Made by a program: the position numbers and the translations under genes. From Rhodoferax mekongensis (GTDB lineage: Bacteria; Pseudomonadota; Gammaproteobacteria; Burkholderiales; Burkholderiaceae_C), in the NCBI RefSeq assembly GCF_032191775.1, contig NZ_CP132507.1, forward strand, positions 955,001 to 1,019,000: 64,000 bases of DNA, given 5' to 3'. Below, piece after piece: positions 1 through 64,000 of this stretch; the stretch's first letter is position 1; the number at the start of each line of letters is the position of its first letter. The notes beneath the pieces are model-generated. The model did not search any database. It was not told where the DNA came from and saw only the letters and a list, made by a program, of their open reading frames with translations.

Positions 1-359
1 AGGTGTTTCGCGGCAGTTTTGTGGCGCTGGAGCGCGGGCAGCTGGAAGCCGCCCGCTCGCTGGGCCTGAGCCCGGTGCAAACCTTCTTTCTGGTGCGCTT
101 GCCACAGGCTTGGCGCATCGCCATTCCCAGTCTGGGCAACCTCTGGCAATCCCTGCTCAAAGACACCTCGCTGGTGTCGGTGGTGGGCCTGGAAGACTTG
201 CTGAAAAAGTCCAACATGGCGGCGCAGGCTTCGCATCAGCCGTTCCTGTTTTTGATGGCGGCAGCCGTGATGTATTTCTGCCTGCTGGCGCTGTCTGACC
301 CGCTGGTCTCCGCACTGGAGCGGCGTGCGCAGCGCCCTTATCAGGCCCACCGCAGCTAG
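1..359 (+). CDS. Polar amino-acid ABC transporter permease (C-terminal part)
   Basis: The frame is open from the window edge, so the start lies upstream and only about 118 residues are visible. The stretch EAARSLGLSPVQTFFLVRLP followed by QAWRIAIPSLGNLWQSLLKD is the EAA loop of HisQ/GlnP-type inner-membrane permeases, which contacts the ATPase subunit. Hydrophobic segments follow at VVGLEDLL and in PFLFLMAAAVMYFCLLALSD. The stop is 2 bases before the next permease, so the two form a heterodimeric permease pair in one operon. The substrate, probably a polar amino acid, cannot be read from this part. Confidence 0.9.
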   Translation, partial: VFRGSFVALERGQLEAARSLGLSPVQTFFLVRLPQAWRIAIPSLGNLWQSLLKDTSLVSVVGLEDLLKKSNMAAQASHQPFLFLMAAAVMYFCLLALSDPLVSALERRAQRPYQAHRS

Positions 360-361
360 CC

Positions 362-1057
362 ATGGACGCCTGGTTCACCGACATCCTCGTCCTGCTGCAG
401 GACAACCGCGCCGAGCTGTGGGAAGGCTTGATTGTTACCCTGCAGCTGTGGGCGGCTTCCGGAGCCGCCGGTTTGGTGCTGGCGCTGGGCTTGGCTCTCG
501 GCGCGACGCATGGCGGGCCGGTGCTGAAGCGGCTGGTGCGTGTGTACAGTGCGGCCTTTCGCGGCACGCCGCTGCTGGTGCAAATGTTCCTGCTCTATTA
601 CGGGCTCAGCCAGTTTGAATGGGTGAGGGCGTCTGCTGCGTGGGTGGTGCTGGAGGATGCGTTTTACTGCGGGCTCATCGCCTTGACGCTCAATATAGCT
701 GCCTACATGGCCGAAGACATTCGCGCCGGCCTACTTGCCGTTCCCTTGGGGCAGCAGGAGGCGGCCCGCGCCTTCGGCATGCCGGGCGGCACGCTCTTGC
801 GCCGCATCGTGCTACCGCAGGCATTGCGCATCGCCACTCCCGCTTTGGGGAACGAGGTGGTGTCCTTGCTCAAAGCCACGGCGCTGGTAAGCACCATCAC
901 CGTGTTTGACCTGACCGGTGTGGCCCGTCGCCTGTCCACCGAGTCGTACACCACGGATGCGCTGGTGCTGGCTGGCGTGGTCTATGGCGTGCTGACCCTG
1001 CTGATTTCGGCGGGTGTGCATTTTCTGGAGCGACGCCGCAAAAGCCACGCTGCGTGA
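362..1057 (+). CDS. Polar amino-acid ABC transporter permease
   Basis: A 231-residue inner-membrane permease of the HisM/GlnP type, second half of the pair with the gene ending at 359. It shows the family EAA motif (QQEAARAFGMPGGTLLRRIV, then LPQALRIATPALGNE) and about five hydrophobic segments, including ASGAAGLVLALGLALGA and VLAGVVYGVLTLLISAGVHF. Length is normal for the family. The start ATG follows the upstream stop after two bases, which suggests translational coupling. No ATPase or binding-protein gene follows, so those must lie upstream of the window. Substrate specificity is not deducible. Confidence 0.92.
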   Translation: MDAWFTDILVLLQDNRAELWEGLIVTLQLWAASGAAGLVLALGLALGATHGGPVLKRLVRVYSAAFRGTPLLVQMFLLYYGLSQFEWVRASAAWVVLEDAFYCGLIALTLNIAAYMAEDIRAGLLAVPLGQQEAARAFGMPGGTLLRRIVLPQALRIATPALGNEVVSLLKATALVSTITVFDLTGVARRLSTESYTTDALVLAGVVYGVLTLLISAGVHFLERRRKSHAA

Positions 1058-1136
1058 GCTGCTTGTGTGCACAGAGGCCTGGCAAATTGCCGCCGCAGCG
1101 CGGGCGCTTTGTCTAAGCTCATCCTCGAATTTTTGA

Positions 1137-2090
1137 ATGATCCCCATGATGCTGAATCCCCTGAATAGTTTTCTCGCCCACGACCGCCTGATGGTGCTGG
1201 ACGGCGCCCTGGCCACCGAGCTGGAGCGCCGTGGCGCCAACCTGAATGACGCGCTGTGGTCTGCCAAGCTGCTGATCGAACAACCCGAGCTCATTCGCGC
1301 GGTGCATGCGGACTACTTTGCCGCCGGCGCCGATGTGGCCACCACCGCCAGCTACCAAGCCACCTTTGAAGCGTTTACCCGCCGTGGCATGAGCCGGGCG
1401 GAGGCAGCGGATTTGATGCGCCTGTCGGTGACTCTGGCCTGCGAGGCGCGCGATGCCTTCTGGGCCGAGCCCTCGAACCGCGTGGGGCGCCTGCGTCCGC
1501 TGGTGGCTGCCTCGGTAGGCCCGTATGGCGCTATGCTGGCCGATGGCTCGGAGTACCGCGGCCACTACGGCCTGAGCCGTGCCGCGCTGGCCGACTTCCA
1601 CCGCGAACGCATGCAGGTGCTGTCTAGCTCTGGCGCTGACCTGCTGGCCTGCGAGACGATTCCGTGCCTGGACGAAGCTTTGGCGATTGCTGATGTGCTT
1701 GCAGAGCAAAACAACATGACTGCGTGGATCAGCTTCTCTTGCAAAGACGGCGAGCACAACGTGCAGGGCGAGCGCTTGGCAGACTGCGTGGCTGTGCTGG
1801 AGGCCTACCCGCACATCGTTGCCATCGGTGTGAACTGCACGGCGCCTGAGCATGTGGCCAGCTTGGTCGAGCAGGCAAAGGCCCGCACCACCAAGCCGGT
1901 GCTGGTCTACCCGAACTCCGGTGAGCATTACGACGCCGAAGGCAAGGTTTGGACCGGTGCTTGCAACCCGGCGGATGCTTACGCAGAGATGGCTGCGCGC
2001 TGGCAAGCCAAAGGGGCCCGCATGATTGGTGGCTGCTGCCGCACCGGCCCGGACGACATCCGCGCGGTGCGCCTTATGGCTGCCGCCTGA
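1137..2090 (+). CDS. mmuM: Homocysteine S-methyltransferase (MmuM-like)
   Basis: A 317-residue cytosolic zinc enzyme of the Pfam S-methyl_trans family. It transfers a methyl group from S-methylmethionine or S-adenosylmethionine to homocysteine, giving methionine. Visible signatures are LDGALATELERRG near the N-terminus, the first zinc cysteine in GVNCTAPEH (about residue 230) and the paired zinc cysteines in GGCCRTGPDDI near the C-terminus. Length matches E. coli MmuM (310). No clear ribosome site precedes the ATG at 1137, and ATGs three and four codons in are alternatives. No mmuP permease is adjacent. A dispersed repeat follows the stop. Confidence 0.88.
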   Translation: MIPMMLNPLNSFLAHDRLMVLDGALATELERRGANLNDALWSAKLLIEQPELIRAVHADYFAAGADVATTASYQATFEAFTRRGMSRAEAADLMRLSVTLACEARDAFWAEPSNRVGRLRPLVAASVGPYGAMLADGSEYRGHYGLSRAALADFHRERMQVLSSSGADLLACETIPCLDEALAIADVLAEQNNMTAWISFSCKDGEHNVQGERLADCVAVLEAYPHIVAIGVNCTAPEHVASLVEQAKARTTKPVLVYPNSGEHYDAEGKVWTGACNPADAYAEMAARWQAKGARMIGGCCRTGPDDIRAVRLMAAA

Positions 2091-2100
2091 GGCATTTAGG

Positions 2101-2160
2101 TATGAAATGGGCCTCTAGCGCCCATGGAATATCCGCAAGCAGCTACTAAAAATGTAGCGG
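2101..2160 (-). repeat. Dispersed repeat, family A (copy 1)
   Basis: Read on the minus strand this runs GCTACATTTTTAGT, AGCTGCTTGCGGATATTCC, then GGGCGCTAGAGGCC. It matches the other family A copies of this window at the two blocks AGCTGCTYGCG and GCGCTAGNGGCC. It lies between the convergent ends of mmuM and the cytochrome c gene. It has no strong inverted symmetry or T-run, so it is not a standard terminator. Confidence 0.7.
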
Positions 2161-2180
2161 CTTCGACTTTCGCTGAGGCT

Positions 2181-2711
2181 TTACTGCGCTGCCGGCGACA
2201 GCGACATCACCCACTGCGCTATCTGACGCGCTTGTTCCTCGCTGAGCTGCGGGTGGCGGGGCATCAGGGCCCGGCCCCATTCGCCGGCTCCCCCGTTGCG
2301 AATCTTTCCTGCGAGGTAGTCCACCGCATCGGGTCGGCCCTGGTAGCGGGCAGCGACTTGGTTGAATGCGGGGCCGACATAGCGCCTGTCTACCCCGTGG
2401 CAGCGAATGCAGTCGGACGCGTTGACGGTGGCCAATCCGGCTGCCAGCGTGGCGGGGGTAGCCGGAGAAGCTGTCACCACTACGGTGCTGGCGCTCGCTG
2501 TTGTGACAGCAGAACTTTGACTCGCTTTGCCTTCGCTGCTGCCCGCCTGCAACGTACGCCACCCCACCATCAGCATGCCTGCAACGACCACCACTACTGC
2601 CACGATAAGTGCCGCTGCAAGCCAACGCGGTCGCTGAGGTGGGGTGTCGTCTTCCGGGTGCATGTGGGAGGTCTCTGGAGATGGGGTGCCAGAGTGTGGC
2701 GCGAAAGCCAT
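2181..2711 (-). CDS. Membrane-anchored mono-haem cytochrome c
   Basis: A 176-residue protein with a basic/proline N-terminus, one membrane anchor (LAAALIVAVVVVVAGMLMVG, about residues 31-50), a low-complexity Ala/Thr/Ser linker and a C-terminal class I cytochrome c domain. The haem site is CIRCHG (about residue 100). The likely distal Met ligand is in ALMPRHPQ, as in c551-like cytochromes. It should sit in the periplasm as an electron carrier. Neither possible start (residue 1, or Met17 at about 2663) has a clear ribosome site. It follows malate synthase on the same strand, but a strong terminator separates them. The redox partner is unknown. Confidence 0.85.
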   Translation of the reverse strand: MAFAPHSGTPSPETSHMHPEDDTPPQRPRWLAAALIVAVVVVVAGMLMVGWRTLQAGSSEGKASQSSAVTTASASTVVVTASPATPATLAAGLATVNASDCIRCHGVDRRYVGPAFNQVAARYQGRPDAVDYLAGKIRNGGAGEWGRALMPRHPQLSEEQARQIAQWVMSLSPAAQ

Positions 2712-2755
2712 GGCATGGTGAGGTGCGGGCCTTTATTGCAGTCTCTTCCATCAAC

Positions 2756-2783
2756 AAAAACGGCACCCTCGGGTGCCGTTTTT
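2756..2783 (-). terminator. Rho-independent terminator of glcB
   Basis: A perfect 13-bp stem, AAAAACGGCACCC paired with GGGTGCCGTTTTT around a tiny TC loop. It lies 13 bases beyond the malate synthase stop, with a run of T in the direction of that gene. It should end glcB transcription before the cytochrome gene. By symmetry it could also act on the other strand, where no gene needs it. Confidence 0.93.
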
Positions 2784-2796
2784 CTGGAAGGCTGGC

Positions 2797-5013
2797 TTAC
2801 GCCGCTTTTACCTTCAAGCGCCAAGCATGCAGCAAGGGCTCGGTGTAGCCGCTGGGCTGCGCCAATCCCTTGAACACCAGCTCAGTCGCTGCTTGATACG
2901 CCGCGCCCTTGAATTTGCCCACCATGGGGGTGTAGAGCTTGTCGCCGGCGTTTTGCTTGTCCACCTTGGCAGCCATGCGCTGGAAGGTTTCTTCCACTTG
3001 CGCCTTGGTGACCACACCGTGGTGCAGCCAGTTGGCCATGTGCTGGCTGCTGATGCGCAGGGTGGCGCGGTCTTCCATGAGGCCGATGTCGTTGATGTCG
3101 GGCACCTTGGAGCAGCCCACGCCTTGGTCCACCCAGCGCACCACGTAGCCCAGGATGCCCTGGGCGTTGTTGTCCAGCTCAGCTTGCTTTTCGGCGTCCG
3201 TCCAGTTGGGCGTGGCGGTCACGGGAATCTGCAGCAGGTTGTCCAGAATCCCGGGGCGGGCTTTCTCGTAGTTGGTCTTTTCCAGTTCCTTCTGCACGTC
3301 GCTCACCAGCAACTGGTGGTAGTGCAGGGCGTGCAGGGTGGCGCCGGTGGGGCTGGGCACCCAGGCGGTGTTGGCACCGGCCTTGGGGTGGCCGATTTTT
3401 TGCTCCATCATGGCCTTCATCAGGTCGGGCATGGCCCACATGCCCTTGCCGATCTGCGCCTTGCCGCGCAAGCCGCTAGACAAGCCCACCAGCACGTTGT
3501 TCTTTTCATACGCCGCAATCCATGCGCTGCTTTTCATGTCCGCCTTGCGGATCATGGGGCCGGCCTGCATGGCGGTGTGCATCTCGTCGCCGGTGCGGTC
3601 CAGGAAGCCCGTGTTGATGAAGGCCACTCGGCTTTGGGCGGCGGCAATGCAGGCCTTCAGGTTCACGCTGGTGCGGCGCTCTTCGTCCATGATGCCCAGC
3701 TTCACGGTGCTGTCGGGCAGGCCCAGCATCTGTTCTACGCGGGTGAACAGCTCGGCTGCAAACGCCACTTCTGCGGGGCCGTGCATCTTGGGTTTGACGA
3801 TGTAGACCGAGCCTTTGCGCGAGTTGCGGATGGCGTCTTTCTTGGTCTTCTTGAGGTCATGCAGGGCGATGGTGGTGGTGACCACGGCGTCCATGATGCC
3901 TTCGGGGATTTCTTTGGTGCTGCCGTCCGCTGCGGTGTAGGTGATGGCCGGGTTGGTCATCAGGTGGCCCACGTTGCGCACAAACATGAGGCTGCGGCCG
4001 TGCAGCTTGACTTGCCTTTTGCCGTCGGGCGCGGTGTACACGCGGTCGCCGTTCAGACCACGGGTCAGTGTTTTGCCGCCCTTGTCAAAGCTCTCGACCA
4101 AAGTGCCTTGAAGAATGCCCAGCCAGTTGCCATAGGCCAGCACCTTGTCTTCAGCGTCCACCACAGCCACGGAGTCTTCCAGGTCCAGGATGGTGGAGAG
4201 GGCTGCTTCAAGCACCAAGTCGCTTACACCTGCTGCATCGGTTTTGCCGATGGGCGTGGCGCGGTTGATGATGATGTCCAAGTGTAGGCCGTTGTGAATC
4301 ACCAGCACGCTGGAAGGATCTTTGGCAGAGCCCTGGAAGCCCACGAACTGGTCCTTGTCGGCCAACTTGGACGTGCTGCCGTCCTTCAGGGTGACGACCA
4401 AGTCACCGCCCTTGATGGCGTAGCCGGTAGAGCCTACGTGTGAGCCTTTTTTGAGCGGTGCGCAGCGGTCCAGCACGTGGCGAGCGTATTCGATGACTTT
4501 TTTGCCGCGCTTGGGGTTGTAGCCCTTGGGGCCCACCTTTTCGCAGCCCTTGTCTTCGCTGATCACGTCGGTGCCATACAGCGCGTCATACAGCGAGCCC
4601 CAGCGCGCGTTGGCGGCGTTCAAGGCATAGCGGGCGTTCAGCACGGGCACCACCAGCTGGGGGCCGGCTTGGGTGGCCAGCTCGGCATCCACGTTTTTGG
4701 TGGTGATCTTTACCTTCTTGGGGCTCTCGACCAGGTAGCCGATTTTTTCCAGAAAGGCCTTGTACGCAGGCATATCAGTGATGGGGCCGGGGTTGGCTTT
4801 GTGCCAGGCATCCAGCTCGGTTTGCAGGCGGTCGCGCTCGGCCAGCAGGGCGATGTTCTTGGGGGCCAAGTCGGCCACGATGGCGTCGAACCCTTTCCAG
4901 AACGCCTCGGGCGTGATGCCGGTGCCTGGCAAAACTTTGTCCTGGATGAAGCTATGCAGGCTGGTTGCTACCTGAAGGCGGTGCTCAGTAGTGCGGGGTG
5001 TCGTTGTCGTCAT
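2797..5013 (-). CDS. glcB: Malate synthase G
   Basis: Condenses glyoxylate with acetyl-CoA to malate; cytosolic, with Mg2+. About 738 residues from the chosen start, near E. coli GlcB (723). The large single-chain G isoform is recognisable from [55 protein letters not shown] (which contains active-site residues) and [20 protein letters not shown]. The ATG at 5013 ([11 protein letters not shown]) has AAAGG about seven bases upstream. A TTG 11 codons earlier extends the frame but lacks a ribosome site. No glcDEF or isocitrate lyase gene adjoins it, so whether it serves glycolate or acetate growth cannot be told. A strong terminator follows. Confidence 0.96.
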
Positions 5014-5166
5014 GGTGGGCCTTTCAAAGGAAGGGGCGGTCAACAAAGTGAAAACAGGTCGCGCGAGGGGGAATGTCCTCAGGCTATGGATGTACTGTAT
5101 TCCATCCTTTGCAGATTACTATATGGAAGAATATCAATCGATTTGTGACTTTTCAGGATGTAGTTC

Positions 5167-5466
5167 ATGCCCATACGCCATCTGGTGCTGCTGAAGTTCA
5201 AAGCCGACACGGAGCCCGCACAGGTGCAGGCCATAGAAGCCGCGTTTGCCGCATTGGCAAGCAAGATCAGCGCCGTGCAGAGCCTGGAGTGGGGCACCGA
5301 TAACAGCCCCGAAGGCCTGGCCAAAGGCTTTACCCACTGCTTCAACCTCACTTTCGCGGATGAGGCCGGCCGCGCAAGCTACCTGCCACACCCCGATCAC
5401 TTGGCGTTTGTGGAGATTTTGAAACCCACGTTGGACGACGTGCTGGTGTTGGATTACGCCGTGTAA
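5167..5466 (+). CDS. Dabb-family (stress-responsive A/B barrel) protein
   Basis: A 99-residue single-domain protein. The opening MPIRHLVLLKFK, the central GTDNSPEGLAKGFTHCFNLTF and the closing YLPHPDHLAFV are typical of the Dabb dimeric alpha/beta barrel. Members are small cytosolic proteins, some catalytic and many of unknown role. It is divergent from malate synthase and directly precedes a CoA-transferase gene (19 bases), so it is probably co-transcribed with it. No function beyond the fold is claimed. Confidence 0.83.
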   Translation: MPIRHLVLLKFKADTEPAQVQAIEAAFAALASKISAVQSLEWGTDNSPEGLAKGFTHCFNLTFADEAGRASYLPHPDHLAFVEILKPTLDDVLVLDYAV

Positions 5467-5484
5467 TTTGTGAAGATACCCGCC

Positions 5485-6708
5485 ATGACAAGCGCTAACC
5501 CGACCTACCCCTCCGAGCAAAGTGGGCCCGAAGCCCGAACCCTCCCCCTCGCGGGCATCCGCGTTGTTGAATTCACCCACATGGTCATGGGTCCTACGTG
5601 CGGCATGACGCTGGGCGATTTGGGGGCTGAGGTCATCAAGGTCGAACCCTTGGCAGGCGACAGTACGCGTAAGCTGTTGGGCAGTGGCGCGGGCTTCTAC
5701 CCGCTGTTCAACCGCAACAAGAAGAGCATTGCGGTGGACCTCAAGAGCGCAAAGGGCCGTGAGATTGTGCTCAAGCTGATCGCCACGGCCGACATCGTGA
5801 GCGAGAACTTCAAAACCGAGACCATGCAAAAGCTGGGCTTGGACTACGCGTCTTTGAGCAAGCTGGACCCGCGCCTGATCTACGTAAGTCACAAAGGCTT
5901 TCTGCCCGGCCCCTACGACCATCGCACCGCGCTGGACGAGGTGGTGCAAATGATGGGCGGCCTGGCCTACATGACCGGCCGCCCGGGCGACCCGCTGCGC
6001 GCAGGCTCCAGTGTGAACGACATCATGGGCGGCATCTTCGGTGCGGTGGGCGCCATGGCCGCACTCATGCAGCGCCAGCAAACCGGCAAGGGCCAGGAGG
6101 TGCAAAGCGCGCTGTTTGAAAACAACATCTTCTTGGTGGCCCAGCACATGATGCAGTTCGCCGTGACCGGCAAAGCCGCCGCGCCCATGCCCGAGCGCAT
6201 CTCGCCTTGGGGCATTTATGACGTGTTCAGCGTGAAGGACAAGGAGCAAATTTTTCTGGCCGTGGTGGGCGATGGGCAGTGGAAAACCTTTTGCGAGGCC
6301 TTTGCCTACGCCGACCTGTTTGCCGACCCGCGCGTCACCACCAACAACGACCGCGTGCTGGCGCGCAGCTGGCTCATCCCAGAACTGCGCACACGCCTGG
6401 CGCAGTTCAGCCGTGCAGAGCTGTCACAGCGCTTTGAGCACGTGGGCCTGCCCTTCGCGCCCATCACCGATCCACAGCATTTGTTTGACGACCCGCACCT
6501 GCAAGCCACCGGCGGCTTGGCACCCATGGAGCTGCCGGATGGCCGTCAGACCCAAGTGCCCTTGTTGCCACTGACGCTGGGTGGTGAGCGCCTGGGCCTT
6601 CGCTTGGACCCGCCCAAGCTGGGCGAGCACACCGACGCGCTGCTGCAAAGTCTGGGGTACAGCGCGGACGAAGTGGCGGCGCTGCATGCACAAGGCGTAG
6701 TACTATGA
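5485..6708 (+). CDS. CaiB/BaiF family III CoA-transferase
   Basis: About 407 residues, a normal length. Family III enzymes move CoA between acyl groups through an aspartyl intermediate. Seen here are LAGIRVVEFTHMVMGPTCG near the N-terminus, DLGAEVIKVEPLAGD, and the likely catalytic Asp (about residue 179) in AGSSVNDIMGG. The ATG at 5485 has GAAG nine bases upstream; a GTG at 5470 would add five residues. The substrate is unknown. The partners may be in central or aromatic acid metabolism, but nothing adjacent decides this. The stop codon TGA falls within the start of a family A repeat, so the last residues may be repeat-derived. Confidence 0.9.
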   Translation: MTSANPTYPSEQSGPEARTLPLAGIRVVEFTHMVMGPTCGMTLGDLGAEVIKVEPLAGDSTRKLLGSGAGFYPLFNRNKKSIAVDLKSAKGREIVLKLIATADIVSENFKTETMQKLGLDYASLSKLDPRLIYVSHKGFLPGPYDHRTALDEVVQMMGGLAYMTGRPGDPLRAGSSVNDIMGGIFGAVGAMAALMQRQQTGKGQEVQSALFENNIFLVAQHMMQFAVTGKAAAPMPERISPWGIYDVFSVKDKEQIFLAVVGDGQWKTFCEAFAYADLFADPRVTTNNDRVLARSWLIPELRTRLAQFSRAELSQRFEHVGLPFAPITDPQHLFDDPHLQATGGLAPMELPDGRQTQVPLLPLTLGGERLGLRLDPPKLGEHTDALLQSLGYSADEVAALHAQGVVL

Positions 6709-6750
6709 AAAATATAGCGGTTTGCGCATATCTGGCGTGCGCTAGAGGCC
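6702..6750 (+). repeat. Dispersed repeat, family A (copy 2)
   Basis: ACTATGAAAAATATAGCGG, then TTTGCGCATATCTGG, then GTGCGCTAGAGGCC. It fits the family A pattern with the AGCTGCT block degraded. It carries the stop codon of the CoA-transferase, and its final GGCC is also the first four bases of the family C hairpin that follows. Confidence 0.65.
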
Positions 6751-6836
6751 TGAGCGGCAGTGCGGCCTGCTCCGTGTCCCCCGCCCGCGTTGCGGGCTCC
6801 TCCTTGACCTGCGCAGACCGCACTGCCGTTCAGGCC
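6747..6836 (+). repeat. Family C hairpin element (copy 1)
   Basis: A 90-bp inverted structure. The left arm GGCCTGAGCGGCAGTGCGG (6747-6765) pairs with the right arm CCGCACTGCCGTTCAGGCC (6818-6836) at 18 of 19 positions. Between them lies the core TGTCCCCCGCCCGC, GTT, GCGGGCTCCTCCTTG, which itself can fold as CCCGC/GCGGG. The core recurs at 44570-44611 and 44709-44758, with entirely different arms each time. It fills the gap between the CoA-transferase and a LysR gene. Confidence 0.8.
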
Positions 6837-6850
6837 TCCCGGAGCTAGCC

Positions 6851-7798
6851 ATGGACAAGCTCAAGCAACTCGAATCCTTCGTCTCGGTCGCCACCCGTGG
6901 CAGCTTGACCGCAGCCGCCAATGCCGAAGGCGTGGCCCCCGCCATCATGGGCCGTCGGCTTGACGCGCTGGAAGAGCGCCTGGGCGTGAAGTTGCTGATC
7001 CGCACCACCCGGCGCATCACACTCACGCACGAGGGCAGTGCGTTTCTGGAAGACTGCCAGCGCATCATTGCCGACGTGACCAACGCAGAGGCCAGCGTGA
7101 GCGCCGGTGGCGTGAAGGCGGCAGGCCATTTGCGTATTACGGCGCCTGCTGGTTTCGGCCGCCGCCATGTGGCGCCGCTGGTGCCCAAGTTCCGCGAGCT
7201 GCACCCCGATGTGACGATTTCGCTTAACTTGAGTGACCGTGTGGTGGACATTGCGGGCGAGGGCTTTGACTGCGCAGTCCGCGTGGGCGACATGCCCGAC
7301 TCATCGCTGGTGAGCGTGCGCATGGCCGACAACCGGCGCTTGTGCGTGGCCACACCGGCCTACCTCAAGCGTCATGGCACGCCCAAAACGCCCGCCGACC
7401 TGAGCCGCTTCCATTGCCTCACGCTGTCCAGCGACGCATCCCAAACCCGGGGCTGGGCTTTCAAGTTGCCCGCGGCCAAGGGTGAGCGCGCTGACGCAGG
7501 CGAGGTGATTTACCTCAAGCCCGCCGGCCCGTTGGACTGCAGCGATGGCCAGGTGCTGCACGACTGGTGTCTGGGGGGCTACGGCATCGCATGGCGCAGC
7601 ACCTGGGAGGTGGAAAACGAAATCGCCGCAGGCCGTTTGGTCGCGGTGCTGGAAGACTATGCCGCTCCGCCCAACGGCATTTACGCCGTCTTCCCCCAAC
7701 GCAAACACATGCCCCTGCGGGTGCGCTTGTGGATCGACTTCATCAAAGAGCGCTACAGCGCGCCGGGGTATTGGCAACGAACCGTGCTTCGGGATTAG
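6851..7798 (+). CDS. LysR-family transcriptional regulator
   Basis: A 315-residue LysR regulator. The N-terminal winged helix-turn-helix is seen in LKQLESFVSVATRGSLTAAA and the following GRRLDALEERLGVKLLIRTT. The rest is the co-inducer-binding domain, with LRITAPAGFGRRHVAPLVPK and the CAVRVGDMPDSSLVSVRMA stretch typical of the AaeR/DhcR-like subgroup. It is transcribed away from the CoA-transferase end, after a family C hairpin. No divergent target gene is adjacent, so its regulon and effector are unknown. Confidence 0.93.
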   Translation: MDKLKQLESFVSVATRGSLTAAANAEGVAPAIMGRRLDALEERLGVKLLIRTTRRITLTHEGSAFLEDCQRIIADVTNAEASVSAGGVKAAGHLRITAPAGFGRRHVAPLVPKFRELHPDVTISLNLSDRVVDIAGEGFDCAVRVGDMPDSSLVSVRMADNRRLCVATPAYLKRHGTPKTPADLSRFHCLTLSSDASQTRGWAFKLPAAKGERADAGEVIYLKPAGPLDCSDGQVLHDWCLGGYGIAWRSTWEVENEIAAGRLVAVLEDYAAPPNGIYAVFPQRKHMPLRVRLWIDFIKERYSAPGYWQRTVLRD

Positions 7799-7894
7799 TG
7801 CTTGCAGACATCCGAAAGAACTATTGCAAGAGCCTTGGCAGCGAATTAGATTAATGCTGATCGCCGGTGTATCCCGGTTCAAATGGGAGCTCTT

Positions 7895-8503
7895 ATGAAA
7901 ATTAAACGTGTTTTAACCGCAATTGCGTTGGCCGCATCCGCGCTCGGTGCCAGTGCGACTACTACAGTGGGTGGCATCAGCTTCGCGGACAACGCGTTCG
8001 CTGATGCGTTGTACTACTCGTTTGGTAGTTACACCACCTCCGGTGGCACTTTGGCGCAAGTATTGACAGACACCAATCCTGGGACCTATGCGTACTCTCG
8101 CACACCCGGTGCCAGTTTGTTGCTTGGTTTCACCGATAACAATGTGTTCAATGGTGCCGGTGCAGACTTGGCTGTTTTTGAACTCGGCATTGCAGACTCT
8201 GTGAAAGTGAGCTTCGGCGCACAAACATTGTCTTTTCAAACGGTTGCAACGGGTTACACCGCTGGCGGTTATGCGTTGAACGTTGCCTTGGTTGACTTCT
8301 CGGCATTCGGCATCGCTAACGGCGCAAACTTGCAATACCAGTCGATTGGCTTGGATACAGTGGCCCCCGGCGGAACTGTTCCCTCCATTTCGTTGGTGGG
8401 TGCACTGCACGTGGCGGCTGTACCTGAGCCTGAGACATATGCCATGTTGTTGGCTGGTTTGGGCGCGATAGGGGCCCTGGTGCGTCGCCGCAAGCGCGCC
8501 TAA
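7895..8503 (+). CDS. PEP-CTERM sorting-domain protein
   Basis: A 202-residue exported protein. It has an N-terminal signal peptide (MKIKRVLTAIALAASALGASA), a mature part rich in Gly, Ala, Thr and Ser predicted to be beta-structured, and the C-terminal sorting signal VPEPETYAMLLAGLGAIGAL followed by RRRKRA. That tripartite tail (PEP motif, membrane helix, basic end) is cut by an exosortase and is found in strains making exopolysaccharide. The ATG at 7895 has GGGAG six bases upstream, so the GTG-like extension four codons earlier is unlikely. No exosortase gene is in the window. A strong terminator follows. The role of the mature part is unknown. Confidence 0.9.
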   Translation: MKIKRVLTAIALAASALGASATTTVGGISFADNAFADALYYSFGSYTTSGGTLAQVLTDTNPGTYAYSRTPGASLLLGFTDNNVFNGAGADLAVFELGIADSVKVSFGAQTLSFQTVATGYTAGGYALNVALVDFSAFGIANGANLQYQSIGLDTVAPGGTVPSISLVGALHVAAVPEPETYAMLLAGLGAIGALVRRRKRA

Positions 8504-8523
8504 AAGCACTCGACTTCAAATGA

Positions 8524-8554
8524 AAAAAACCCGCTGAGTTTCAGCGGGTTTTTT
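8524..8554 (+). terminator. Rho-independent terminator
   Basis: AAAAAACCCGCTGA pairs perfectly with TCAGCGGGTTTTTT around a GTT loop, 20 bases after the PEP-CTERM stop. The A-run and T-run make it usable from both strands, so it could also serve the reverse-strand gene at 8633-8929. Confidence 0.93.
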
Positions 8555-8632
8555 CATTTACATGGTGCGGTGGTCAAAACCATTGAGCCGGCTAGCGCTC
8601 AAATCCTGCTTTTCATGATCCTGTATGGCGAA

Positions 8633-8929
8633 TTAATGGGCGTCGTCTTCCGAAGGCACGTCAAACTCGTCGTCCAGCGTGTCGCTTTCCATCATTGCGA
8701 TCTCGGCGCACTGCACGCCGTTGAGTTGATGGCGGTAGGCCAGAAATGCGTGGCGGGCGTTGGTCTCGTCGTCACCTTCGTCATCGGCTGCGGCAGCGGC
8801 CAGATGGTGTTTGGCGGCGGCCTGGAAGTGGTGGGCGGCCATGCGGTGGTAGTCGGCTATGGTCTCAAAGTCTTCGTCCACCAGATCGTCTGCCACGGTG
8901 TCGGCCATGGGGGAAGTGTCTTGGGTCAT
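8633..8929 (-). CDS. Small acidic helical protein, function unknown
   Basis: A 98-residue, strongly acidic protein. It has an Asp/Glu-rich N-terminus, a central His/Ala-rich helical stretch (YHRMAAHHFQAAAKHHLAAA) and an acidic tail ending DEFDVPSEDDAH. No signal peptide or membrane segment is visible. The central pattern of alternating His, Ala and aromatic residues suggests a helical hairpin. I do not recognise a named family. It is supported as a gene by its placement between two reverse-strand units, the bidirectional terminator beyond its end, and a biased composition that looks coding. Confidence 0.6.
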   Translation of the reverse strand: MTQDTSPMADTVADDLVDEDFETIADYHRMAAHHFQAAAKHHLAAAAADDEGDDETNARHAFLAYRHQLNGVQCAEIAMMESDTLDDEFDVPSEDDAH

Positions 8930-9038
8930 TCAGGGCTCGCTTATTCATGAAACACGGCAACACGCCGCCTGTACAGCGTGCGCCTCCGCCGTGAACCCTG
9001 TGTGACAGGCACGTGAGGCTTTTGCGACGCGTGGCCGT

Positions 9039-10262
9039 TTAGACCAGTCCCCAGTCGCGTGCGCCCTTGAACCCGGGAAATATGGTTTTGAGCTGGCTGT
9101 CGCTCAGGCCCCACTGGCGCTGGAAGATGCCGCCCAGCACGCTGCGGTATTCGTTCAGCACCGCATAGTCGCGGTTCTGGAACAGGGTGGCCGCCGTCAT
9201 CTGCACCTGCTCGCCGACCACTTGCTTGCCGCGCACCGCGCCACCCAGCACCCACATCACGCTGCCATGGCCATGGTCGGTGCCGCGGTTGCCGTTTTGG
9301 CGGAAGGTGCGGCCGAATTCGCTCATGACCACCACCACGGTGTTGCGCCAGGCGCTGCCCATTTCTTGTGAAAAAGCGGCCAAGCCCTGTCCCAGTTCGT
9401 CAAGACGACTGGCCAGATAGCCGGTGGCGCCGCCTTGGGCCACATGGGTATCCCAGCCGCCCACATCCACAAAACCCAGTGCGTATTGCTCGCGCATCAG
9501 GCGGGCAATGCGGCGGGCTTCCAACTCGAACCCCTTGGCGGTGATGGCGCCGCGGCTGGCGGCATCCATTTCGGCCGACATTTCGCGCATCACCTGGTCG
9601 CGCACCGCAAAGCCGCTTTGTACCGTGCCCTCCAAGCCCGTGCCTTTGTACATGGCAGCAATGATGCTGCTCTGGCGTGTATCTACCGACGGCTTGCTCA
9701 GGTTGCGCAGGCTGGTGTTGGGCACCCGCAGGCCCCCTTGCATGGCAATAGGCAGTTGGTCGGTAAACGCCATGGGCGCGGCAGGTTTCGGGCCTTGCAA
9801 TTGCGCGGCCAGCCGGTTCAAAAAGCCCGAGCCGTATTGGATGCTGCCGTTGTGGAGCTGGCCCAGTTCGATGCTGTCCTGCGTCTCGAAATGGCTGCGC
9901 GAGAGGTCGTCGGTACCGCTGAAAGGCACAAAGGCCAATTCGCCTTGCTGGTAGAGCGGATAGAGCGATTCGCGCAGAGCCGGGTGCAGGCCCCAGTCGG
10001 CAGAGAGCGGCAGGGCGCTGGCCAGGTCGGCAGAGGGCTTGGCAATCGCAATCTCGGGCCGTACTTCGTAATAGAAGCTGCTGCTGGTGGGCACCAGCAG
10101 GCTGGCCGCGTCCATGCCTCCACGCAGGAAGACGAACAAAAACTTGGGCGCCCCGGTACTTGCCACCGCCGTGGCGGCATGCAGGTGCACGCCGGGAATG
10201 CCCAGCGCTGCAGCCGCTGCGGTGGTGTGCAAGGCTTGGCGTAAAAAGTGACGACGTTGCAT
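9039..10262 (-). CDS. DUF1501 protein, Tat-exported
   Basis: About 407 residues from MQRRHFLRQALHTTAAAAAL. That N-terminus is a twin-arginine signal (RRHFLR), so the folded protein probably goes to the periplasm. The body matches DUF1501, an alkaline-phosphatase/sulfatase-like fold, with FLFVFLRGGMDAASLLVPT, VGGWDTHVAQGGATG, VVVMSEFGRTFRQNGNRGTD and HGHGSVMWVLGG. Asp/His clusters such as GTDHGHG are likely metal ligands. The frame extends 32 codons upstream, but the Tat start is favoured. It lies 50 bases downstream of a DUF1800 gene, a common pair in bacteria. The biochemical role of the pair is not established. Confidence 0.9.
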   Translation of the reverse strand: MQRRHFLRQALHTTAAAAALGIPGVHLHAATAVASTGAPKFLFVFLRGGMDAASLLVPTSSSFYYEVRPEIAIAKPSADLASALPLSADWGLHPALRESLYPLYQQGELAFVPFSGTDDLSRSHFETQDSIELGQLHNGSIQYGSGFLNRLAAQLQGPKPAAPMAFTDQLPIAMQGGLRVPNTSLRNLSKPSVDTRQSSIIAAMYKGTGLEGTVQSGFAVRDQVMREMSAEMDAASRGAITAKGFELEARRIARLMREQYALGFVDVGGWDTHVAQGGATGYLASRLDELGQGLAAFSQEMGSAWRNTVVVVMSEFGRTFRQNGNRGTDHGHGSVMWVLGGAVRGKQVVGEQVQMTAATLFQNRDYAVLNEYRSVLGGIFQRQWGLSDSQLKTIFPGFKGARDWGLV

Positions 10263-10312
10263 GGCGGACTCCGGTAGGGTGGCCTTGAGCGGGATGGCGA
10301 GCGGACGGACGA

Positions 10313-11881
10313 TTAGCGCCGCATGGATTCGGGTGCTGCAAGCAGGAAGGTGTTCCATTCCTGTGGCGAATTGGCCTGGTCCAGCGCAGCGCGCGTGGCC
10401 GGGCTCAGGCTGCCCTGAATCGCCTGGTAATACAGCGCGTTGGCCAGCTGGGGAAAGGCAGGTTTTTCAGTGGGTTGCGGGCCATCAGTCTTGAAGAGGC
10501 CGGCACTGCCGGAGCCGATCGCCTTGGCAATCTCAAAGCGGGTAGTCAGCTGGCCCGCGCTGTCCCAGCCTGAGGCCACCATGGGGTAGCCGTCCGGCGT
10601 CTGGCGGCCATAGAGCGGCTCGCCCATGCGGTTGATCCAGTTCAGCATGGGGCCGACATTGAGGATGACCTTGTCGTCATACGCCAGCCGCACCGAGGAC
10701 ACCACGTAACGTACCGGGTCCTTGAATTTGGTGGGCGGTGCGTTCACAAACTCAGGTGCAGTGAACAGGGTCTCCAATACTTTGGCGATCTGGCCATCGG
10801 TCGCTTTCCAGGTGGCCGCCATGCGGTCGATCAGGGCTTGGGGCGGGTTGTCCGAAAGCCAGTAGGTGGCGAGCTTGCGGCTGACGAAGCGTGCGGTGGA
10901 CGGGTGGCGGGCCAGTGTGTCCAGCGCGGCGTCCACTTCGGCCAGGCCCTCGCCGGTCACGGGGTTGCCCAGCAGGGTTTTGGGGGCCATGTCGTGGCGC
11001 TGCGGGTTGAACTCAAACACGCCACGGCGCACATAGAGGCGGTTGAGCTCTTTGCGCAGGTTGGGGTTACCGGTGTTCATGTTCACACCGACGCCAGTGA
11101 GTACGCGGGCCAGTTCCTGCACATCCTTCTGGGTGTAGCCACCATCCACCCCCAGGGTGTGCAGTTCCATGAGCTCTCGCGCAAAGTTTTCGTTGATGCG
11201 GCCTGCGGCGTTCTGGTCGTTGTCCAGGTAGCGCAGCATGGCCGGGTGGTAGGTCACGGCACCCAGCAGATCGCGGAAGCGCCCCAGGGCGTGCGGCCGC
11301 AGAGCGCTGTTCTCGTAGTCGCCCAGCAAGGCGCGCAGGTTGTGCTTGTAGAGGTGCACATTGAAGTGGTTCAGCCAGAACCAGGTCATCTGCTCCTGCA
11401 CCTGGGCCGGGCTGTAAAGCGCCCGCAGCAGGTGGCGAGTCGCGGATTCGCGGGCCAGGCGGTTGAGCTCTTGCTGGTAGGCCTGCTGGGCGCTTTTCTT
11501 CTCAGTGTCATCTTTGAGCGCGTCAGAGTCTTTGCGTTGCTGCTCCATTTTGAGGACCAGATCCGTCAAGCTGGTCTGGCTGATGGTCATGCTGCGCACG
11601 GCTTCGCGCGCGGGCTCGGGCAACACAGCGTCGCGGGGCTGGAGTTGCTGCAGCAACCATGTGGCTTGCCCCTGCTGCTCCAGTTGGCGGGCAGTGTGGC
11701 TGTTGGCGCCCCAGGTTACCCGGTTCAGCCACTGGTAGTTCTGCGGGGTGGCAGGCGCTGCTGCGCTGTTGAACGCGGCGGGAGGCAGCGGGGCACAGGC
11801 CTGCATGCCGGCCAGTGCAGCGCACAGCCACAGAGGGGCCAAGGAATGGGCGGAGGGGAGCATGCGTTTCATGCAGCGCAT
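10313..11881 (-). CDS. DUF1800 domain protein, exported
   Basis: A 522-residue protein with an N-terminal hydrophobic leader (SLAPLWLCAALAGMQACAPL) that may be a signal peptide, possibly lipoprotein-like though the lipobox is poor. The DUF1800 body shows LNRVTWGANSHTARQLEQQG, MTWFWLNHFNVH, FARELMELHTLGVDGGYTQ and ELARVLTGVGV. It is the upstream partner of the DUF1501 gene, and the two are usually found together. ATGs at codons 4 and 7 are possible alternative starts. Function is unknown, and envelope location is inferred from the leader. Confidence 0.88.
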   Translation of the reverse strand: MRCMKRMLPSAHSLAPLWLCAALAGMQACAPLPPAAFNSAAAPATPQNYQWLNRVTWGANSHTARQLEQQGQATWLLQQLQPRDAVLPEPAREAVRSMTISQTSLTDLVLKMEQQRKDSDALKDDTEKKSAQQAYQQELNRLARESATRHLLRALYSPAQVQEQMTWFWLNHFNVHLYKHNLRALLGDYENSALRPHALGRFRDLLGAVTYHPAMLRYLDNDQNAAGRINENFARELMELHTLGVDGGYTQKDVQELARVLTGVGVNMNTGNPNLRKELNRLYVRRGVFEFNPQRHDMAPKTLLGNPVTGEGLAEVDAALDTLARHPSTARFVSRKLATYWLSDNPPQALIDRMAATWKATDGQIAKVLETLFTAPEFVNAPPTKFKDPVRYVVSSVRLAYDDKVILNVGPMLNWINRMGEPLYGRQTPDGYPMVASGWDSAGQLTTRFEIAKAIGSGSAGLFKTDGPQPTEKPAFPQLANALYYQAIQGSLSPATRAALDQANSPQEWNTFLLAAPESMRR

Positions 11882-11929
11882 GGTAGCGCTGCACCCCGCG
11901 CCTCACCAACTGTTACTTTTGTAAAGCTG

Positions 11930-12745
11930 TCAGGCTTTACCGAATTCAGCGCCCAGTTCACCAGCGCGTTTGTGCGCGGCAAACAAGGCTTTGGCAAACA
12001 GGTCTTTGACGCCGCTTTCGTCCAGGGACGTGATGGCCGCATACGTGGTGCCGCCCTTGGAGGTAACTTTGGCGCGCAGGGTTTCCGGCGGCTCGGTCGA
12101 TGCGCGGGCCAGCTCGCCCGCGCCGATGAAGGTGGCCACGGCCAGTTGGTAGGCTTGATCACGCTCCAAACCCAGCTTGGCGCCAGCCTCGGTCATGGCT
12201 TCCATGAAATAGAACATATAGGCCGGGCCTGAGCCGCTGATGGCAGTGACCGCGTCGAGTTGCTCTTCAGCGGTCAACCAAACTGTGGCACCGGTGGTGG
12301 CGATGACTTCATTGGCCCAGTCTTTGTCCGCCTGGGTGACGGCCGGGCGGCCGTACAGCGCTGTGATGCCCTTGCCGATGAGCGCGGGCGTGTTGGGCAT
12401 GGTGCGGATGATGCGTTCACTGCCCAGCCATTGGGCGATGCTCTGGCTGGTGATGCCTGCCGCCACGCTCAGGTGCAAGGCATGCTGATTGTGGGCACGC
12501 ATAGCCGCAGCTGCGTCCTTGAAGGTCTGGGGTTTCACGGCCCAGACGATCATGTCGGCGCCTGCCAAGAACGCTCCGGCTTCTGTCTGTGGGGCGAGGC
12601 CGAAGTCCTTGGCCAAGCGCGCCCGTGCTTCGTCCCAGGGTTCCACCACATCAATGTCGGCGGCCGAGAAGCCCTGGCGGAGCAGCCCGCCGATGATGGC
12701 GCTGGCCATATTGCCGCCGCCTATGAATGCAATGCGCTTGCCCAT
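11930..12745 (-). CDS. proC: Pyrroline-5-carboxylate reductase
   Basis: Catalyses the last step of proline synthesis, reducing pyrroline-5-carboxylate with NAD(P)H; cytosolic. 271 residues from MGKRIAFIGGGNMASAIIGG, the Rossmann dinucleotide site. Other signatures are FLAGADMIVWAVKPQ, RIIRTMPNTPALIGKG and the C-terminal helical domain with AISGSGPAYMFYFMEAM and KVTSKGGTTYAAI, which line the active site. An upstream in-frame extension of 27 codons is rejected because the Rossmann fold starts at this Met. Length equals the family norm (about 270). It is a lone gene between DUF1800 and glpK. Confidence 0.96.
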   Translation of the reverse strand: MGKRIAFIGGGNMASAIIGGLLRQGFSAADIDVVEPWDEARARLAKDFGLAPQTEAGAFLAGADMIVWAVKPQTFKDAAAAMRAHNQHALHLSVAAGITSQSIAQWLGSERIIRTMPNTPALIGKGITALYGRPAVTQADKDWANEVIATTGATVWLTAEEQLDAVTAISGSGPAYMFYFMEAMTEAGAKLGLERDQAYQLAVATFIGAGELARASTEPPETLRAKVTSKGGTTYAAITSLDESGVKDLFAKALFAAHKRAGELGAEFGKA

Positions 12746-12839
12746 GGTGTGTCGTCCTGTGTTATGAAGGTTGGAGCGCGCAAGTCTAGCCAAAGCGGAG
12801 GCACCCAAGCCAACGGCGGCTGACAACCCGGACGGGGTT

Positions 12840-14414
12840 TCAGAGGCTCGTTTGCCGCACTGCGTGCTCCCAGCGCTCCATCAGGTCCTTGGCACGTGCC
12901 GGTGGCAAAGTCGGCAAAAAGCGACGCTCGGCCTTCCACAGATCGGTCAGCTCGTCGGTGCTGCGGTACACGCCGGTGGTCAGGCCGGCCAGGTAGGCGG
13001 CTCCCAACGCGGTGGTCTCGGTGACTGCGGGGCGCACCACCGGAATGCCCAGCAGATCCGCCTGAAACTGCATGAGCAAATCGTTCACACAGGCGCCACC
13101 ATCAACGCGCAGCTCAGACACCGCCGCAGCACCCGCGCTTACGGCGTCGCGGCTCATGGCTTGCAGCAGAGCGGCACTTTGGAATGCTATGCTTTCGAGA
13201 GCAGCTCGCGCAATGTGGGCGAGCGTTGAGCCGCGGGTAATGCCTGTAATGGAGCCGCGTGCATCGGGCTTCCAATAGGGGGCTCCCAGGCCGGTAAATG
13301 CAGGTACAACGATGACGCCTCCGGAGTCCGGCACGCTTTGCGCCAGACTCTGCACCTCGCCGCTGCCCTGAATGGCATGCAGCCCGTCGCGCAGCCATTG
13401 CACCACGGCACCACCCACAAACACGCTGCCTTCCAGCGCGAACTGGGGTTGGCTGTGGTAGGTCGCCGCGCCGGGCCGCCCCAAGCTAGACCGCGCCCCA
13501 TCGGGGGGCAGCGCAGCACGCGGAGCGGCAAGCGTGGGGGCTATTTGCGCGGCACTGGTGGTGATCAAGCCGTTTTGCGAGCTTTGAAAGGTTCCACCGG
13601 TGTGCATCAGCATGAAGCAGCCTGTGCCGTAGGTGTTTTTCACCATGCCTGCCTTGAAGCAGGCTTGACCGAAGAGCGCGCTTTGCTGGTCGCCCGCCAC
13701 GCCGCCGATGGGAATGGCGTGGCCCAGCAGACCGGGCGCCACTTCACCGAACAGGGAGGCCGAGGGCTGGACGGCGGGCATCAGGCTGGCGGGAATGTCC
13801 AGCGCGGCCAGCAGGTCTTCGTCCCACAGGTTGGTGTGCACGTTGAACAGCATGGTGCGCGAGGCATTGCTCACATCCGTCACGTGGACTTTACCCTCGG
13901 TCAGTTGCCAGATCAGCCAGCTGTCGATAGTGCCGAAGGCCAGCTCACCATTGGCTGCCTGTGCGCGCGCGCCGGGTACGTTGTCCAGAATCCATTTGAG
14001 TTTGGTGCCGGAGAAGTAGGCGTCCACCAGCAGCCCTGTTTTCGCTTGTATGGTGTCTGCCAGCCCGCGGGCGCGCAGGTCGGCACAGGTGGGCTCTGCA
14101 CGACGGTCCTGCCAAACGATGGCGTAGTGGATGGGCACGCCGGTTTTGCGGTTCCACACCACCGTGGTTTCGCGCTGGTTGGTAATTCCCACTGCCCTGA
14201 CCTGCGCGGCAGTGATGCCGGCTTTGGTCAATGCGTCGCGCGCGGTGGCGAGTTGGATGCGCCAGATCTCCTGGGCGTCGTGCTCTACCCATCCGGGTTG
14301 CGGGTAAATCTGTTGCAGTTCCAGCTGGGCCATGGCCACGGTGTGGCCGGTTTCGTCAAACACGATGCTGCGGGAGCTGGAGGTGCCCTGGTCCAAGGCG
14401 AGCAGGTAGGTCAT
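12840..14414 (-). CDS. glpK: Glycerol kinase with a repeat-encoded insertion
   Basis: Phosphorylates glycerol to sn-glycerol 3-phosphate with ATP; cytosolic FGGY kinase. The start [20 protein letters not shown] has AAGGAG just upstream. Other signatures are [54 protein letters not shown] and [13 protein letters not shown]. It is 524 residues against about 500 for the family. The excess is a segment at about residues 291-318, between ITTSA and FALEGSVF, encoded by a family B repeat (13471-13541). The reading frame is kept, so the enzyme may work with an extra loop. glpR ends 25 bases upstream, so the two are co-transcribed. Confidence 0.95.
13471..13541 (+). repeat. Dispersed repeat, family B (copy 1), inside glpK
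   Basis: CCGGGCCGCCCCAAGC, then CGCGCCCCATCGGGGGGCAGC, then ACGCGGAGCGGCAAGCG and TGGGGGC. The same ordered blocks occur at 36194-36264 and, inverted, at 47702-47772. Here the element is wholly inside the glycerol kinase gene, read in frame on its opposite strand. Confidence 0.85.
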
Positions 14415-14439
14415 GGTTGTCTCCTTCTTGTGGATGGTG

Positions 14440-15204
14440 TCAGTCTGCAATCACCAGGCGGGCGCCCGCTTCTTCCAGCAGGGCAGGGAAGGGAGCTGGC
14501 GGCATGGAGTCGGTGAACAGGCGGTCAATCTGGGCTAGTAGGCCGACTTCGACCATGGCCGGGCGGTTGAACTTGCTGGTGTCGGCGGCCACCCAGACTT
14601 CGCGCGCCTGGCTGATGATGGTCTGGGCGACTTTCACTTCACGGTAGTCGTAGTCGCGCAGGGTGCCGTCGGCCTCGATGCCGGAGATGCCGATGACGGC
14701 AATATCCACCTTGAACTGGCGGATGAAGTCCACCGCAGCCTCGCCCACGATGCCCTGGTCGCGCCCGCGCACGACACCGCCGACCACGATGACCTCTGAC
14801 TGGCTATTCGCGCTCAGGATGCTGGCGACGTTCAGGTTGTTGGTAATCACACGCAAGCCCGTGTGCTCCAGCAGTGCCCGCGCCACGGCTTCGGTGGTCG
14901 TACCTATGTTCAAGATCAGGGAGCAATCGTTGGGAATGGCCGCAGCAATGGCGCGGGCGATGCGGTTTTTCTCTGGTGCGTTGAGTTGCACCCTTTGCAG
15001 GTGTGCAATGTTCTCCACCGTGGAGCTGGGAACCCTTACGCCACCGTGGAAACGGGTCAGCAAGCCCTCGTCCGCCAGTTTTTGTACGTCGCGACGCACG
15101 GTTTGCAAGGTCACACCCAGAGACTCTGCCAAGCGCTCTACGGTGACAGAGCCCTGTTCTTGCACGGTGTGAAGCAGTTGAAGTTGGCGAGGGTTCGCGG
15201 ACAT
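14440..15204 (-). CDS. glpR: DeoR-family repressor of glycerol genes
   Basis: A 254-residue DeoR/GlpR regulator. The N-terminal helix-turn-helix is [20 protein letters not shown] with [20 protein letters not shown]. The C-terminal sugar-phosphate sensor domain shows [15 protein letters not shown] and [17 protein letters not shown]. Members bind glycerol 3-phosphate and release DNA. It starts the glpR-glpK transcript and is divergent from glpD across 114 bases with AT-rich repeats of AACGAA. This arrangement supports control of both glpRK and glpD, including itself. Length is normal (about 252). Confidence 0.93.
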
Positions 15205-15234
15205 GGGGGTGGATCCTTATGGCGTACGCACTAT

Positions 15235-15289
15235 AAACGAACAAAAACGAATCATATAAGTGACAAAAAGAAAAATAACGAATACGATT
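15235..15289. promoter_or_regulatory. Candidate GlpR operator region between glpR and glpD
   Basis: The 114-base divergent gap is unusually AT-rich for this genome. It holds three copies of AACGAA (15236-15241, 15246-15251, 15277-15282) and a related ACGATT at 15284-15289. The first two are spaced by 10 bases, one helical turn. DeoR-family proteins bind repeated short sites of this kind, so these are the best operator candidates for both promoters. That they bind GlpR is inference. Confidence 0.6.
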
Positions 15290-15318
15290 ACTGACTGCAC
15301 TCTATTTCACCAGACCTC

Positions 15319-16926
15319 ATGACACCCTACGCCCCCCCCTTGCCCACTCGCCGGGAAGACCTGTTGAATCGCTTGGCCGAGCCCAAGGTTTACGACATTG
15401 CGGTGGTGGGCGGAGGCGCTACCGGCTTGGGGGTTGCGCTGGATGCTGCAGCTCGTGGCTTCAGTGTGGTGTTGATCGAGTCGCACGACTTTGCCAAAGG
15501 CACGTCCTCCCGTGCAACGAAACTTTTGCACGGAGGTGTGCGCTATTTGGCCCAAGGCAACATTTCCTTGGTGCGCGAGGCACTGCACGAGCGGACGACA
15601 TTGCTGCGCAATGCCCCGCACCTAGCTCAACCATTGGCCTTTGTCATGCCCTCCTATAAATGGTGGGAAACGCCGTTTTACGGCGCTGGGCTGACTGCGT
15701 ATGACCTGTTGGCGGGGAAGGCCGGTTTGGGTAAAACTGAGTTTTTGGGCGTCAATCAAACCCGCAATCTGATTCCGCAAGTGGCAACCGGAGGGCTCAA
15801 GGGCGGCGTCAAGTACTGGGATGGCCAGTTTGATGATGCGCGGCTGGCGCTGACTTTGGCGCGTACCGCAGCCGCCAAAGGTGCTTTGGTCGTGAACTAC
15901 TGCAAAGCAACCCAGCTGCAGTATGAGGCTCGCAAGGTGTGTGGCGTCTTGTGTGAGGACACCATCGGGGGGCGCAAGTTCTCGATTCAATCGCGCTGCG
16001 TCGTCAATGCAACCGGGGTTTGGGTGGACGCTTTGCGTGAGAAAGACGGTGAGGCCAATCCCCACGACGGCCGTAGCAAGACCAAACCCATGGTAGCGCC
16101 CAGCCAAGGTGTACATATTGTGGTGGACAGGGAGTTCCTGGGGGGCGATACGGCCCTGATGGTTCCCAAGACCCAGGACGGACGCGTACTTTTTGCGGTG
16201 CCGTGGCTCGGAAAAGTCATTTTGGGTACTACCGATACCCCGCGTCATGATTTAGATCGCGAGCCCAGGCCCTTCAAGGAAGAGGTTGCTTTCATATTAG
16301 AAGAGGCAGCCCGCTATCTGAAGAAAGCGCCTACCACGGAGGACATACGGAGCATCTGGGTGGGCTTGCGCCCACTGGTCAAGCCCCAGGAGGATGATGG
16401 CGAAAACACCAAAGCCATCAGCCGGGAGCACACGGTGCTGGTGAGCCGAAGCGGTTTGGTGACGGTTACCGGCGGAAAGTGGACGACCTATCGGGCCATG
16501 GCAGAGGACGTGCTTGCCAAGTGTGCAGAAAAGAACCTGCTGGAAGCCCGTGCGGCTGGTGCTACCGTGCATTTGCGCCTCCAAGGTGCTGACGGCGTGG
16601 GCGTTCGACAAAGCGCTATGTCCATGCCGCAAGGGGCGCACTCCTACGGGTTGGACTATCCGGCAGTGCATGCGCTACCCGGTAGAGGGGTAGAGCTGGC
16701 GCCGGGTCTGACCGAGGCCATGGTCCGTTTCGCAGCGCGTTATGAATACGCGGTGACGGTAGAAGATGTGCTTGCCCGCAGGGCGCGTGTATTGTTTTTG
16801 GATGCCCGGCTTGCAGCCCGTTTGGCGCCCGAAGTGGCCAGAATTCTTGTGGAGGAGACAGGTTTGCCTCCCAAAGAGGCTGAATTTATCGCTTTGGCGG
16901 CTCAATACACCGAAATTCCTGCATAA
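15319..16926 (+). CDS. glpD: Aerobic glycerol-3-phosphate dehydrogenase
   Basis: A FAD flavoprotein that oxidises glycerol 3-phosphate to dihydroxyacetone phosphate and passes electrons to quinone at the inner face of the membrane. The N-terminal FAD site is DIAVVGGGATGLGVALDAAA; TSSRATKLLHGGVRYL and VTGGKWTTYRAMAEDVL are characteristic. It has 535 residues, somewhat longer than E. coli GlpD (501), with the usual C-terminal helical domain (EYAVTVEDVLARRARVLFLD). It is divergent from glpR. The stop is followed within 10 bases by the promoter of the ribosomal operon, an unusual neighbour. Confidence 0.96.
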   Translation: MTPYAPPLPTRREDLLNRLAEPKVYDIAVVGGGATGLGVALDAAARGFSVVLIESHDFAKGTSSRATKLLHGGVRYLAQGNISLVREALHERTTLLRNAPHLAQPLAFVMPSYKWWETPFYGAGLTAYDLLAGKAGLGKTEFLGVNQTRNLIPQVATGGLKGGVKYWDGQFDDARLALTLARTAAAKGALVVNYCKATQLQYEARKVCGVLCEDTIGGRKFSIQSRCVVNATGVWVDALREKDGEANPHDGRSKTKPMVAPSQGVHIVVDREFLGGDTALMVPKTQDGRVLFAVPWLGKVILGTTDTPRHDLDREPRPFKEEVAFILEEAARYLKKAPTTEDIRSIWVGLRPLVKPQEDDGENTKAISREHTVLVSRSGLVTVTGGKWTTYRAMAEDVLAKCAEKNLLEARAAGATVHLRLQGADGVGVRQSAMSMPQGAHSYGLDYPAVHALPGRGVELAPGLTEAMVRFAARYEYAVTVEDVLARRARVLFLDARLAARLAPEVARILVEETGLPPKEAEFIALAAQYTEIPA

Positions 16927-16933
16927 AAAGTAG

Positions 16934-16962
16934 TTGACGTCAGAAATCAAGGCTGGCACAAT
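16934..16962 (+). promoter_or_regulatory. Candidate sigma-70 promoter of the rplN operon
   Basis: TTGACG and CACAAT are separated by exactly 17 bases, 8 bases after the glpD stop. The -35 box matches five of six consensus bases and the -10 box four of six. A transcript from here would have a leader of about 140 bases before rplN, long enough for autoregulation, though I see no defined ribosomal-protein binding structure in it. Confidence 0.6.
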
Positions 16963-17110
16963 AGTGGGCTTCGCTTGAAAAAGCTGAAGGTTCTGCCCAA
17001 ATAGAAGTCGTGCAAGTGGTTTGTGCGGTGGATAGCGGGCCCAAGACTGACTTGGTTTTGTAGTTGCCAGTGTGGCAAAGCAGCTCCAGGTGCAAGTTGG
17101 GAATAATGAA

Positions 17111-17479
17111 ATGATCCAAACTGAATCTCGACTGGAAGTTGCCGACAACACCGGCGCGAAATCCGTTCTCTGCATCAAGGTGCTGGGCGGGTCTAAGCGT
17201 CGCTATGCAAGCGTCGGCGACATCATCAAAGTTTCCATCAAAGAAGCTGCTCCCCGTGGACGCGTCAAAAAAGGCGAGGTCTATAGCGCTGTAGTGGTTC
17301 GTACTGCCAAGGGCATCCGCCGTGGCAACGGTTCTTTGGTGAAATTCGACGGCAACGCAGCTGTGTTGCTCAACGCCAAGTTGGAGCCTATCGGCACCCG
17401 CATCTTCGGACCAGTGACCCGCGAACTGCGCACTGAAAAGTTCATGAAGATCGTGTCCCTGGCTCCTGAAGTTTTGTAA
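17111..17479 (+). CDS. rplN: 50S ribosomal protein L14
   Basis: 122 residues, [20 protein letters not shown] onward, the universal bL14/uL14 start. The gene places L14 at the subunit interface of the 50S particle. The frame is open 13 codons upstream, but the family sequence begins at the ATG at 17111. In most proteobacteria rplN follows rpmC-rpsQ. Here it is first in its transcript, directly after glpD, so the S10-type half of the ribosomal cluster lies elsewhere. rplX follows after nine bases. Confidence 0.98.
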
Positions 17480-17488
17480 GGACCCGCC

Positions 17489-17809
17489 ATGAACAAGATT
17501 CGCAAAGGCGACGAAGTCATCGTTATCGCAGGTCGCGATAAGGGTAAGCGCGGAGTGATCTCCTTGCGCGCTGACGACTCTCACGTAGTCGTCGAGGGCA
17601 TCAACTTGGTGAAAAAGCACACCAAGCCAAACCCCATGAAGGGCACAACCGGTGGCATCGTTGAAAAGACCATGCCTATTCACCAGTCCAACGTTGCCAT
17701 TTTCAATGCAGCAACCGGCAAGGCTGACCGTGTTGGTATCAAGGTGCTGGCTGACGGCAAACGCGTTCGCGTTTACAAGTCCAGCGGCGAAGAAATCAAG
17801 GTGGCATAA
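17489..17809 (+). CDS. rplX: 50S ribosomal protein L24
   Basis: 106 residues with the KOW motif ([20 protein letters not shown]) at the N-terminus, which binds 23S rRNA early in 50S assembly. [19 protein letters not shown] is also conserved. AAGGAC precedes the ATG. It is separated by nine bases from rplN and two from rplE, so it is part of the spc operon. Normal length. Confidence 0.98.
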
Positions 17810-17811
17810 AC

Positions 17812-18351
17812 ATGGCACGTCTACAACAACACTACCGCGAAAAAGTGGCGCCTGAGTTGACAGCCAAGTTTGGCTACACCTCGCCCATGCAAGTGCCACG
17901 TTTGACCAAGATTACCCTGAACATGGGTGTGAGCGAAGCCGTTGCTGACAAAAAGGTGATGGATCACGCAGTGTCCGATCTGACCAAGATCGCTGGGCAG
18001 AAGCCCGTGGTGACCAAATCCAAGAAAGCTATCGCTGGTTTCAAGATCCGCGAAGGCCAGGCAATCGGTTGCATGGTGACTTTGCGCGGCGTGCAGATGT
18101 ACGAATTCCTCGATCGTTTCGTGACCGTGGCTCTGCCCCGCGTCCGTGACTTCCGTGGTATTTCGGGTCGCGCTTTTGATGGCCGTGGTAACTACAACAT
18201 CGGCGTCAAAGAGCAGATCATTTTCCCTGAGATTGAATATGACAAGGTTGATGCCTTGCGCGGCCTCAATATCAGCATCACCACAACGGCAAAGACCGAC
18301 GAAGAGTGCAAGGCACTGCTCGCTGGCTTCCGTTTCCCGTTCAAGAACTGA
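17812..18351 (+). CDS. rplE: 50S ribosomal protein L5
   Basis: 179 residues, equal to the E. coli protein. [40 protein letters not shown] and [20 protein letters not shown] are family signatures. L5 binds 5S rRNA in the central protuberance and contacts tRNA in the P site. The ATG follows the rplX stop after two bases, so translation is likely coupled. Confidence 0.98.
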
Positions 18352-18359
18352 GGTGACCT

Positions 18360-18665
18360 GTGGCTAAAATGGCTTTAATCGAGCGCGAGCTCAAACGTGA
18401 CAAGTTGGCTGCCAAGTACGCTAAAAAATACGCGGAACTGAAGGCAATCGCAGGTGATGCAAAGCGTTCTGACGAAGAGCGTGCAGCAGCCCGTCTGGGT
18501 CTGCAAAAGTTGCCTCGCAACGCAAACCCCACTCGCCAGCGTAACCGCTGCTCCATCACGGGTCGTCCCCGTGGAACGTTCCAGCACTTCGGTCTGGGTC
18601 GTGCGAAGATTCGTGAAATGGCTTTTGCCGGAGAAATTCCTGGCATTACCAAGGCCAGCTGGTAA
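18360..18665 (+). CDS. rpsN: 30S ribosomal protein S14 (zinc-free form)
   Basis: 101 residues, starting at GTG with a GAGGTGACC ribosome site. The long form lacks the CxxC zinc pairs of short S14, so it is the zinc-independent C-minus type. [20 protein letters not shown] and [19 protein letters not shown] are diagnostic. It is a component of the 30S head, located between rplE and rpsH in the standard order. Confidence 0.98.
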
Positions 18666-18683
18666 GCGATAGGAGAACCGAAC

Positions 18684-19079
18684 ATGAGTATGAGTGATCC
18701 CATCGCCGATCTGTTGACACGTATCCGCAATGCACAGATGGTTGCAAAAACAACCGTGTCCGTGCCTTCTTCCAAAGTGAAGATCGCAATTGCGCAAGTG
18801 TTGAAAGAAGAAGGCTATATCGACGGCTTCAAGGTATCCACTGAAGACGGCAAGTCTGAGCTGCAAATTGCTTTGAAATATTACGCCGGTCGCCCTGTGA
18901 TCGAGCGTATTGAGCGCGTAAGCCGTCCTGGCCTGCGTGTTTACCGCGGCAGCGATGCAATCCCTCAAGTCCAAAACGGCTTGGGCGTTGCTATCGTGAC
19001 TACACCCAAGGGTGTTATGACTGATCGCAAAGCGCGCGCTTCCGGTGTCGGTGGCGAAGTGCTGTGCTACGTCGCTTAA
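18684..19079 (+). CDS. rpsH: 30S ribosomal protein S8
   Basis: 131 residues, [18 protein letters not shown] onward. The first ATG is chosen because AGGAG lies eight bases upstream and the MSM start is the family norm. S8 binds the central domain of 16S rRNA and, in E. coli, represses the spc operon by binding an rplE site. I could not identify an equivalent site here. The C-terminal [11 protein letters not shown] is conserved. Confidence 0.98.
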
Positions 19080-19099
19080 CGCTACAGGAGTAAGAAACA

Positions 19100-19633
19100 A
19101 TGTCCCGCGTAGGCAAACTCCCCGTCACCGTACCTGCTGGTGTTGAAGTGTCCATCAAGGCTGATCAGATCAGCGTAAAGGGCGCTGGCGGCACTCTGCA
19201 ACTGGCTCAAAACAGCCTGGTGAACATCCAGAACGAAGCTGGCAAGCTCAGCTTCCAACCTGCTAACGAATCCCGTGAAGCTGACGCAATGACCGGCACT
19301 ATCCGCCAGTTGGTCAACAACATGGTGGTTGGCGTAACCAAGGGCTTTGAGCGCAAGCTGAGCCTGATTGGTGTGGGTTACAAGGCGCAAGCTACAGGCA
19401 CCAAGTTGAACTTGGCTGTCGGTTACTCGCACCCGGTGAATCTCGAAATGCCTGCTGGCATTTCTGTGGCCACTCCCACTCCTACTGAAATCTTGATCAA
19501 AGGTGCTGACCGCCAACGCGTAGGTCAGATCGCCGCTGAGATCCGTGCGATTCGTCCCCCAGAGCCTTACAAGGGCAAGGGCATCCGCTATGCGGATGAG
19601 AAGATTACGATCAAAGAAACGAAGAAGAAATAA
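19100..19633 (+). CDS. rplF: 50S ribosomal protein L6
   Basis: 177 residues, as in E. coli. [19 protein letters not shown], the internal repeat of two similar folds, and the C-terminal [17 protein letters not shown] are diagnostic. L6 sits near the factor-binding region of the 50S subunit. AGGAG precedes the ATG; it is followed by rplR after 11 bases. Confidence 0.98.
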
Positions 19634-19644
19634 GGAGCTGCAAC

Positions 19645-20010
19645 ATGTTGAGCAAAAAAGAGCAGCGTCTTCGTCGGGCACGTCAGACCCGAATCCGCAT
19701 TGCAACGCAAGGCGTAGCACGTTTGACCGTTACACGCACAAACTTGCACATCTACGCCAGCGTTGTCTCCGGCGACGGCGGCAAAGTCATTGCCTGCGCA
19801 TCGACTGCTGAAGCAGAAGTTCGCAAGTCCCTGGGTGCAACTGGCAAAGGCGGCAACGTCGCTGCAGCACAGATCATTGGCAAGCGCGTCGCTGAAAAAG
19901 CGAAGGCCGCCGGTATCGAAAAAGTGGCGTTTGACCGCTCCGGTTTCGCCTACCACGGTCGCGTCAAGGCGCTGGCAGATGCCGCGCGTGAAGCTGGCTT
20001 GCAGTTCTAA
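19645..20010 (+). CDS. rplR: 50S ribosomal protein L18
   Basis: 121 residues. The basic N-terminus ([19 protein letters not shown]) and the C-terminal [20 protein letters not shown] are L18 signatures. It binds 5S rRNA with L5 and L25. AAGGAG precedes the start. Standard position between rplF and rpsE. Confidence 0.98.
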
Positions 20011-20027
20011 GCAGATCGGAAATTAAG

Positions 20028-20552
20028 ATGGCTAAAGTTCAAGCAAAAATGCAAGGTAAGGCCGAGGGTCCTGAGGACGGTCTGCGCGAGAAAATGATCG
20101 CGATCAACCGCGTGACCAAAGTTGTGAAGGGCGGCCGTATTCTCGGTTTCGCTGCTCTGACGGTGGTTGGCGACGGCGATGGTCGTATCGGCATGGGCAA
20201 AGGTAAATCCAAGGAAGTTCCTGCAGCAGTGCAGAAAGCCATGGAAGAAGCCCGTCGCAACATGATCAAGGTTACTTTGAAGAATGGTTCCATTCACCAC
20301 AAGGTGATGGGTCACCACGGCGCAGCTAGCGTCATGATGGCGCCAGCTCCAAAGGGTACCGGCATTATTGCTGGTGGTCCTATGCGCGCTGTTTTCGAAG
20401 TTCTGGGCATTACAGACATCGTGGCCAAGAGCCACGGTTCTTCCAACCCTTACAACATGGTTCGTGCGACCTTGGATGCTCTGTCTGTGTCTACGACACC
20501 TGCAGAAGTTGCAGCCAAGCGTGGCAAGACTGTTGAAGAACTCTTCGCTTAA
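20028..20552 (+). CDS. rpsE: 30S ribosomal protein S5
   Basis: 174 residues. [20 protein letters not shown] and the [20 protein letters not shown] stretch form the S5 RNA-binding domain, followed by [21 protein letters not shown]5 lies on the 30S back near S4 and influences decoding accuracy. Fifteen bases separate it from rpmD. Confidence 0.98.
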
Positions 20553-20566
20553 TCGGGGACTTCAAA

Positions 20567-20749
20567 ATGACAACACAACAAACTGTGAAGATTCAATTGG
20601 TGCGTAGCCCGATTGGAACGAAAGAGTCGCATCGCGCCACTGTGCGTGGCTTGGGTCTGCGCAAGCTCAACAGCGTGAGCGAACTGCAGGATACACCTGC
20701 AGTGCGCGGCATGATTAACAAGATCAGCTACCTGGTCAAGGTGCTCTAA
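20567..20749 (+). CDS. rpmD: 50S ribosomal protein L30
   Basis: 60 residues, the normal size for this small protein. [20 protein letters not shown] and [12 protein letters not shown] are characteristic. It binds 5S/23S rRNA contacts in the 50S subunit. It follows rpsE by 14 bases and precedes rplO by ten. Confidence 0.97.
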
Positions 20750-20759
20750 GAGGTTGATG

Positions 20760-21191
20760 ATGGAACTGAATAACATCAAGCCCGCTGAAGGCGCCAAGCA
20801 CGCCAAGCGTCGTGTCGGCCGTGGTATCGGATCCGGTTTGGGCAAGACAGCCGGCCGTGGTCACAAAGGTCAAAAGTCTCGCTCTGGCGGCTACCATAAA
20901 GTCGGCTTTGAAGGCGGTCAGATGCCCATGCATCGTCGTCTTCCAAAGCGCGGTTTCAAGTCGCATTTGCTCAAGTTCAATGCTGAGATCACGTTGACTG
21001 CCTTGGAAGCTTTGGGTTTGGCTGAGGTCAACCTCGTTGCCCTGAAGCAAGCGGGTGCAGTCGGTGAGCTGGCCAAGGTGGTGAAGGTTATCAATACCGG
21101 TGCGATCACTAAAGCAGTGAAGCTGAGCGGTATCGGTGCAACTGCTGGTGCCAAAGCTGCTATTGAAGCCGCTGGCGGCGCAGTAGCCTAA
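20760..21191 (+). CDS. rplO: 50S ribosomal protein L15
   Basis: 143 residues from the third of three consecutive possible starts (TTG, ATG, ATG). The last gives the canonical [20 protein letters not shown] and the best spacing (six bases) to GAGG. The Gly/Lys/Arg-rich N-terminal tail ([13 protein letters not shown]) penetrates the 50S core. Followed by secY after 22 bases. Confidence 0.97.
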
Positions 21192-21213
21192 TTAGTTTTA
21201 CGAAAGTAAACGA

Positions 21214-22524
21214 GTGGTTACAACTGCAGCTCAAACAGCCAAAGCAGGCAAGTTCGGCGACCTGCGTCGCCGGCTTGTTTTCTTGTTGCTGGCGCTGGTG
21301 GTCTATCGCTTGGGGGCGCATATCCCGGTCCCAGGCATTGACCCCGCACAACTGCAACAACTGTTTAAGGGTCAACAAGGCGGCATATTGAGCTTGTTCA
21401 ATATGTTCTCCGGTGGCGCCTTGTCTCGCTTCACGATCTTCGCGCTGGGCATAATGCCCTACATCTCAGCCTCGATCATCATGCAGCTGTTGACCTATGT
21501 GTTGCCAGCTTTTGAGCAGTTGAAGAAAGAGGGCGAAGGCGGTCGTCGCAAGATAACGCAATACACCCGTTACGGTACCTTGGGCTTGGCTTTGTTCCAG
21601 TCTTTGGGAATTGCTGTTGCGTTAGAGGCGTCTGCAGGCTTGGTGATATCTCCTGGCTTTGGGTTTCGCATGACTACCATCGTGACTCTGACAGCCGGGA
21701 CCATGTTTCTGATGTGGTTGGGTGAACAGATTACAGAGCGGGGACTGGGTAACGGAATCTCCATCCTTATCTTCGGTGGTATCGCGGCTGGATTGCCGAA
21801 TGCTGTCGGGGGATTGCTGGAGCTGGTGCGCACTGGTTCGATGAGTATCATCGTGGCTTTGCTGATTGTGGTCGTTGTTGCACTGGTCACGTACTTTGTC
21901 GTGTTCGTGGAGCGGGGACAGCGTAAGATTCTTGTGAACTATGCCCGTCGTCAAGTAGGCAACAAGGTGTATGGTGGGCAATCTTCCCATCTGCCATTGA
22001 AGCTGAACATGGCTGGCGTTATTCCTCCGATCTTTGCGTCATCCATCATTCTGTTGCCTGCAACGATTGCAAATTGGTTCAGTACTGGCGATTCAATGCG
22101 GTGGTTGAAAGACATTGCCGGCACGCTCAGTCCAGGTCAACCTGTTTATGTGATGCTGTATGCGGCAGCTATCGTGTTCTTCTGCTTTTTCTACACGGCC
22201 TTGGTATTCAACAGCCGCGAAACAGCGGACAACCTGAAGAAGAGCGGCGCATTTATCCCCGGCATTCGGCCAGGAGACCAAACTGCCAAATACATTGACA
22301 AGATTTTGGTTCGCTTGACGCTTGCTGGTGCGATCTACATCACGTTCGTGTGTTTGTTGCCTGAGTTCTTGATATTGAAGTACAACGTGCCGTTCTACTT
22401 CGGAGGAACTTCGTTGCTGATTATTGTTGTTGTCACCATGGATTTCATGGCTCAAGTCCAGAACTACATGATGTCTCAGCAGTATGAATCGCTGCTCAAG
22501 AAGGCGAATTTCAAGGCTTCTTGA
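21214..22524 (+). CDS. secY: Protein translocase subunit SecY
   Basis: 436 residues with about ten membrane helices; the central channel of the SecYEG translocon in the inner membrane. The N-terminus [20 protein letters not shown] begins helix 1. The plug/helix 2 area shows [20 protein letters not shown], and the fifth cytoplasmic loop has [19 protein letters not shown]. It starts at GTG. It is the last gene of the spc section; rpmJ follows after 129 bases, where many relatives carry infA. Confidence 0.98.
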
Positions 22525-22653
22525 TACAAGTAAGTCATCGAGGGAGTGCGTGCAGCTTGCTTGCCAGGCAGCGCGGCATTCAGATAGCAAGTTAGAGCGC
22601 TTGTTCCGCGCGAATCAAAGTCGGGACTGGGCGAAGAGTTTTAGGAGAAGAAA

Positions 22654-22767
22654 ATGAAAGTTTCGGCTTCGGTCAAGAAAATTTGCCGCAACTGCAAAAT
22701 CATCCGACGCAAAGGCGTTGTGCGCGTGATCTGTACAGATCCACGCCACAAGCAGCGTCAGGGTTAA
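22654..22767 (+). CDS. rpmJ: 50S ribosomal protein L36 (zinc form)
   Basis: 37 residues, [20 protein letters not shown] followed by [17 protein letters not shown]. The Cys11-Cys14-Cys27-His32 set is the zinc ribbon of the C-plus form of L36. TTAGGAGAAG precedes the ATG. Standard position between secY and rpsM. Small, but the family identity is unambiguous. Confidence 0.97.
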
Positions 22768-22791
22768 TTGCAAGAGTTTTAGAGGACGAAA

Positions 22792-23157
22792 ATGGCACGT
22801 ATCGCTGGCATCAACATTCCGCCGCACCAACATTCCGAAATCGGCTTGACAGCTATTTTCGGTATCGGACGCACCCGCGCACGCAAGATTTGCGAAGCCT
22901 GTGGCATCGCTTACTCGAAGAAAGTCAAAGACTTGACTGACTCCGATCTTGAGAAAATCCGCGACCAAATCGCTCAGTTTACAATTGAGGGTGATTTGCG
23001 CCGTGAGACCACCATGAACATCAAGCGTTTGATGGACATTGGTTGCTACCGCGGGTTCCGTCACCGCCGCGGCCTGCCGATGCGTGGTCAACGTACTCGC
23101 ACGAACGCACGTACACGCAAAGGCCCTCGTAAGGCAGCTGCGTCTTTGAAGAAATAA
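22792..23157 (+). CDS. rpsM: 30S ribosomal protein S13
   Basis: 121 residues. [20 protein letters not shown] and [20 protein letters not shown] are family signatures, the latter part of the C-terminal tail that contacts P-site tRNA. First gene of the alpha section. Ribosome site AGAGG upstream. Normal length. Confidence 0.98.
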
Positions 23158-23176
23158 TAGGGATTGAGAGACCACT

Positions 23177-23581
23177 ATGGCAAAGGCTCCCGCTAATAAC
23201 GCAGCACAGCGCGTTCGCAAAAAGGTTCGCAAGAACGTTGCCGACGGCATCGCTCACGTGCACGCTTCGTTCAACAACACGATCATTACCATCACCGATC
23301 GCCAGGGCAACGCGTTGTCTTGGGCATCGTCCGGTGGTCAGGGTTTCAAGGGCTCCCGCAAGTCCACTCCGTTTGCTGCCCAAGTAGCATCTGAAGTGGC
23401 TGGCCGCGCAGCTCTGGAACAAGGCATCAAGAACCTCGACGTTGAGATCAAGGGCCCCGGCCCCGGTCGCGAGTCTTCGGTTCGCGCCTTGGCTGCACTG
23501 GGTATCCGCATCAACATGATTGCAGATGTGACCCCCGTGCCGCACAACGGTTGCCGCCCTCAAAAGCGCCGCCGTATTTAA
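23177..23581 (+). CDS. rpsK: 30S ribosomal protein S11
   Basis: 134 residues. [40 protein letters not shown] and the C-terminal [15 protein letters not shown] are S11 signatures. It forms part of the 30S platform near the E site and the Shine-Dalgarno helix. A stable 9-bp hairpin follows, before rpsD. Confidence 0.98.
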
Positions 23582-23598
23582 TTTAAACCAAGCCCACC

Positions 23599-23620
23599 GC
23601 CACCAACTTTTGTTGGTGGC
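23599..23620 (+). other. Intercistronic hairpin, rpsK-rpsD
   Basis: GCCACCAAC pairs perfectly with GTTGGTGGC around TTTT. No T-run follows, so it is not a simple terminator. It could be an RNA-processing or stability element, or part of an S4 autoregulatory site; neither is shown. Confidence 0.6.
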
Positions 23621-23662
23621 TCGCGCGTTTCTACGCGTCAGATGACATAAAAGGAAGATCAA

Positions 23663-24286
23663 GTGGCACGTTACCTAGGCCCCAAGGCCAAACTTTCCCG
23701 CCGCGAAGGCACAGACCTGTTTTTGAAGAGCGCACGCCGCTCTATCGCTGACAAGGCAAAATTTGACTCCAAGCCAGGCCAGCACGGCCGCACCTCTGGT
23801 GCCCGTACTTCTGACTACGGTCTGCAATTGCGTGAAAAGCAAAAAGTAAAGCGCATGTACGGTGTGTTGGAGCGCCAGTTCCGCCGCTATTTTGCTGAAG
23901 CAGATCGTCGTCGTGGTAACACCGGCGCCAACTTGATGGTTCTGTTGGAATCCCGTCTGGACAACGTTGTATACCGTATGGGTTTTGGCTCCACACGCGC
24001 AGAAGCCCGTCAGCTGGTTTCTCACAAAGCGATCACTGTCAACGGTAACCCCGTGAACATTCCTTCCTACATGGTGAAGGCCGGTGACGTTATCGCTGTC
24101 CGCGAGAAGTCCAAAAAACAGAATCGTATCGTTGAAGCCCTGCAATTGGCCCAACAAGTCGGTTTGCCCGCATGGGTTGAGGTGAGCGTTGAAAAGGCCG
24201 AAGGCACTTTCAAGACTGTTCCTGATCGTGACCAATTCGGTGCTGACATCAACGAATCATTGATCGTTGAATTGTATTCCCGCTAA
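23663..24286 (+). CDS. rpsD: 30S ribosomal protein S4
   Basis: 207 residues, starting at GTG with AAGGAAG upstream. [20 protein letters not shown], the S4 RNA-binding domain ([20 protein letters not shown]) and [20 protein letters not shown] are diagnostic. It lacks the N-terminal zinc cysteines of some S4 proteins. S4 nucleates 16S rRNA assembly and in E. coli represses the alpha operon. Confidence 0.98.
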
Positions 24287-24310
24287 TCGTTTCGGGTTTT
24301 TGTAATCGTT

Positions 24311-24338
24311 CCTTTGCTGCGGGGCACTGCGGCAAAGG
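24311..24338 (+). other. Intercistronic hairpin, rpsD-rpoA
   Basis: CCTTTGCTGC pairs with GCGGCAAAGG (nine Watson-Crick pairs and one G-T) around an eight-base loop. No T-run follows. It sits in a 106-base gap before rpoA and may tune read-through or mRNA processing. Confidence 0.5.
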
Positions 24339-24392
24339 TACTTCACCAGCCTTACCGATGTAACGAGTCGGGGGTATTGAGAGGAAGTTTGC

Positions 24393-25382
24393 ATGCAAAA
24401 CAATTTGTTGAAGCCTAAGTCGATCAGCGTTGAGCAACTTGGCCCGAATCGCGCCAAAGTGGCTCTGGAGCCTTTTGAGCGTGGTTATGGTCACACACTT
24501 GGGAACGCTTTGCGTCGAGTGTTGTTGTCCTCCATGCCTGGCTTCGCTGCGACTGAGGTGACAATTGCCGGCGTGTTGCATGAGTACTCTTCTATCGACG
24601 GTGTTCAAGAAGATGTAGTGAACATCTTGTTGAACCTTAAGGGCGTAGTCTTTAAGTTGCACAACCGCGAAGAAGTTACGTTGAGCCTGCGTAAGGACAC
24701 CGAAGGTGTCGTTACTGCTGCTGACATTCAAACGCCTCATGATGTTGAGATCATCAATCCTGAGCACGTGATTGCAAACTTGTCGCATGGCGGTAAGTTG
24801 GATATGCAGATCAAGGTTGAAAAAGGTCGTGGCTACGTGCCTGGCAGCATGCGCCGCTACGCTGACGAGCCAAACAAGTCAATTGGCCGCATTGTGCTGG
24901 ACGCTTCGTTCTCGCCTGTTCGCCGTGTGAGCTACACCGTCGAGAGCGCTCGTGTAGAACAGCGTACTGACTTGGACAAGTTGGTTGTTGAGATTGAGAC
25001 TAACGGTGCTGTGACAGCAGAAGATGCAGTTCGCGCTTCCGCCAAAATCTTGGTCGAACAGTTGGCAGTGTTTGCACAGTTGGAAGGTAGCGAGTTGGAT
25101 GCGTTCACCGCACCTGCGCCACGTGGCAATACGCAATTCGATCCGATTCTGTTGCGTCCAGTGGATGAGTTGGAACTCACAGTTCGTTCTGCGAACTGCT
25201 TGAAGGCCGAGAACATCTACTACATCGGTGATTTGATTCAGCGCACAGAAAATGAGCTGCTGAAGACTCCTAATCTGGGTCGCAAGTCTCTCAACGAAAT
25301 CAAGGAAGTATTGGCCTCCCGTGGGCTGACTTTGGGAATGAAGCTGGAGAGCTGGCCCCCTGCTTCTTTGGAAAAGCGTTAA
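24393..25382 (+). CDS. rpoA: RNA polymerase alpha subunit
   Basis: 329 residues, as in E. coli. The N-terminal assembly domain shows [20 protein letters not shown] and [18 protein letters not shown]. The C-terminal domain, which contacts UP elements and activators, shows [23 protein letters not shown] sequence ending in [19 protein letters not shown]. It dimerises to start core enzyme assembly. AGAGGAAG lies before the ATG. Confidence 0.98.
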
Positions 25383-25391
25383 CTCGTATCT

Positions 25392-25443
25392 GAACCCTTT
25401 ACAGGGTTCCGTGCCACAGGCAGTACCTGATACGGCTGCCTGT
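25392..25443 (+). other. Two tandem hairpins between rpoA and rplQ
   Basis: GAACCCT/AGGGTTC around TTAC (25392-25409) and ACAGGCAG/CTGCCTGT around a 12-base loop (25416-25443), both perfectly paired. The second is followed by TAATAAA, not a T-run, so read-through into rplQ is expected. They probably affect stability or the ratio of RpoA to L17. Confidence 0.55.
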
Positions 25444-25466
25444 TAATAAAACTGAAGGAAATTAAT

Positions 25467-25862
25467 ATGCGTCACGGACACGGTCTTCGTAAACTTAACC
25501 GCACTAGCTCACACCGTTTGGCTATGTTGCGCAACATGATGAATTCGTTGATCGAACACGAAGTCATCAAAACCACTGTACCCAAGGCCAAGGAATTGCG
25601 CCGTGTAGTGGAGCCCATGATCACTTTGGCTAAAGAAGCTACCGTGGCAAACCGTCGTCTGGCATTCGATCGTCTGCGTGATCGTGACAGCGTCACCAAG
25701 TTGTTCGACGTTTTGGGTCCTCGCTTCAAGGCGCGCCCAGGCGGCTACACACGTATTTTGAAAATGGGTTTCCGTGTTGGTGACAACGCGCCCATGGCAT
25801 TGGTGGAATTGGTTGAGCGTTCTGAAGAAGTTTCTGCAACTTCTGAAGAAGTGAAAGCTTAA
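25467..25862 (+). CDS. rplQ: 50S ribosomal protein L17
   Basis: 131 residues. [40 protein letters not shown] and the [17 protein letters not shown] stretch identify L17. AAGGAAA precedes the ATG. It is the last gene of the alpha operon. The Glu/Ser/Thr-rich tail ([14 protein letters not shown]) is a common betaproteobacterial extension. A tRNA gene follows 22 bases after the stop. Confidence 0.98.
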
Positions 25863-25867
25863 TAGGT

Positions 25868-25873
25868 TATAAT
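25868..25873 (+). promoter_or_regulatory. Candidate -10 box for the tRNA gene
   Basis: A perfect TATAAT starts 17 bases before the mature tRNA 5' end, just after the rplQ stop. I see no good -35 box at 17 bases, so an independent promoter is possible but uncertain; the tRNA could also be cut from the rplQ transcript. Confidence 0.45.
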
Positions 25874-25884
25874 TCAAGTCTTGA

Positions 25885-25961
<77 letters not shown>

Positions 25962-25987
25962 ATAGACACGTGGAATTCCACGGCAGC

Positions 25988-26014
25988 AAAGGCTCACTTC
26001 GGTGGGCCTTTTTT
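25988..26014 (+). terminator. Rho-independent terminator after the initiator tRNA
   Basis: AAAGGCTCAC pairs with GTGGGCCTTT (one T-G pair) around the stable tetraloop TTCG and is followed by a T-run. It should end transcription of the tRNA and of any read-through from the ribosomal operon. Confidence 0.92.
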
Positions 26015-26476
26015 GTTTTGTGCCCAATCTGTGCCCATTCTGTGCCCCGGTCGTGCCCATCCGGAAGGGCTTTGAAGAAGTTTGGACCATTGGGCAAATT
26101 CCGCTCAGGGCTAGGTGTCGCCGTTCACTGGTGTCCTGTTTCCGGCACCGCATTGGCACCAATTTCAGCCGTATTCACCGGATTTTGAGCTGGCAAGCGA
26201 CGTTCGTTGTTGAATCTTCATGTCAGCAAACTCAAAGTTCATTCACTGCTGCGATCGCTGATTGACTAGACATCTGCACCATCGCCCTGTCAGTCGGCTT
26301 CTAAAGGGACGGCCAACAGCGCTCGGCTATGCAATTGCAAATATCCCGACAGGGTTTTCCCTATGCTCACGCTGGTTGATTGGCGCTGCCGATATGTCAT
26401 AGTCGCGTGCGAAAACAGCGAGCGTGCAAACACTGCACTTGGGCCACAAAAAGAACATGCATTGGGCCCTCATGGG
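26015..26476. other. Gene-poor scar between the tRNA and the IS element
   Basis: I find no convincing gene in these 462 bases. The left end carries four copies of GTGCCC at exactly 11-base steps (26020, 26031, 26042, 26053), close to the tRNA 3' end. Reading the minus strand through them gives an open frame resembling the divergent tails of phage-type integrases, but no catalytic residues remain. The rest shows no repeats or family resemblance. It may be the remains of an element once integrated next to the tRNA. Confidence 0.4.
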
Positions 26477-26548
26477 TGTTGATTCCAGCGTCAAACTGAG
26501 CCAGATTCCAATCGAATATTGAGCCACCTGGTTTAAAGGTATTTTTGG

Positions 26549-27361
26549 CTACTCGATTGTGGATAAGTCTACATCTGGCGCGTCTCCTTTCTGTGTTTTT
26601 GCCTTGCCGCCTTTGCGTGCTGGCTTAGCCTGCGCACTGGAGTTCTTCAACCTCCAGCTGTCATTGCCGGTCTCCACGATATGGCAGTGATGGGTCAGCC
26701 GGTCCAATAGCGCGGTGGTCATCTTGGCGTCCCCAAACACGTTGGCCCATTCCGAGAAGCTCAGGTTGGTAGTGATCACCACGCTGGTTCGTTCGTAGAG
26801 CTTGGACAGCAGATGGAACAGCAGAGCACCACCGGACTGGGTGAACGGCAGGTAACCCATCTCATCCAGGATCACCATGTCCACATACATCAGTCGGTAG
26901 GCCAGTTGTCCTGACTTCCCCTGCGTCTTCTCCAGTTCCAGGGCGTTGACCAACTCGACCGTAGAGAAGAACCGCACCCGTTTGCCATGGTTGCGAATTG
27001 CTGCAACCCCAAGACTGGTAGCCAGATGCGTCTTGCCAGTGCCTGGCCCGCCAATCAGAACAACGTTATGAGCCGACTCTAAGAATTTCATTTGGTGCAG
27101 ATCGCGAACCAAAGCCTCATCAACATTAGCCTGGCTGAAGTCGAACCCAGCAAGGTCACGGTGTGATTGGAATCTCGCCACCCGCATTTGGTAGGCCATG
27201 GAGCGCACCTCACGCTGTGCAGATTCCGCCTTGAGCACCTGGTGTAGCACTGTTTCATGGTCCAACGTCTTGATGCGTGCGGTACCCAGCACCTCCGGCC
27301 ACGCGCTGGCCATGCCATGCAGGCTTAAGGACTTCAGAGCGGCAACGATGTCATTGGACAT
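26549..27361 (-). CDS. istB: IS21 helper ATPase IstB
   Basis: A 270-residue AAA+ protein that remodels target DNA for the IstA transposase. Walker A is GGPGTGKTH (about residues 104-112) and Walker B is [11 protein letters not shown]. The N-terminal part has the IstB helical domain. The Lys-rich tail ([16 protein letters not shown]) is basic. It overlaps the end of istA by 11 bases, the usual coupled arrangement. Length is normal, and no internal stops suggest decay. Confidence 0.95.
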
Positions 27362-28874
27362 GGCGGGCCTCCTGGGTGCGCAGACTGTCGTAGCGCGATA
27401 CGTTGGCCAGTGGCGGAGTCTGCAATGTCAGCGGCGTATCAATTTGAAGCACTGCCAACGGGCGTGCGCCATCCTTGAGCCGGGCCAGCGTGTTGATGAC
27501 ATGTTCGGCGCTCGCACGTCCTCCTTCCAGCGCAATCTCGATGGCCACCAGAACAGTGTCCAGGCCATGCATAGGGATGGCACTGAGCACCTGCGCCATC
27601 ACGCGGTCCCCTCCCGCGTTCTTAAGTAACTGCCGTTGCAACTCCTGAAGTGGCTCGGGCATGGTCTTGAAGGGGGCGCCGTTGCGCAGGGCACCGGGCT
27701 TGCGCTCTATCAGGCTGATGTAGTGGCGCCAGTCATAGAAGGTCTGATCACGCTCAAAGCTGCGAACCAGATCAACCACTTCGCCGTGGCTGTCCACCAC
27801 GCGAAGGAATTCTGGATACGCCCGCAGACTCACTACCGTGTTCACCCATTCACAAGGCACGCTGTAGCGGTTGCGCTGGAAGTGGATTAGCGCCGTGGAG
27901 GTGACCCGCAAAGGTTGCTCCACATAGCCGTCAAATGCCTTGGGCAAGGCCATCAAACGGCTACGCTCATCCTGCATGACATCGGCCACCGTGAGCTCCG
28001 GCCAGTCCGGGTGGCTCAGTTCTGCCCAACTGTCCTGACAGGCCTGCAGCAACCAGTCATTGAGCTCGGCAAGACTGGTCCAGCGCTTCTCGGCCGCTTC
28101 CCGCCAGATGTGCCGACGCCGGTCCTGGACATTCTTCTCCACGCGCCCCTTCTCCCAGCCCGCTGCGCGGTTGCAGAACTCGGCCTCAAACAGGTAGTGC
28201 CCTGTCATCGATTCAAACCGGGCATTGACGCTGCGCTCCTTGCCTTTACCCACCTTGTCCACGGCCGTTCGCATGTTGTCGTAGATGCCACGCTTGGGCA
28301 CACCGCCAAACACTTCAAAGGCTTTGTTGTGTGCGTCAAACAGCATCTCGTGCGACTGGGTGAAGTAAGCCACCAACACGAACGCCCGACTTGCCGCCAA
28401 CTTGGTGTGCGCCACTTCCAGACGTTTGCGCAAGCCCCCAATTACTACGTATTCGCAGCTCCAGTCAAACTGGAATGCCTCGCCGAGTTCAAAGCTCAGC
28501 GGCACAAACCCCGCATTGCGCGGGACGTTGGCCTGCTCTTGCCGCCAGTTGCTGCAAAAACCATAAACCAGATTCTTGCTGCCGGTAAAACCCATGGCAC
28601 GGATCGCCTCAAAGTAAGCCCGCACACTACGGCGCTCATGTTTGCCACGGTAACTGTCGGCTTTGAGCCAATTGGCCAATTGCTCTCGATACGGATCCAG
28701 CAGGCTTGGCACAGCTGCGCGCTGTGGGTAGCGCGGCTCCACCATCTGTGATTCATTCAACCACTTGGCTGCGGTGTTCCTGGAGATACGCAGCCGTCTG
28801 GCCGCTTCGCGCACGGATACGTTCTCACGTAACACCATACGTCTGAGTTTGCTGAGGGTTCCCACGTCTATCAC
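27351..28874 (-). CDS. istA: IS21 transposase IstA
   Basis: 507 residues. The N-terminal helix-turn-helix ([20 protein letters not shown]) binds the terminal repeats. The retroviral-type catalytic core has Asp137 in FQFDWSCEY, Asp199 in IYDNMRTAV and Glu246 in KGRVEKNVQ, so the DDE triad is complete. A C-terminal beta-barrel region follows. With an intact IstB partner and recognisable ends, the element may still be mobile. Confidence 0.95.
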
Positions 28875-28980
28875 TCCTATGTACCCCTGCTTAAAAATGA
28901 AGCAAGGATTGTGGATAACGTGGCTCAGTTTTCGACTAGAATTCGCCTCAAAGTGGCCCAGTGTTCAGTTGGAATCAACA

Positions 28981-29184
28981 GGCAGGAAGTCCGAAATCGG
29001 TTTGAACCCCGTACCAAACCTGGGAAAGTGCCTTCCAACCCAATGGCACAGTGACTTCCACAACGAGGGCGCGCACCAACCCCAATTCATTGATCAAGCA
29101 ATCCCCATTACGACCTGCGACCAGGAAAAGTCGTGAATATTCTTGCTGTAGTCGCGATGTAATCGTTGTGCTAGCTAAGTTCAT
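28981..29184 (-). pseudogene. 5' fragment of a gene cut by the IS element
   Basis: 68 residues from MNLASTTITSRLQQEYSRLF, ending at GVQTDFGLPA exactly at the IS right end. The frame then enters the IS and stops after one codon. LVRALVVEV and the WKALSQVWYGVQTDFGLPA stretch resemble, from memory, the N-terminus of an uncharacterised Comamonadaceae protein of larger size. I find no continuation on the far side of the IS, so the rest was probably deleted. Function unknown. Confidence 0.55.
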
Positions 29185-29193
29185 GCGCCGATG

Positions 29194-30186
29194 TTAAGGC
29201 CCAGGAGTGCCGACGGCCTGAAATGCAAGCTGCACATACAGTGGGATACCGATCACCAAGTTGAGCGGTAAAGTGATCCCCAGTGACATTCCGAAATACA
29301 GCGCCGGATTCGCTTCAGGCATCGAATGTTTCAACACTGCTGGTACGGCAATGTACGAGGCGCTCGCGGCAAGCACCATTAAAAGCGCCAAGTCCCCAGC
29401 CGCCAGACCAAAGACATATCCCAAACCCAAGGCAAGACCGGCATGTAGCAAAGGGGCAACCACCGCGTAGGCGTAGATCCATGGTGTCTGTCCTTTCAAC
29501 TTGGGAAGGTTGCGGGCCGCACTGAGTCCCATGTCGAGGAGGAAAAACGCCAGCATCCCCTTGAACAGGCTGCCCGTAAAGGGTTCCATAGCCAGCTTGC
29601 CATCCTGCCCTGTCATGAAGCCGATGGCCATGGAACCCAGCAAGAGAAACTGCGCACCGTCGGTCAGCGCCTCATGCAGGACACTTTTCAAACTACCTTG
29701 TGCAGGCGCATTTGGTGACGCATTGGCCACGACAGGCTGGCGCTTACGGAGCTGAGCTGCGATTGCGATGGCAATAATGATTGCAGGTGACTCCATCAAC
29801 GCCATGGCTGCGGCCATGTGGCCACCAAACGCGTAACCGCGGGACTCCATGTACTGAACAGCGGTGATGAAGGTCACTGCACTCACGGACCCGTAAGTCG
29901 CAGCAACCGCGGCGGCGTCAAACGGTGCCAACAGCTTGCGCATGACCAAGTATCCGATTCCGGGGATCAAGACTGCCAGTAAGAGCGCGAGTGCCAAAGC
30001 CATGGCCACATCCGCGGTAAACCCCGATTTAGCCAACGCAAAACCACCTTTCAGACCTAAAGCCATGAGGAGGTACAGCGCCAGAAAGCGCGAAATTTGA
30101 GCGGGGACTTCCAGATTCGATTTGAGAAAACCGGCGAGAACGCCCAGAAGGAAGAAAAGGATAGCGGGGTCTAGAAGTGCTTGCAT
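29194..30186 (-). CDS. sbtA: SbtA-like sodium/bicarbonate transporter
   Basis: A 330-residue membrane protein with about ten helices. ILFFLLGVLAGFLKSNLEVP, LALYLLMALGLKGGFALA and AAAMALMESPAIIIAIAIAA are typical of the SbtA (DUF897) family, which takes up bicarbonate with sodium in cyanobacteria and many proteobacteria. The second half repeats the fold (FFLLDMGLSAARNLPKLKG; AVLKHSMPEANPALYFGMSL). A divergent LysR gene 89 bases away is the likely regulator. No SbtB-type PII protein or carboxysome gene is in the window. Substrate is inferred from the family. Confidence 0.88.
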   Translation of the reverse strand: MQALLDPAILFFLLGVLAGFLKSNLEVPAQISRFLALYLLMALGLKGGFALAKSGFTADVAMALALALLLAVLIPGIGYLVMRKLLAPFDAAAVAATYGSVSAVTFITAVQYMESRGYAFGGHMAAAMALMESPAIIIAIAIAAQLRKRQPVVANASPNAPAQGSLKSVLHEALTDGAQFLLLGSMAIGFMTGQDGKLAMEPFTGSLFKGMLAFFLLDMGLSAARNLPKLKGQTPWIYAYAVVAPLLHAGLALGLGYVFGLAAGDLALLMVLAASASYIAVPAVLKHSMPEANPALYFGMSLGITLPLNLVIGIPLYVQLAFQAVGTPGP

Positions 30187-30275
30187 GTGAGAGTCCTGGA
30201 GGATGTAGCGATCCTAAAAACAAGAACTCATAAAGTAAAATCAAAATTACCGCATTGCACCATAGGTGTATATCT

Positions 30276-31169
30276 ATGAACGTCACTTTCAAGCAACTGC
30301 GAACCTTTCTCGCCTTAGCCGAGCAAGAGAGCATTACTGCCGCCTCTCGTGCATTGCACGTCACGCAGCCCACCGTCTCCATGCAGCTCAAGGAGATAAC
30401 CGACAGTGTCGGCATGCCCTTGTACGAGGTAACGGGCAAAAAACTGCAGTTAACCGAGGCCGGCCGCGACCTCGAGGCCACCGCACGGGCCATGCTCCAT
30501 GAATGGGACCTGTTCGAACAAGGCATTGCCGCAAGGCGTGGGCTGACTGCGGGTCGTCTTCGGCTGGCCGTGGTGAGCACCGCCAAATACTTCACGCCCC
30601 GTTTGTTGGGAGATTTCTGTCGCATGCATCCAGAGGTGGAGATATCGCTGGAAGTACTGAATCGCGACGGCGTGGTGCAGCGCTTACGCGAGAACGTGGA
30701 TGACCTCTACATCATGTCCAAGCCACCCGCCGACATTGATGCCGTCGCCCACGCATTTCTGGCCAATCCCCTCGTGTTGATTGCACCACTGGCCCATCCA
30801 ATGGCGCTGACAAAAAACATTGCATTGGAAGACTTGCAGGCCGAGCGCTTCGTACTGCGCGAAAAAGGGTCCGGCACTCGCCTCAATACCGATGCCCACT
30901 TTGCGTCACACCATTTCATTCCGCGTATCCGCTTGGAAATGGGAAGCAACGAGGCCCTTAAGCAAGCGGTCGCAGGGGGGCTGGGCCTATCGGTGGTTTC
31001 ACGGCACGCGTTGGGTCCGGACATCGCAGGCCAAGGACTCGCCGTACTGGAAGTGAAAGGCTTTCCCATCGTTTCCAACTGGTACACAGTGCATTTGCAG
31101 GGCAAGCGCCTGTCACCCTTGGCAGAGGCCTTCATGGGCTACCTGGAGCGCTTCGCTGTGGCGGGGTGA
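30276..31169 (+). CDS. LysR-family regulator, CbbR/CmpR-like
   Basis: 297 residues from MNVTFKQLRTFLALAEQESI; AGGTG lies seven bases upstream. The helix-turn-helix continues TAASRALHVTQPTVSMQLKE. The sensor domain shows LAVVSTAKYFTPRLLGDFCR and MSKPPADIDAVAHAFLANPL, close to the CbbR/CmpR subgroup that controls carbon-fixation or bicarbonate genes. It is divergent from the SbtA-like gene. ATAG-N8-CTAT at 30262-30277 overlaps the start codon and could be an autoregulatory site. The carbon-related role is inference. Confidence 0.88.
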   Translation: MNVTFKQLRTFLALAEQESITAASRALHVTQPTVSMQLKEITDSVGMPLYEVTGKKLQLTEAGRDLEATARAMLHEWDLFEQGIAARRGLTAGRLRLAVVSTAKYFTPRLLGDFCRMHPEVEISLEVLNRDGVVQRLRENVDDLYIMSKPPADIDAVAHAFLANPLVLIAPLAHPMALTKNIALEDLQAERFVLREKGSGTRLNTDAHFASHHFIPRIRLEMGSNEALKQAVAGGLGLSVVSRHALGPDIAGQGLAVLEVKGFPIVSNWYTVHLQGKRLSPLAEAFMGYLERFAVAG

Positions 31170-31219
31170 TCGCGCAGGGCCACGACCTACAATCCAGCCC
31201 TTTTGCGCGCACATTCAGC

Positions 31220-32065
31220 ATGGACATTATCGTCAACGAAGAGCTCAAGGCTTACATCGACCCACTTACCCCTGAAGAGCATGCTGCGTTGGAGCGAAGC
31301 ATCCTGAATGAGGGGTGCCGGGACGCCCTCGTGCTATGGGGTGATGTGCTGGTGGATGGCCACAACCGCTATGGCATCTGCCGCAAGCACGGCCTGCCAT
31401 TCAACACCGTGCAGAGTGCCTTGTTCAAATCCATGGATGACGTGCACCTTTGGATGATCGACCAGCATCTGGGGCGCCGAAGTGTGTCTGACTTTCAGCG
31501 CGGTGTTCTGGCTTTGCGCAAACGCGAAATTCTGGCGGCGCGCCAACAGCTGGCCCTCGTAGACGCCTTGTCGGCAGAACCTGCCCCACAGGCGACAAGC
31601 GAAAGCACGGTCACCTCAACTCCAATCACCGACGCACCGGTTGCACCCGCCTTCAAAAGTCGGGAAGACCTTGCCAAGGCCGCACGCCTGAGCAGCAGCC
31701 AGGTGGTGATGATTGAAAAAATCCAGAAGCAAGCGGCTCCAGAGCTGGTGGCCGCCGTGAAATCAGGTGTCATCTCCATCAATGCAGCCGCTGCAGTGGC
31801 TACTTTGCCCGCAGAAGAGCAGGTCGCAGCAGCGAGCGCCGGCAAAGAGGAGCTCAAGCTTGCTGCCAAGCGCGTGCGGGACGCCAAGCGTGCAGCCCGT
31901 GAAGCGATGGCTGAACATAGTGTGCCGGCCTTCGCACCTGACGACGCTGCCACAGAGGGAATAGACCCCTTAGCCACCGTCGCAGCACTTCAACAGCGAG
32001 TAGCGGCACTGGAAGCAGAGAACGCGGAACTGCGCCAGCAGCTGCAAGCCTTGAGAAATCCGTGA
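31220..32065 (+). CDS. Orphan ParB/Spo0J-like nuclease-domain protein
   Basis: 281 residues from MDIIVNEELKAYIDPLTPEE. The N-terminal half resembles the ParB N-terminal domain: EHAALERSILNEGCRDALVL, WGDVLVDGHNRYGICRKHGL and HLWMIDQHLGRRSVSDFQRG. A putative helix-turn-helix follows (SREDLAKAARLSSSQVVMIE). Then come Ala/Glu-rich helices ending in a leucine-zipper-like coiled coil (ALQQRVAALEAENAELRQQL). There is no parA partner, so this is not a standard partition system; such orphans occur in islands and phages. Role unknown. Confidence 0.7.
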   Translation: MDIIVNEELKAYIDPLTPEEHAALERSILNEGCRDALVLWGDVLVDGHNRYGICRKHGLPFNTVQSALFKSMDDVHLWMIDQHLGRRSVSDFQRGVLALRKREILAARQQLALVDALSAEPAPQATSESTVTSTPITDAPVAPAFKSREDLAKAARLSSSQVVMIEKIQKQAAPELVAAVKSGVISINAAAAVATLPAEEQVAAASAGKEELKLAAKRVRDAKRAAREAMAEHSVPAFAPDDAATEGIDPLATVAALQQRVAALEAENAELRQQLQALRNP

Positions 32066-32231
32066 CTGGAGTGGCGAGTTCGATAACCCTCGGGGCCACA
32101 TTGATGTAGCACGGAGTGGGCGGATATTGCAAAATGGAATAACTAAGAGTGCATATCCGCAGTTGCAATAGCAGTTGCAAAGGGCGATAGTCGCACGCAG
32201 TGTGATTCGAAAAACCGTTCAGGAGACAAAC

Positions 32232-33404
32232 ATGAACAAACGCCACTTCCTCCGCGCAACCGCATTGGCCTCGTTGGCAATCGCCGGTTCCACTGTCTTT
32301 GCCCAAGACAATATTTTCAAAATCGGCTTGATCCTGCCCATGACCGGACAGCAGGCCACCACAGGTCGCCAGATTGAGGCAGCCGCCAAGCTCTACATGG
32401 CCCAAAACGGTGACACCGTTGCCGGCAAGAAAATCCAGCTCATCATCAAGGACGACACCAGCATCCCTGACGTGACCAAGCGCATGGCGCAAGAGCTGAT
32501 CGTCAATGACAAGGTCAATGTATTGGCCGGCTTCGGTATCACCCCCTCCGCGCTGGCAACAGCGCCTCTGGCCACCCAGTCCAAGACCCCTCAGGTGGTG
32601 ATGGCTGCTGCCACTTCCAGTATTACAGAAGCGTCGCCCTATATCGTGCGCACCAGCTTCACGCTGCCGCAAGCTGCAGTCGCCATTGCTGACTGGGCTC
32701 CCAAAAACGGCATCAAGAAAGTTGTGACCCTGGTGTCTGACTACGGTCCCGGCCTCGATGCAGAGAAGTTCTTCAAGGATCGCCTGACCTTCAATGGCGG
32801 CACCATCGTCGACAGCCTGCGCGTGCCCATGCGCAACCCTGATTTCGCCCCCTTCCTGCAAAAAGTGCGCGACCTGAAGCCCGATGCATTGTTTGTGTTC
32901 GTGCCCTCCGGCGCAGGCGCAGCGGTGATGAAGCAGTTCTTGGAGCGCGGCATGGACAAGGCCGGCATCAAGCTCATCGGCCCCGGCGACATTACCGATG
33001 ACGACCAGTTGAACGACATGGGCGATGGCGCCTTGGGTGTGGTCACTTCGCACCACTACTCGGCAGCCCACCCCTCCGCCGTCAACAAGAAGTTTGTCGA
33101 AGCCTTCAAAAAGGCCAACAACAACTTGCGTCCCAACTTCATGGCGGTGGGTGGCTACGACGGTATGCGCGTGATCTACGAAGCGCTCAAGGCTACCAAG
33201 GGCCAGGGCGGTGGTGATGCCTTGTTGGCAGCCATGAAGGGCCAGATTTTCGAGAGCCCCCGCGGCCCGATCTTCATCGACGCCCAGACCCGCGACATCG
33301 TGCAGAACATCTATTTGCGCAAAGTGGAGAAGAAAGACGGCCAGTTGTACAACGTGGAATTTGATGTGATCAAAGACGTCAAAGACCCAGGCAAAGCCCG
33401 TTAA
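32232..33404 (+). CDS. Branched-chain-type ABC transporter binding protein
   Basis: 390 residues with a cleavable leader (MNKRHFLRATALASLAIAGS, then TVFA before QDN). FKIGLILPMTGQQATTGRQI starts a type I periplasmic binding fold (Peripla_BP_6). The ligand site favours amino acids or small aromatic/organic acids in this family. AGGAG precedes the ATG. It heads a set with livHMGF, but a terminator lies between it and livH, which would give more binding protein than permease. The ligand is unknown. Confidence 0.92.
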   Translation: MNKRHFLRATALASLAIAGSTVFAQDNIFKIGLILPMTGQQATTGRQIEAAAKLYMAQNGDTVAGKKIQLIIKDDTSIPDVTKRMAQELIVNDKVNVLAGFGITPSALATAPLATQSKTPQVVMAAATSSITEASPYIVRTSFTLPQAAVAIADWAPKNGIKKVVTLVSDYGPGLDAEKFFKDRLTFNGGTIVDSLRVPMRNPDFAPFLQKVRDLKPDALFVFVPSGAGAAVMKQFLERGMDKAGIKLIGPGDITDDDQLNDMGDGALGVVTSHHYSAAHPSAVNKKFVEAFKKANNNLRPNFMAVGGYDGMRVIYEALKATKGQGGGDALLAAMKGQIFESPRGPIFIDAQTRDIVQNIYLRKVEKKDGQLYNVEFDVIKDVKDPGKAR

Positions 33405-33446
33405 TCGACTTATCTGACCGCTGACGACCGGCGGCAGTCTGCAGGC

Positions 33447-33477
33447 AAAAAAGCGATGGCAACCCCCTCGCTTTTTT
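33447..33477 (+). terminator. Terminator between the binding protein and livH
   Basis: AAAAAAGCGA and TCGCTTTTTT pair perfectly around an 11-base loop, with the T-run on the plus strand. It lies 43 bases after the binding-protein stop and 52 before livH. Partial read-through would make binding protein in excess over the membrane parts. Confidence 0.85.
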
Positions 33478-33528
33478 GTTGCCCGGACTCCGCCGATTTC
33501 CAGCAAGAACGACCCGGACACCACCTTT

Positions 33529-34404
33529 ATGTTGACCATCCTCTTTGACGGCATTGCTTACGGCATGTTGTTGTTCATCCTCGCGGTCGGCCTCGCCGTC
33601 ACCATGGGCTTGATGAACTTCGTCAACCTCGCACACGGCGCCTTCGCCATGGTTGGCGGCTACGTCACTGTGCTGTTGATGCAGCGCCTGAATGTGCCTT
33701 TTCTTGTCTGCCTGCCCATTGCATTTCTAACGTCGGCTGTGCTGGGTGCCATCCTGGAGCGCACCCTGTATCGCCCCTTGTACAAGCGGCCGCACCTGGA
33801 CCAGGTGATGTTCTCCATCGGCTTGACCTTCATGGCGGTGGCCGCGGTGGACTACTTTGTGGGCTCCACCCAGCAGATCGTGCAGCTGCCTGAATGGCTC
33901 AAAGGACGCACCGAAATCGGTGAGGGTGCCTGGATGCTGGGCATGGGCCACTACCGCCTGTTCAACATCGCCGTGTGTGCCGCACTGACCATTGCCCTGC
34001 AGCACATCCTGACCAAAACCCGCTTCGGCAGCCGCCTGCGCGCATCGGTGGACGACCAACGGGTGGCCGCCGGTTTGGGCATCAATGTGAATGTGGTGTT
34101 TCTGGCTACCTTTGCGGTGGGCTCCGGCCTTGCCGGTCTGGGCGGCGCGCTGGGCGCCGACGTGCTGGGCATGGATCCCACCTTCCCGCTCAAGTTCATG
34201 ATTTACTTCTTGATCGTGGTGGCCGTGGGCGGTACCTCCAGCATTACCGGGCCACTCTTGGCAGCATTGCTCTTGGGCATTGCTGACGTCGCAGGCAAGT
34301 ACTACATCCCCAAACTCGGCGCCTTCATTGTGTACAGCCTGATGATCATCATCCTGGTCTGGCGCCCGCAAGGCCTCTTTGTGCGCAAAGGTGGCAAGGC
34401 ATGA
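33529..34404 (+). CDS. livH: Branched-chain-type ABC permease LivH
   Basis: 291 residues, about eight membrane helices. FDGIAYGMLLFILAVGLAVT, GLMNFVNLAHGAFAMVGGYV and the DQRVAAGLGINVNVVFLATF loop, the EAA-like ATPase contact, are typical of LivH. It ends ATGA-overlapping with livM, so the two permeases are translationally coupled. Substrate depends on the binding protein and is not known. Confidence 0.94.
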   Translation: MLTILFDGIAYGMLLFILAVGLAVTMGLMNFVNLAHGAFAMVGGYVTVLLMQRLNVPFLVCLPIAFLTSAVLGAILERTLYRPLYKRPHLDQVMFSIGLTFMAVAAVDYFVGSTQQIVQLPEWLKGRTEIGEGAWMLGMGHYRLFNIAVCAALTIALQHILTKTRFGSRLRASVDDQRVAAGLGINVNVVFLATFAVGSGLAGLGGALGADVLGMDPTFPLKFMIYFLIVVAVGGTSSITGPLLAALLLGIADVAGKYYIPKLGAFIVYSLMIIILVWRPQGLFVRKGGKA

Positions 34405-35408
34405 ACACCCCGGACTCTTCTTCCATGAACAACACCAATATCCTGATGCGTGCCGGCCGCTGGCGCTGGTGGGAGCTGCTGCTCTGGGCAGTGGCCCTGT
34501 CATTGCCCTGGGTCATGAACACCCACGCACTCATCATCAACGAGATTGCCATCGTTGCCCTGTTTGCCCTGTCCCTGGACATCATCCTCGGGTACACCGG
34601 CATTGTGTCGCTGGGCCATGCGGCCTTCTTCGGCATGGGCGCCTATACCGCAGCCTTGTTCTCCAAGCACATCAACCCCGACCCCTTGTTCGGTCTGGCA
34701 GTGGCCATGGTCGTATCCACGGTGCTGGGCGCCATTTGCAGTGTGACCGTGCAGCGCGGTACCGACCTGACCCGCCTCATGGTGACCATGGGCGTGGGCC
34801 TGATCCTGATGGAACTCGCCAACAAGCTCGACTGGCTCACCGGCGGTGCCGACGGCCTGCAGGGCGTGATGATGGGCCCCTTGCTCGGCCGCTTCGAGTT
34901 CGACCTGTACGGCAGCACGGCGGCCACCTATTCCATCGTGGTGTTGTTCATCATGTTTGTGTTGGCACGCCGCTTTGTGAACTCGCCTTTCGGCAGCACG
35001 CTCAAGGCCATTCACGACAACCGCTTGCGCGCCATGGCCATCGGCATTCCAGTGGCCAGCCGCATCGCAGTGGCCTACACGGTAGCTGCAGGTGCTGCCG
35101 GCATGGCCGGGGCGCTGCTGGCGCAGACCACCGGCTTTGCCTCGCTCGACGTGTTCGAGTTCCACCGCTCAGCAGACTTGGTGCTACTGCTGGTGATCGG
35201 CGGCGTGGGCTGGTTGTATGGCGGCGTCATCGGTGCCATCGTGTTCAAGGTGTTGCAGGACGCTATCTCCAGCATCACCCCGCAGTACTGGACCTTCTGG
35301 ATCGGCCTTTTCCTCGTGGTGCTCATGCTGGTGGGCCGCGAGCGTGTGGTGCGCCCCTGGACCTGGTTCGGCACATCGTCCTCCAAGAAGAAGGAAGGTG
35401 CTGCATGA
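34401..35408 (+). CDS. livM: Branched-chain-type ABC permease LivM
   Basis: 335 residues. The central region IALFALSLDIILGYTGIVSL-like sequence, GHAAFFGMGAYTAALFSKH and DNRLRAMAIGIPVASRIAVA are LivM signatures. It overlaps livH by four bases at the start and livG by four at the end (ATGA in both). The C-terminal basic tail (TSSSKKKEGAA) is cytoplasmic. Confidence 0.94.
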   Translation: MNTPDSSSMNNTNILMRAGRWRWWELLLWAVALSLPWVMNTHALIINEIAIVALFALSLDIILGYTGIVSLGHAAFFGMGAYTAALFSKHINPDPLFGLAVAMVVSTVLGAICSVTVQRGTDLTRLMVTMGVGLILMELANKLDWLTGGADGLQGVMMGPLLGRFEFDLYGSTAATYSIVVLFIMFVLARRFVNSPFGSTLKAIHDNRLRAMAIGIPVASRIAVAYTVAAGAAGMAGALLAQTTGFASLDVFEFHRSADLVLLLVIGGVGWLYGGVIGAIVFKVLQDAISSITPQYWTFWIGLFLVVLMLVGRERVVRPWTWFGTSSSKKKEGAA

Positions 35409-36283
35409 GCGCCACCTCTACTCCCATGAATTCCAACACCGTACTCAGCGCGCAAGGGCTGGTGATGAAGTTTGGCGGCATCACCGCCACCAACAACGTC
35501 ACGCTTAACCTGCAAAAAGGTGCGCGCCATGCACTCATCGGCCCCAACGGCGCCGGCAAAACCACACTCATCAACCTGTTGACCGGCGTGCTCCAGCCTA
35601 CGGAAGGCCGCATCGTCCTCGAAGGGGAAGACATCACGCATTTGGCACCGCACCAGCGTGTGCGCCGCGGCATGGTGCGTACCTTTCAGATCAACCAACT
35701 GTTTGACAGCATGAGCCCGATGCAAACCCTGGCCATGGTGGTCAGCCAGCACCAGGGCCTGGGCGGCAAGTGGTGGCAGCCGCTGGGCGCCCAGCGCAGT
35801 GTGCTGGAGCGGTGCGAGCAACTGCTCGAGCAGTTCCACCTCAGCAGCGTCATGCACCAGGAAACCCGGGTGCTGGCTTACGGCAAGCGCCGCCTGCTGG
35901 AGATTGCGATTGCGCTGGCCTGCGAGCCGCGCGTGCTCTTGCTCGACGAACCGGTGGCCGGTGTGCCTGCCGGCGAGCGCGAAGAGCTGCTGCAAACCGT
36001 GGCAGCCCTGCCGGCGGATGTGTCCATCCTTTTGATTGAACATGACATGGATCTGGTCTTCAGCTTTGCAAACCGCATGACGGTGCTCGTCAACGGCACC
36101 ATGCTCACCGAGGGCAACCCCGAAGAAATTGCCAATGACCCGCAGGTCAAGGCGGTGTACCTCGGCCACGCCGAAGGCGAAGGAGCGAGCGACGCCGGGC
36201 CGCCCCAAGACGCGAAAGCCCCCTCGGGGGGCAGCGGAGCACACGGAGTGGCGAGCTTGGGGGCGGGAGGTCATCATGAGTGA
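35405..36283 (+). CDS. livG: Branched-chain-type ABC ATPase LivG with repeat-encoded tail
   Basis: 292 residues. Walker A is GPNGAGKT (about 47-54), Walker B VLLLDEP (about 177-183) and the switch His is in LIEHDMDLV. The signature region is LAYGKRRLLEIA, the loose LivG form. The normal protein would end near VKAVYLGH. The last 30 residues or so (EGEGASDAGPPQDAKAPSGG onward) are encoded by a family B repeat at 36194-36264, and the frame continues to a stop that overlaps livF. The tail has no family counterpart that I know. Confidence 0.92.
   Translation: MSATSTPMNSNTVLSAQGLVMKFGGITATNNVTLNLQKGARHALIGPNGAGKTTLINLLTGVLQPTEGRIVLEGEDITHLAPHQRVRRGMVRTFQINQLFDSMSPMQTLAMVVSQHQGLGGKWWQPLGAQRSVLERCEQLLEQFHLSSVMHQETRVLAYGKRRLLEIAIALACEPRVLLLDEPVAGVPAGEREELLQTVAALPADVSILLIEHDMDLVFSFANRMTVLVNGTMLTEGNPEEIANDPQVKAVYLGHAEGEGASDAGPPQDAKAPSGGSGAHGVASLGAGGHHE
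36194..36264 (+). repeat. Dispersed repeat, family B (copy 2), in livG 3' end
   Basis: GCCGGGCCGCCCCAAGACGC, then CCCCCTCGGGGGGCAGCG, GAGCACACGGAGTGGCGAGC and TTGGGGGC. The same blocks as at 13471-13541 and 47702-47772. It encodes the livG tail, and its right edge abuts GGGAGG, the ribosome site of livF. Confidence 0.85.
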
Positions 36284-37001
36284 GCTGCTCAAAGTAGAAA
36301 ACCTGTCTGCCGGTTACGGTGAGGCTGTGGTGTTGCACGGCGTGTCAGTGTCTATCAACGAAGGCGAAACGCTGGCGCTGCTGGGTCGCAATGGCACCGG
36401 CAAAACCACGTTCATGAACACCCTGGCCGGCGCCACCCGGCAGCACGCCGGCACCATGCGCTTAGGGGGCGCCGACTTGCACAAAATGCCCCAGCACGAG
36501 CGGGCGGCCGCCGGTATCGGCTGGGTGCCGCAAGAGCGCAACATCTTCAAGTCGCTCACGGTGGATGAAAACCTCACCGCGGTGGCGCGCCCGGCCCGCG
36601 CCGGCCGCAAGGCCGCGATGTGGACCCCCGAGCGCGTGTACGAGCTATTTCCCCGTCTGGCCGAGCGCAAGACCAACCTGGGCACCCAGCTCTCCGGTGG
36701 CGAGCAGCAAATGCTGGCCGTGGGCCGCGCGCTGGTGCTGAACCCCACGCTTCTGCTGCTGGATGAGCCTTGTGAAGGCTTGGCGCCCATCATCGTGCAG
36801 GAGTTGTTGCGTGCCATCCGCCGTATCACCCGCGAAGAGGGCCTCTCTGCCATCATCGTGGAGCAGCACCCGCAAGCCATTCTGGCCATCAGCGACACCG
36901 CTGCGGTACTGGACCGCGGCACCGTAGTCCACAGTGGCACCGCCCAAGGACTGCGCGAGCAGCCTGAGCTGCTCGACAGGCTGCTGGGCGTGGCCCGATA
37001 G
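36276..37001 (+). CDS. livF: Branched-chain-type ABC ATPase LivF
   Basis: 241 residues from MSELLKVENLSAGYGEAVVL. Walker A GRNGTGKT (37-44), signature LSGGE (139-143), Walker B LLLLDEP (159-165). The start overlaps the end of livG by eight bases. GGGAGG six bases upstream, at the edge of the family B repeat, serves as ribosome site. The frame is open for 49 more codons upstream, but these are the livG/repeat region in another frame. Confidence 0.94.
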   Translation: MSELLKVENLSAGYGEAVVLHGVSVSINEGETLALLGRNGTGKTTFMNTLAGATRQHAGTMRLGGADLHKMPQHERAAAGIGWVPQERNIFKSLTVDENLTAVARPARAGRKAAMWTPERVYELFPRLAERKTNLGTQLSGGEQQMLAVGRALVLNPTLLLLDEPCEGLAPIIVQELLRAIRRITREEGLSAIIVEQHPQAILAISDTAAVLDRGTVVHSGTAQGLREQPELLDRLLGVAR

Positions 37002-37011
37002 CTGGTAATTT

Positions 37012-37070
37012 GCTATCAAAACAAGAGCTGCTCGCGCATATTCCATAAGCGCCAGTAGCTCTTTTTACTT
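37012..37070 (+). repeat. Dispersed repeat, family A (copy 3)
   Basis: GCTATCAAAACAAGAGCTGC, then TCGCGCATATTCC, then AAGCGCCAGTAGCTC and a T-rich end. It contains the AGCTGCTCGCGCA block exactly. It fills the gap between livF and the Bug protein and ends just before the latter's AAAGGAG site. Confidence 0.75.
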
Positions 37071-37084
37071 TAAAGGAGACAAGC

Positions 37085-38062
37085 ATGAACCGTTTCACAC
37101 GCCGCAGCGCAATGGCTGCTATCGCTGCGTCTGCGCTGACCGCAGCAATCCCCGCTCTTGCCGACACCTTCCCGAGCAAGCCCATCCGCATCGTGGTGCC
37201 CTTCGGCGCCGGTGGTGTGGCCGACCTGACGGCCCGCACTGTGGCGCAAAAGCTCTCGGAGTCGCTGGGGCAGCCGGTCATTATCGATAACAAGCCGGGC
37301 GCCGGTGGTGTGGGCGCGGGCGAGGCGGTGGCCAAGGCGGAGCCCGATGGCCATACGCTGCTGTTGATGTCCAATGGCACTGCAGTGAGTGCCGGCCTCT
37401 TCAAGAGCCTGCCATTCGACGCGCAGCACGACTTCGCGCCCATCTCCACGCTGGGTTACTTTGACTTGGCCGTGCTCGCATCGGCCAATGCACCTTACAA
37501 AAATCTGGGCGAGCTCATGGCCTATGCCAAGGCCAACCCCGGCAAGCTCAATGTGGGCACCATCAACATCGGTAGCACCCAGCACCTTGCGGCCGAGTTG
37601 TTCAAGTCGCGCACCGGGCTGGACTTCTTGATCGTGCCCTTCAACGGCACACCCGCCCTCACCACGGCCCTGCGCGGTGGGCAGGTAGATGTGGCTATCG
37701 AAATCCTCGGGCCCATGATGGGTCAGGTCAACTCCAAGGCGGTGCGCCCGCTGGCCATTCTGGGGGACGAGCGCGCTGCGCAGGTGCCCGATGTGCCCAC
37801 CGTCATGCAAAGTGGCGTGGCCAATTTCGATGTGTCGTCCTGGAACGCGCTGGCAGCGCCTGCCAAAACACCCAAGGACGTGATTGCGCGGCTGAACAAG
37901 GAAGTACAAGCCGCCTTAGCCCACCCCGACGTGAAGAAAAAGCTGTTTGAACTCAACGTGCAAGCCAAGGGCTCCTCACCCGAGAAATTAGGCGAGCTGT
38001 TGGGCAGCGAGATCAAGCGCTGGAGCGAAGTCATTTCCAAAGCCGGTGTGCCGCGTTTGTGA
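37085..38062 (+). CDS. Bug/TctC-family periplasmic binding protein
   Basis: 325 residues with a signal peptide (MNRFTRRSAMAAIAASALTA, ending IPALA). The mature start DTFPSKPIRIVVPFGAGGVA, then VIIDNKPGAGGVGAGEAVAK and IGSTQHLAAELFKSRTGLDF, are typical of the tripartite tricarboxylate transporter receptor family. These bind carboxylates such as citrate, aromatic acids or nicotinate. No TctA/TctB membrane genes are adjacent, common for Bug proteins. AAAGGAG precedes the ATG. Ligand unknown. Confidence 0.92.
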   Translation: MNRFTRRSAMAAIAASALTAAIPALADTFPSKPIRIVVPFGAGGVADLTARTVAQKLSESLGQPVIIDNKPGAGGVGAGEAVAKAEPDGHTLLLMSNGTAVSAGLFKSLPFDAQHDFAPISTLGYFDLAVLASANAPYKNLGELMAYAKANPGKLNVGTINIGSTQHLAAELFKSRTGLDFLIVPFNGTPALTTALRGGQVDVAIEILGPMMGQVNSKAVRPLAILGDERAAQVPDVPTVMQSGVANFDVSSWNALAAPAKTPKDVIARLNKEVQAALAHPDVKKKLFELNVQAKGSSPEKLGELLGSEIKRWSEVISKAGVPRL

Positions 38063-38067
38063 AAGTT

Positions 38068-38130
38068 GCTATGGTTTCAGGAGCTGCTCGCGCATGTTGC
38101 GTGGGCGCTAGCAGCCAATTACTTAAAAAT
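38068..38130 (+). repeat. Dispersed repeat, family A (copy 4)
   Basis: GCTATGGTTTCAGGAGCTGC, TCGCGCATGTTGCG, TGGGCGCTAGCAGCCAATT. It is near-identical in its first block to the copy at 62188-62250. It lies between the Bug protein stop and the DUF1932 dehydrogenase start and supplies an in-frame but probably untranslated extension of the latter. Confidence 0.78.
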
Positions 38131-38143
38131 TCAAGGGTGGAAG

Positions 38144-39028
38144 ATGAATCTGTCAGCGAGCCGGCTCGGGCTGGTGGGGTATGGCGAAGTCGGGCGCATT
38201 TTCAGTGCCGGCCTGTTACCGCACTTTCAAAGCGTCAGCGCATGGGACATCCAATTTCATGACGCTGCGGGTGCGGCCACCACGGGCGGCGTGCTGCAAG
38301 CGACCTCCATGCAAGCGCTGTGCGATGCAAGCGATTGGGTGATCAGCGCGGTGACCGCGTCCAACACCCTGTCGGTGGCGCAAGCTGCAGCCCCGCACCT
38401 TCGCGCGGGCATGGTGTTTCTGGACCTCAACTCCGCCTCTCCCGGCACCAAGCAGCAAGCCGCTGCACTGGTGCAGGCCACCGGTGCGCACTATGTGGAA
38501 GCCGGCGTCATGACCTCGGTGCCGCCCTATGGCATCCGCGTGCCCATGTTGCTGGGTGGCCCGCAGGCCGCCAGCTTGGCCGCCGCTTTGCAGGCGCTGG
38601 GCATGGATGCCAAGGCCGTGTCGGCCGACATCGGTGTGGCCTCGGCCATCAAAATGTGCCGCAGCGTCATGATCAAGGGGCTGGAGGCCCTGGTCATCGA
38701 AAGCTACACCACCGCGCGTGCCTACGGGGTGGAGGCCCATGTCCTGCCCACATTGGCCGAAACCTTTCCGAGCATCGATTGGGAGAAGCAGGGCTCCTAC
38801 TTCTTCAGCCGCGTCGCCCAGCACGGCCAGCGGCGCGCCGAAGAAATGCGCGAATCCGCCCGCACCGTGGGCGAGGCCGGCTTTGCGCCCACCATGGCCG
38901 GCGCCATTGCCGACAAACAGCAGTGGGTGGCTGACCAGGCCCGCACCGGCGCCTTTGCAAACGTCGCCCCCAACGCCATTTGGCAGGATTACGCTGACGC
39001 GCTCCTCGCCCGCCGCACCACTGACTGA
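38144..39028 (+). CDS. NAD(P)-binding 6-phosphogluconate-dehydrogenase-like protein, DUF1932
   Basis: 294 residues from MNLSASRLGLVGYGEVGRIF, which carries the Rossmann motif GYGEVG. MVFLDLNSASPGTKQQAAAL and the C-terminal ASAIKMCRSVMIKGLEALVI (DUF1932) place it in the beta-hydroxyacid dehydrogenase superfamily. GSYFFSRVAQHGQRRAEEMR is also in this domain. The substrate is unknown; relatives occur near aromatic-acid genes. An upstream in-frame ATG at 38066 falls in a family A repeat and is rejected as start. Confidence 0.85.
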   Translation: MNLSASRLGLVGYGEVGRIFSAGLLPHFQSVSAWDIQFHDAAGAATTGGVLQATSMQALCDASDWVISAVTASNTLSVAQAAAPHLRAGMVFLDLNSASPGTKQQAAALVQATGAHYVEAGVMTSVPPYGIRVPMLLGGPQAASLAAALQALGMDAKAVSADIGVASAIKMCRSVMIKGLEALVIESYTTARAYGVEAHVLPTLAETFPSIDWEKQGSYFFSRVAQHGQRRAEEMRESARTVGEAGFAPTMAGAIADKQQWVADQARTGAFANVAPNAIWQDYADALLARRTTD

Positions 39029-39037
39029 CAGGTACTG

Positions 39038-39985
39038 ATGCTTGATATCCTGGCCATCACCGGCCCCATTTACCTGTGCATTGCCATGGGTTACCTCTGC
39101 ACCCGTACGGGTGTGTTCAGCAAACCGGATTTGCGGATACTGGGCAAATTCGTGCTCAACCTGGCCTTGCCTGCGCTGCTGTTCAATGCCATTGCCCAGC
39201 GCCCCCTGCGGGATGTGATGCACATGGATTACCTGCTGGCCTATGGCCTGGGCTCAGGGGTCATGCTACTGTGCAGCTACCTGTGGGCCCGTTATATGAA
39301 CCGCAGCACCGGCAGCTACCGCGCCTTCTTTGCCATGGGCACCGCCTGCTCCAACAGCGGCTACATGGGCTACCCCGTGGCCCAACTGGTGCTGGGCAGC
39401 ATTGCGCCGGTAGCGCTGGCGCTCAACATGCTGTTTGAAAACCTCATCAAGCTGCCCGTGCTGCTCACCCTGGCCGACAACGCCGATGCCGGCGCGCACC
39501 GCACCTGGGGCACCGTGCTGCGGGACATCGCCCGGGGCTGGGTGCGCACGCCCATGCTGGTGGTGATTCCGTTGGCACTGCTGGTGTCCGTCATGGGCTG
39601 GGCTCTACCCGGCCCATTGGCGCGCACCATCACGCTGTTCTCGCAGGCGACTACCGGCCTTGCGCTGTTTGTCATTGGCGGGGCTCTCGTTGGTTTGCAG
39701 CTCAAGGGCAAGCGCCGGTTAGTGGGGCAGATCACCCTCGGCAAGCTGGTGCTGCACCCGCTGTGCGTGTTTCTCGCGTTTACCTTTGTGGTGCCGATTG
39801 CTGACCCGCAGCTGCGCACCGCAGCTTTGCTGTTTGCCGCCATGCCCATGCTGGGCGTCTACCCTATCCTCGCGCTGAAGTACGGCCATGAAGAAGTGAG
39901 CGCAGCCACATTGCTGGCCGCGACGGTGGGCTCGTTCTTCACGTTGAATGTGCTGTTGTGGGTGTTGAAGCACTATCCGCTCTGA
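39038..39985 (+). CDS. AEC-family (auxin efflux carrier-like) transporter
   Basis: 315 residues, about ten helices. ITGPIYLCIAMGYLCTRTGV, KPDLRILGKFVLNLALPALL and the AMGTACSNSGYMGYPVAQLV motif are typical of the AEC family of small organic-acid or auxin carriers in the inner membrane. It follows the dehydrogenase by nine bases, so it is probably in the same operon. Substrate direction and identity are not known. Confidence 0.88.
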   Translation: MLDILAITGPIYLCIAMGYLCTRTGVFSKPDLRILGKFVLNLALPALLFNAIAQRPLRDVMHMDYLLAYGLGSGVMLLCSYLWARYMNRSTGSYRAFFAMGTACSNSGYMGYPVAQLVLGSIAPVALALNMLFENLIKLPVLLTLADNADAGAHRTWGTVLRDIARGWVRTPMLVVIPLALLVSVMGWALPGPLARTITLFSQATTGLALFVIGGALVGLQLKGKRRLVGQITLGKLVLHPLCVFLAFTFVVPIADPQLRTAALLFAAMPMLGVYPILALKYGHEEVSAATLLAATVGSFFTLNVLLWVLKHYPL

Positions 39986-40064
39986 GGCGCATGGATGCCA
40001 TGGTGCCAGTGCAGTCAGGCACTACGGGGAGGGCGTCGGCGTCAGTGATGCCGGTGTAATGCGC

Positions 40065-40571
40065 TCAGCGAACCCCGCTAAGCCCTTCGCCGCCCACCGC
40101 CTTCGTGACGGGGCAGTTGACCACGATGTCGGTGAGGTCTAGGCGGACCTGTCCGGCGTCTTCCGCAGCCAGCAGTTCTTCCTCTGATGTCAGTACACGC
40201 GCCGTGTGAGGTGCGCGCCATGTGACCAGCACGAGTCGCCAGAGCGGGCTGTAGGCATTGTCCGCATTGAGCGCGCCGATAGGTAGTGGCGCTGACTGAA
40301 AAATGCTGATCTGCTCGTTCCCACTGAACTTGTAAACGCGTTCCAACAGGGACTGCGGCGCGCCTATGGCATGGCGCAAGCGGGGGACGTAGTTCACGCC
40401 CAGGGCGCTTGCCATGGTGGCGTCAGAGATATCGGTGGTCACATATTCCACCTGCCGGCCATCCACCCAGGCACGGCTCACGGGCAACACCGTTTCGCTG
40501 CGCTGCCCTGTGAGGTGTGCGCAGCCAGAAACCAGCATCGCCAAAAGAAGGAGCGCGCTTCTGCGGTGCAC
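40065..40571 (-). CDS. Putative lipoprotein, function unknown
   Basis: 168 residues with a lipoprotein signal (MHRRSALLLLAMLVSGCAHL; lipobox LVSGC, lipidated Cys at about 17). The mature part shows VEYVTTDISDATMASALGVN and NADNAYSPLWRLVLVTWRAP, with no catalytic motif I recognise. It is downstream of the Bug protein on the same strand (10 bases) and could be co-transcribed. Outer or inner membrane location is undecided. Confidence 0.75.
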   Translation of the reverse strand: MHRRSALLLLAMLVSGCAHLTGQRSETVLPVSRAWVDGRQVEYVTTDISDATMASALGVNYVPRLRHAIGAPQSLLERVYKFSGNEQISIFQSAPLPIGALNADNAYSPLWRLVLVTWRAPHTARVLTSEEELLAAEDAGQVRLDLTDIVVNCPVTKAVGGEGLSGVR

Positions 40572-40581
40572 GTGAGTGTCC

Positions 40582-41580
40582 TCAGTCCGCCTTCACCCGC
40601 CCGCCACTGATCACCGGCTTCCAGCGGGCAATTTCGGCTGCAATCAGTTTGCCGAAGTTGGCAGGGGTGTCCGGCGTGGCGATGGCGCCTTCTGTGTTCA
40701 GACGGGTTTTGAGTTCGGGCGAGTTCAACGCCAGATTGATCTGGGTATTGAGCTTGGCCACCACCTCGGCGGGCGTGCCGGCCGGAGCCACCACGCCATA
40801 CCACTGGTCAGCTTCGAAGTCTTTGTAGCCCGTTTCCGCCACGGTGGGCAGGTCCGGCAATGCGTCCAGGCGTTTGGGGCTGGAGACGGCCAGCGCACGC
40901 AGTTGCCCGGCCTTGACCTGGTTAATGACGGCCGGTGCGCCGGTAAACAACACCTGAATCTGGCCGCCCACCAGGTCGGTGACCGCAGGGGCCGTGCCGC
41001 GGTAGGGGATGTGCAGCAGCGAGCTGCCGGTTTGCAGTTTGAAGTACTCTGTCGCCAGGTTGGCCGCGCTGCCGTTGCCGCCGGAGCCGTAGTTCAGCTG
41101 GCCGGGCTTGGACTTGGCCAATGCCACCAGTTCTTTCACGCTCTTGGCCGGCACGCTGGGGTGCACCACCAAGACGTTGGGCACGCGCGCCACCCAGGAT
41201 ACAGGCGCAAAGCTCTTGATGGGGTCGTAGGGCAGGTTGGGGTACAGCGAAGGGTTGACCGCCAGCGTGCCGATGTGGCCCATGAGCAGGGTGTAGCCGT
41301 CGGCCGGGGCTTTGGCCACGCGGTCGGCACCAATCGAGCCACCTGCACCGGGCACGTTGTCGATGACCACCGGCTGGCCCCAGGCTTCGTTGAGCTTCTG
41401 GCCGATGGCGCGCGCCAGGATGTCAGTGGACCCGCCGGGTGTGAAAGGCACGACCAGCCGGATGGGTTTGGCAGGGTAGGTGCCGGCAGTCTGTGCCACT
41501 GCAGATTGCGATAGAAACAGGCCGCTAGCGCCCGTCAAGATTGCGCAAGCAGCTATGAATTTGGTAGCGATCCGGGTCAT
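40582..41580 (-). CDS. Bug/TctC-family periplasmic binding protein
   Basis: 332 residues from MTRIATKFIAACAILTGASG, with AGGAGAC before the ATG. The mature protein begins near AQTAGTYPAKPIRLVVPFTP; VVIDNVPGAGGSIGADRVAK and the GSGGNGSAANLATEYFKLQT stretch are family signatures. Unusually, most of the signal peptide core is encoded by a family A repeat (41515-41568). The leader still has a basic N-terminus, hydrophobic core and an Ala-x-Ala site (SAVAQ). Ligand unknown, possibly an aromatic acid given the neighbours. Confidence 0.92.
   Translation of the reverse strand: MTRIATKFIAACAILTGASGLFLSQSAVAQTAGTYPAKPIRLVVPFTPGGSTDILARAIGQKLNEAWGQPVVIDNVPGAGGSIGADRVAKAPADGYTLLMGHIGTLAVNPSLYPNLPYDPIKSFAPVSWVARVPNVLVVHPSVPAKSVKELVALAKSKPGQLNYGSGGNGSAANLATEYFKLQTGSSLLHIPYRGTAPAVTDLVGGQIQVLFTGAPAVINQVKAGQLRALAVSSPKRLDALPDLPTVAETGYKDFEADQWYGVVAPAGTPAEVVAKLNTQINLALNSPELKTRLNTEGAIATPDTPANFGKLIAAEIARWKPVISGGRVKAD
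41515..41568 (-). repeat. Dispersed repeat, family A (copy 5), in a signal peptide
   Basis: On the minus strand GCTACCAAATTCATAGCTGC, TTGCGCAATCTTGACG, GGCGCTAGCGGCC: all conserved blocks are present. It is read in frame by the Bug protein gene as ATKFIAACAILTGASGL. Confidence 0.8.
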
Positions 41581-41631
41581 GGGTGTCTCCTCTGAATAGT
41601 TGTGCCGGCAGTGTGGGGGCAGTGCCGGTTG

Positions 41632-41680
41632 CATAGCAAGCAGTGCACGGAATAGCAGCTATGCAAAAAACTGTGAGCAC
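41632..41680 (-). repeat. Degenerate family A repeat (copy 6)
   Basis: On the minus strand, TTTTTTGCAT, AGCTGCT and CCGTGCACTGC follow GCTAGCG at the end of the LysR gene. It resembles family A in the AGCTGCT block and the preceding T-run, but the rest is worn. It fills the gap between the LysR stop and the Bug gene promoter. Confidence 0.4.
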
Positions 41681-41681
41681 G

Positions 41682-42596
41682 CTAGCGGTGAATGGCTTCC
41701 AGCACCACCTTGCTGACCACGTCCATCGCCTTGCGCTGGGTCTGGGTGGTAGGGCGGCGAGCGGACCACACCAGCATCAGCTGGCTCATGATGCGCGGGC
41801 TGTGGATGGATTGCACGGTGAAGGTCTCGGGGTTGTCGAAGTTGCTCAGCGTGTAGCTGGGCAGCACAGCGTGGCCCATGCCTTCTTTCACCAGGTTCAG
41901 GATGGCGTTGAGCCCGTCGACCTCCAGCAGCACTTCAGGCCGGCGGCCCAGCGCCATCATCTCGCCCTCCAGCAGGATGCGAAAGGCATTGGGCCGGCTG
42001 GGCAGGATGAGCGGTAGCGCCGCTACTTCTTTGAGGCTGATGGCGGGCGCCGCTTTGCCTTTGCCTTTTTTGCCGCCGCTGGGGTTGTGCGAGATGAGCG
42101 AGAGCTCGTCTTCATCCAGCGTGCTCATTTCCAGGTCGGTGCTCTGGCCGGGGTTGTAAAGCACCGCCATGTCGAGGTTACCCAGGCGCAGGCCTTCGTG
42201 CATTTGCACCGAGAAGCCCTCGGTCAGGGTCAGGTGGGCGTGGGGCAGGGCTTCGCGAAAGGCTTTCACCAGCGGCACGGTAATCAGCTTGGACAGGCTG
42301 GGCGGCAGGCCTATGGACACCCTTCCGGCCAGCGCGCCGCGGGCGGCGCCCATCTCTTCCCGGGTGAGTTGCACCTGGTGCAGGATGCCGCGGCCGTGCT
42401 CCAGCAACAACTTGCCGGCTTCAGTGGGCACTGCGCCACGGCCATTGCGGGTGAGCAGGTTCTGGCGCAGCTCCACCTCCAGCAGACGGATCTGGCGGCT
42501 CAGCGCAGGCTGGGCCACGTCCAGCGAGATGGAGGCGCGGGTAAAACTGCCCATTTCGGCCACGCGCACAAAGTATTCCAACTGTTTCAAGTCCAT
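41682..42596 (-). CDS. LysR regulator of the protocatechuate 4,5-cleavage genes
   Basis: 304 residues. MDLKQLEYFVRVAEMGSFTR and LDVAQPALSRQIRLLEVELR form the helix-turn-helix; the sensor has GLPPSLSKLITVPLVKAFRE. An odd Lys/Gly run (SGGKKGKGKAAPA) sits in the second half of the sensor domain. It is divergent from the ModA-like and lig genes, the position of LigR/PmdR-type regulators. The effector is probably a pathway intermediate; that is inference. TAG stop lies at the edge of a family A repeat. Confidence 0.9.
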   Translation of the reverse strand: MDLKQLEYFVRVAEMGSFTRASISLDVAQPALSRQIRLLEVELRQNLLTRNGRGAVPTEAGKLLLEHGRGILHQVQLTREEMGAARGALAGRVSIGLPPSLSKLITVPLVKAFREALPHAHLTLTEGFSVQMHEGLRLGNLDMAVLYNPGQSTDLEMSTLDEDELSLISHNPSGGKKGKGKAAPAISLKEVAALPLILPSRPNAFRILLEGEMMALGRRPEVLLEVDGLNAILNLVKEGMGHAVLPSYTLSNFDNPETFTVQSIHSPRIMSQLMLVWSARRPTTQTQRKAMDVVSKVVLEAIHR

Positions 42597-42735
42597 AGCA
42601 ACAATTCCATAGCGGCTTTCCCAGATGAGCGAGTTTCTTCTGAGAATAGCTGCGCGTCAATTATGCCGATATGTGATAGCTGCTAGTCGCCCCCTCGGCT
42701 TATCAAAGCCTGCTTGGCCGAACAGAATAGCCAGC

Positions 42736-43458
42736 ATGCAAACCCCTGCCTTTCCCTCCCACGCCCCTGCGGGACTGACCCTGAAAGCTATCTCCTCCAT
42801 GGCCACGCGCCAAGTGTTGACGGAGCTGGCTAAGGCGTATGAGGCTGCCACGGGCGTGCACCTCGCGCTGGAGTCTGTGGGCGGAGTAGACGCCGCCAAG
42901 CGGGTGCAAGCGGGTGAGGTGTTCGACATCGTGTTTCTGGCGTCGGACGCCATTGACAAGCTGTTGGCGGCAGGCCATCTGGCTGCCGGTAGCCGCGTAG
43001 ATCTGGTGCACTCCGGCGTCGCCGTTGCGGTGAAAGAGGGCGCCGCGGCGCCTGACATTAGCTCGGAAGCTGCAGTGCGTGCAGCCGTGCTGGCAGCGCC
43101 TACCCTGAGCTACTCCACCGGCCCGAGCGGTGTGGCGCTGGCCAAGCTGTTTGAGCGCTGGGGCATTGCCGACGAGATTCAAAGCCGCATCGTGCAAGCG
43201 CCCCCCGGCGTGCCGGTAGGCACGCTGGTAGCGCGGGGCGAAGTGGCGTTGGGCTTTCAGCAGCTCAGCGAATTGATCCACGTGAATGGCATCCGCATCG
43301 TGGGCCCGCTGCCCGCAGAGATACAGATCACCACCACCTTTTCTGCGGGCCTCGGTGCGCACAGCAGCCGAGCCGACGCCGTGCGCGCGCTGCTGGACTA
43401 CATGGCATCGCCCCAGGCCCATGCCGCCAAGCTGCGCCAGGGCATGGAGCCCGCATAA
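42736..43458 (+). CDS. ModA-like substrate-binding-fold protein without signal peptide
   Basis: 240 residues from MQTPAFPSHAPAGLTLKAIS. The fold is that of molybdate/extracellular solute-binding proteins (SBP_bac_11): KAISSMATRQVLTELAKAYE, DIVFLASDAIDKLLAAGHL and TLSYSTGPSGVALAKLFERW. It lacks a hydrophobic leader, so it appears cytosolic. It heads the lig gene set, 33 bases before ligJ. A catalytic or sensory role for this leaderless protein is possible, but the sequence does not prove one. A longer upstream frame lacks a leader too. Confidence 0.8.
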   Translation: MQTPAFPSHAPAGLTLKAISSMATRQVLTELAKAYEAATGVHLALESVGGVDAAKRVQAGEVFDIVFLASDAIDKLLAAGHLAAGSRVDLVHSGVAVAVKEGAAAPDISSEAAVRAAVLAAPTLSYSTGPSGVALAKLFERWGIADEIQSRIVQAPPGVPVGTLVARGEVALGFQQLSELIHVNGIRIVGPLPAEIQITTTFSAGLGAHSSRADAVRALLDYMASPQAHAAKLRQGMEPA

Positions 43459-43491
43459 GCACACATACCGACAACATCACCGGAGACTTCC

Positions 43492-44520
43492 ATGATCATT
43501 GATTGCCACGGCCACTACACCACGGCCCCCAAGGCGCTGGAAAACTGGCGCAATGCCCAGATCGCCAACCTGTCCACGCCCGAACTGGGCCCCAAGGTGG
43601 CGGACCTGAAGATCAGCGATGACGAGCTGATCGAAACCATCGAATCCAATCAGCTGCGCCTGATGAAAGAGCGGGGCTCTGACCTCACCATCTTCAGCCC
43701 GCGCGCCAGTTTCATGGCCCACCACATCGGCGACTTCAACACCAGTGCCACCTGGGCGGCTATCTGCAACGAGCTGTGTTTCCGCGTGAGCCAGCTGTTC
43801 CCCGACAACTTCATCCCTGCCGCCATGCTGCCGCAAAGCCCCGGTGTGGACCCCGCCACCTGCATCCCTGAGCTGGTGAAGTGCGTGGAGCAATACGGCA
43901 ACGTGGGCATCAACCTGAACCCCGACCCCAGCGGCGGTCACTGGACATCGCCCCCCTTGAGCGACAAGCACTGGTACCCCATTTACGAAAAGATGGTGGA
44001 GTACGACATCCCCGCGATGATTCACGTGTCCACCAGCTGCAACGCCTGCTTCCACACCACCGGCGCCCACTACCTGAACGCGGACACCACCGCCTTCATG
44101 CAGTGCCTGACCAGCGACCTGTTCAAGCAGTTCCCAACGCTCAAGTTCCTGATTCCACACGGCGGCGGCGCTGTGCCTTACCACTGGGGCCGTTTCCGCG
44201 GCTTGGCGCAGGAGTTGAAGAAGCCGCTGCTGGAGGAGCATTTGCTCAACAACATTTACTTCGATACCTGCGTGTACCACCAGCCCGGTATTGACTTGCT
44301 CAACACCGTGATCCCGGTGAAGAACGTGTTGTTCGCGTCCGAGATGATTGGTGCGGTGCGCGGGATTGATCCGCAGACCGGCCACTATTACGACGACACC
44401 AAGCGGTATATCGAGGCGTCCAAGATCCTGAGTGCGGATGATCGGCACCAGATTTACGAGGGGAATGCCCGCCGCGTGTTTCCGCGGCTGGATGCGGTTT
44501 TGAAGGCCAAGGGGCGGTAA
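43492..44520 (+). CDS. ligJ: 4-oxalomesaconate hydratase
   Basis: Hydrates oxalomesaconate to 4-carboxy-4-hydroxy-2-oxoadipate in the protocatechuate 4,5-cleavage pathway. 342 residues, as in Sphingobium LigJ and Comamonas PmdE. The metal site starts MIIDCHGHYTTAPKALENWR (His6, His8). SPRASFMAHHIGDFN, INLNPDPSGGHWTSPPL and IHVSTSCNACFHTTGAHYL are near-identical to the family, and ASEMIGAVRGIDPQTGHYY follows. It is an amidohydrolase-fold enzyme with zinc. Two family C hairpins lie between it and ligK. Confidence 0.95.
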   Translation: MIIDCHGHYTTAPKALENWRNAQIANLSTPELGPKVADLKISDDELIETIESNQLRLMKERGSDLTIFSPRASFMAHHIGDFNTSATWAAICNELCFRVSQLFPDNFIPAAMLPQSPGVDPATCIPELVKCVEQYGNVGINLNPDPSGGHWTSPPLSDKHWYPIYEKMVEYDIPAMIHVSTSCNACFHTTGAHYLNADTTAFMQCLTSDLFKQFPTLKFLIPHGGGAVPYHWGRFRGLAQELKKPLLEEHLLNNIYFDTCVYHQPGIDLLNTVIPVKNVLFASEMIGAVRGIDPQTGHYYDDTKRYIEASKILSADDRHQIYEGNARRVFPRLDAVLKAKGR

Positions 44521-44544
44521 TTTGGTTTTGCGCTGCTCTTGGAG

Positions 44545-44636
44545 GGCTAGTGGTGGCCATGCGTTTTGCTGCGTGTCCCCCGCCCGCTTTGCGGGCTCCT
44601 CCTTGACCTTCGCAAAACGCATAACCACCCCAAGCC
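44545..44636 (+). repeat. Family C hairpin element (copy 2)
   Basis: Left arm 44545-44569 and right arm 44612-44636 pair at 21 of 25 positions; the inner part ATGCGTTTTGC/GCAAAACGCAT is perfect. The core between them is GTGTCCCCCGCCCGC, TT, TGCGGGCTCCTCCTTGACCT, as in copy 1, while the arms are unrelated to those of copy 1. It lies in the 322-base gap between ligJ and ligK. Confidence 0.82.
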
Positions 44637-44685
44637 TTGCCAGCGTTTTTGGATAGGTGGCTGAATGAAGCCAATTTCGTTCGCA

Positions 44686-44781
44686 GCAGCAGAGCAGGGG
44701 TGAGTGCCGCAGTGAAAACAAGGAGGAGCCCGCGCAGCGGGCGGGGGACATGAACGAAGGTACTTGCCCCTGCTCTGCTGC
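44686..44781 (-). repeat. Family C hairpin element (copy 3)
   Basis: Arms GCAGCAGAGCAGGGG plus TGAGTGCC (44686-44708) and the complement at 44759-44781; 20 of 23 positions pair and the outer 15 are perfect. The core, on the minus strand, is ATGTCCCCCGCCCGC, TG, CGCGGGCTCCTCCTTG. It is inverted relative to copy 2 and 49 bases from it. On the plus strand the core gives AAGGAGGAG, a strong ribosome-site look-alike, 21 bases before an ATG in frame with ligK. Confidence 0.82.
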
Positions 44782-44842
44782 AGGTCCAGCGAAAAGCAGG
44801 TCCAGTGAGAAATGCAGCCAGAAATATGAAGGAGTCTTGAAT

Positions 44843-45512
44843 ATGTATGAATTAGGCGTTTGCTACCGCAACATCACCCGCGCAGACCGCGCAGCCGCAG
44901 ATGGCTTGGCCGCCTTGGGCTCTGCCACCGTGCACGAAGCCATGGGCCGCGTGGGCTTGCTCAAGCCCTATATGCGCCCCATCCAGAGCGGCGTGCAGGT
45001 GTCCGGCACCGCAGTGACCGTGCTGCTGCAACCCGGCGACAACTGGATGATGCATGTGGCGGCACGGTGATATCGTGGTGGCCACGGTCACGGCAGAGTG
45101 CACCGACGGTTTCTTCGGTGACTTGCTGGCGACCAGCTTCCAAGCCCGCGGCGCCCGCGCGTTGATCATTGATGGCGGTGTGCGCGACGTGAAAGAGCTG
45201 CAGCGCATGGGCTTTCCCGTGTGGAGCAAGGCCATCAGCAGCAAGGGCACCATCAAGGCCACCTTGGGCTCGGTCAACATTCCTATCGTGTGTGCCGGCA
45301 TGCTGGTGACCCCCGGTGATGTGATCGTGGCAGATGACGATGGCGTGGTGTGTGTGCCCGCAGCCAAAGCCGTTGCCACGCTGGCCGCTGCCCAAAAGCG
45401 TGAAAGCTTCGAAGGCGAAAAGCGCGAGAAGCTGGCCGCCGGCGTGCTGGGGCTGGACATGTACAAGATGCGCGAGCCCCTGGCTGCGCTGGGTTTGAAG
45501 TACATCGACTGA
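44843..45512 (+). pseudogene. ligK: 4-carboxy-4-hydroxy-2-oxoadipate aldolase, disrupted
   Basis: The RraA-fold aldolase (LigK/PmdF) that splits the hydroxy-oxoadipate into pyruvate and oxaloacetate. The first frame (44843-45070) encodes [20 protein letters not shown] to [10 protein letters not shown] and then stops. The second (from ATG 45054, in another frame, to 45512) resumes at [20 protein letters not shown] and carries the catalytic [12 protein letters not shown] and the normal end. About six residues that link VAA to GDI in relatives are missing, as if roughly 17 or 20 bases were deleted. The halves overlap by 17 bases, so coupled translation of two fragments is conceivable. Ribosome site AAGGAG precedes the first ATG. 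Confidence 0.85.
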
Positions 45513-45521
45513 AGCGCCATC

Positions 45522-46790
45522 GTGTTGCGAAAAATGGCACCTCAAGCACTGCGCGGCCTGTGTGCGTTGGCCTGCGCCGGTGTCGTGGCGGCCCATGCGC
45601 AGATTCCGCTAGCCGCGGTGACCGAGGCCAAGGGCCCCGGCGCCCTGGCAGGCAACAGCTTCAAAAACGGCTACCGCATGGCAGTGGACGAAATCAATGC
45701 GGCGGGTGGCGTGCTCGGCCAAAAGCTGGTGCTCACCCAGTACGACATTGATACCAAGCCCGAGGCTGCCAAAGAGGCCATGGCGCAAGCAGTTGCCACC
45801 AAGCCTTTTGCGGTGATCGGTCCCGTGTTTTCGGGCCTGACGCTCGCCTCCATGCCCTTGACGGCCGGCACTGGTATTCCGCACTTCACCGCCGGTGAGG
45901 CGGCGTCAGTGACCCGGCAGTTCCATCCGACGTTGCTGCGCAGCTCGTTGTCGCAGCCGTCTTCCGCACCGCGCTTGGCGTCGCTGGTGTCCTTCGGGCT
46001 GGAACTCAAAAGCCTGGCCTTGATCACCATTGACAATGATCTCGGACGCGATGGAAAAGCCGCGCTCAGCACGGTGCTCAAGCGGCGCAATGTAAACATC
46101 GGCTTTGATCGGGCCATCAAGCCCGGACAGGCGGATTTCAGCAAAGAGGTGAGCGAGCTGATTGCGGCAGCACCGGATGCCTTGCTGTTTTACACGACCG
46201 AGACGGAAGCAATTGAGCTTCTCAAGGAGCTGCGGCGCCAGAACTTCAGCAAGCCGGTGTTTACTGACGGTCTGGTGGCCAGTCAGACCGTACTCGAGGC
46301 TGCTGGGGGCGCGGGAGAGGGAATACTGGCGCACATGATTGCATCGGCCGAGGCGCCGGTTCCCACAGTGCAGGCTTTCAGCAACCGTTTTGTTGCGCGC
46401 TACGGTGCGCGGCCGGACCACAACGCCATCAAAGGCTATTTCGTGGTGCAGGCGATCAAGGCAGGCTTGGGTGTGGCTGGCAAGGTCGACCAGACAGCGT
46501 TCATGAAAGCCATGCGCGACACCCGCTTTGAACTGCGCAAATACCCCGAGCTGCTGAGCTCGACCAGCTACGACTACTTTGGTGACCTCAACCGCGATAG
46601 CTATTTCGTTGTCGTGCGAGACGGCCGTCCGCGCGTGCTGGCGACAGTGCGTGCGATTGAAGGAGGCAATGTGGAGTTGCCCAACCAAACCCAGGTTGCC
46701 ATGAACTCAGTGGAGTTCCGGCGCGTTGTGGCATCCGCTCTCAGTGGCAAAGAGCCTGCCGCTGTGGCTACAGGTAACCATAGAAAGTGA
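45522..46790 (+). CDS. Periplasmic ABC binding protein (Leu/Ile/Val type)
   Basis: 422 residues with a leader (MAPQALRGLCALACAGVVAA, then HAQ). IPLAAVTEAKGPGALAGNSF, GYRMAVDEINAAGGVLGQKL and TITIDNDLGRDGKAALSTVL-like sequence are of the type I periplasmic fold. Either GTG 45522 or ATG 45534 may start it. It lies inside the lig gene set between ligK and ligI, so its ligand is plausibly protocatechuate or a related acid. No permease is adjacent, so it may use livHMGF upstream or act elsewhere. Confidence 0.88.
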   Translation: MLRKMAPQALRGLCALACAGVVAAHAQIPLAAVTEAKGPGALAGNSFKNGYRMAVDEINAAGGVLGQKLVLTQYDIDTKPEAAKEAMAQAVATKPFAVIGPVFSGLTLASMPLTAGTGIPHFTAGEAASVTRQFHPTLLRSSLSQPSSAPRLASLVSFGLELKSLALITIDNDLGRDGKAALSTVLKRRNVNIGFDRAIKPGQADFSKEVSELIAAAPDALLFYTTETEAIELLKELRRQNFSKPVFTDGLVASQTVLEAAGGAGEGILAHMIASAEAPVPTVQAFSNRFVARYGARPDHNAIKGYFVVQAIKAGLGVAGKVDQTAFMKAMRDTRFELRKYPELLSSTSYDYFGDLNRDSYFVVVRDGRPRVLATVRAIEGGNVELPNQTQVAMNSVEFRRVVASALSGKEPAAVATGNHRK

Positions 46791-46793
46791 ACC

Positions 46794-47702
46794 ATGCAAT
46801 TTGAAAAAACCCCGGGCTGGCTGGATTGGTACAGCGGTCCTGCCAAACCCGCGTTCCAACTGCCTGCAGGAGCTGTCGACGCGCACTGCCATGTGTTCGG
46901 CCCCGGTGCCGAATTCCCCTATGCGCCCGAGCGCAAGTACACGCCGTGTGATGCCTCTAAGCACCAGTTGTTTGCCTTGCGCGACCACTTGGGCTTTGAG
47001 AAAAACGTGATTGTCCAAGCCACCTGCCATGGCGCTGACAACCGTGCCATGGTGGATGCACTCATCGCCAGCAATGGCAAAGCGCGCGGTGTGGCCACCG
47101 TCAAGCGCAGCGTCACCGACGAAGAGATCCAGGCCATGCACGATGCCGGTGTGCGCGGCGTACGCTTCAACTTCGTCAAGCGCCTGGTGGACTTCACGCC
47201 CAAGGACGAGCTGATGGAAATTGCCGGCCGCATTGCGAAGTGGGGCTGGCACGTGGTGATCTACTTTGAGGCGGTGGACCTGCCCGAACTGTGGGACTTT
47301 TTTACCGCACTGCCGACCACGGTGGTGGTGGACCACATGGGCCGGCCCGATGTGTCGCTGCCGGTAGATGGTCCGCAATTCGCCTTGTTTGAAAAGTTCA
47401 TGCGAGAGCACAGCAATGTGTGGAGCAAAGTGAGCTGCCCCGAACGCCTGAGCGTTAGTGGCCCCAAAGCTTTGAACGGCGAGCAACACGCTTACCGCGA
47501 CGTGATCCCCTTTGCCAAACGCATCGTCGAGCAGTTCCCGGATCGCGTGTTGTGGGGTACCGATTGGCCGCACCCCAACCTGAAGGACCACATGCCCGAT
47601 GACGGCCTGCTGGTGGACTTCATTCCCCACATCGCCACCACCCCAGAGCTGCAACGCAAGCTGCTGGTGGACAACCCCAACCGCCTCTATTGGAAGGATT
47701 GA
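46794..47702 (+). CDS. ligI: 2-pyrone-4,6-dicarboxylate hydrolase
   Basis: Opens 2-pyrone-4,6-dicarboxylate to oxalomesaconate. 302 residues of the amidohydrolase superfamily. AVDAHCHVFGPGAEFPYAPE holds the HxH motif; KNVIVQATCHGADNRAMVDA, VVVDHMGRPDVSLPV and WGTDWPHPNLKDHMPDD are LigI/PmdD signatures, the last with the catalytic Asp. It starts three bases after the binding-protein stop. A family B repeat follows the stop. Confidence 0.95.
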   Translation: MQFEKTPGWLDWYSGPAKPAFQLPAGAVDAHCHVFGPGAEFPYAPERKYTPCDASKHQLFALRDHLGFEKNVIVQATCHGADNRAMVDALIASNGKARGVATVKRSVTDEEIQAMHDAGVRGVRFNFVKRLVDFTPKDELMEIAGRIAKWGWHVVIYFEAVDLPELWDFFTALPTTVVVDHMGRPDVSLPVDGPQFALFEKFMREHSNVWSKVSCPERLSVSGPKALNGEQHAYRDVIPFAKRIVEQFPDRVLWGTDWPHPNLKDHMPDDGLLVDFIPHIATTPELQRKLLVDNPNRLYWKD

Positions 47703-47772
47703 CGGCCCCCACGATCTGCCGCTGCGCGGATCGCTGCCCCCGGAGGGGGCGCAAATCGCCTTGGGGCGGCCC
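47702..47772 (-). repeat. Dispersed repeat, family B (copy 3)
   Basis: On the minus strand GGGCCGCCCCAAGGCG, then GCGCCCCCTCCGGGGGCAGC, then GATCCGCGCAGCGGC and GTGGGGGC. Here it lies between ligI and ligA, outside coding sequence, and begins at the last base of the ligI stop. Confidence 0.82.
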
Positions 47773-47806
47773 TGCGGCGATTTCTATTGTTTTGAGAAAG
47801 TACTGA

Positions 47807-49155
<1,349 letters not shown>

Positions 49156-49156
49156 T

Positions 49157-50119
49157 ATGACCAAAACCATCAAAGTGGCGCTGGCAGGCGCTGGCGCTTT
49201 CGGCGTCAAACACCTGGACGGCATCCAAAACATCGAGGGCGTGGAAGTTATTTCCCTCATTGGCCGTGAGCTGGATAAAACCAAAGAAGTGGCCGCCAAG
49301 TATGGCGTGGGCCATGTGACTACCGAGCTGTCTGAAAGTCTGGCAATCCCTGAGCTGGATGCTGTGATTTTGTGCACCCCGACCCAGATGCACGCGGAGC
49401 AAACGCTGGCCTGTTTGAAAGCCGGTAAGCACGTGCAAGTGGAAATACCCTTGGCGGATAGCTGGGCGGGCGCCGATGCCGTGGTGGCCGAGCAAAAGAA
49501 GACCGGTCTGGTTGCCATGTGCGGCCATACCCGCCGCTTCAACCCCAGCCACCAGTATGTGAACCAGCAGATCACGGCAGGCAAGTTCAACATCCAGCAG
49601 ATGGATGTGCAGACCTACTTCTTCCGCCGCACCAACACCAACGCGCTAGGCCAAGCCCGCAGCTGGACCGACCACTTGCTGTGGCACCACGCTGCGCATA
49701 CCGTGGACTTGTTTGCCTACCAGGCCAATAGTCCCATCGTGCAGGCCAACGCCATCCAAGGCCCCATCCACCCGGTGCTGGGCATCGCCATGGACATGAG
49801 CATCCAGCTGCGCGCAGCCAATGGTGCGATTTGCACCTTGTCACTGAGCTTCAACAACGACGGCCCCTTGGGCACCTACTTCCGCTACATCGGCGATACA
49901 GCGACCTACATCGCCCGTTACGACGACCTGTTCACCGGCAAGGAAGAGAAAATCGACGTGAGCAACGTGGCTGTCAGCATGAACGGCATCGAACTGCAAG
50001 ACCGCGAGTTTTTCGCTGCCATCAAGGAAGGCCGTGAACCCAACTCCAGCGTGGGGCGCGTGCTGGACTGCTACCGCGTGTTGCACCAGTTGGAGCAGCA
50101 ACTGGCGCAGCAAGGCTAA
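49157..50119 (+). CDS. ligC: 4-carboxy-2-hydroxymuconate-6-semialdehyde dehydrogenase
   Basis: 320 residues, GFO/IDH/MocA fold, NADP-dependent; oxidises the cyclic form of the semialdehyde to 2-pyrone-4,6-dicarboxylate. MTKTIKVALAGAGAFGVKHL is the Rossmann site. LCTPTQMHAEQTLACLKAGK, HVQVEIPLADSWAGAD and MCGHTRRFNPSHQYV follow, and the DHLLWHHAAHTVDLFAYQAN stretch is characteristic of LigC/PmdC. Upstream in-frame codons overlap ligB and are rejected. It is the last recognised lig gene of the cluster. Confidence 0.95.
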   Translation: MTKTIKVALAGAGAFGVKHLDGIQNIEGVEVISLIGRELDKTKEVAAKYGVGHVTTELSESLAIPELDAVILCTPTQMHAEQTLACLKAGKHVQVEIPLADSWAGADAVVAEQKKTGLVAMCGHTRRFNPSHQYVNQQITAGKFNIQQMDVQTYFFRRTNTNALGQARSWTDHLLWHHAAHTVDLFAYQANSPIVQANAIQGPIHPVLGIAMDMSIQLRAANGAICTLSLSFNNDGPLGTYFRYIGDTATYIARYDDLFTGKEEKIDVSNVAVSMNGIELQDREFFAAIKEGREPNSSVGRVLDCYRVLHQLEQQLAQQG

Positions 50120-50188
50120 GGTCAGGCCTACAATCCGGCAACAGCGCGGCCGCGGGGCCGCGTTGTTGTTTCTGATGAGGTAGTCGCT

Positions 50189-50638
50189 ATGGTTTTTCCA
50201 ATGGATCCCGATACGGTGTCGCACGGCATCCAGCTGGCGGTCGCGCCGGTGTTTTTGCTCACGGCGGTGTCCGGCATGATCGGTGCGGTGGCACAGCGCC
50301 TGGCGCGCATCATCGATCGCGCACGCAATGTGGAGACCCGGATCAAACAAGGCACGCATCCTGCGGAAGACGCCGACGGTTACGCAGAACTCGCCGAGTT
50401 GCGTAGCCGTGGCCTGCTGGCCAACACCAGCATTGCACTGCTGACCGCGTGCGCCTTCCTTATCGGCCTCACCATCGTGGTGCTGTTCCTCGGAGAGACC
50501 ATCGACTTCCCCGGCCTGCGCATTTCCATCTTCAGTTTCTTGGGCGGGGTGGTGTGCTTTCTGAGCGCGCTGATCTGCTTCATGGTGGAGACCTTCATCG
50601 CCACCCGCCTGCTCAATTTCGGGCGCAAAAAGCGCTAA
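50189..50638 (+). CDS. DUF2721 membrane protein
   Basis: 149 residues with three hydrophobic segments: QLAVAPVFLLTAVSGMIGAV, TSIALLTACAFLIGLTIVVL and the IFSFLGGVVCFLSALICFMV stretch. The order, with the basic loop QRLARIIDRARNVETRI after the first helix, is that of DUF2721. Function unknown. It follows ligC by 69 bases and may be co-transcribed with it or have its own promoter. The 3' end overlaps the molybdopterin gene of the other strand by four bases. Confidence 0.8.
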   Translation: MVFPMDPDTVSHGIQLAVAPVFLLTAVSGMIGAVAQRLARIIDRARNVETRIKQGTHPAEDADGYAELAELRSRGLLANTSIALLTACAFLIGLTIVVLFLGETIDFPGLRISIFSFLGGVVCFLSALICFMVETFIATRLLNFGRKKR

Positions 50639-52716
50639 CTTTTTTTCACTTCCACTGCGCAGTCGTAAAACGTGGGCGCCCGTCCCATGTCGGTCAGGCG
50701 TTGGCTGGTCAGCTCGTTCACATTGGTGCCGTCGCGGCCCAGTTTGCGCCACCAGATGCCCAAGCCATTGACCACTCCGGGTCGCGCACGGGCGGACACG
50801 CGGGCCACACAACGGTGGGTGCCGCGGGCGTTGAACACCGTGACCTCATCCCCATCCGCAATACCGCGTGGCGTAGCATCGGCTTCATGCAGCTCTACCA
50901 AAGGCTCGCCTTCAATGTCGCGCAGACTTCTCACATTCACGAAAGTGGAGTTCAAAAAGTTGCGCGCGGGCGGCGAAATCATGGCCAGGGGGTAGCGCGG
51001 GTCTGCGCCAGCGGGCTCGTAGTTCGGCACATGGTCGGGCAGGCCGTCTTCACTGCGCTCGGCCAGACGTGCACTGAAAAACTCACACTTTCCGCTGGGC
51101 GTCGGAAAGCCACCATCGGCAAACGGGGCATCCGGCACGGGCAGGGGCGCATAGCCCTGGCGCAGTAACAAGCCAAAGTCCACCTTGTCGCCAAAGGCAG
51201 TCCGGCACAAGCTCTCATCGGACTCCGAAAACACGTCTTCGGTATAGCCCATGTGCTGTGCCAGGTCGCGGAAGAACTGGGTGTTGGTGCGCGCCTCGCC
51301 CAGCGGGGCAATGGAAGGGCGGTTGAGCAGGATGTCAGTATGGCCGTAGCTGCTGTGCACGTCCCAGTGCTCCAGCTGGGTGGTGGCGGGCAACACGTAG
51401 TCGGCATAGTCGGCCGTGTCGGTCTGGAAGTGTTCCAGCACCACGGTAAACAAGTCTTCGCGCGCAAAGCCTTGCACCACCTTGGCGGACTCCGGGGCGA
51501 CCGCAACGGGGTTGCTGTTGTAGACGATGAGGGCTTCAATCGCGGGTCCGAACTCGGGGCTGGCCTGGCGCAGCAAGTCGTCGCCAATGGTGCTCATGTT
51601 GATGGTGCGGGGCGTGCGGCCGGCCAGCAGCTCGGGCTGTTCAAGCGCCATGGTCTGGATGGGTACATAGCCCGAGCTGGACAGCAACACGCCGCCTGCG
51701 CGGTGCCGCCAGGCGCCCACCAGTGCGGGCAGGCAGGCAATCGCGCGCACCGCGTTGCCGCCGCCACGCACCCGCTGTAGCCCGTAGTTCATGCGAATGG
51801 CAACGGGCAAGCCAGTGCGTGCGGTCTGGCCGTATTCGCGGGCCAGTGTGCGCACTTCGTCAGCAGTAATGCCACAGACCTCTGCGGTGCGCTCGGGCGT
51901 CCATTGCAGGGCGCGCGCACGCAGCCCTTCCCACCCCTCAGTGTGGCGGGCGATGTAGTCGTGGTCCAGCCAGTCGTGGGTGATCAGCTCATGCATCAGG
52001 CCCAGCGCGAGGGCAGCATCGGTGCCGGGCAGCAGGGCGATGTGCTGGTGGCATTTCTCGGCCGTCTCGGAGCGGCGCGGGTCTATGCAGATGATGCGTG
52101 CGCCATTGCGTTTGGCGGTTTGCACATGGCGCCAGAAGTGCACATTGCTGGCAATCGAGTTGCTGCCCCAGATCAGGATGAGTTTGGCCTCTGCAAAAAA
52201 CTCCACCTTGGTACCGACCTTGTTGCCCAGGGTGAGCGTCATGGCTTCGGCGCCAGCCGAGGCGCAAATGGTGCGGTCCAGCCGGGCGGCGCCTAATCTG
52301 TTGAAGAAGCGGGCCGCCATGCCTTCGCCCTGCACACGCCCCATGGTGCCGGCATAGCTGTAAGGCTGGATGGCCTGCGGGTCGCGCTTTGCAATGCTCT
52401 GGAGCTTCTCGGCAATGTCGCTCAGAGCCTGGTCCCAGCTCACGCGCTCAAATTGGCCTGAACCCTTGGGGCCCACACGTTTGAGCGGGTGCAGCAGCCG
52501 TTCGGGGTGGTAGGTGCGCTCGGTGTAGCGCGATACCTTGGTGCACAGCGCGCCGTGGGTGGCGGGGTGATCCGGATTGCCCTGGACCTTGATGGCCACG
52601 CCATCCTGCACGGTGACCAGCATGGAGCAGGTATCGGGGCAGTCGTGGGGGCAGGCGCCCAAAATGTGGGCGGTGCCTGCGGGGGATGGAGAGGTCGCGG
52701 GAGTGTCTGAGTGCAT
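50635..52716 (-). CDS. Molybdopterin-dependent oxidoreductase with a 4Fe-4S cluster
   Basis: 693 residues from MHSDTPATSPSPAGTAHILG. The N-terminal cluster site is GACPHDCPDTCSMLV with a fourth Cys in GALCTKVSR. The body has LILIWGSNSIASNVHFWRHV, RIICIDPRRSETAEKCHQH and RIAMNYGLQRVRGGGNAVRA-like sequence typical of the DMSO reductase family. The C-terminal molydop-binding domain shows VELHEADATPRGIADGDEVT. No Tat leader, so probably cytosolic. Substrate unknown. The frame stays open upstream for 230 codons opposite the M20 gene, which is an artefact of composition. Confidence 0.9.
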   Translation of the reverse strand: MHSDTPATSPSPAGTAHILGACPHDCPDTCSMLVTVQDGVAIKVQGNPDHPATHGALCTKVSRYTERTYHPERLLHPLKRVGPKGSGQFERVSWDQALSDIAEKLQSIAKRDPQAIQPYSYAGTMGRVQGEGMAARFFNRLGAARLDRTICASAGAEAMTLTLGNKVGTKVEFFAEAKLILIWGSNSIASNVHFWRHVQTAKRNGARIICIDPRRSETAEKCHQHIALLPGTDAALALGLMHELITHDWLDHDYIARHTEGWEGLRARALQWTPERTAEVCGITADEVRTLAREYGQTARTGLPVAIRMNYGLQRVRGGGNAVRAIACLPALVGAWRHRAGGVLLSSSGYVPIQTMALEQPELLAGRTPRTINMSTIGDDLLRQASPEFGPAIEALIVYNSNPVAVAPESAKVVQGFAREDLFTVVLEHFQTDTADYADYVLPATTQLEHWDVHSSYGHTDILLNRPSIAPLGEARTNTQFFRDLAQHMGYTEDVFSESDESLCRTAFGDKVDFGLLLRQGYAPLPVPDAPFADGGFPTPSGKCEFFSARLAERSEDGLPDHVPNYEPAGADPRYPLAMISPPARNFLNSTFVNVRSLRDIEGEPLVELHEADATPRGIADGDEVTVFNARGTHRCVARVSARARPGVVNGLGIWWRKLGRDGTNVNELTSQRLTDMGRAPTFYDCAVEVKKS

Positions 52717-52795
52717 GGTGCGGACTTTACCGAATTGCGTATGCTCTTGAGATGACAAGGGAGGGACATTTCTCTTCCTGCGGAGGACACTTGCC

Positions 52796-53989
52796 ATGAA
52801 ACTGATAGAGCCCATTGTTGCCAACACCCCCGAAATTGCGGCCCTGCGCAAAGATATCCATGCCCATCCGGAGCTGTGCTTCCAGGAAGTTCGCACGGCG
52901 GATGTGGTGGCTGCCAAGCTGACAGAGTGGGGCATTCCCATCCACCGCGGGATGGCCACTACCGGGGTGGTGGGTATTGTGAAAGCCGGCACCTCCAGTC
53001 GCGCACTGGCCTTGCGCGCCGATATGGACGCCCTGACCATGCAAGAGTTCAACACCTTTGCCCACGCCAGCAAACATGCCGGCAAGATGCACGCCTGCGG
53101 GCACGATGGCCACACCGCCATGCTGCTGGCTGCGGCCCAGCACTTTGCCAAGCACCGCAACTTCGACGGCACCGTGTACCTGGTTTTCCAGCCCGCCGAA
53201 GAGGGCGGCGGCGGTGCCCGCGAAATGATCAAGGACGGCTTGTTTGAACAGTTTCCAGTCGAGGCCGTGTTCGGCATGCACAACTGGCCGGGCATGGCAG
53301 CGGGCACATTCGCAGCCAGCGCAGGCCCGGTGATGGCCTCCAGCAACGAATTCAAGATCACCATCCGCGGCAAGGGCGGCCATGCGGCCATCCCGCACAA
53401 CGCCATCGACCCGGTGGTGGTAGCTTGCCAGCTGGTGCAGGGCTTTCAGACCATCATCAGTCGCAATGTGAAACCGATCGATGCGGGTGTGATCTCGGTC
53501 ACCATGATCAACGCCGGCGAAGCCACCAATGTGATTCCTGACCGCTGCGAGTTGCAGGGCACGGTGCGTACGTTCTCCATCGAAGTGTTGGACCTGATTG
53601 AGCGTCGCATGCGCGAGATGAGTGAGAACCTGTGTGCCGCATTCAACACCCGCGTGGAGTTTGAATTTGTGCGCAACTACCCGCCCACCATCAACGCGCC
53701 CAAGGAGGCGGCGTTTGCTGCGAAGGTGATGGAAAGCATTGTGGGCGCCGACAAGGTGTTCACCCAGGAGCCCACCATGGGCGCCGAAGACTTCTCATTC
53801 ATGTTGCAAGCCAAACCCGGCTGCTACGCCTTTATCGGTAACGGAGATGGTGACCACCGTACCCTGGGCCATGGCGCCGGCCCTTGCACTTTGCACAACC
53901 CGAGCTATGACTTCAATGACGAGCTGCTGCCCTTGGGCGCCACCTTTTGGGTGCGTTTGGCAGAAGAATGGCTCGCGTCTGACATCTGA
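52796..53989 (+). CDS. M20-family amidohydrolase (HipO-like)
   Basis: 397 residues. Metal site motifs of M20D: LRADMDALTMQEFN, MHACGHDGHTAML, FQPAEEGGGGAREMI, and VFGMHNWPGMAAGT. The dimerisation domain begins EFKITIRGKGGHAAIPHNAI. Members hydrolyse N-acyl amino acids such as hippurate (benzoylglycine) or indole-acetyl amino acids. A role in aromatic conjugate use fits the neighbours but is inference. GGAGGA lies upstream of the ATG. It is divergent from the molybdopterin gene (79 bases). Confidence 0.93.
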   Translation: MKLIEPIVANTPEIAALRKDIHAHPELCFQEVRTADVVAAKLTEWGIPIHRGMATTGVVGIVKAGTSSRALALRADMDALTMQEFNTFAHASKHAGKMHACGHDGHTAMLLAAAQHFAKHRNFDGTVYLVFQPAEEGGGGAREMIKDGLFEQFPVEAVFGMHNWPGMAAGTFAASAGPVMASSNEFKITIRGKGGHAAIPHNAIDPVVVACQLVQGFQTIISRNVKPIDAGVISVTMINAGEATNVIPDRCELQGTVRTFSIEVLDLIERRMREMSENLCAAFNTRVEFEFVRNYPPTINAPKEAAFAAKVMESIVGADKVFTQEPTMGAEDFSFMLQAKPGCYAFIGNGDGDHRTLGHGAGPCTLHNPSYDFNDELLPLGATFWVRLAEEWLASDI

Positions 53990-54030
53990 AATCGCTATCA
54001 TGATTTACAAGATGTAACAGGGGGGGAGTC

Positions 54031-54639
54031 ATGACACAGTGGAGCGAAATCAACCCGCGTGAACGGTCCGGCGGATTGCAGGCTGCCGTGCGCCGGCAGT
54101 CGCGGCCTGGCGAGTACCGCTACACCTTTGTGCATGATGAGCTGGAGATTGACGACCCGGCCCTCGACGCCAGCGGCCGCTTTTTCGCGTCCCCTCGTGA
54201 ATACGGTTTTGTGATTCGTGGATTTGAGGGGGGTAAAACCGCTTGGGCCCGCGACTTTGCCAATGGCACCATGCTGGTGGTGAACCCGGATGCGCAGTCC
54301 CATGTGTTGTCGCCCAAGGGCCGTGCACGCATTCTGTTTATCGGCCAGGACGGCGCGGTATTGCAAGACACAGGTGCTGTCGGACGGCCGGAGCAGCGCG
54401 TGCCAGAACTGGCCACCGTGCGGCTGACCCTCACGGCGACCGTGGATTTGAATGGTTTGTCCCAGGAGGCAGCACGGGCGCAGTTGATACGCTTGGTAGA
54501 CCGTGCGGTGCTCTCCGCGCAGAGTGCGCCGGGTGACGGAGTGCGGGTGCTGGACCACGCCTTCGACTCCGCTGCCGTGGTGTCCGGCGAGACGCCCGGA
54601 ACCAGCAATACCGACTTTTCCCAGCTGCTGGACCTGTAG
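54031..54639 (+). CDS. Hypothetical protein, 202 residues
   Basis: A soluble protein without signal or membrane segments. GRFFASPREYGFVIRGFEGG, KTAWARDFANGTMLVVNPDA and RARILFIGQDGAVLQDTGAV suggest a beta-rich N-terminal half. The C-terminal half has ATVDLNGLSQEAARAQLIRL and low-complexity Ser/Thr near the end. A very strong ribosome site (GGGGGGGAG) precedes the ATG. It converges with coaX (15 bases between stops). I do not recognise the family. Confidence 0.7.
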   Translation: MTQWSEINPRERSGGLQAAVRRQSRPGEYRYTFVHDELEIDDPALDASGRFFASPREYGFVIRGFEGGKTAWARDFANGTMLVVNPDAQSHVLSPKGRARILFIGQDGAVLQDTGAVGRPEQRVPELATVRLTLTATVDLNGLSQEAARAQLIRLVDRAVLSAQSAPGDGVRVLDHAFDSAAVVSGETPGTSNTDFSQLLDL

Positions 54640-54654
54640 CGCCAGCGGAGCCCT

Positions 54655-55434
54655 TCAGGCCGCTTGGGCCACCGGGAAGCGGACCTTGGCCATTTGCAGC
54701 AGGCCATCAAAAATCAGGTTGTCCACCAGCTCGAAAGGGCGGGTCATGCTGGGTGCCATTTTCCAGCCGGCCCCACCGGTCATGATGCAGGCGGGCTCGG
54801 CACCGCAGTGCGCCCTCACATGTTGCACCATGCGCTCTACCGCACCGGCGATGGCAAAGGTGCCGCCGCTGGTGAGTGCATCGCTGGTGTTGGTGGGGAA
54901 TTCACGCACTTCGCCGGTAGGCACGTGCAGGCCGGCCGTACCGGATTCGAGGGCGCGCAACATGATGCCGTGGCCCGGCAGAATCAGCCCGCCCAGAAAC
55001 TTGCCGTCAGCAGCAATGGCTTCTACGGTCACCGCGGTGCCCACCATGACCACCACCATGGGGCGGGGCGTACCCTGGTTCAACATGTGGTGGTAGGCCC
55101 CGATCATGGCCACCCAGCGGTCTGCCCCCAGGCGGGTCGGGTGGTCATAGCCGTTGCGCAAACCGGCTTCGCCTTCACTGGCAACCACCCATTGCGGCAC
55201 CACGTCCCAGGGGTCCATTTGTTCTTGCACACGTCGCTTGACGGCGTCACCGGCGACCACGCAACCCAAAACCTGGGCAGGTGCTGGCATGTCGCGCCAT
55301 GCGCCGTCTGCCAGCTTGTCGATGTTTTCCAGAAACTCCGCGCCTTGTGCCAGCAAGGCGGCGCCGGGGCGGGGGGACGCATAGTGCGCCCATTTGAGGC
55401 GGGTATTGCCGATGTCCAACGCGAGAAAGGTCAT
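54655..55434 (-). CDS. coaX: Type III pantothenate kinase
   Basis: First step of coenzyme A synthesis, phosphorylating pantothenate with ATP; cytosolic. About 259 residues from [15 protein letters not shown], which is the ASKHA-fold phosphate site (DIGNT). Other signatures are [29 protein letters not shown] and [17 protein letters not shown]. The type III enzyme is insensitive to CoA feedback. An extension of 11 codons upstream is rejected. In relatives it often follows birA; here nothing of the kind lies upstream. Confidence 0.93.
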
Positions 55435-55568
55435 GGTGCCGGGGAGCTGTGTCTCTATGGCTCGCACTCTACCGGATTCGGCGCGCCGCCCGTCCGGATT
55501 TGCAGGCGGGCTCTAGGTACTTACCCCCATGCAGGCTGTAAGCCGCTGTCAGGCTGCTTGGTTTACAG

Positions 55569-55590
55569 TTGACGTTTACGTAAACGTCAA
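55569..55590. promoter_or_regulatory. Perfect 22-bp palindrome upstream of icmF
   Basis: TTGACGTTTAC directly followed by its reverse complement GTAAACGTCAA, 21 bases before the icmF start. Operators of this form (ACGT-rich, TTGACG ends) are known for MerR-type LiuR and TetR-type fatty/branched acyl-CoA regulators in proteobacteria. It is therefore a good operator candidate linked to branched-chain acyl-CoA metabolism; the binding protein is not in the window. Confidence 0.75.
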
Positions 55591-55611
55591 TTAACCGTCC
55601 ACTGGTGCCCT

Positions 55612-58600
55612 ATGACCGATCTGTCTGCCGACTTCAAAGCCCTGGCCAACTACCGCCCCACCCACAAGGTGCGCTTTGTCACTGCGGCCAGCCTGTTTGA
55701 CGGCCACGACGCCGCCATCAACATCATGCGCCGCATCCTGCAGGGCATGGGCGCCGAAGTCATCCACCTGGGCCACAACCGCAGTGTGGACGAGGTCGTG
55801 ACCGCCGCTTTGCAGGAAGACGTGCAAGGCATTGCCATCAGCTCCTACCAGGGCGGGCATGTGGAGTACTTCAAGTACATGGTGGACCTGCTGAAAAGCC
55901 GTGGCGGTGCGCACATCCAGGTGTTTGGCGGCGGCGGCGGCGTGATTGTGCCGCCCGAGATTCGCGATCTGCATGCCTATGGCGTGTCCCGCATCTACAG
56001 CCCCGAAGACGGCCAGCGCATGGGACTGCAAGGCATGATCGGCGAAATGGTGATGCGCTGCGACAAGGACATCACGGCACTGGCACCTACCGACTTGTCC
56101 GCCATTCAGGGCCATACCGAGGCCAGTTGGCGTGCACTGGCCCAGTTGCTGACCGCTATTGAGGCTTCCAAGCTCAATCCGGCTCTAGCGCAGGAAATAC
56201 GTGCGCAAGCAGCTACCAAAAACATAGCGACTATCGGCATCACCGGTACGGGTGGTGCGGGCAAGTCCAGCCTGACGGACGAGCTGATCCGCCGCTTGCG
56301 GCTGGACCAGAATGACGCCTTGCGCGTCGCCGTCATCTCCATCGACCCGAGCCGCCGCAAGAGCGGGGGTGCTCTGCTGGGTGACCGCATCCGCATGAAT
56401 GCCATTTCGCCTTGGCAGCAGGGAAGCCGCGTCTTCATGCGCTCGCTTGCGACCCGTGACTTCGGTTCCGAAATCAGCGCGGCCTTGCCGGATGTGATCG
56501 CTGCGTGCAAGGTGGCGGGCTTCGATTTGGTGGTGGTGGAAACCTCGGGCATCGGCCAAGGGGATGCGGCTATCGTCCCACATGTGGATGTGCCGCTGTA
56601 CGTGATGACGCCTGAGTTCGGCGCTGCCAGCCAGCTCGAAAAAATCGACATGCTCGATTTTGCAGAGTTCGTGGCCATCAACAAGTTCGACCGCAAGGGT
56701 GCCAGCGATGCGCTGCGCGACGTGGCGAAGCAGGTGCAGCGCAACAAGGAAGCTTGGAACACACCTACCGAGCAGATGCCGGTGTTCGGCACCATGGCCG
56801 CGCGCTTCAATGACGATGGCGTCACCGCCCTGTACCAGGCCCTGTTGCCGCGTCTCAAGTCACTGGGCGTGCCACTGAATGAGGGCAGCCTGCCCCGCGT
56901 GAACGTACGCCACAGCTCCAACCAAACGCCGGTGGTGCCCGCGGCGCGCACCCGCTACCTGGCCGAGATCAGCGACACCGTGCGCGGCTATAAAAAACGC
57001 GCCAAAGAGCAAGCCCGCCTGGCGCGCGAAATCCAGCAACTGCGTGAGTCCGGCCGCATGTTGCGCGAAGCCAATCCCGACAAGATGAATGCGGTCACCG
57101 CGGTCACCCAACTGGCCGCTGAACGCGAAGAGCGCATGGGTGCCGCAGAGCGCAAGCTGCTGACCCAGTGGCCCGAGATGCAAAAGGCCTATGCGGGCGA
57201 CGAGTACGTGGTGAAGATCCGCGACAAGGAAATCCGCACCGCGCTCACCACAAAGTCCCTCAGCGGCACCACCATCCGCAAAGTGGCCTTGCCGCAGTAC
57301 GAGGACCATGGCGAAATTCTCAAGTGGCTCATGCTGGACAACGTGCCCGGCAGCTACCCTTACACCGCAGGTACCTTTGCCTTCAAGCGCGAGGGCGAGG
57401 ACCCGACCCGCATGTTCGCGGGCGAGGGCGATGCCTTCCGCACCAACACGCGCTTCAAGCTGCTCAGCAGCGGCATGGCGGCCAAGCGCCTCTCAACCGC
57501 TTTCGACTCGGTCACGCTGTACGGCAACGATCCTGACCCGCGCCCGGACATTTATGGCAAGGTAGGTAACAGCGGCGTGAGCATCGCCACGCTGGACGAC
57601 ATGAAGGTGCTCTACGGTGGGTTTGATTTGTGCAGCCCGAGCACAAGTGTGTCCATGACCATCAATGGCCCGGCTCCAAGCATCCTGGCGATGTTCATGA
57701 ACACGGCCATCGACCAGAACATCGATAAGTTCAAAGCAGACAACGGCCGCGAGCCTACCGACACCGAGGTCGCCAAAATCAAGGAATGGGTGCTGGCCAA
57801 TGTGCGCGGCACGGTGCAGGCCGACATCCTGAAAGAAGACCAGGGCCAGAACACCTGCATCTTCAGCACCGAGTTCTCGCTCAAGGTGATGGGCGACATT
57901 GCAGAATACTTTGTGCACCACGACGTGCGCAACTTCTACAGCGTGTCCATCAGCGGTTACCACATTGCCGAGGCGGGGGCCAACCCCATCAGCCAGTTGG
58001 CGTTCACCTTGTCCAACGGCTTCACCTTTGTGGAGGCGTATCTGGCGCGCGGCATGCACATTGACGACTTCGCGCCCAACCTGAGCTTCTTCTTCAGCAA
58101 TGGCATGGACCCCGAGTACACGGTGATGGGCCGCGTGGCCCGCCGCATCTGGGCCGTGGCGATGAAGGAGAAATACGGTGCCAACGAACGCAGCCAGAAG
58201 CTCAAGTACCACATCCAGACCAGCGGCCGCAGCCTGCACGCGCAAGAAATCCAGTTCAACGATATCCGCACCACGCTGCAGGCTTTGATTGCGATTTACG
58301 ACAACTGCAACAGCCTGCACACCAACGCGTTTGACGAAGCCATCACCACGCCCACCGAAGACTCGGTGCGCCGTGCCATGGCCATCCAGCTCATCATCAA
58401 CCGCGAGTGGGGCCTGGCCAAGAACGAGAACCCCAACCAGGGCGCTTTCATCATCGAAGAGTTGACCGAACTGGTGGAAGAAGCGGTGCTGGGCGAGTTT
58501 GAGCGGATTGCCGAGCGCGGCGGCGTACTGGGCGCCATGGAAACCGGCTACCAGCGCGGCAAGATTCAAGACGAATCCATGCACTACGAGATGCTCAAGC

Positions 58601-58905
58601 ACACCGGCGAGCTGCCCATCATCGGTGTAAACACCTTCCGCAACCCGCATGGCGACGCGGTGCTGGACAAGCTGGAGCTGGCCCGCAGTACCGACGACGA
58701 AAAGCAAAACCAACTCAAGCGCCTGCAGGACTTTCACACCCGCCATGCTGCGCAGGCCCCCACCATGCTCAAAAAGCTGCAGCAGGCCGTTATCGACAAC
58801 CGGAACGTGTTTGAGGTGCTGATGGATGCGGTGCGGGTGTGCTCCCTGGGCCAGATCACGAGTGCGCTTTTCGAGGTGGGCGGGCAGTACCGGCGGAATA
58901 TGTAG
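55612..58905 (+). CDS. icmF: Fused isobutyryl-CoA mutase (IcmF)
   Basis: 1097 residues, the usual IcmF length. Order: B12-binding domain ([20 protein letters not shown], with the DxH base ligand, then [14 protein letters not shown]); a MeaB-like G-protein chaperone (Walker [10 protein letters not shown], about residue 214; [20 protein letters not shown]); and the catalytic TIM-barrel mutase ([39 protein letters not shown]). It interconverts isobutyryl- and butyryl-CoA. A family A repeat (56174-56228) encodes part of the linker between B12 and G domains without a frame break. Palindrome 21 bases upstream. Confidence 0.95.
56174..56228 (-). repeat. Dispersed repeat, family A (copy 7), inside icmF
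   Basis: On the minus strand GCTATGTTTTTGGTAGCTGC, TTGCGCACGTATTTCC, TGCGCTAGAGCCGGATT. It keeps the AGCTGCTTGCGCA and GCGCTAGAG blocks. icmF reads it in the opposite direction as [19 protein letters not shown], in the linker between the B12 and G domains. Confidence 0.78.
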
Positions 58906-59022
58906 TGCGTGGTTTCTAAGGCGCGCACCCTATTGGGGCGCGTCTGGTGCGTTTATTGCTTGCGTGTTGGTAAGCCGTTGGAGCCCGCGTGGGCGGGTGG
59001 CTCTGAAGATCGGGCCTTACAC

Positions 59023-62000
59023 ATGCTGTCAAAAATTCCCTTGTGGTTGGGGCGCCTGAGTGTCGGGCGCAAACTCACGCTCATTTACCTGCTGGATTTG
59101 ACTGCGGTCATTTATGTGTCCGGCATCCTGATCCACGAAAAATACCTCGCGATTGACTTCGCCCGCAAAGAAATCGTGGGTGCCAGCTACACCGAAGCGG
59201 TGCGTCACAACGTGATGGACGCGATTTTGTTGCCCGCGGACCGCCCCGGCGTGGCAACCCTGCCGGAGTTCGACAAAGCCCGGGCTGCTTATGACGCAGA
59301 GCTCAATACGGCAGCTGCGTCCCAGCGCTTGCATGAACTGCTGGTCGAGTCCCGCACCGATGCGGAACATGCCCGCATGCTCGGGCAGGCGCGTGACCTG
59401 CTCACCATCGTGGGCAACCAGTCCAACCTGATTCTGGATCCAGACCTCGACAGTTACTACGTCATGTCCCTGACCCTGCTTCGCCTGCCCGAACTCTTGC
59501 AGGTGCTGCTGGACACCCACAACTTCATGGCGAACTGGGGCTTGCGGGTGCCTGGCTTCAACCCCAACGCGCAATTGCTCACCCTCTTGGGCCGGCTGGA
59601 CGCGGTGCAACAGGGGCTGGAGTCTGACTATGAGCAAACCTGGCTGGCCGGTTCGCCGGAGCTGCGTGCAGCCCTCGGGCCGGCACGCGAGGCCTTGCGC
59701 ACATCACTCAGCCAATTTGCGCGTGCGGTGCATGACGTCAACAGTGCCAGCATGTCGAGCGAACAGGCAGCACTTCTGGATGCGAGTTACCGGGCCGCAC
59801 TCCAGGACTTGTCAGAGAGCTGGCGCGTGGGTATTGCGCAGCTCCAAATCCTGTTGCAGACCCGTGTGGACCAGCTTTTCAAACGCATGTGGCTGCACTT
59901 GGGTACGGCGCTGCTGTTGCTGGGCTGCATTTTGAGCCTGGTGTATCTGGTGGCCAGCCAGATTGCCAAACCCCTGCAAGGCTTGGCCCGTGTGGCCCAC
60001 GATGTGCGCCGCAAGGCCGACTACAGCCTGCGCGCCGAGTGGCACAGCCGGGATGAAATCGGTCAACTGTTTGCCGCTTTCAACGGCATGCTGGAGCAAC
60101 TGGACCGCGACCGGCTGGTGCAGCAGGAGCTGGCCGCCAGCGCCCGCGCTGCGGAAGCCCAGCGAGAATTGGTGGAGGCCTTCCCCATTCCCATGGTGGT
60201 GACTTCGGTGCCGGACCACGAAGTGCTGCACGTGAATACGCCCGCCCGCCCCTGGCTCAACGGCCGCACCGGCGACCCCTGGCGCCATGGGCTGGAGCCC
60301 GGTGTGCGCGGTCGCTTTTTTCAGCGTCTGGCGGACTTTGATGCGGTGGATGAATTCGAGGTGCGCTGGCACGGCGGCACTGCGCCCTCCTGGGCGGTGC
60401 TGTCTGCCCGGCGTCTGAACTTCCAGGGTCGCGACGCCGTGCTCACCGCGTTCACCCCCATCAACAAACTCAAGGTGATGGAGCAGCGGCTGGAGCTGTG
60501 GGCCAAGGTGTTTGAGGCGTCCAGCGAAAGCATCATCATCATGGACGAGGCCCGCAAAATCATCAGCGTGAACCAGGCTTTCTGCCGCAGCACCGGTTAC
60601 GACTTTTACGAGGCGCTCGGGCAGGACCTGAGCTTTGTGATGAACACCCCGCAAGACACCGTGTGGGCCGACCTCGAAGACCAGAACGACTGGCAAGGCG
60701 AAGTGCACTTCTGCAAACAAAATGGTGACACCTACCCCGCATGGCTGATGGTCTCCTCCGTACACAAGAGTGCGACCAGCGGCGAGGTGGTGAACTACAT
60801 TGGCATCTCCATCGACATCACCGACCGCAAAGCCAAGGAGGAACGTATCCGCTTCCTGGCCCAGCACGATGTGCTGACCGAGTTGCCCAACCGTGCCTTG
60901 TGCCAGCAGCGTCTAGGTGAGGCGATTGCCAGTGCACGCCACACCGGCGAGAAGGTGGCGGTGCTGTTCATCGACCTGGACCGATTCAAGCTCATCAACG
61001 ACACCCTGGGCCACCACATCGGCGATGGCTTGCTGCGCACCGTGGCGCGCCGCCTCAGCAGCGCGGTGCGTTCAGACGATACGGTCAGCCGTCTGGGTGG
61101 GGACGAATTCGTCATCATCCTGCGCCATGTGACCGACCTGCCGGAGCTGACCGCCATGGTCAACGACCGCCTGATTCCGACCATCCGCCAGACCGCCACG
61201 GTGGATGGCCATGTGCTCACCGTGTCCTGCAGTGTGGGCGTGGCGCTTTACCCCGAGGATGCAACGGACCAGGACGAGCTGATGCGCCGCGCCGATGCGG
61301 CCATGTATGAGGCCAAATCCGCCGGGCGCGATACGGCACGCTTTTTCTCTCCCGAGACCGACCAGCGCGTGCTTGCCCGGCAGTCCATGGAGACGCAGTT
61401 GCGCCAGGCGCTGGCCAATGAAGAGTTCAGCCTGCATTACCAACCGCGGCTGAACGCCCGCACGCGCAAGGTGCAGGGTGCCGAGGCCCTGCTACGCTGG
61501 AAAAACCCGTTGCTGGGGCAGGTGCCTCCGGGTGAGTTCATCCACGTAGCCGAAGAAAGCGGTTTGATCAAACCCATAGGCGCCTGGGTGCTGCGCGAGG
61601 CCTGCCGCAACTGGATGGCCATGGAAGAGCAAGGCATCTGCAAGGGGCTGGAGCTGTCGGTCAACTTGTCTGTCGCGCAGCTGGCCGACCCCGAGCTGGT
61701 GGACCAGCTCAGCGCCGTGCTGCGCGATACCCGCATGCCACCCGCACAACTCGAACTCGAGCTCACTGAATCCCACCTGATGGACAACCCGGTGGCCGCC
61801 CAGCAACAGGTGGCCGCGCTCAAGGCGCTGGGTGTGAAGGTGGCGATTGATGACTTCGGTACCGGTTACTCCAGCCTGGCTTATCTCAAGCGTTTCGACA
61901 TCGACAAGCTCAAGGTGGACCAGTCCTTTGTGCTGGGCATGTTGGAAGACAGTGCCGATGCCGCCATCGTGCATGCGGTGATTGCGCTGGGCCACACTTT

Positions 62001-62184
62001 GGGCCTGAAGGTGGTGGCGGAAGGGGTAGAGAACTTGCCTACCGCCCAGACCCTGACCGCACTGGGCTGCGACGAGCTGCAGGGCTACTGCTTCAGCCGC
62101 CCGATCCCTTTGGCCGAGTGGGTGAGCTACCTGCGCAGCCACGCCCTGCGCGAGGACCGTCGCCGGCCGCCGATCGCCGGCTAG
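59023..62184 (+). CDS. Sensor protein with HAMP, PAS, GGDEF and EAL domains
   Basis: About 1053 residues from MLSKIPLWLGRLSVGRKLTL. Order: membrane helix 1 (LTLIYLLDLTAVIYVSGILI), a periplasmic helical sensor of about 260 residues, membrane helix 2 (LGTALLLLGCILSLVYLVAS), HAMP (AKPLQGLARVAHDVRRKADY), two PAS-like segments, diguanylate cyclase with LGGDEFVIIL, and phosphodiesterase with GAEALLRW, ELTESHLMDN and DDFGTGYSSL. Both c-di-GMP active sites look intact. The signal is unknown. The reading frame is open 38 codons upstream, but the hydrophobic start argues for the ATG at 59023. Confidence 0.93.
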   Translation: MLSKIPLWLGRLSVGRKLTLIYLLDLTAVIYVSGILIHEKYLAIDFARKEIVGASYTEAVRHNVMDAILLPADRPGVATLPEFDKARAAYDAELNTAAASQRLHELLVESRTDAEHARMLGQARDLLTIVGNQSNLILDPDLDSYYVMSLTLLRLPELLQVLLDTHNFMANWGLRVPGFNPNAQLLTLLGRLDAVQQGLESDYEQTWLAGSPELRAALGPAREALRTSLSQFARAVHDVNSASMSSEQAALLDASYRAALQDLSESWRVGIAQLQILLQTRVDQLFKRMWLHLGTALLLLGCILSLVYLVASQIAKPLQGLARVAHDVRRKADYSLRAEWHSRDEIGQLFAAFNGMLEQLDRDRLVQQELAASARAAEAQRELVEAFPIPMVVTSVPDHEVLHVNTPARPWLNGRTGDPWRHGLEPGVRGRFFQRLADFDAVDEFEVRWHGGTAPSWAVLSARRLNFQGRDAVLTAFTPINKLKVMEQRLELWAKVFEASSESIIIMDEARKIISVNQAFCRSTGYDFYEALGQDLSFVMNTPQDTVWADLEDQNDWQGEVHFCKQNGDTYPAWLMVSSVHKSATSGEVVNYIGISIDITDRKAKEERIRFLAQHDVLTELPNRALCQQRLGEAIASARHTGEKVAVLFIDLDRFKLINDTLGHHIGDGLLRTVARRLSSAVRSDDTVSRLGGDEFVIILRHVTDLPELTAMVNDRLIPTIRQTATVDGHVLTVSCSVGVALYPEDATDQDELMRRADAAMYEAKSAGRDTARFFSPETDQRVLARQSMETQLRQALANEEFSLHYQPRLNARTRKVQGAEALLRWKNPLLGQVPPGEFIHVAEESGLIKPIGAWVLREACRNWMAMEEQGICKGLELSVNLSVAQLADPELVDQLSAVLRDTRMPPAQLELELTESHLMDNPVAAQQQVAALKALGVKVAIDDFGTGYSSLAYLKRFDIDKLKVDQSFVLGMLEDSADAAIVHAVIALGHTLGLKVVAEGVENLPTAQTLTALGCDELQGYCFSRPIPLAEWVSYLRSHALREDRRRPPIAG

Positions 62185-62187
62185 CTT

Positions 62188-62250
62188 GCTATTGTTTCAG
62201 GAGCTGCTCGCGCTCATTCTGTGTGCGCTAGAGGCCGATTTTGCTTGTAA
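62188..62250 (+). repeat. Dispersed repeat, family A (copy 8)
   Basis: GCTATTGTTTCAGGAGCTGC, TCGCGCTCATTCTGTG, TGCGCTAGAGGCCGATTTT. It is the best-preserved copy. It fills the whole gap between the convergent GGDEF/EAL and HsdR-like genes. Confidence 0.82.
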
Positions 62251-62259
62251 TCTGGCGGG

Positions 62260-64000
62260 TCAGGCCGCTAGCGCTGTGGCCTTGATGTGGTCCAGCACCC
62301 CAAATAACTCGTCCACTTGGGCAGACGTGAATAGCGCGTCGGGCCCTTGCGGTGCATAGCTGGTGAATGGCGGCTCGTACAGCAGCCCTACATCCATCAC
62401 GCCACGCTCCGTCAGGTGGGTAACGATCAGGTTCACAAACTCCAGTTGGTTGGCCGTCAAGGTCTTGCCCGCCACAAAACCATTGAGCGCTTGGGTCGCC
62501 GCCTCACGGTCTAAGCCCACCAGCCCACGTACGAACAATCCCAGTCCATGGGCCTCTTGTCCCGCGCGGGCCACGTCTTCCGCGGTGGCGGTTCCGCTGT
62601 CGATCAGCAATCGCTCCAGCTCGGCCAGGTCGGTCGCGGTGAGTGGCTGGTTGCGGCGCAGCTTGTGCAGGGTGATGTGGTTTTCGTGCGTGCGTAAGAA
62701 GGCTCGCACCTTGAGCCGGAAGCGCTCAAAGTCACCCGCACTGCCGCCCAAGGGCAAAGCCACCTCGGTGGTTTCGCCCACCGCATCCTCAAAGTCGGTG
62801 TAGACCACTTTGCGCCGCGTTTTCTCCAGCAGCTTGATGAGCCCACGCAAGTGTCTGCGCGCCTGCTCCAGCATGGGCAGGGTCACGTCCTGCCACCACT
62901 CTTCGCCCGCCACGGCCTCAATCAGCACCATGTGCTTATTCACATCCGGGATGCTGCCCAGCTCACTTAGCCCGTCTGCCAGCGCGCGCACCTTTTCCCG
63001 CAAGCCGGCAAAGCCCACATCTCCGCGCGCGCTACCCAGCTGGGTGCGCAGCATGAGCAAATCAAAGCGCTTGGCTTCTTCATCGTCGTCGCGCACAGCG
63101 CTGGGCAGACCGGAGACGTGTTGCGCCAAATCCGCCAGCTGGTCGCCGGTGACCTTGTGCCATGCGTCTGCCTGGCTCCACGGCTCCACCCAGCGGCGCT
63201 GGGGGCGCACTACAAAGTTGTCCAGCTGCATACCCGCCACCACCGTGTGCAGGTGGTTGGCAGTGTCTGTCCGCATGGCGGCAGCGGTCAGGCCGTAGCC
63301 CGCTACAGGCTCGGTCACCCTGGCGCTGCCCTGCTCCTGCGCCAGCTGCTCGTCCAGCACGCTCAACAACTCCAGCCGCGCCTTGAACGTCTTTTGGCTC
63401 AATGGCTCGGCCACATTGCCTTTGCTGCCCTCCAAGTTCTGGCTAAAGAACTCCAGGTTTTGGCAGAAGTCAAAGATCACAAACTCCTGCTTGTGCTGAT
63501 CCGGCCCAAACAGGTTTTTGCAGAGGCGGGTGCCGCGCCCCACCATTTGCCAGAACTTGGCTTTGGACCGCACGATTTTGAAGAACACCAGGTTCACCAC
63601 CTCGGGCACGTCAATGCCGGTGTCCAGCATGTCTACCGAAATGGCAATGTGCGGCGCCTTCTCTTTGATGGAGAAGTCGTCAATCAAGCTCTGCGCGTAC
63701 TCGGTCTGGTAAGTGATTACGCGGGCAAACTGCCCCGCGTAGTGCGGGTAGTTGGCGTTGAAGCGGTCTGCAATGAAGTTGGCATGCGCATTGTTTTTGG
63801 CAAACACAATGGTCTTGCCCAAGCGGTCGCCGCCCGCCACTTTGTGGCCGCGGGTCATCAGCAGCTCCAGCACCTTGTCTACGGTGTCGGTGTTGAACAG
63901 CCACTTGTTCACCGCCTCCGCGCCCACCTCGTCGGGGGCATGGCCTTCATCATCCCAGTCCAGCGCGTCCCACTGCGCGCGCTCGTCTTCGCTCAGCTCC
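62260..64000 (-). CDS. hsdR: Type I restriction HsdR-like helicase subunit (C-terminal part)
   Basis: At least 580 residues; the frame runs out of the window, so the nuclease and N-terminal motor parts are not seen. Helicase motifs of the second RecA domain are present: KTIVFAKNNAHANFIADRFN, HIAISVDMLDTGIDVPEVVN (motif V) and AKFWQMVGRGTRLCKNLFGP (motif VI). The C-terminal region (VEPWSQADAWHKVTGDQLAD onward) resembles the EcoEI R-subunit C-domain. It would translocate DNA in a type I restriction complex with HsdM and HsdS, which must lie beyond the edge. It could also be a stand-alone helicase. Confidence 0.82.
   Translation of the reverse strand, partial: ELSEDERAQWDALDWDDEGHAPDEVGAEAVNKWLFNTDTVDKVLELLMTRGHKVAGGDRLGKTIVFAKNNAHANFIADRFNANYPHYAGQFARVITYQTEYAQSLIDDFSIKEKAPHIAISVDMLDTGIDVPEVVNLVFFKIVRSKAKFWQMVGRGTRLCKNLFGPDQHKQEFVIFDFCQNLEFFSQNLEGSKGNVAEPLSQKTFKARLELLSVLDEQLAQEQGSARVTEPVAGYGLTAAAMRTDTANHLHTVVAGMQLDNFVVRPQRRWVEPWSQADAWHKVTGDQLADLAQHVSGLPSAVRDDDEEAKRFDLLMLRTQLGSARGDVGFAGLREKVRALADGLSELGSIPDVNKHMVLIEAVAGEEWWQDVTLPMLEQARRHLRGLIKLLEKTRRKVVYTDFEDAVGETTEVALPLGGSAGDFERFRLKVRAFLRTHENHITLHKLRRNQPLTATDLAELERLLIDSGTATAEDVARAGQEAHGLGLFVRGLVGLDREAATQALNGFVAGKTLTANQLEFVNLIVTHLTERGVMDVGLLYEPPFTSYAPQGPDALFTSAQVDELFGVLDHIKATALAA

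Follow-up and report, generated by a model that had tools for sequence, protein, structure and literature searches.

Three hairpins of a Rhodoferax genome are probably copies of a non-autonomous, protein-coding palindromic repeat that behaves like RPE

Introduction

What are three hairpins that share an exact core, are each closed by long complementary arms and differ in the sequence of those arms? The question is raised by one 64-kb stretch of a 3.89-Mb Rhodoferax genome (throughout, "the window" means this whole stretch). A sequence-only reading had proposed that the core is conserved and the arms are unrelated between copies, that the complementarity of the arms reflects either selection for structure or the copying of one arm from the other by template switching, and that no described element has this design. 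Palindromes that code for protein have been reported in Rickettsia first, as the Rickettsia palindromic elements (RPE; Ogata et al.), and in Wolbachia next (PMC10969869, PMC3733652, PMC2229807); the accessible part of PMC3733652 makes no mention of Rhodoferax, Polaromonas or Comamonadaceae. Here, we ask what the three hairpins are, what keeps their arms paired and which known systems they resemble.

Results

Three copies in the window

The three hairpins are present where they had been reported, each with a length of ~94 bp (Table 1), and the shared core is exact in all three, lying at 44574-44605 (+) in copy 2 and at 44719-44750 (-) in copy 3. Compared with dinucleotide shuffles, the folds reach z-scores of -8.5 for copy 1, -4.6 for copy 2 and, on either strand of copy 3, -5.0 and -7.4. 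The covariance model of the family, R1, finds these three elements only in the 64-kb window, its fourth match being copy 1 on the opposite strand. Copy 1 is intergenic and antisense to both of its neighbours, which are a CoA-transferase-like gene (5470-6708 +) on one side and a LysR-type gene (6851-7798 +) on the other. Further along, at 8524-8554, the window contains an ordinary terminator-like hairpin with a 14-bp stem and A and T runs, which follows an ORF ending at 8503. Copies 2 and 3 are, as previously described, mutually inverted with 49 bases between them and located between ligJ and ligK; when this locus is aligned with L061/L154, a single copy is found there, the alignment being poor.

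Table 1. Coordinates of the hairpins and of the neighbouring genes in the window
Feature	Position	Strand	Basis
Copy 1, whole hairpin	6745..6838	- (structured, AAGGAGGA, strand)	R1 99.8 bits on -, 31.3 on +
Copy 1 core, on the strand of the sequence-only reading (complement of the structured strand)	6775..6806	+	exact core match
Copy 2, whole hairpin, first half of the inverted pair	44544..44637	- (structured strand)	R1 96.8 bits
Copy 3, whole hairpin, second half of the pair	44687..44780	+ (structured strand)	R1 68.7 bits
Composite of copies 2 and 3, 5' ends of both structured strands facing	44544..44780	.	pair geometry
ligJ-like gene upstream of the pair (name from the sequence-only reading)	43492..44520	+	ORF context
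ligK-like gene with its own Shine-Dalgarno sequence at 44829-44834 (name from the sequence-only reading)	44843..45512	+	ORF context

A side remark of the sequence-only reading was that copy 3 provides ligK with a super ribosome-binding site. AAGGAGGAG does lie 21 bases upstream of an in-frame ATG at ligK; however, this spacing is long, the motif is buried within the hairpin and ligK has, by eye, its own AAGGAG eight bases upstream of the ATG that starts MYELGV. As ligK carries its own Shine-Dalgarno sequence, the remark is unsupported and almost certainly wrong. The frame of copy 3 that corresponds to the VKEEP-type frame described below runs open into the ligK frame, with the frame start only ~6 codons before the element. 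The ligK-like gene itself switches frame at 45054-45070, with MYELGV...VAAR in one frame and HGDIVVATV... in another, a sign that either the gene is a pseudogene in this strain or the sequence contains an error. Copy 3 is a gene-edge case, and no window copy lies clearly inside a gene; for this reason, in-frame insertion in conserved proteins is invisible from the window.

Distribution of the family

In this genome, the exact core occurs in 13 copies and the reversed core in none. Using a covariance model built on 72 diverse copies, 33 copies were found at E < 1e-6, and the 34th match has an E-value of 1.09. By an open-frame criterion, 11 of the 33 are intragenic (one of them weak and doubtful), 4 lie at gene edges and 18 are intergenic. 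The exact core is found in 21/61 genomes of the genus and in 9/397 of the family, and the model matches 49/61 genomes of the genus at E <= 1e-4, 66/150 genomes and 58/126 genera of the family at E <= 1e-3, and 4/120 genomes and 3/79 genera of an order sample at 1e-4, all of these tallies including the window's own genome and the model E-values being rough. Copy numbers from these genus, order and family searches are lower bounds, as the model scored at most 69, 35 and 28 candidates per genome, respectively. Plasmids and phages searched with copy 1 gave no match; in Rfam the window gives tRNA only, and in six loci every match fell below the gathering score.

Anatomy of the unit

Read on the complement of the strand used in the sequence-only reading, here called the R strand, the unit has the order arm - GCGCAGGTC AAGGAGGA - tip stem-loop - GGGG GACACGGAGC - arm, and its ~94 nt fold into a long variable stem (25 pairs) that leads through a purine-rich internal loop to a tip stem, which is short and also variable. 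The internal loop is nearly fixed in sequence (GGTMAAGGAGGA / GGGGGACAC), the exceptions being four of the own-genome copies examined (e.g. AAGGGGGAG and AAGAAGGAG) and two of the three copies of genome G161. What had been described as a conserved core is conserved above all in the unpaired GGTMAAGGAGGAG and GGGGGACAC, the least variable parts of the unit, whereas the GC tip stem changes with compensation, both among the copies of this genome and in a comparison of 23 genera (the best-scoring locus from each of 23 genomes, with a motif filter applied). Similarly, the arms of the three window copies are indeed unrelated, but genus-wide the arms are related and divergent, and many share GGAGCCTGGGCGGCAGAGCGTTCTGC...GCAGAACGCTCTGCCGCCCAGGCTCC. 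Among 146 distinct copies (those with 60-base flanks after duplicate removal, from a source listing of at least 120 stretches), the arms pair from approximately position 6 to position 31 outside the core, after which pooled pairing falls towards chance. Five loci in two genomes of one genus from another family of the order (L307, L309, L311, L313 and L314 in G465 and G512) have long arms, a different 12-bp tip stem and the same internal loop. The structured strand also carries GGA motifs that may be CsrA-like.

Constraint on the fold and on one strand

Folding the flanks of a genome-wide set against controls, the check that had been proposed for the hairpins, was strongly positive for pairing. 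For covariation, we used 72 of the 131 elements (of 146) passing a pairing filter, which raises the percentage paired in this set by construction. Double changes fill 550 cells compared with 147 after shuffling, the covariation score is 0.605 compared with 0.153 for shuffled and at most 0.118 for slid arms, and changes affecting both members are seen in 25 of 25 arm pairs compared with 20.3 in shuffles. At one fixed site in hrpA, 11 orthologous copies give 23 double-change cells versus 6.5 in shuffles and 9 arm pairs versus 4.4. The copies are related by descent and not independent, and these counts and those that follow overstate significance.

The imperfect pairs distinguish the two strands. 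On the strand of the sequence-only reading, A.C outnumbers G.U by 194 to 28 (139 of the 146 copies, positions 9-25) or by 250 to 53 (all 146 copies, positions 9-30), compared with a background A.C:G.U ratio of 1.48 when arms from different copies are paired. Given that an A.C pair corresponds to G.U on the opposite strand, G.U pairs are 5-7 times commoner on the AAGGAGGA strand. The bias is found in copies with R as the coding strand (77 to 17; 48 copies), in copies antisense within genes (15 to 2; 6 copies) and in intergenic copies with both neighbouring genes on the opposite strand (41 to 6; 28 copies), and is weak in one small context (8 to 6; 5 copies). Because it is present in coding, antisense and intergenic contexts, a transcription-linked mutation bias is insufficient as its cause. 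The G.U excess implies that the R strand must fold, and must do so as a single strand; combined with the covariation at a fixed site, it argues for a constraint on one single strand. In three intragenic copies (L015, L026 and L052) the replacement of one arm, resembling gene conversion by a different copy, has left the two arms poorly paired.

In-frame copies in genes

A first gene finder, for which codon usage was trained on the window and an open frame was required, so that its copies are stop-free by construction, placed 57 of the 146 copies within long open frames. The R strand is the coding strand in 51 of these 57, and 48 use one and the same frame, GTC AAG GAG GAG CCC GCN NNG CGG GCG GGG GAC ACG GAG CAG, or VKEEPAxRAGDTEQ. 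In a stricter test, 228 distinct cores were assigned to genes from 240 bases of flank on each side with the interior ignored. By this flanks-only test, 63 of the 228 copies have coding flanks on one strand, none of the 63 has a stop inside the element, and in 62 the flanks are in the same register, the exception being L132, in which they are in different frames. The frames of the 62 in-register copies are VKEEPAxRAGDTEQ in 48, two antisense frames in 9 and 3, and a second sense frame in 2. Translational bypass, as in byps, was set aside on the basis of this absence of stops.

A typical core is open in five of its six frames, and the sixth, an antisense frame, is closed by TGA. All nine intragenic copies that use this frame have the R-strand GTC changed to GTA (TGA to TTA), a variant found in 22 of 165 copies outside genes; independent GTA events are fewer than nine, because the copies are confined to a small number of genes (those examined include mpl and hrpA) and may share descent. 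L053 has lost the TGA through arm copying instead.

HrpA, Mpl, PutA and ElaA are among the housekeeping proteins that host the element, and Pfam domains span the insert or lie on both sides of it (Mur_ligase_M, DSBA, Aldedh, FemAB_like, DNA_pol3_alpha, Pro_dh, Arabinose_bd and Pyr_redox_2). Alignments to the best available protein structures give two matching blocks with the insert between them, at residues 158-160 of 3eag for Mpl and near residues 51-53 of 5z6n for ElaA. Names such as hrpA, mutL, thiG, cbiA, murD and imuC are presumptive assignments by motif. At least in hrpA, direct pairs 1.5 kb apart represent two insertions within one gene. Judged from the sequences, the element is protein-coding when intragenic and is predicted to contribute a short hydrophilic peptide, with the frame kept open.

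Empty, occupied and inverted sites

At the hrpA site, for which 30 of 53 matching genomes were compared, 11 loci have the element in the usual frame, 2 have a shorter tip, 2 have it inverted, 9 are short (66-93 nt), 5 contain a member or relative of a second family of palindromes and 1 contains another insert. At mpl, 30 of 60 genomes were compared and 28 parsed: the element is in the usual frame in 13, inverted in 2, absent in 9 (18 nt) and intermediate in 4. In the inverted loci (G047 and G054 at hrpA; G003 and G049 at mpl), the core is flipped with the outer arms unmoved, and ImuC-like and PutA-like genes also have both orientations at one site. Compared with L120, the palindrome of L132 (-) extends ~30 bp further into the host flank and its left flank is an inverted copy of the right, likely reflecting a fresh template-switch event, and in L053 an arm has been copied over the core edge. 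Arm extension, arm copying and core inversion in place are as expected of polymerase template switching between arms, for which arm homogenisation and spacer inversion are described outcomes (PMC8604942) and which has been linked to the maintenance of hairpins (PMC8794818). Thus, selection for structure and template-switch arm copying, which had been put forward as alternatives, are both supported, and the absence of any relation between arms, on which they had been founded, is not.

Two hrpA sites examined for a target-site duplication show none that is evident, the length of the insert differs between loci at one site, and a third in-frame hrpA insert (L181) folds no better than shuffles and is not claimed as a palindrome. 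That the same site is used in many species, in hrpA and in mpl, suggests that movement is rare or old; if so, the constraint in place needs a reason beyond a transposition filter.

Inverted pairs and a second palindrome family

In all 30 distinct close inverted pairs, including that of copies 2 and 3, the R-strand 5' ends face each other; the opposite arrangement is absent among the close pairs collected, and one tandem was seen. In other genera, the minus-then-plus order recurs among the matches listed in at least five pairs of G128 and at least four pairs of G465/G512, with a possible further tandem among those of G134. By eye, the spacers of the pairs are not conserved.

The second palindromic family has the loop TCCTCGTCGCGWAGCTCAATNTCGTCA / CTCGTCGCGWAGCTCAATNTCG and copy-specific complementary arms, is found at the same hrpA site and elsewhere, and gives 16 matches in 6/61 genomes; in a relative, L187, the stem is nearly perfect and has more than 30 pairs. 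The loci concerned are L187, L173, L176, L182, L189 (hrpA) and L236-L251, and several copies are clustered within a few kb on contig 277 of G021, contig 8 of G049 and contig 13 of G014.

Discussion

Combining the anatomy, the covariation and the reading-frame data, we suggest that the three hairpins are probably copies of a non-autonomous, protein-coding palindromic repeat that is RPE-like in behaviour. Its movement would most plausibly involve a single-stranded intermediate: copies would spread via a single-stranded form of the R strand, either RNA or ssDNA, in which the fold together with the internal loop would be recognised by a putative factor, and this filter would keep the pairing while the sequence drifts. 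Within genes, survival would be limited to insertions that leave the frame open and whose added loop the protein can tolerate. Once in place, the arms would act as inverted repeats, and polymerase template switching would occasionally copy arm onto arm or flip the core.

A single-strand polarity and one geometry in 30 of 30 inverted pairs would also be expected if these were REP/REPIN-type repeats moved by RAYT, a Y1 HUH transposase, on ssDNA hairpins, and a Y1 gene is present in 54 of the 61 genomes of the genus, with one match in most of them. Y1, however, accompanies a family match in 44 of 49 genomes, is present in 10 of the 12 genomes that have no such match, and is missing from G030 and G051, two incomplete MAGs that have at least 34 and at least 47 family matches. 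The own genome's sole Y1 (RAYT-like) match is a gene of 231 aa (G000:C1:1452570), and the Y1 loci, L192-L202, cover ten other genomes. Around these 11 loci there are no strong hairpins (score >= 13), a weak negative since the same finder caught window copies 1 and 3 and missed copy 2. A REP unit is a palindrome of 20-40 nt with a GTAG tag at its base; here, the units have 94 nt and the tag is found in 24 of 146 copies at best (T at the second position). A link to RAYT by co-occurrence or neighbourhood is unsupported, searches of the genus genomes by Y1 co-occurrence and neighbourhood found no transposase or other mobilising gene associated with the family, and movement by RAYT is in our view very unlikely. 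Alternatively, template switching alone could maintain the complementarity of the arms without selection on structure, and the arm extension in L132, the arm copying in L053 and the core inversion, together with the arm homogenisation and spacer inversion published for this process (PMC8604942), are in its favour. Such purely mutational palindromes would predict neither the 5- to 7-fold excess of G.U on one strand nor the nearly fixed internal loop nor the sharp end of pooled pairing ~31 positions from the core, and this explanation is highly improbable.

The covariation at the fixed hrpA site could also reflect a structured RNA that is useful to the host, i.e. a small RNA or mRNA element in which the AAGGAGG of the loop would be the binding site of a protein or of the ribosome and selection would retain the copies where they are. 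The recurrence of the internal loop in the 23 best-scoring loci examined, from 23 genera, is in agreement with such a function, as is the ~80-nt Bordetella transcript BprJ1, which overlaps the BRE repeat. However, the host genes are by eye without a common theme, copies lie on coding strands, antisense and in intergenic DNA, sites are empty or short in relatives, and no Rfam family matches at its threshold. We consider this function unlikely and favor the RPE-like repeat.

More tentatively, the RPE-like repeat may be part of a wider picture in which mobile elements across the Burkholderiaceae inherit a fold more than a sequence: (i) one single strand, as RNA or ssDNA, would be the working form, (ii) a nearly fixed purine loop with a Shine-Dalgarno-like AAGGAGG would be retained while the stems drift as long as they stay paired, (iii) single hairpins would enter protein genes in-frame and 5'-to-5' pairs would enter intergenic DNA, and (iv) the core would flip in place. 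We think this picture possible, and less than even in its chances.

Rickettsia and Wolbachia are intracellular and hard to manipulate. With the family described here, RPE-type behaviour is now found in betaproteobacteria, in Rhodoferax and in other genera of its family. The empty, occupied and inverted versions of one site in relatives make movement of the element, tolerance of the peptide and the origin of new protein loops testable, and the G.U polarity indicates the working strand and thereby limits the candidates for the enzyme that mobilises it.

Several known systems share traits with the family. The bacterial MITEs with ORFs, such as ERIC and Correia/NEMIS, are likewise short repeats that are non-autonomous and whose open frames become fused to genes (PMC2229807), and differ in that neither fixed terminal inverted repeats nor a target duplication were seen here. 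In the coding palindromes of Nematomorpha mitochondria, a stringent hairpin and protein coding are kept together as well, but both arms encode conserved protein regions there (PMC6649704), whereas here the palindrome is an added insert. REP/REPIN repeats with RAYT resemble the family as dispersed palindromes with inverted pairs and a probable single-strand recognition; the units described here are much longer and coding, and no association with a Y1 transposase was found.

Two systems are close enough to make the earlier statement that no described element has this design too strong. The Beta-proteobacterial repeat element BRE (Hot et al. 2011) is GC-rich and ~90 bp long, with partial copies of 40-60 bp, and has been reported in Polaromonas, Rhodoferax, Delftia, Acidovorax and Bordetella; some copies lie wholly inside coding sequences and a BRE region gives an ~80-nt transcript (PMC3110155). 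It thus shares with our family the length, the bacterial family and the presence of some copies in coding sequences, and that remark is the only report of in-frame palindromic repeats in Comamonadaceae that we found in the open-access literature. In Bordetella, BRE forms tandem arrays with high sequence conservation (PMC3110155), head to tail, whereas the loci examined here have 1 tandem versus 30 inverted pairs, and the accessible part of its description contains no reading-frame analysis. From a comparison of descriptions, BRE may be an older name of the same family.

The RPE are palindromes of ~100-150 bp that form long stem-loops, comprise several families and are found in-frame in conserved proteins and also in intergenic DNA (PMC10969869, PMC2229807). 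Our family likewise (i) is palindromic with a long stem-loop, its 94-nt units with 25 paired arm positions being slightly shorter than RPE, (ii) lies in-frame in unrelated conserved genes, with 62 of 63 copies in register, no stops and Pfam domains on both sides, (iii) has a frame with a conserved peptide, VKEEPAxRAGDTEQ in 48 of 62, and (iv) is accompanied by a second palindromic family, with another loop, in the same group of genomes (two families looked at here). It differs in belonging to another class of bacteria and in that the internal loop is its least variable part and the stems covary freely. By analogy, then, the family appears RPE-like in its behaviour, a likeness of kind for which we claim no descent from a named RPE family, and the strand polarity, the pair geometry and the in-place inversion observed here set it apart from RPE as these have been described.
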